Assembly (NCBI GenBank): GCA_016186945.1
Contig: JACPKR010000026.1
Span: forward strand, 1 to 13,303
Direction of reading: 5' to 3'
DNA length: 13,303 bases
From: Deltaproteobacteria bacterium
GTDB taxonomy: Bacteria > Bdellovibrionota_B > Oligoflexia > Oligoflexales > Bog-1112
Positions 1 to 13,303 of the stretch are shown here, piece after piece. Below the pieces are notes generated by a model, which was not told where the DNA came from, searched no databases, and saw nothing but the letters and a program-made list of their open reading frames with translations. Position 1 is the stretch's first letter. Each line of letters opens with the position of its first letter. Both the position numbers and the translations under genes were made by a program.

Positions 1-69
1 ATAAAAAAGTTTAAACGCGACGATTTCATCCAAGCTGTTAAAGAGTATGCAATAAAAGCTTACTGGTGA
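1..69 (+). CDS. C-terminal tail of an unknown protein (partial)
   Basis: The reading frame is open from base 1 to a TGA at 67-69 and encodes 22 residues ending AVKEYAIKAYW. The start lies outside the window. The tail is basic and probably helical and carries no motif I recognise, so no function can be given. It runs in the same direction as the DUF3892 gene that follows about 120 bases later. It could be a chance open frame, since only 22 codons are visible, but an open frame from the edge with a stop just before a repeat-rich intergenic region fits the end of a real gene. Confidence 0.4.
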   Translation: MKKFKRDDFIQAVKEYAIKAYW

Positions 70-160
70 GTGGAACACCTGGAACACATCCTGATCTCCA
101 AGGTGTTCCAAAAAAGTCTAATCATTTCCGCAATGTCACACGTGGAACACCTGGAACACC
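70..160. repeat. Cluster of five TGGAACACC 9-bp motifs
   Basis: The 9-mer TGGAACACC occurs at 71-79, 143-151 and 152-160. It appears with one mismatch (TGGAACACA) at 80-88 and in inverted orientation (GGTGTTCCA) at 102-110. Two copies are therefore head-to-tail pairs (71-88 and 143-160), sharing the 18-mer GTGGAACACCTGGAACAC, with one inverted copy between them. Positions 80-87 and 103-110 can pair as an 8-bp stem with a 15-base loop. The cluster fills the gap between the preceding gene end and the RBS of the DUF3892 gene, where operators normally lie. It could be a repressor-binding array, a terminator-like stem, or short iteron-like repeats. Which one is inference; the repeats themselves are plain in the sequence. 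Confidence 0.75.
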
Positions 161-187
161 TCAATCTGAGCTGAAGAAGGATGAAAG

Positions 188-721
188 ATGCCGAAATTTA
201 AACTGCGCGGTCAAGTAATAAATCACTCAAGAAAAAAGTTGTTGGTAATAGAAACTGACTCAGGAAAAGCGATCGTGCACGTTCTTGGCCCAAAAAGAAA
301 AAGTCCACCAGATGTTGATGCTGATGGTTTTAAACGTGCTGACGGCGAAACAATTTTTTTGCACAAGCATTGGTGGAAGATCTGGAGTGGTTTCCATGTG
401 AATGTCTATCAATTTAGCGACAATCTTCTTCTTCCCGTTAGCTTAATGCGCCCCGTTGCTGATTACCACTTTGGCGACTATACCACAGACAAAGCCTCAA
501 ACTGGGGCGTTGAACTCTCATATGTTACCGGAGTTATTCGAGGCAAAAACCGAAAAATAGTTGCATATCATACTGATAAATTCGGGAAAGTTTCCAAATC
601 TGAGGGGATCAAGCTTGCGAGAAAAGGTGCATTTGATAACGTTGATATAGTCCGCCATAAGAACGGGTCTTATTTCTTACGCTCAAAAAGGAATAAAACC
701 AAAGATGACAATCTCACCTAA
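188..721 (+). CDS. DUF3892 domain-containing protein
   Basis: The 177-residue product has a C-terminal stretch (about residues 112-166) with the pattern of DUF3892: YVTGV, then K-rich strands, a 'vSKSEGIKLARKGaFDNVDIV' helix region, and a closing strand ending FLRSKRN. The function of DUF3892 is unknown. The first 110 residues look beta-rich (alternating hydrophobics around 18-33 and 63-90) and contain the aromatic cluster HKHWWKIW near residues 59-66; I do not recognise this half. There is no signal peptide, so it is probably cytoplasmic. The start at 188 is supported by AAGG at 177-180, seven bases upstream; an ATG at 181 is out of frame. The gene overlaps the next one by 17 bases, suggesting coupled translation. 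The repeat cluster just upstream may control it. Confidence 0.75.
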   Translation: MPKFKLRGQVINHSRKKLLVIETDSGKAIVHVLGPKRKSPPDVDADGFKRADGETIFLHKHWWKIWSGFHVNVYQFSDNLLLPVSLMRPVADYHFGDYTTDKASNWGVELSYVTGVIRGKNRKIVAYHTDKFGKVSKSEGIKLARKGAFDNVDIVRHKNGSYFLRSKRNKTKDDNLT

Positions 722-1088
722 AAAAATTTGGTTTCTCATCGGTAGAAGCTGCTTTATTCTAACAACGCTTATTCCAACTGTTTTCCTGCTTGGGGTGGTA
801 TCCTATACACTCCGATCGAGATGGCACCTTGGATATTGGCCCTCACCTTCTAGGCCTGATCCAAACTGGTTGCCTTTTGACGATTTTCATTATGAGTTAG
901 TGCACTTTTTTTTGATGCCTACGCTTCTTACCCCCATTGTTTTTCCGCTCCTTCGCTATGCCGCTAGGAAAACTACCTGCAACTTTGCCTATGGAAGCCA
1001 GAACTTGATATTCATTTTAAGCTGGATACTCGTGCTGGTTATGCTATTTTTTTCCCCTGTTGACTTTCTTACCTGGTTTCTAGATTAA
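705..1088 (+). CDS. Small integral membrane protein of unknown function
   Basis: The 127-residue product has three clear hydrophobic segments: about residues 8-34 (WFLIGRSCFILTTLIPTVFLLG), 66-85 (VHFFLMPTLLTPIVFPLL) and 101-118 (LIFILSWILVLVMLFF). Between the first two lies a polar loop with HLGYWPSPSRPDPNWLPFDDFHYE. The start lies inside the end of the DUF3892 gene (17-base overlap in another frame), so the two are probably translated together and may act together at the inner membrane. I do not recognise the family. The TAA stop at 1086-1088 overlaps an ATG (TAATG) that opens a short frame of 19 codons, possibly the start of a third gene lost to the neighbouring transposon remnant. Confidence 0.65.
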   Translation: MTISPKKIWFLIGRSCFILTTLIPTVFLLGVVSYTLRSRWHLGYWPSPSRPDPNWLPFDDFHYELVHFFLMPTLLTPIVFPLLRYAARKTTCNFAYGSQNLIFILSWILVLVMLFFSPVDFLTWFLD

Positions 1089-1147
1089 TGACAAATCAAG
1101 GAGAAGATCTTTCTATTGAAAGAAAAATTGGGCCGTATCGAGGATAA
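1088..1147 (+). pseudogene. Possible truncated third gene of the DUF3892 operon
   Basis: An ATG at 1088-1090 overlaps the stop of the membrane-protein gene (TAATG), the arrangement used for translational re-initiation. It opens a frame of 19 codons (MTNQGEDLSIERKIGPYRG) closed by TAA at 1145-1147, shortly before the TnpB fragment begins. The short length and the adjoining mobile-element debris suggest a gene head cut off by insertion or deletion. It could equally be a chance frame, as 19 codons carry little signal. Confidence 0.2.
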
Positions 1148-1174
1148 AAATTTTTTCTCTTAGAGAAAAGGACT

Positions 1175-1290
1175 GTGGGCGTTGATAGGGGTATTGTAAG
1201 ACCAGTGCAAGCTGGCGAAGCTGTCTTTGATTTTACTCCTGAGCGACAGCAACTCGTGCACGCTGCGTCGAAGCGTCAAAAAAGAAAAGA
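1175..1290 (+). pseudogene. tnpB: TnpB (IS200/IS605 family) fragment carrying RuvC-I
   Basis: The translated frame starts VGVDRGIVRPV, then AVFDF, then a basic helical run (ASKRQKRKEEQ). This is the order seen around the RuvC-I motif of TnpB proteins, where the Asp of G[IV]D[RL]G is catalytic and is followed by a helix rich in Arg, Lys and Gln. An intact TnpB has about 350-450 residues with RuvC-I near the middle. Here everything upstream (a stop lies in frame at 1145-1147) and everything downstream (RuvC-II, zinc finger, RuvC-III) is missing, so it cannot be functional. The frame then runs directly into the element's right end. A GTG at 1175 can be read as a start, but I treat the frame as a relic, not a gene. 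RuvC-I family assignment is by pattern recognition only. Confidence 0.7.
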
Positions 1291-1351
1291 AGAGCAGCTA
1301 CTGCTGCCTAGTATTGGAAGCCCGTCCCCCTTCAGGGGGCGGGTAGTTCAC
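1291..1351 (+). mobile_element. IS200/IS605-type right end with possible omega-RNA 3' part
   Basis: Positions 1321-1343 form a strong GC-rich hairpin (CCCG, one bulged T, CCCCC, loop TTCA, GGGGGCGGG) followed at once by TAGTTCAC (1344-1351). A subterminal palindrome followed by a short TTCAC/TTCAA-like end is the standard right-end layout of TnpB-bearing IS605-group elements, and is also where the 3' scaffold of the omega-RNA ends. A smaller stem, AGCAG-CTA-CTGCT, lies at 1293-1305. The element presumably ended at about 1351, so the bases after it (ATATCCCGTGGC...) would have been the omega-RNA guide. The left end is not visible; the element is reduced by internal deletion to under 200 bases. 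Confidence 0.65.
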
Positions 1352-1398
1352 ATATCCCGTGGCGGTAGCGAAGGGAAGTCGTCTAGAATATTCTGATC
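1352..1398 (+). other. Flank of the IS remnant, upstream of the lipoprotein gene
   Basis: These 47 bases sit between the proposed transposon right end and the lipoprotein start. TAGAAT at 1384-1389 resembles a -10 box, but no -35 partner sits at 16-18 bases, and there is no Shine-Dalgarno sequence before the ATG at 1399. With the rest of 1089-1351 this forms a stretch of about 310 bases without an intact gene. Besides the relics described above it holds only an AT-rich 7-bp stem at 1153-1169. Confidence 0.3.
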
Positions 1399-2079
1399 AT
1401 GTGGCAGAAACCTAAAAAATTCTCATCGTTTTTCAGTCTTCCACTGATTCTTTGCACAATGCATATCGTTTCGAACTGTAAGCCCAAGGAACAGACCCTT
1501 GAGGCCGACCCTCTCGCAGGAAGCTGGGTGTACGACTCGCGCACGGCGTCCTGTCTGAAAGTGGAGGGGACCCCCTACTTTTTCCGCAGGACGCAACGCA
1601 TAACCCGCCAGGAGTCATGGTACGACTACGAGATGTTCCACGAACTCTTTGGCGATGCGAAGTGTTCCACCCCCCTGTTACGCAACAGGGTTAGCGGCAA
1701 CTACGCTCTCGGTGATCCCGTCGAAGGGGAAAAGAAGATGCGCGTGCTCTTTCATAACCGAGTCGGCATGTCGGCAATCATCCTCGACCGGGCGACTTTA
1801 GATAGAGCCAATCTGAAATCGAGTGATGGCCTGCAAGCCGGAGACAGACTTTGCCAAATGGCAAGCGACTGGAACCTTTACAAGGAAGTGTTCATAAAAG
1901 GGCGAAAGTGTGCCCTAGGCTTGATCACGCAGCCCCTTGAACGTGCTCTGAACGCCATTATCCTCTCAGAGGAAGGGCATGTCATTTTCGGCGAAAACGT
2001 GGAAGGCGATTTTCCCAAATTTCCAAGGCCCTTGATTGAAGTTAAACAGGAGGAGTGGTATAAACAGAACCTCCCGTAA
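1399..2079 (+). CDS. Probable exported lipoprotein of unknown function
   Basis: The 226-residue product begins with a basic n-region (KPKK), a hydrophobic core (about residues 8-24) and VSNC, with Cys27 as the likely lipidation site; Asn before the Cys is unusual for a lipobox, so anchoring is probable, not certain. The mature part starts with a GSWVYDSRTASC stretch, reminiscent of beta-barrel or lipocalin-like small envelope proteins, and has several Cys (in TASC, AKCS, RLCQ, RKCA) that could form disulfides in the periplasm. I do not recognise the family. No clear ribosome-binding site precedes the ATG; a later ATG (1459) would destroy the signal peptide, so 1399 is kept. It lies 23 bases upstream of the protease gene and probably belongs to the same operon, hinting at an envelope stress or pump-related role. 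Confidence 0.6.
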   Translation: MWQKPKKFSSFFSLPLILCTMHIVSNCKPKEQTLEADPLAGSWVYDSRTASCLKVEGTPYFFRRTQRITRQESWYDYEMFHELFGDAKCSTPLLRNRVSGNYALGDPVEGEKKMRVLFHNRVGMSAIILDRATLDRANLKSSDGLQAGDRLCQMASDWNLYKEVFIKGRKCALGLITQPLERALNAIILSEEGHVIFGENVEGDFPKFPRPLIEVKQEEWYKQNLP

Positions 2080-2102
2080 AAATAGAAATTAAGGAGTCGA
2101 TG

Positions 2103-3530
2103 ATGAATCGGAATATCTTCAATCTTCTCGTTTCAGGCTTATTAACGTTATCTAGCCAAGCTTACGCCTATGAATTGCCGCCTTCCAAGTTGCCGTTTCC
2201 CATCCAGGCGGATACGAAGGTTCTTGAAGAAATTTCTAATGCTGTCAATGCGATTGCAGACCCAGCGAAAAAAGCCTTAGTCTTTATTTCGACGTCAAGG
2301 ACGATGCAAGGGCAAATGGATCCCTTCGAGTTTTTCTTCGGCGATCCGTCGCTCAGGCAAAGGACCCCCAAGCAGGAAGGCTTCGGTTCTGGCTATATGA
2401 TCGACCTGGAGAAAGGTTACATCCTTACCAACAACCATGTCATCGCTGATGCTGACGCTATCTCCCTCAAGTTGGCCGACGGAAAATCATACGAAGGCAA
2501 GGTCATCGGTACGGACAAGGATACCGACGTTGCCGTTGTACAGATTTCAGAGAAGTTTGACCGATCGAATTTGGCATCTCTTGTCTTGGATGATTCCGAC
2601 ACCCTCAAAGTCGGGGAAACAGTCATTGCTCTCGGTGCTCCGTTCCTCTTGGAAGCAAGTGTTTCGACCGGAATCGTCTCTGCTCTTGGCAGAGGAAATC
2701 TGGAAATTACGCAAATTGGAGATTTCATCCAGACCGACGCAGCTATCAACCCAGGCAACAGCGGTGGCCCACTCATCAACACCAAAGGGAAAGTGATCGG
2801 GCAAAACACCGCAATCTTTTCGAAGTCCGGTGCCTACGCAGGCATAGGTTTTGCGGTTCCTTCAAACCTTATCAGGCGGATTGCTACAGCTCTTATCAAC
2901 AATGGAAGCGTCTCCCGTGGTTTAATCGGTATCCGCCTGGATCTCCTACGTGACGAATGGCTGGCGAGCTTGAACCTTCCCAAGGACACAAAAGGAGTTA
3001 TCGTTGTTGAAATCATCCCTGGGGGACCAGCTCAAAAAGCTGGGTTGGAATCTGGAGATGTTATTGTTGGGATTGATGGGAAGGAATTCGTTCCTCATCA
3101 ACTTCCCAACATCATAGGACTCAAAAGTCCAGGGTCAAATATTGAGCTGACTTTCTACCGGGAAGGAAAGAAGCGCACAATCACAGTCGAAGTTGGAACA
3201 GAGCAAAGTATGTCCGTTGCAAGCGTTGGACATGCTCGGAAAGGGAATGTAGACGTCAACCCGTTCGGATTCCAGGCCGCCCCTCTCAATGATAAGGCCC
3301 GATCGCAGTATAACGTTCAAAGCAAATCAGGTCTCATCATCACACATATCGAGCCAAAATCTCCGTCTTGGAAATCAGGTCTTGAAGAAGGAGATGTTAT
3401 TCTCGGAGTGAATGGTAAACGTGTACAGAATCCTAAGGACTTTGAGCAAGTTGCGAAAGGTAAAGACCTTGTTCTCCTCCATATCGAACGCAAGGGGCGC
3501 TTTTACTTTGTAACCTTAAAAGGTAGTTAA
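2103..3530 (+). CDS. htrA: Periplasmic HtrA/DegP-type serine protease with two PDZ domains
   Basis: The 475-residue product (from 2103) has a signal peptide ending at AYA|YE (near residue 22). A trypsin-like domain carries the whole catalytic triad: His112 in TNNHVI, Asp142 in DTDVAVV and Ser220 in NPGNSGGPL. PDZ1 spans about residues 273-365 (GVIVVEIIPGGPAQKAGL) and PDZ2 about 388-475 (GLIITHIEPKSPSWKSGL). Length and order match DegP/DegQ/MucD proteases, which degrade or refold misfolded envelope proteins as oligomers. A Q-linker-like loop (FEFFFGDPSLRQRTP) corresponds to the LA loop. AAGGAG at 2091-2096 favours the ATG at 2103 (six-base spacing) over the ATG at 2100. The gene is tightly followed by the membrane-fusion protein gene (stop at 3530, next ATG at 3535), so protease and efflux pump are very likely co-expressed. 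Confidence 0.95.
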   Translation: MNRNIFNLLVSGLLTLSSQAYAYELPPSKLPFPIQADTKVLEEISNAVNAIADPAKKALVFISTSRTMQGQMDPFEFFFGDPSLRQRTPKQEGFGSGYMIDLEKGYILTNNHVIADADAISLKLADGKSYEGKVIGTDKDTDVAVVQISEKFDRSNLASLVLDDSDTLKVGETVIALGAPFLLEASVSTGIVSALGRGNLEITQIGDFIQTDAAINPGNSGGPLINTKGKVIGQNTAIFSKSGAYAGIGFAVPSNLIRRIATALINNGSVSRGLIGIRLDLLRDEWLASLNLPKDTKGVIVVEIIPGGPAQKAGLESGDVIVGIDGKEFVPHQLPNIIGLKSPGSNIELTFYREGKKRTITVEVGTEQSMSVASVGHARKGNVDVNPFGFQAAPLNDKARSQYNVQSKSGLIITHIEPKSPSWKSGLEEGDVILGVNGKRVQNPKDFEQVAKGKDLVLLHIERKGRFYFVTLKGS

Positions 3531-3534
3531 ATTG

Positions 3535-4416
3535 ATGAGTCGATTGCTTCCTATTGCCTTGCTCGCTCTTTCCTCGGCATGCACCATTCGGAAAGCGAAT
3601 GATATCGACAAAGTCGAGGAAGAGAACCTTGCTGAAGTGGCGATAACGAAACTGGAAAAAAGTGAGCTTTACGAAACGCTTGTTTTTGGAGGCACACTGT
3701 CCCCCATCACCAAGCAAGCACTCTATCCCTCGCTGCCTGGAATCGTAAAAGACCTCTTCGTCAAAGAGGGAGCAAAGGTAAAAAAGGGGGACAGACTTGT
3801 CAGCATCAGCCCTGATGGAATGGGTTTAAAATACCAGGACCACATGGTCGTGGCCCCATTTGCCGGCACAGTGATTGACAGTCCTGTAAAAATCGGCGAG
3901 CGAGTCGAAAAATCGACGGAAGTCATGACCGTCGCTGACCTTTCAAGCTTCAAGACAACGGTGTACGCCGCACTTGATGACTTGACTCATTTGAAGATCG
4001 GACAAAACGTCGACGTTATCGTTGCACCAGGCAGGGAGAATGAAGCCGTCATGCAGGGCACCGTCGATCATATCGCGGTTGCACCTGACAAGAAAAGCAA
4101 AGCCTTCCCCGTTACTGTCCTCATCAAGTGCAGTCGTCTGCCTTGCTCTCCCCTTCATCCCGGAACCGTTGTCACTGTTTCTTCCTTTAAAGATAAGCAT
4201 TGGGGTTTTAAACTCCCGGTGAAGTACCTCCGTAATAACAACAAGCAGATCATCATTCTGAAAGAAGACAACAACGTCTCCTGGATCGACGTCAGGAGGG
4301 GGAAGTTCTACGGAGATGATGTCGAAATTTTCGACCTCGACCCTACTACGAGAATCGTTAGTTCCTTTTCCCGTCAGTTAAAAGAGGGCGAAAAAGTTAA
4401 AATCGTTTCCGAATAG
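3535..4416 (+). CDS. RND efflux membrane-fusion protein (lipoprotein, no alpha-hairpin)
   Basis: The 293-residue product has a short signal sequence with LSSAC and Cys16 as the likely lipidated residue. The first lipoyl half (about residues 62-93, PGIVKDLFVKEGAKVKKGD) and the second (about 104-134, VVAPFAGTVIDSPVKIGERV) are separated by only about ten residues. A beta-barrel domain (about 135-215) and a membrane-proximal domain (about 225-293) follow. Periplasmic adaptors such as AcrA normally carry a long coiled-coil hairpin between the lipoyl halves to contact TolC; here it is absent, as in the Borrelia adaptor BesA. Cys199 and Cys204 could form a disulfide. An upstream in-frame TTG at 3532 abuts the ATG at 3535; the ATG is preferred. 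It lies between the protease and RND genes and should link the RND pump to the outer-membrane factor. Confidence 0.88.
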   Translation: MSRLLPIALLALSSACTIRKANDIDKVEEENLAEVAITKLEKSELYETLVFGGTLSPITKQALYPSLPGIVKDLFVKEGAKVKKGDRLVSISPDGMGLKYQDHMVVAPFAGTVIDSPVKIGERVEKSTEVMTVADLSSFKTTVYAALDDLTHLKIGQNVDVIVAPGRENEAVMQGTVDHIAVAPDKKSKAFPVTVLIKCSRLPCSPLHPGTVVTVSSFKDKHWGFKLPVKYLRNNNKQIIILKEDNNVSWIDVRRGKFYGDDVEIFDLDPTTRIVSSFSRQLKEGEKVKIVSE

Positions 4417-4427
4417 GGGAATGGCCC

Positions 4428-7400
4428 ATGGTTCGCAAGTTTTATGGAAACGTTTCGGCAGTCCTCTTTCTTATTGTGACTGTAAGCGTTATCGGTATCT
4501 GGCAGTTTTTCAAACTACCTATCGCCCTCTACCCTCAAACTTCCCGTACCATCCTTACTGTTTCGATCTCTCCCAAGGGGCTGAGTGTTGAAGATTTCCG
4601 ACAGAAATACGGTGATAGCGTAGAGGCGCGCTTGCTCGCTGTAAAAAATGTGGAAAATGTTTACGGACACTATGACTCCCACGGCGTTCGTTGGAAAGTC
4701 GAATTTGGGTGGGGCTTCGATGATGAGGAGGCAGTCGCCCTTGCCAAATCTGCAGTTTCTTCCGTGGAAAGTCAGTTCCCCAAGGAGTGGGGAGGTTTCG
4801 CCATTTACTTTGAGGGCAAGCACGATAACGTCATCGTCTACTCGGTGCATTCCGATAAAGTGGCGTCCGACGACGTCTTTATCTTTCTTCAGGAGCAGGT
4901 TAAAAACAGACTGGAGACGATCAAGGGCTTCGACTGGGTTTGGGTCAGTAGGCCGCAGGACAAGGAAATTCGCATAACCCTATCGGATGAAAAACTGTTG
5001 GAGTGGTCTCTCCTACCGGAGGATGTGGAAGGCGCCCTGAAAGAGAAAAAGGAAGACAGAATGCTGGGAAATCTGACGCTTCAGTCGGGCAAATCCCACG
5101 TTATTCACGTTCCCGCTAAAAATCGAAGTCTTGAGGATCTGGCCAACACCTTTGTGAAACGCAGAGGAGAACGTGATGTTTATGTGAAGGACCTCGCCAC
5201 TGTAAGTCTAGACGATCGATCTCCCGATCAAATCAGGAAAGGAAACGGCCGACGAGGAATCATCGTCGCTGCTGGCGTAAAAAAAGATGTTAACATTGTT
5301 GAGGTTTGTCAAGAGTTCGCACGCACCTTTGCCAAGGAACTTGAACATTCGAATATCCAATTTGATGAGTTGACCAATCCCGCACACTACATCAAAGAAG
5401 CGATCGACAACATAGGTCAGGCTGTGTTGCTTGGCGTTTTTATCGCGACTCTCATCCTTTTTTTGTTCCTTGGGTCTCTCAGCTATACCGCCATTATCGG
5501 CATCTCCATTCCTCTCTCTCTGATCGGAGGATTTACGGCTATGAGCCTGGCCGGAATCGAGATGAACCTCATCTCCCTAGGTGCCATGGCATTAGCAGCA
5601 GGTATGGTGGTCGATGGTGCCATCGTAGTGCTTGAAAATATCGTGAGGCATTTCGAAGACAAGCAACCCGAGACCATGTCTCAGAAAATCATGGTCGCCT
5701 ACAATGCTACGAACGAAGTTCGCATGGCTGTAATTGGCTCCCTCCTTACGACTATCGTCGTTTTTGCACCCCTTGCTTTCACAGCACCCCTAGCCAATGC
5801 CGTCCTTGGAGACCTGGCGAAAGTGATGGTGTTTGTCCTGGTGATCTCAGTCCTCGTTAGCCTCTTCATCGTGCCCCCGCTTTTTATTCTGTTAAAGAGG
5901 CAAAGAATGGCTCGCGAGGGCACCCAGCCTCTTGCACGCTCGAAGGAATTCCTGGGTCACGCACTCAAGCATTTCTATCTAAAAAGTTTAGGTCGGCTTC
6001 TGGAGAGTAAAAAACTTGCTTGGACGTTCTTCGCCTCAAGTTTTCTTCTTTTGATCGGTGCCTACTTCGTCTTCACGCTGGGCCTTCGCAGGGAAATTCT
6101 CGCAAGACCTGACTCCGATAAAGTCTGGCTAAGTATCATACCGGACGCTAAGGAAAAAAATGTCGAAAAAATGGACGTATTGATTTCCCAATACGAGGAG
6201 ATTGTTAAAAATGAATTTATGGATGAGCTTACACATTTTTATACGAACGTTGATCAAACCGGTGGATCCATTCTGTGCAACCTTAGAGACAAGGGGAATG
6301 TCAAATCCTTTGTGAAGAAACTGGAAGAGAGGTTTAAAAGTACGCCATTCGTTCAGTTTTTTGTGGGACAATGGCTGCCTTCAGCACTGGAAATTCCAAG
6401 TCCACCGGTTCTCTCTGTTCAAATAGGTGGATCGAGAGAGGAGAAACGAGCAGCCCTTGAACGCATCCAAAACGCCCTCTCCCCAATAAAAGGGGTCGGG
6501 AATATTGACGCCAGACCGTCTCCTCGGACTGAGACATCATTGGCTATTAAAATGGACTTTGATCTTTTGCGCTCAGTCAAGGCAGAGGTTTCAGAGTTGA
6601 CGGAAGAAACAATTTACAAGCAAATTAACGCTCATTTGGAAGACAAGGAGATTTCCGAGACCTTTTTAAAAAATGAGAAGATTCCTATCAGGGTCGGTTA
6701 TTTCAAGAAAGACTGGGAAAACCAAGGTGTGCTTGGAAACCTCCTGATGCGGGTGGAAGACAAGCTAATTCCGTTACGCAATTTTTTCACCCTGGACGTC
6801 GTGGAAAAGTGGGACGCGCTCTACAGTGAGCGAGGCAGGGAACTTGTTAAGCTTGACGTCTACCCCATGGAGTCCTTCGCTCAAAAGACGGATGAGGTGA
6901 AAGCCTCCGTTCAAGAGGCGATGGAAAAACTGAGCAAGACGCTTCCTTCCCTTAGTTTTCTGGACACAGAAAAAGAGATCAACGAGAACATCCTATCTCT
7001 TGTTTCAGCTCTTGCCCTTGCCCTTCTTCTTATTTGGCTGGTGGTGAATCTGCAATTTGCAAGTTTCAAGCAAGCGCTCGTCGTCATGTTGGCCATTCCT
7101 TTTGGGTTTATAGGCGCGGCTGTGTCCCTCTTCGCCTTTTCCAGCCCCTTGTCGCTGAACTCCATGTTGGGGATGATCCTGCTTTGCGGGACCGCTGTTA
7201 ACAACTCGATCCTCTTCGTGGATTTCTTCAATAGTGAAGAACATGTCGGACTGAGCATGCGAGAAAGGCTGCTGAAAACAGCGGAATTGCGTTTTCGGCC
7301 GATATTGCTTACAACCCTTACAGCTATCCTTGGGATGATGCCTCTGGCTCTGGGTTACGGCACAGGCGCGGAAGTCTTGCAGTCTCTGGGGATCACAGTG

Positions 7401-7544
7401 AGCGGAGGTTTGGCAATTTCCACAGTACTCACACTCTATGGCGTCCCCCTCTGCCTAAGCTATAGTATTTGGGAAAAAGAATCTGTGGAGAGGACCTTTT
7501 TTGAAAAAAAGTTCCCCTCCACGCCTCCCCCCAAAAAACTTTAG
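4428..7544 (+). CDS. RND-family inner-membrane efflux transporter (HAE-like)
   Basis: The 1038-residue product has the usual size and layout of AcrB-type pumps: TM1 at about 10-30, a large periplasmic domain, TM2-6 at about 328-490, a second periplasmic domain and TM7-12 at about 865-1015. The TM4 motif reads GMVVDGAIVVLENI with Asp396 matching AcrB Asp407 and Gly397 in place of Asp408. The TM10 motif reads GTAVNNSILFVDF, with Asn925 at the AcrB Lys940 position, as is common in non-enterobacterial HAE pumps. It exports substrates by proton antiport as part of a tripartite complex; the substrate cannot be read. GGGGA at 4416-4420 supports the ATG at 4428, 11 bases after the adaptor gene. The last 26 residues (SIWEKES... 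to PPPKKL) are encoded within an 84-bp repeat found again at 9837-9920. Confidence 0.95.
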   Translation: MVRKFYGNVSAVLFLIVTVSVIGIWQFFKLPIALYPQTSRTILTVSISPKGLSVEDFRQKYGDSVEARLLAVKNVENVYGHYDSHGVRWKVEFGWGFDDEEAVALAKSAVSSVESQFPKEWGGFAIYFEGKHDNVIVYSVHSDKVASDDVFIFLQEQVKNRLETIKGFDWVWVSRPQDKEIRITLSDEKLLEWSLLPEDVEGALKEKKEDRMLGNLTLQSGKSHVIHVPAKNRSLEDLANTFVKRRGERDVYVKDLATVSLDDRSPDQIRKGNGRRGIIVAAGVKKDVNIVEVCQEFARTFAKELEHSNIQFDELTNPAHYIKEAIDNIGQAVLLGVFIATLILFLFLGSLSYTAIIGISIPLSLIGGFTAMSLAGIEMNLISLGAMALAAGMVVDGAIVVLENIVRHFEDKQPETMSQKIMVAYNATNEVRMAVIGSLLTTIVVFAPLAFTAPLANAVLGDLAKVMVFVLVISVLVSLFIVPPLFILLKRQRMAREGTQPLARSKEFLGHALKHFYLKSLGRLLESKKLAWTFFASSFLLLIGAYFVFTLGLRREILARPDSDKVWLSIIPDAKEKNVEKMDVLISQYEEIVKNEFMDELTHFYTNVDQTGGSILCNLRDKGNVKSFVKKLEERFKSTPFVQFFVGQWLPSALEIPSPPVLSVQIGGSREEKRAALERIQNALSPIKGVGNIDARPSPRTETSLAIKMDFDLLRSVKAEVSELTEETIYKQINAHLEDKEISETFLKNEKIPIRVGYFKKDWENQGVLGNLLMRVEDKLIPLRNFFTLDVVEKWDALYSERGRELVKLDVYPMESFAQKTDEVKASVQEAMEKLSKTLPSLSFLDTEKEINENILSLVSALALALLLIWLVVNLQFASFKQALVVMLAIPFGFIGAAVSLFAFSSPLSLNSMLGMILLCGTAVNNSILFVDFFNSEEHVGLSMRERLLKTAELRFRPILLTTLTAILGMMPLALGYGTGAEVLQSLGITVSGGLAISTVLTLYGVPLCLSYSIWEKESVERTFFEKKFPSTPPPKKL

Positions 7545-7545
7545 A
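7462..7545 (+). repeat. 84-bp dispersed repeat, copy A (RND 3' end)
   Basis: This segment matches 9837-9920 at 81 of 84 positions with no gap. It covers the last 26 codons and stop of the RND gene. Inside it, 7485-7522 folds as a hairpin: GTGGAG pairs with CTCCAC and a TTTTTT arm with an AAAAAAA arm, with two mismatches. CCTCCCCCCAAAAAACTT follows. The three differences are G, C and G here against A, T and A in copy B. Because the first codons (SIWEKE) fit the conserved end of TM12 in RND pumps (compare YSLLER-like ends), this copy looks like the source and copy B the derivative. Confidence 0.9.
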
Positions 7546-7603
7546 TATTGAAGTTTTTGAAAAGGGGCTAGGGGAAAGAACTTTTTTCAAAAAGTTTTTC
7601 CCC
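7485..7603. terminator. Compound palindromic element between RND and TolC genes
   Basis: Three stems lie in a row. First, 7485-7522 (GTGGAG...CTCCAC with T/A tracts). Second, AAAAACTT at 7534-7541 pairs with AAGTTTTT at 7551-7558 across a nine-base loop. Third, GGGG at 7571-7574 pairs with CCCC at 7600-7603, with AGAACTTTTT against AAAAAGTTTTT between. The right half resembles the reverse complement of the left, so the whole is a dyad of about 119 bases centred near 7546. Similar T/A-tract palindromes are widespread as terminator-like or REP-like intergenic elements in Desulfovibrio and relatives. It could reduce read-through into the tolC-like gene or protect the upstream mRNA from decay. 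Confidence 0.6.
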
Positions 7604-7651
7604 AAATTGATTATCTTGAAAACTTCCAAAAAGAAAACTAAGGGGAGGATC

Positions 7652-8872
7652 ATGCGCATTTTTGTTCCTTTTTTATTTTGTTTCTCCGGTTCCCTCATAG
7701 CTGAGTCACTTGATTTACGCACAGCGGAGTCAGTGATCTTAGAAAAAAGCTTTGATCTCAAGTCAGATGAAGAAAACGTTCGCATTGCCGAGGAAAACGC
7801 TAGCGCTTATTACGGTAAAATCCTCCCGAAACTCGACGTCAGTCAGTCATTCAAAGACAAGGGCCTTCCGCAAACCAGTGTAAGTGTGAGTGAAGCAGTC
7901 CCCTATCCCCTCGATTGGTGGAAGCAGAAACAAATCCGCGACAATTCAGTAGCCATCGCCTCACGAACCAAGTCTTTGAAACGCCAGAGCCTGGTAAACG
8001 AGCTGCGCAAACTCTATTTCAACGTCAAACTTCGCGAAAAACAGAGAGAGATCGTCCTGCAGAATCTTGCTATCGTCGAAAACTTCCGTACAGAAAGCCG
8101 GGAGCGCTTCGCCAACGGCTTTATTTCGGAAAGCGATCGCCAAAGGTCGGAAATCGACTTGCTCACCCTACGTCAGCAATTGCTAAAAACTGATGCGGAC
8201 CTGCGAAGCGACAAGGAAAAACTAGGCATACTTCTGGAATGGAATACGTCGTTCATGCTCACTACGAGCATGCAACTAAGTGACAAATTCATTGCGCTTA
8301 AGGAAGAGTCGTTACGCCAGAATTTGAATATGCAGGAAAGCGACAATATAGCCGTCCGCAAACTGCAGAGTGAGAATGCTGACCTGCTCGTCGAGTCCTT
8401 CCCCTATCGTTACCTTCCTGAGATCAGCCTGCAAGCTAAGGTTCCCATCGACAGGGAAAAAAGCCCACCCGTCTATTCAGCGTCTCTCACTTGGAACCTT
8501 TTCAACGGAGGAGTGGACCGCACAGAGCATCGCAAGGCTCTATGGGCGAGGGAACAACGGGCCTACGAGTTCCATAAGCAGATGCAGGATTTCCAAATCG
8601 ATGGGAGACGCCTGATTGCACAGATCCTGGAACGAAAGAGCCGCTATTCACTTCAGAACGATGCTTTCAAAATGTACGAAAACATTGTTGCCTCCTCACA
8701 AAAGCGCTTTCATGCGGGAGCGATCAGTTCTCAAGATTTGAGCCTGGATATCCGTTCCTATCTTGAACATGCAAATTTGCTCTACCAAACCACATATGAC
8801 GCGCTCTCCAGCCTGGCAGATTTTGCTCTCCTTGTGGGGAAAGAGGAACTTTTCTACGATTTCCTATATTGA
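7652..8872 (+). CDS. TolC-family outer-membrane efflux protein
   Basis: The 406-residue product (from 7652) starts with a signal peptide ending at LIA|ES (about residue 17). It shows the internally repeated pattern of TolC/OEP proteins: long amphipathic helices at about 100-196 with RFANGFISESD, and at about 300-396 with RFHAGAISSQDL, each followed by a helix ending in LLG/LLVG. A beta-strand region carries SLTWNLFNGG near 278-287, the typical second OEP strand signature. It should form the trimeric outer-membrane channel for the RND and adaptor genes upstream. It is shorter than E. coli TolC. An in-frame TTG at 7607 lies upstream, but AGGGGAGG at 7641-7648 and the signal peptide favour the ATG at 7652. 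The palindromic element just upstream may uncouple its expression from that of the pump. Confidence 0.92.
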   Translation: MRIFVPFLFCFSGSLIAESLDLRTAESVILEKSFDLKSDEENVRIAEENASAYYGKILPKLDVSQSFKDKGLPQTSVSVSEAVPYPLDWWKQKQIRDNSVAIASRTKSLKRQSLVNELRKLYFNVKLREKQREIVLQNLAIVENFRTESRERFANGFISESDRQRSEIDLLTLRQQLLKTDADLRSDKEKLGILLEWNTSFMLTTSMQLSDKFIALKEESLRQNLNMQESDNIAVRKLQSENADLLVESFPYRYLPEISLQAKVPIDREKSPPVYSASLTWNLFNGGVDRTEHRKALWAREQRAYEFHKQMQDFQIDGRRLIAQILERKSRYSLQNDAFKMYENIVASSQKRFHAGAISSQDLSLDIRSYLEHANLLYQTTYDALSSLADFALLVGKEELFYDFLY

Positions 8873-8893
8873 GCTTGTCGGGGAGACCTTGCC

Positions 8894-9169
8894 ATGACGA
8901 ACATCATTTGCAAACGAGTCCTCTTTCATGGGCAGGTGCAGGGAGTTGGCTTTCGCTACAAGACCCTGCGTTTAAGCGAGTCCTTCCAAGTGAGCGGATA
9001 TGTGAAGAATCTCCCATCTGGTGCGGTTGAAGTCGTTGCTCAGGGTCAGGAAAAGGAAGTCCTCCCCTTCCTGGCAGAAATTCACAAGCAAATGGGCTTG
9101 TTTATCAAAAAGGTTGAGGAATTTTCGCTTCCGTCCGGAAAGTTTGAAGAGTTTCGCATCGAAAAATAG
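8894..9169 (+). CDS. acyP: Acylphosphatase
   Basis: The 91-residue product matches the small acylphosphatase fold in length and motifs: LFHGQVQGVGFRYKT at about residues 10-24, with catalytic Arg22 in the phosphate-binding loop, and GYVKNLPSGAVEVVAQG at about 35-51, with catalytic Asn39. These enzymes hydrolyse carboxyl-phosphate bonds of compounds such as acetyl phosphate or 1,3-bisphosphoglycerate in the cytoplasm. The ATG at 8894 follows GGGAGA (8881-8886) and lies 21 bases after the TolC-like gene, so it probably rides on the same transcript. A link to efflux is not implied by its known chemistry; it may simply be a passenger gene. Confidence 0.93.
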   Translation: MTNIICKRVLFHGQVQGVGFRYKTLRLSESFQVSGYVKNLPSGAVEVVAQGQEKEVLPFLAEIHKQMGLFIKKVEEFSLPSGKFEEFRIEK

Positions 9170-9296
9170 AGCACTCCTCTGTGTGTATCATCTTTCTAAG
9201 CGCCTGAAACGATGGGGTGACTTTTGTTGCCCCAGAAAACACTCAGGTTCCTAAGCCAAGTTCCCGACTATCAACCATTATAGAAGGAGTGAGTCA

Positions 9297-9836
9297 ATGG
9301 CACGTTTAGAACTTCACCATCGCTACAAAGCAAGCCCCGATACCATTTTTAAAGCGTTCACCCAACCTAAACTTCTTAGCAGATGGTTTGCACCTATGAA
9401 CATGTCTATGCCGAAAGTTGATCTGGACTTAAAAGTAGGGGGAGAGTGTTGTTTTACCATGAAAGATAGTGACGGGAACGAAGTGACCACGCGGGGAAGA
9501 TTTTTGGAAATCGTTCCCAACAAAAAACTGGCGTTCACTTGGGCATGGGAACATTCTCATGAACCGGTGACCACGGTGTCAGTTTCCATGCGTCAACAGG
9601 ACGGCCAAACAGTTGTGATCCTCACCCACGAAGGTTTCCGTAACGAAGAGGAACGAAACAAACACGCCGCTGGATGGAATGACATCCTCGGCAAACTGGA
9701 AGACAGCCTGCAACGAAGTCCAGAACGCAAACCAACCCGTAAACAACGGATCAAGGAAAAACATAAGGCTAAAAGCAGAGAGTTTAAGGGCAGGGTAAAA
9801 AGCATTGCTAAGCAAAGAATAAAAAGAGTCGCATAA
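9297..9836 (+). CDS. AHSA1/SRPBCC-family protein with a basic C-terminal tail
   Basis: Residues 1-140 fit the Activator-of-Hsp90-ATPase-homologue/SRPBCC fold: HHRYKASPDTIFKAFTQPKLLSRWFAP at the start, a VGGECCFTM strand, GRFLEIVPNKKLAFTWAWE in the middle and HEGF...AAGWNDILGKLEDSL at the end. These proteins form a hydrophobic cavity for lipids or small ligands; the specific ligand is unknown. Residues about 142-179 form a strongly basic, probably helical extension (about one third Lys/Arg) not normal for the family, which could bind nucleic acid or membranes. AAGGAG at 9284-9289 is seven bases before the ATG. The gene is separated from acyP by 127 bases without an evident gene, so it probably has its own promoter, though I see no convincing -35/-10 pair. 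The 84-bp repeat copy B begins directly after its stop codon. Confidence 0.85.
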   Translation: MARLELHHRYKASPDTIFKAFTQPKLLSRWFAPMNMSMPKVDLDLKVGGECCFTMKDSDGNEVTTRGRFLEIVPNKKLAFTWAWEHSHEPVTTVSVSMRQQDGQTVVILTHEGFRNEEERNKHAAGWNDILGKLEDSLQRSPERKPTRKQRIKEKHKAKSREFKGRVKSIAKQRIKRVA

Positions 9837-9920
9837 ATAGTATTTGAGAAAAAGAATTTGTGGAGAGGACCTTTTTTAAAAAAAAGTTCCCCTCCACGCC
9901 TCCCCCCAAAAAACTTTAGA
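9837..9920 (+). repeat. 84-bp dispersed repeat, copy B (intergenic, next to tRNA-Arg)
   Basis: This copy matches 7462-7545 at 81 of 84 positions and starts at the base after the SRPBCC stop codon. The hairpin lies at 9860-9897. It ends nine bases before the encoded CCA of the minus-strand tRNA, so it sits exactly between two convergent genes and could terminate both. The inverted partner half seen after copy A (7550-7603) is missing here. Confidence 0.9.
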
Positions 9921-9929
9921 CCGAATTAA

Positions 9930-10006
9930 TGGCGGTTCCAGAAGGACTCGAACCTTCGACTCCCAGATTAGAAATCTGGTGCTCTATCCACCTGAGCTAT
10001 GGAACC
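9930..10006 (-). tRNA. tRNA-Arg: tRNA-Arg (anticodon UCU)
   Basis: On the minus strand the acceptor arms GGTTCCA (10006-10000) and TGGAACC (9940-9934) pair fully. The D arm contains AGCTCAGGTGGATAGAGC. The anticodon stem CCAGA/TCTGG (9979-9975 and 9967-9963) encloses the loop TTTCTAA with anticodon TCT at 9972-9970. The T arm carries GGTTCGAGTCC. The discriminator base is G and CCA is encoded (9932-9930). UCU reads AGA and AGG arginine codons. All helices look intact, so the gene should be functional. Confidence 0.97.
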
Positions 10007-10020
10007 GGAACGATTGATTT

Positions 10021-10050
10021 AACATAGGGGGGTCTTCAGGGCAAATTCAA
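10021..10050 (-). promoter_or_regulatory. Candidate sigma-70 promoter for tRNA-Arg
   Basis: On the minus strand TTGAAT (10050-10045) and TATGTT (10026-10021) are separated by 18 bases and lie about 15 bases before the tRNA 5' end. The -35 box overlaps the end of the HEAT-like gene, whose stop is at 10038-10036. Both boxes deviate from consensus by two bases, so this is a moderate prediction. Confidence 0.35.
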
Positions 10051-10635
10051 TTTGCTCCAATACAGTCTGGTCTTCGCATTGCGTTTTGCCAAAGACTCTG
10101 CCAAGCCTGAGGCTGTTGTCCCTCCGATTTGGCGTAGAGAAAAAAGGATGTACTCTTGGATGAAAAGTGGCTGCCCTTTGCGCAAGTTTTCTTCGCGACT
10201 ATAAGTGTCTGCCAGAGCTTTTATAATCTCGGAATTTTCCGTACCTTCAAATCCTTGTCCGAGCGCCTGGACGGCAGCAGCCCTCACAACAAGGGCTGGA
10301 TCTTTGAGTGCGTCGTTAGCCAGCTTCTTACACCAAGGCGTCTGTTCTGTCTTACATGCTTTGATCCAGCCCAAGCGCCAAGTCCAGTGCCAGTCTTTCA
10401 GACCTTTCCCTTGCGACGAGTAATGTTCCCAGAGTGAAGCTCGCCATGCAGGGGGTGCTCGCATGAAAAAGCGCCAGTCTTCTTGATCTGCTGCTTTTTC
10501 TATGAAGAAAGGTGCCTGGACCGGAGAAGGACCTGCGAACCCGCTGATGGAAAATAAGCCTGCCAACGTAAGGGATGAATATTCAACGACAAAGAGCCAT
10601 CTGTTAAGGAATAGGTTTCTTAACAAATCGAACAA
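10036..10635 (-). CDS. Exported HEAT-repeat-like protein of unknown function
   Basis: The 199-residue product has a hydrophobic N-terminal segment (about residues 13-34) that could be a signal peptide or an anchor, so it is probably periplasmic or membrane-bound. Residues about 104-126 (ANDALKDPALVVRAAAVQALG) and 136-172 (IIKALADTYS...EYILFSLRQIGG) show the helix-turn-helix pattern of HEAT repeats, in which Asp-Pro and Val-Arg positions are typical; these are protein-protein interaction scaffolds. A Trp-rich region (about residues 64-90) precedes them. Cys94 and Cys102 could form a disulfide. The start is a TTG at 10635-10633 preceded by GGAAGG nine bases upstream. It is divergent from the GYF-PilZ gene, sharing an 83-base intergenic region. 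Confidence 0.7.
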   Translation of the reverse strand: MFDLLRNLFLNRWLFVVEYSSLTLAGLFSISGFAGPSPVQAPFFIEKAADQEDWRFFMRAPPAWRASLWEHYSSQGKGLKDWHWTWRLGWIKACKTEQTPWCKKLANDALKDPALVVRAAAVQALGQGFEGTENSEIIKALADTYSREENLRKGQPLFIQEYILFSLRQIGGTTASGLAESLAKRNAKTRLYWSKLNLP

Positions 10636-10718
10636 AATTGGGCACCTTCCAAGAAATTATTAAAGGTTAGAGCTAGCGCGCCGAATGGGGTTTCGATCAG
10701 AACGGAGGGAAGCCCCCC

Positions 10719-11264
10719 ATGAGTGAACCTGTCTACATTTACCAGGAGAAACAACAGCAAGGCCCGTTCGACCTAACGAAAGTTCAAGAAATGTTCCGCA
10801 AGAATATGATCTCTCAGACAGCCTACATTTTCAAGGTGGGTTGGAAGGATTGGCGCCCCATTGGAGAGTGCCAGCTTGAGTTAGGACTTACGGAGCATGA
10901 ATTGCCTCCCCCTCCCCCAGGCGAATTGGTAGAGCATCGCGAGCGAGCACCCCGTGCATCTATCGAGGGGAAGATTATGATTCACACAGGACGTCAGCTT
11001 GCCCTAGGCTCTGGCGTTAATGTTTCACCCACGGGCATTTTCGTTGAAACCGAGGAGCACTTCTTCAATGTTGGCGAGAAGATCAAATTGACGTGCAAGG
11101 TACACGAACTGGGTCATCCCTTTCGAGCCGAGGCAACGGTCATCAGGATTTCCGAAAAACCCAAGGGGTATGGATTTCGTTTCGAGGGAATCGACAAGAA
11201 AATTTCAAAGGAAATTCAAAAAATCATAGACCGCATGAACAAGGAACTTCGGAAAGCTTCGTAA
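10719..11264 (+). CDS. GYF-like domain plus PilZ domain protein
   Basis: Residues about 5-50 (YIYQEKQQQGPFDLTKVQEMF...GWKDWRPIGE) match the bacterial GYF_2 type: a 'GPF' turn, a helix, and a closing W-x-x-W/I element, known to bind peptides. A proline linker (PPPPP, 63-67) follows. Residues about 73-175 fit PilZ, the cyclic-di-GMP receptor domain: HRERAPRASIEG at its start and NVSPTG (101-106, the [DN]xSxxG motif), then FRAEATVIRI and KGYGFRFEGID. The usual RxxxR motif is not exact: counting back from Arg79 puts Glu75 at the first Arg position, with Arg74 and Arg76 on each side, so nucleotide binding is uncertain. GGAGG at 10704-10708 lies ten bases before the ATG. A 14-base gap separates it from the next gene, so they are probably an operon. 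Confidence 0.85.
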   Translation: MSEPVYIYQEKQQQGPFDLTKVQEMFRKNMISQTAYIFKVGWKDWRPIGECQLELGLTEHELPPPPPGELVEHRERAPRASIEGKIMIHTGRQLALGSGVNVSPTGIFVETEEHFFNVGEKIKLTCKVHELGHPFRAEATVIRISEKPKGYGFRFEGIDKKISKEIQKIIDRMNKELRKAS

Positions 11265-11278
11265 GAAAGGGCTAGCGC

Positions 11279-12466
11279 ATGGACAAATTTGGCAAGTGGA
11301 AAAACGTAAAAACCGTAACCCAGGCTAAGGCTCTCATTGATGATGGTGTCCTACTGAAATGGTCAGAGTTGCGTATTCTACAAAAACGATTGTCAGAGGT
11401 GGATCAAGGGAAAACCATCAGCCATTTCCTAAAAAAAATATGCGAAAAACATGATGATCGGTTTCAATTGGAAATTTACGTGGAAAGCCTACTCTTGTGG
11501 ATAACATACTCACTCAAGGACGAAAATCTAAAGGTCCTGACAGACCAACTCTTTGCTGAACCAAACGGAGTCGAAGGGTGTCTGAAACTTGTCGAGCTTG
11601 CCTTGACGATGGAAATAACCGACAGCGAGCACCAGGACGAAGTCTATGCGGCAGCAGTAATCATGGTGTGTGAAATTGGACGTGCTATCGTCGACCAACC
11701 TAAGGCTGGTGGTCCCCGTCCCGACCATAGCGATCGAATTCTTGCTGCCATAACAACGTATTTAATGTCTGTATCCAATCACAACCATTATGCCATACGC
11801 CTTAGCTTGCTACACTATTTCGGAATCATGGCACGTGAAAATCGTAATCGAGTCGATTTCGAAAAGGTGCTCGATCGCTTCGGTTATACTGTGCTTGATT
11901 TCCTGTTTTCCTTGCTCTTCAAGAAAAAGACAGAGGGCTTGGCTTTACAGTTCCTACTCGAAAATTTACCTCTCATCTTGGAGGCAGAACCGACGTCTCA
12001 GCGCATTATTCATGAAATCTTCAAGTACCACCTTTTGAAAAAGCCAGACAGGTTTTCATTGTTCCTGCTAACTCTCGGTGATCATCTATCCGAAGGTGAG
12101 CATACGGAAAGAGCACGAAAAACCTTCCTCCAACACCTGGGAGCCTTGCTGAAAATCGTAGCCAAGATCAATCACAAGGGTTTGACCAACGACATCCTTT
12201 CTTGTATTTACCGCATTCGCGATCCTTTTCTGTCAGAACTTACAGCACAGATTAAAGCAGAACCTCTCCTGGCAGACTATTGGGAGTTTGCACAGACTTT
12301 ATATGAAAATGAAAACAGGCAGAACGTGGATCCTCTGAATTACCTCCGTTCCCACAAAAGAGGTCGACACCCGTCCTTCCACGCATTCAAGCGCATTGAG
12401 CTGGTTCAACAGGTCGCGCAGCTCAGTTCCCTTCGCCAACACCACCATCATGCGAAGGCTTCGTGA
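11279..12466 (+). CDS. Conserved-looking helical cytoplasmic protein, function unknown
   Basis: The 395-residue product has no signal peptide or membrane segment and reads as mostly alpha-helical, with many Leu-rich amphipathic stretches (for example VLDFLFSLLFKKKTEGLALQ and FSLFLLTLGDHL). This would suit a repeat-type helical scaffold, but I find no definite HEAT or TPR consensus. The C-terminus is basic and His-rich (QHHHHAKAS). AAAGG at 11266-11270 is eight bases upstream of the ATG, and the gene starts 14 bases after the GYF-PilZ gene, so the two are likely co-expressed. It might be an effector or partner of that PilZ protein; this is inference from position only. The stop is 13 bases from the convergent end of the TadE-like gene. 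Confidence 0.75.
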   Translation: MDKFGKWKNVKTVTQAKALIDDGVLLKWSELRILQKRLSEVDQGKTISHFLKKICEKHDDRFQLEIYVESLLLWITYSLKDENLKVLTDQLFAEPNGVEGCLKLVELALTMEITDSEHQDEVYAAAVIMVCEIGRAIVDQPKAGGPRPDHSDRILAAITTYLMSVSNHNHYAIRLSLLHYFGIMARENRNRVDFEKVLDRFGYTVLDFLFSLLFKKKTEGLALQFLLENLPLILEAEPTSQRIIHEIFKYHLLKKPDRFSLFLLTLGDHLSEGEHTERARKTFLQHLGALLKIVAKINHKGLTNDILSCIYRIRDPFLSELTAQIKAEPLLADYWEFAQTLYENENRQNVDPLNYLRSHKRGRHPSFHAFKRIELVQQVAQLSSLRQHHHHAKAS

Positions 12467-12479
12467 GGACAAAGAGGAG

Positions 12480-12830
12480 TCAGTAAAAGAACTCCCACTC
12501 ACTCCGAAGCAAAGCAAGGGGTCGAGAACCCCACTCACACTGCATGACAAGTCGGTAGTAGCGTGGTGGAAAGCTCCATCGTGAGCGGGGCGTTGCGCAG
12601 ATACTCCTCCACTTTTTATCAATGCGCCATTGCCATTCCACAGGACATGAGAACCATAGATCTCTCTTCCCATGCTTACAGTGTTCCTCCATAGCATCCC
12701 GTGGCTTGCTGAGGAGAGCATATTTGCTCAGGAACAGTGTGTTCACTTGAGTCTCCACTCCCTCTGTGAATTTGAAGAGAATCAAACAGAACACCAAGGA
12801 CAACGTGGCTATCCAACAGTGAGGGTTCAC
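12480..12830 (-). CDS. Small TadE-like single-pass membrane protein (tentative)
   Basis: The 116-residue product starts at a GTG (12830-12828) preceded by GGGGGAG four bases upstream, and begins 18 bases after the prepilin gene. One hydrophobic segment (about residues 6-20, WIATLSLVFCLILF) is followed by a polar region (EGVETQVNTLFLSKYALLSKP) similar in style to the stretch after the membrane helix in TadE-like minor pilins. The rest is Trp/Arg-rich with several Cys and ends SEWEFFY. I do not recognise a specific family. Competing plus-strand frames over this stretch lack a good ribosome site or motif. The pairing with a Flp-like prepilin in one transcript supports a pilus or pseudopilus role, as inference. 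Confidence 0.5.
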   Translation of the reverse strand: MNPHCWIATLSLVFCLILFKFTEGVETQVNTLFLSKYALLSKPRDAMEEHCKHGKRDLWFSCPVEWQWRIDKKWRSICATPRSRWSFPPRYYRLVMQCEWGSRPLALLRSEWEFFY

Positions 12831-12848
12831 GTCGCTCCCCCAAGCTGC

Positions 12849-13040
12849 TCAATGTCGTCCGAAGATGTCCAATTGAACATCGTCTATGTCGACCTCCATT
12901 TTTTCAGCGAGAGTCGTGATTTTGTCCTTTGCAATCGTAGCGAGCACCCCCAAGAGAATCATCGTTGCCAAAGTCGCAAACGTCGTGACCAAGACATACT
13001 CAAGAGCAATTCCCCCGCGGCATCTGCGAGCACGTTCCAT
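12849..13040 (-). CDS. Flp/TadE-type prepilin-like small protein
   Basis: The 63-residue product begins MERARRCRG|GIALEYVLVTT: a short basic leader, Gly at the cleavage point, and Glu at +5 followed by Tyr, as in the Flp-type prepilin motif (G|xxxxEY) cut by a TadV/PilD-like peptidase. A hydrophobic helix (about residues 10-37) and a short acidic tail (EVDIDDVQLD) follow, the usual shape of a Flp pilin. GGGAGG lies five to six bases before the ATG (13040-13038), strongly supporting translation. It is the first gene of a two-gene minus-strand unit and lies divergent from the IS110/Piv-type recombinase. No tad assembly genes are in the window, so it could be a major Flp pilin, a pseudopilin, or a prepilin served by genes elsewhere. 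Confidence 0.75.
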   Translation of the reverse strand: MERARRCRGGIALEYVLVTTFATLATMILLGVLATIAKDKITTLAEKMEVDIDDVQLDIFGRH

Positions 13041-13141
13041 GGCGACCTCCCTTCCCCAACACTAGGAAAGAAAAGGTCGGTCAGCCAATGACATTAGGGT
13101 GCATCTTGCCGCGGACATTTAAACGAATCCGTAAGCCACTT

Positions 13142-13173
13142 GGGGCAAATAGGGAGAGGGGGATTTGGGGGGG
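13142..13173 (+). other. G-quadruplex motif
   Basis: Four G runs (13142-13145, 13152-13154, 13158-13162 and 13167-13173) are separated by loops of six, three and four bases, meeting the G3+N1-7 rule for an intramolecular quadruplex on the plus strand. It lies in the 213-base gap between the prepilin gene and the recombinase gene. Whether it folds in the cell is unknown. Confidence 0.6.
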
Positions 13174-13220
13174 CGAGTTACTATGTTGAATAGTAGTAGC
13201 GACCTGGCCCACAAAAAAGG

Positions 13221-13251
13221 AAACTCCTAGATCAACACATCATAGGAGTTT
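13221..13251 (+). promoter_or_regulatory. Hairpin sequestering the recombinase ribosome-binding site
   Basis: AAACTCCTA (13221-13229) is perfectly complementary to TAGGAGTTT (13243-13251), giving a nine-bp stem with a 13-base loop. The only Shine-Dalgarno sequence of the downstream gene, AGGAG at 13244-13248 (five bases before the ATG at 13254), lies wholly in the 3' arm. The folded RNA should hide it from ribosomes. Similar sequestration limits transposase translation from read-through transcripts in other insertion sequences such as IS10 and IS200. Confidence 0.7.
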
Positions 13252-13253
13252 GT

Positions 13254-13303
13254 ATGAGAGTCTCTTATCAAGGAAAAACTGTCAACGTGGGAATTGATGT
13301 TCA
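13254..13303 (+). CDS. N-terminus of an IS110/Piv-family transposase (partial)
   Basis: The gene is cut by the window end after 16 codons: MRVSYQGKTVNVGIDV. The VGIDV motif with its Asp near residue 15 is the first conserved block of IS110-family DEDD transposases, whose start commonly reads '...(Y/F)xGKxxxVGIDVHKxx', with the Asp being the first catalytic acidic residue of a RuvC-like fold. Piv DNA invertases share the same block. AGGAG lies five bases upstream but is buried in a hairpin. With only 16 residues, IS110, IS1111 and Piv cannot be told apart. Confidence 0.65.
   Translation, partial: MRVSYQGKTVNVGIDV

Follow-up and report, generated by a model that had tools for sequence, protein, structure and literature searches.

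A new IS110/IS1111-family element of probable IS1111-like layout set in the hairpin loop of an abundant host repeat

In the described IS110/IS1111 mechanism, a recombinase loaded with a guide RNA pairs target and donor loops and exchanges strands at a shared dinucleotide (PMC11208160, PMC11187229). An RNA whose top-strand guide comes first has the IS1111 order (PMC11187229). Here we analyse an element that was found at the end of the window, meaning the whole 13,303-nucleotide stretch of DNA under study. This stretch corresponds to contig C19 of a 76-contig genome of 2.66 Mb (G000), and its end falls within the insertion sequence (IS). Relatives were chosen by the same N-terminal pattern, and comprise L187, L168, L173 and L180, which are of the same class, together with others taken from a genome collection.

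The closest described systems each share part of what is seen here. As in the IS1111 group (IS4321, ISEc11, ISPa11 and ISKpn4, with their seekRNA), the left end is short and the guide RNA, in the relatives, lies 3' of the transposase (PMC11187229); the relatives' top-strand guide precedes the bottom-strand guide; subterminal inverted repeats stand about 7 bp from the left end and about 3 bp from the right end; and a palindromic repeat serves as insertion site, as REP does for ISPa11 (PMC11187229). The difference is phylogenetic, in that the transposases of the relatives group, fully supported, outside the clade of IS4321 and ISEc11. IS621 and the bridge-RNA elements of the IS110 group belong, like the present set, to the family of recombinases with DEDD and Ser domains (phmmer 2.5e-9 to IS621). 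They too have target and donor guides in two parts, core dinucleotide included, and a target in a repeated palindrome (REP) (PMC11208160). However, the RNA of IS621 lies upstream, in a long left end, and the IS110 type has the bottom-strand guide first. Some members of the IS110 family have a non-coding region downstream (PMC11187229); they show the same layout, unusual outside IS1111, and were compared by description only. The element is a new member of the RNA-guided IS110/IS1111 family, probably of IS1111-like layout, and sits in a host repeat present in very many copies.

Ends and junctions of the element

The genome was searched with positions 13060-13303 of the window. Eight contig ends matched on through the transposase start, while many short matches inside contigs, to 13126-13178, were copies of an inverted repeat. 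Matches elsewhere in the genome started at query position 62-67, and 13060-13123 had no counterpart in any other copy in this search. The identity of the shared left end is beyond chance, because eight independent contig ends break at one junction. The preliminary description had placed the left end of an IS110-family element at the edge of the window, and this holds: the end is shared by the eight contig ends and is followed by the frame at 13254 with D15. About 200 bases of structured non-coding DNA were also said to precede the gene. Of this, 13178-13253 (76 bp) lies in the IS and recurs at the eight contig ends, whereas 13090-13123 is flank, present in no other copy, and 13124-13177 belongs to the repeat. 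The features are collected in Table 1.

Table 1. Features at the end of the window.
Feature	Position	Strand	Evidence or remark
ORF of 63 residues, in which a hydrophobic stretch resembles small Flp-type pilins (RGGIALEYVLVTTFATLA)	12849-13040	minus	repeat and IS just upstream
Unique host flank, outside IS and target repeat	13090-13123		no match to other copies
Left half of the target, a MITE-like inverted repeat cut by the IS in the GGGGGGGCGA/TCGCTCCCCC hairpin loop	13124-13177	+	
Core dinucleotide AG	13176-13177	+	common to target, left junction and right junction
Non-coding left end of the IS, 76 bp	13178-13253	+	same sequence at 8 contig ends
Left subterminal inverted repeat TATGTTGAATA	13182-13192	+	end-to-end local alignment
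Predicted hairpin AAACTCCTA/TAGGAGTTT around Shine-Dalgarno AGGAG (13244-13248)	13221-13251	+	fold prediction; also seen in most relatives outside the cyanobacteria
Start of IS110-family transposase gene (MRVSYQGKTVNVGIDVH...), truncated by contig end	13254-13303	+	reading frame; similar start in L187, L168, L173, L180
First catalytic Asp codon of DEDD (D15)	13296-13298	+	D15 invariant in alignment A1

The ATG at 13254 starts MRVSYQGKTVNVGIDVH, to which contig C49 adds two residues (...HKQ). The assembled part of the transposase is its first 19 residues, D15 included, and all contigs end within the first 57 coding bases, a pattern expected of a multicopy element that exceeds the read length. 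A Pfam search with the 22-residue N-terminus, a query too short for the purpose, returned no match. PF01548 and PF02371 had no match in the genome, where no IS110-type transposase is assembled. No full copy of the IS was found in this genome, in the set of 96 genomes (this one plus relatives; DNA search), in viral contigs (exact pattern) or in plasmids.

Right ends were found by reading nearly all contig ends of the genome, which yielded seven copies spread over six further contig ends, with two copies on contig C76. Insertion is site-specific, at a single position with the dinucleotide core AG and without added bases in all 8 left and 6 right junctions, and the position and orientation of the IS in the repeat are fixed. 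On the left, 8/8 junctions read GCGAG followed by TTACTATG (longer form GGCGAG followed by TTACTATG), with ...GGGGCGAG upstream of 13178 at every one of these contig ends. On the right, 6/6 junctions to the repeat read CATAAC followed by AGGGAACC; in these six, ...CACATAAC, seen also as ...GGATATTCACATAAC, is joined to AGGGAACCGTCGC, and the right half of the repeat follows. Left and right contigs could be paired through the 8-bp duplication of the repeat (C46 with C30 by GGGTGGAA, C59 with C16 by GAAGGGCC, and C22 with C76 at 7/8). Therefore one IS occupies each gap, and both of its ends and the AG core are fixed.

Contig C76 (1-130, L095) carries a tandem duplication of the right end, in which CATAACAG is joined to an internal donor-guide copy, AATAACAG-GTTGTT, identical in sequence to the terminus. 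This duplication may stem from homologous recombination or an assembly artefact, or the guide gene may have served as a false end. GAATAA on C30 and C48 was considered as the transposase stop and dropped, since the corresponding ACGAATRACNG motif of the relatives lies well downstream of their stop.

Local alignment of the two ends gave subterminal inverted repeats, TATGTTGAATA on the left and TATTCACATA on the right (C30/C48), with 10 pairs and one gap; IS1111 elements are characterised by such repeats of at least 7 bp, a length that TATTCACATA and TATGTTGAATA reach. Folding shows two short hairpins in the left end, of which one lies over the transposase ribosome-binding site, and the fold is only marginally better than that of shuffled sequences (z -1.98 for 13110-13253, and z -1.87 for the left end alone). 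The second hairpin (13221-13251) probably blocks translation of the transposase and so would keep its level low. A hairpin that buries the Shine-Dalgarno sequence before the start codon is also seen in L192, L196, L198, L199, L200, L203, L205, L228 and L245. Most non-cyanobacterial relatives have one, and in cyanobacterial relatives it is weak or missing. Its probable role is that of a guard against read-through translation.

The target repeat

The uninterrupted repeat is an inverted repeat of 144-146 bp, GTAATGCGTAAGCCACTTGGGGCAA...TTGCCCCAAGTGGCTTACGCATTAC. Its core, GGCGAG[GT]GAA[GC]CGTCGC, occurs 169 times in the genome, against 0 for a reversed control pattern. The repeat has transposed and is MITE-like, because its flanks show 8-bp target duplications: the flanking 8 bp were identical at 7/8 positions or better in 6/19 uninterrupted two-ended copies, compared with 0/342 mismatched pairings. 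By origin it may be an IS66-type MITE, given its GTAA ends and 8-bp duplication. The genome holds no IS66 transposase, and we found no paper in support of this origin.

One full copy of the repeat folds at -96 kcal/mol (z -10.5), and the IS insertion point is the apical loop of its hairpin, GGGGGGGCGA-[loop]-TCGCTCCCCC. At the right junctions the loop belongs to the GGGAACC subtype in 6/6 cases, compared with 50/100 for the uninterrupted copies that head the list (p 0.016), modest evidence that the right target arm matters.

Guide RNAs in the relatives and at the right end

The relatives carry DEDD, a C-terminal SSG motif and both PF01548 and PF02371, passing the Pfam and NCBIfam cut-offs. Against NF033542, 'IS110 family RNA-guided transposase', for which the cut-off is 140, three of the relatives reach 213-214 bits. 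Their ends are like those of the present element, with TNCTATGNTGA on the left and CATRRC-AG or CATGAC-TG on the right. One of them, L180, is internally deleted. In the tree, their transposases form one supported clade outside IS4321 and ISEc11 (100/100), and so do not belong to the IS1111 clade; the 19 residues of this element are too short to place.

Eleven related elements have a covarying non-coding RNA between the transposase stop codon and the right end (alignment A2). It consists of two stems with compensatory changes in 14/23 pairs, and Rfam has no family for it. In the first loop, the 5' stretch is complementary to the right flank of the same element, read on the top strand, and the 3' stretch matches that element's left flank, also on the top strand; examples are CAACCAGGCT for AGCCTGGTTG in L203, GTTCAACCCA for TGGGTTGAAC in L219, and CGATGGATAG for the left flank CAATGGATAG in L199. 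The top-strand guide thus lies 5' of the bottom-strand guide. Target guides scored 83 against their own right flanks, compared with 52 expected from swapped flanks, and 70 against their own left flanks, compared with 48 (p 2e-4 in each case, uncorrected for relatedness). The donor guide, ...ATRRCNG, equals the last six bases of the element's own right terminus in 12/12 elements, including this one (permutation p 1e-5, likewise without correction for relatedness).

The core is TG in the cyanobacterial members L193, L197, L201, L204, L206 and L219 and AG in the proteobacterial members, and the donor guide of the RNA changes along with it (alignment A2). In L202 (3003-4470), two related IS110-type elements stand head to tail, with a guide-RNA model match after each. 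The 3' region of L212 (3040-3360) contains the donor motif ACGAATAG(T/C)AG twice, as if the guide-RNA region had been duplicated.

A covariance model built from the 3' RNA of the relatives was applied to the present element. It matched the first 51 bases of C30 at 26.1 bits, with E 4.5e-5 in 80 kb, and the end of C48 at E 1.2e-4. Both matches span model position 90 to the end and stop exactly at the contig edge. The fragment corresponds to the last, donor-guide third of the RNA (...CCCGAATAACAGGTTGTT) and matches the element's own right terminus. With filters off, the C30 and C48 ends scored only 8.6 bits, a setting in which, according to the tool's note, matches truncated by the sequence end can score lower. 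The whole-genome run gave only a chance-level match elsewhere (E 2.0). The IS621 layout, with the guide RNA in a long left end, is not seen, as the left end measures 76 bp and the window has no match to the model. The IS1111 layout, a long 3' non-coding region with a guide RNA, is that of the relatives, and in this element it is the 51-base right-end fragment that matches the model. From this edge-truncated match and its position beside the right terminus, we infer that the element has a 3' guide RNA. Its target specificity is shown by where it inserts; its guides for the repeat are putative.

Proposed mechanism and alternatives

Very probably, then, this is a multicopy RNA-guided IS of the IS110 family, present in some 7-8 copies, that takes its guide RNA from its 3' end and targets a MITE-like hairpin of about 170 copies. 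The element would encode an intact DEDD/Ser recombinase, which would take up a guide RNA, of the bridge RNA or seekRNA kind, encoded in the 3' non-coding DNA at the right end. This complex would connect the AG core of a circular IS copy, whose junction would read CATAAC-AG-TTACTATG, with the AG core located in the repeat's hairpin loop. The target loop would pair with the hairpin site and the donor loop with the joined ends of the circular copy, and strands would be exchanged at the shared dinucleotide. The RNA of this element is predicted to hold a stretch complementary to AGGGAACCGT, with target guides close to ACGGTTCCCT and to GGGGCGAG. On this explanation, the repeat offers many sites where insertion harms little. 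In several relatives the joined ends form a good promoter, TTGACA-17/18-TATGAT; in this element it is weak.

The preliminary description had instead proposed an IS110-type element with a bridge-RNA locus at 13090-13253, in the left end. The guide RNA of IS110-group elements does usually lie upstream of the transposase (PMC11208160, PMC11187229), and the left end forms two hairpins, but we consider this placement very unlikely. The left end, at 76 bp, is too short for a bridge RNA, and the remainder of the interval is target repeat or unique flank. The fold is marginal (z -1.87), and neither Rfam nor the covariance model has a match in the window; on these grounds the candidate was rejected. 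Furthermore, the relatives' RNA lies 3' of the gene, and the matching fragment is at this element's right end. The proposed RNA-guided recombinase with target and donor loops therefore survives for the family, but with its RNA at the opposite end of the element.

A further reading, that the copies are non-autonomous derivatives consisting of ends only, without a functional transposase, and mobilised by another IS110 element, would account for a genome in which no transposase is assembled, and internally deleted relatives such as L180 are known. It is nevertheless improbable: the left ends continue into an open transposase frame, the breaks there fit the collapse of a longer multicopy unit, and short forms would more probably have been assembled through. 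Almost no weight can be given to the idea that the repeat half belongs to the IS, with the element ending at 13124 rather than 13178. Positions 13124-13177 are indeed common to 5/8 left contigs, and their last 28-33 bp to three more, but the idea is refuted by about 169 uninterrupted, IS-free copies that hold both halves, and both halves are bordered by terminal repeats and 8-bp duplications that belong to the repeat itself.

The preferred reading of a 3'-guided IS in a MITE-like hairpin has a wider form, for and against which we see about equal weight: that a clade outside IS1111 by transposase phylogeny has an IS1111-type guide system, with a 3' RNA, reversed guide order and subterminal repeats, this member being specialised on the loop of the roughly 170-copy hairpin. 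If true, neither the location of the guide RNA nor the guide order would simply follow the IS110/IS1111 split. The locus is a clear example of how an RNA-guided IS can parasitise a different repeat family, and the 8-bp duplications of the repeat allow contigs to be paired across the gap. The related elements, in which target guides and donor guides can be read and the cores covary (AG versus TG), should be useful for predicting programmable recombinases with a right-end RNA, and they bring a correction, namely that the short left end in this IS110 set holds no guide RNA.

The rest of the window is ordinary at 2100-8872, where a trypsin/PDZ (DegP-like) protease gene is followed by HlyD, AcrB-type and OEP efflux genes. 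The 63-residue ORF at 12849-13040 had no match in a Pfam search. CCGCGG-rich repeats and other mobile-element-like sequences lie at many other contig ends of the genome, which is unusually repeat-rich.
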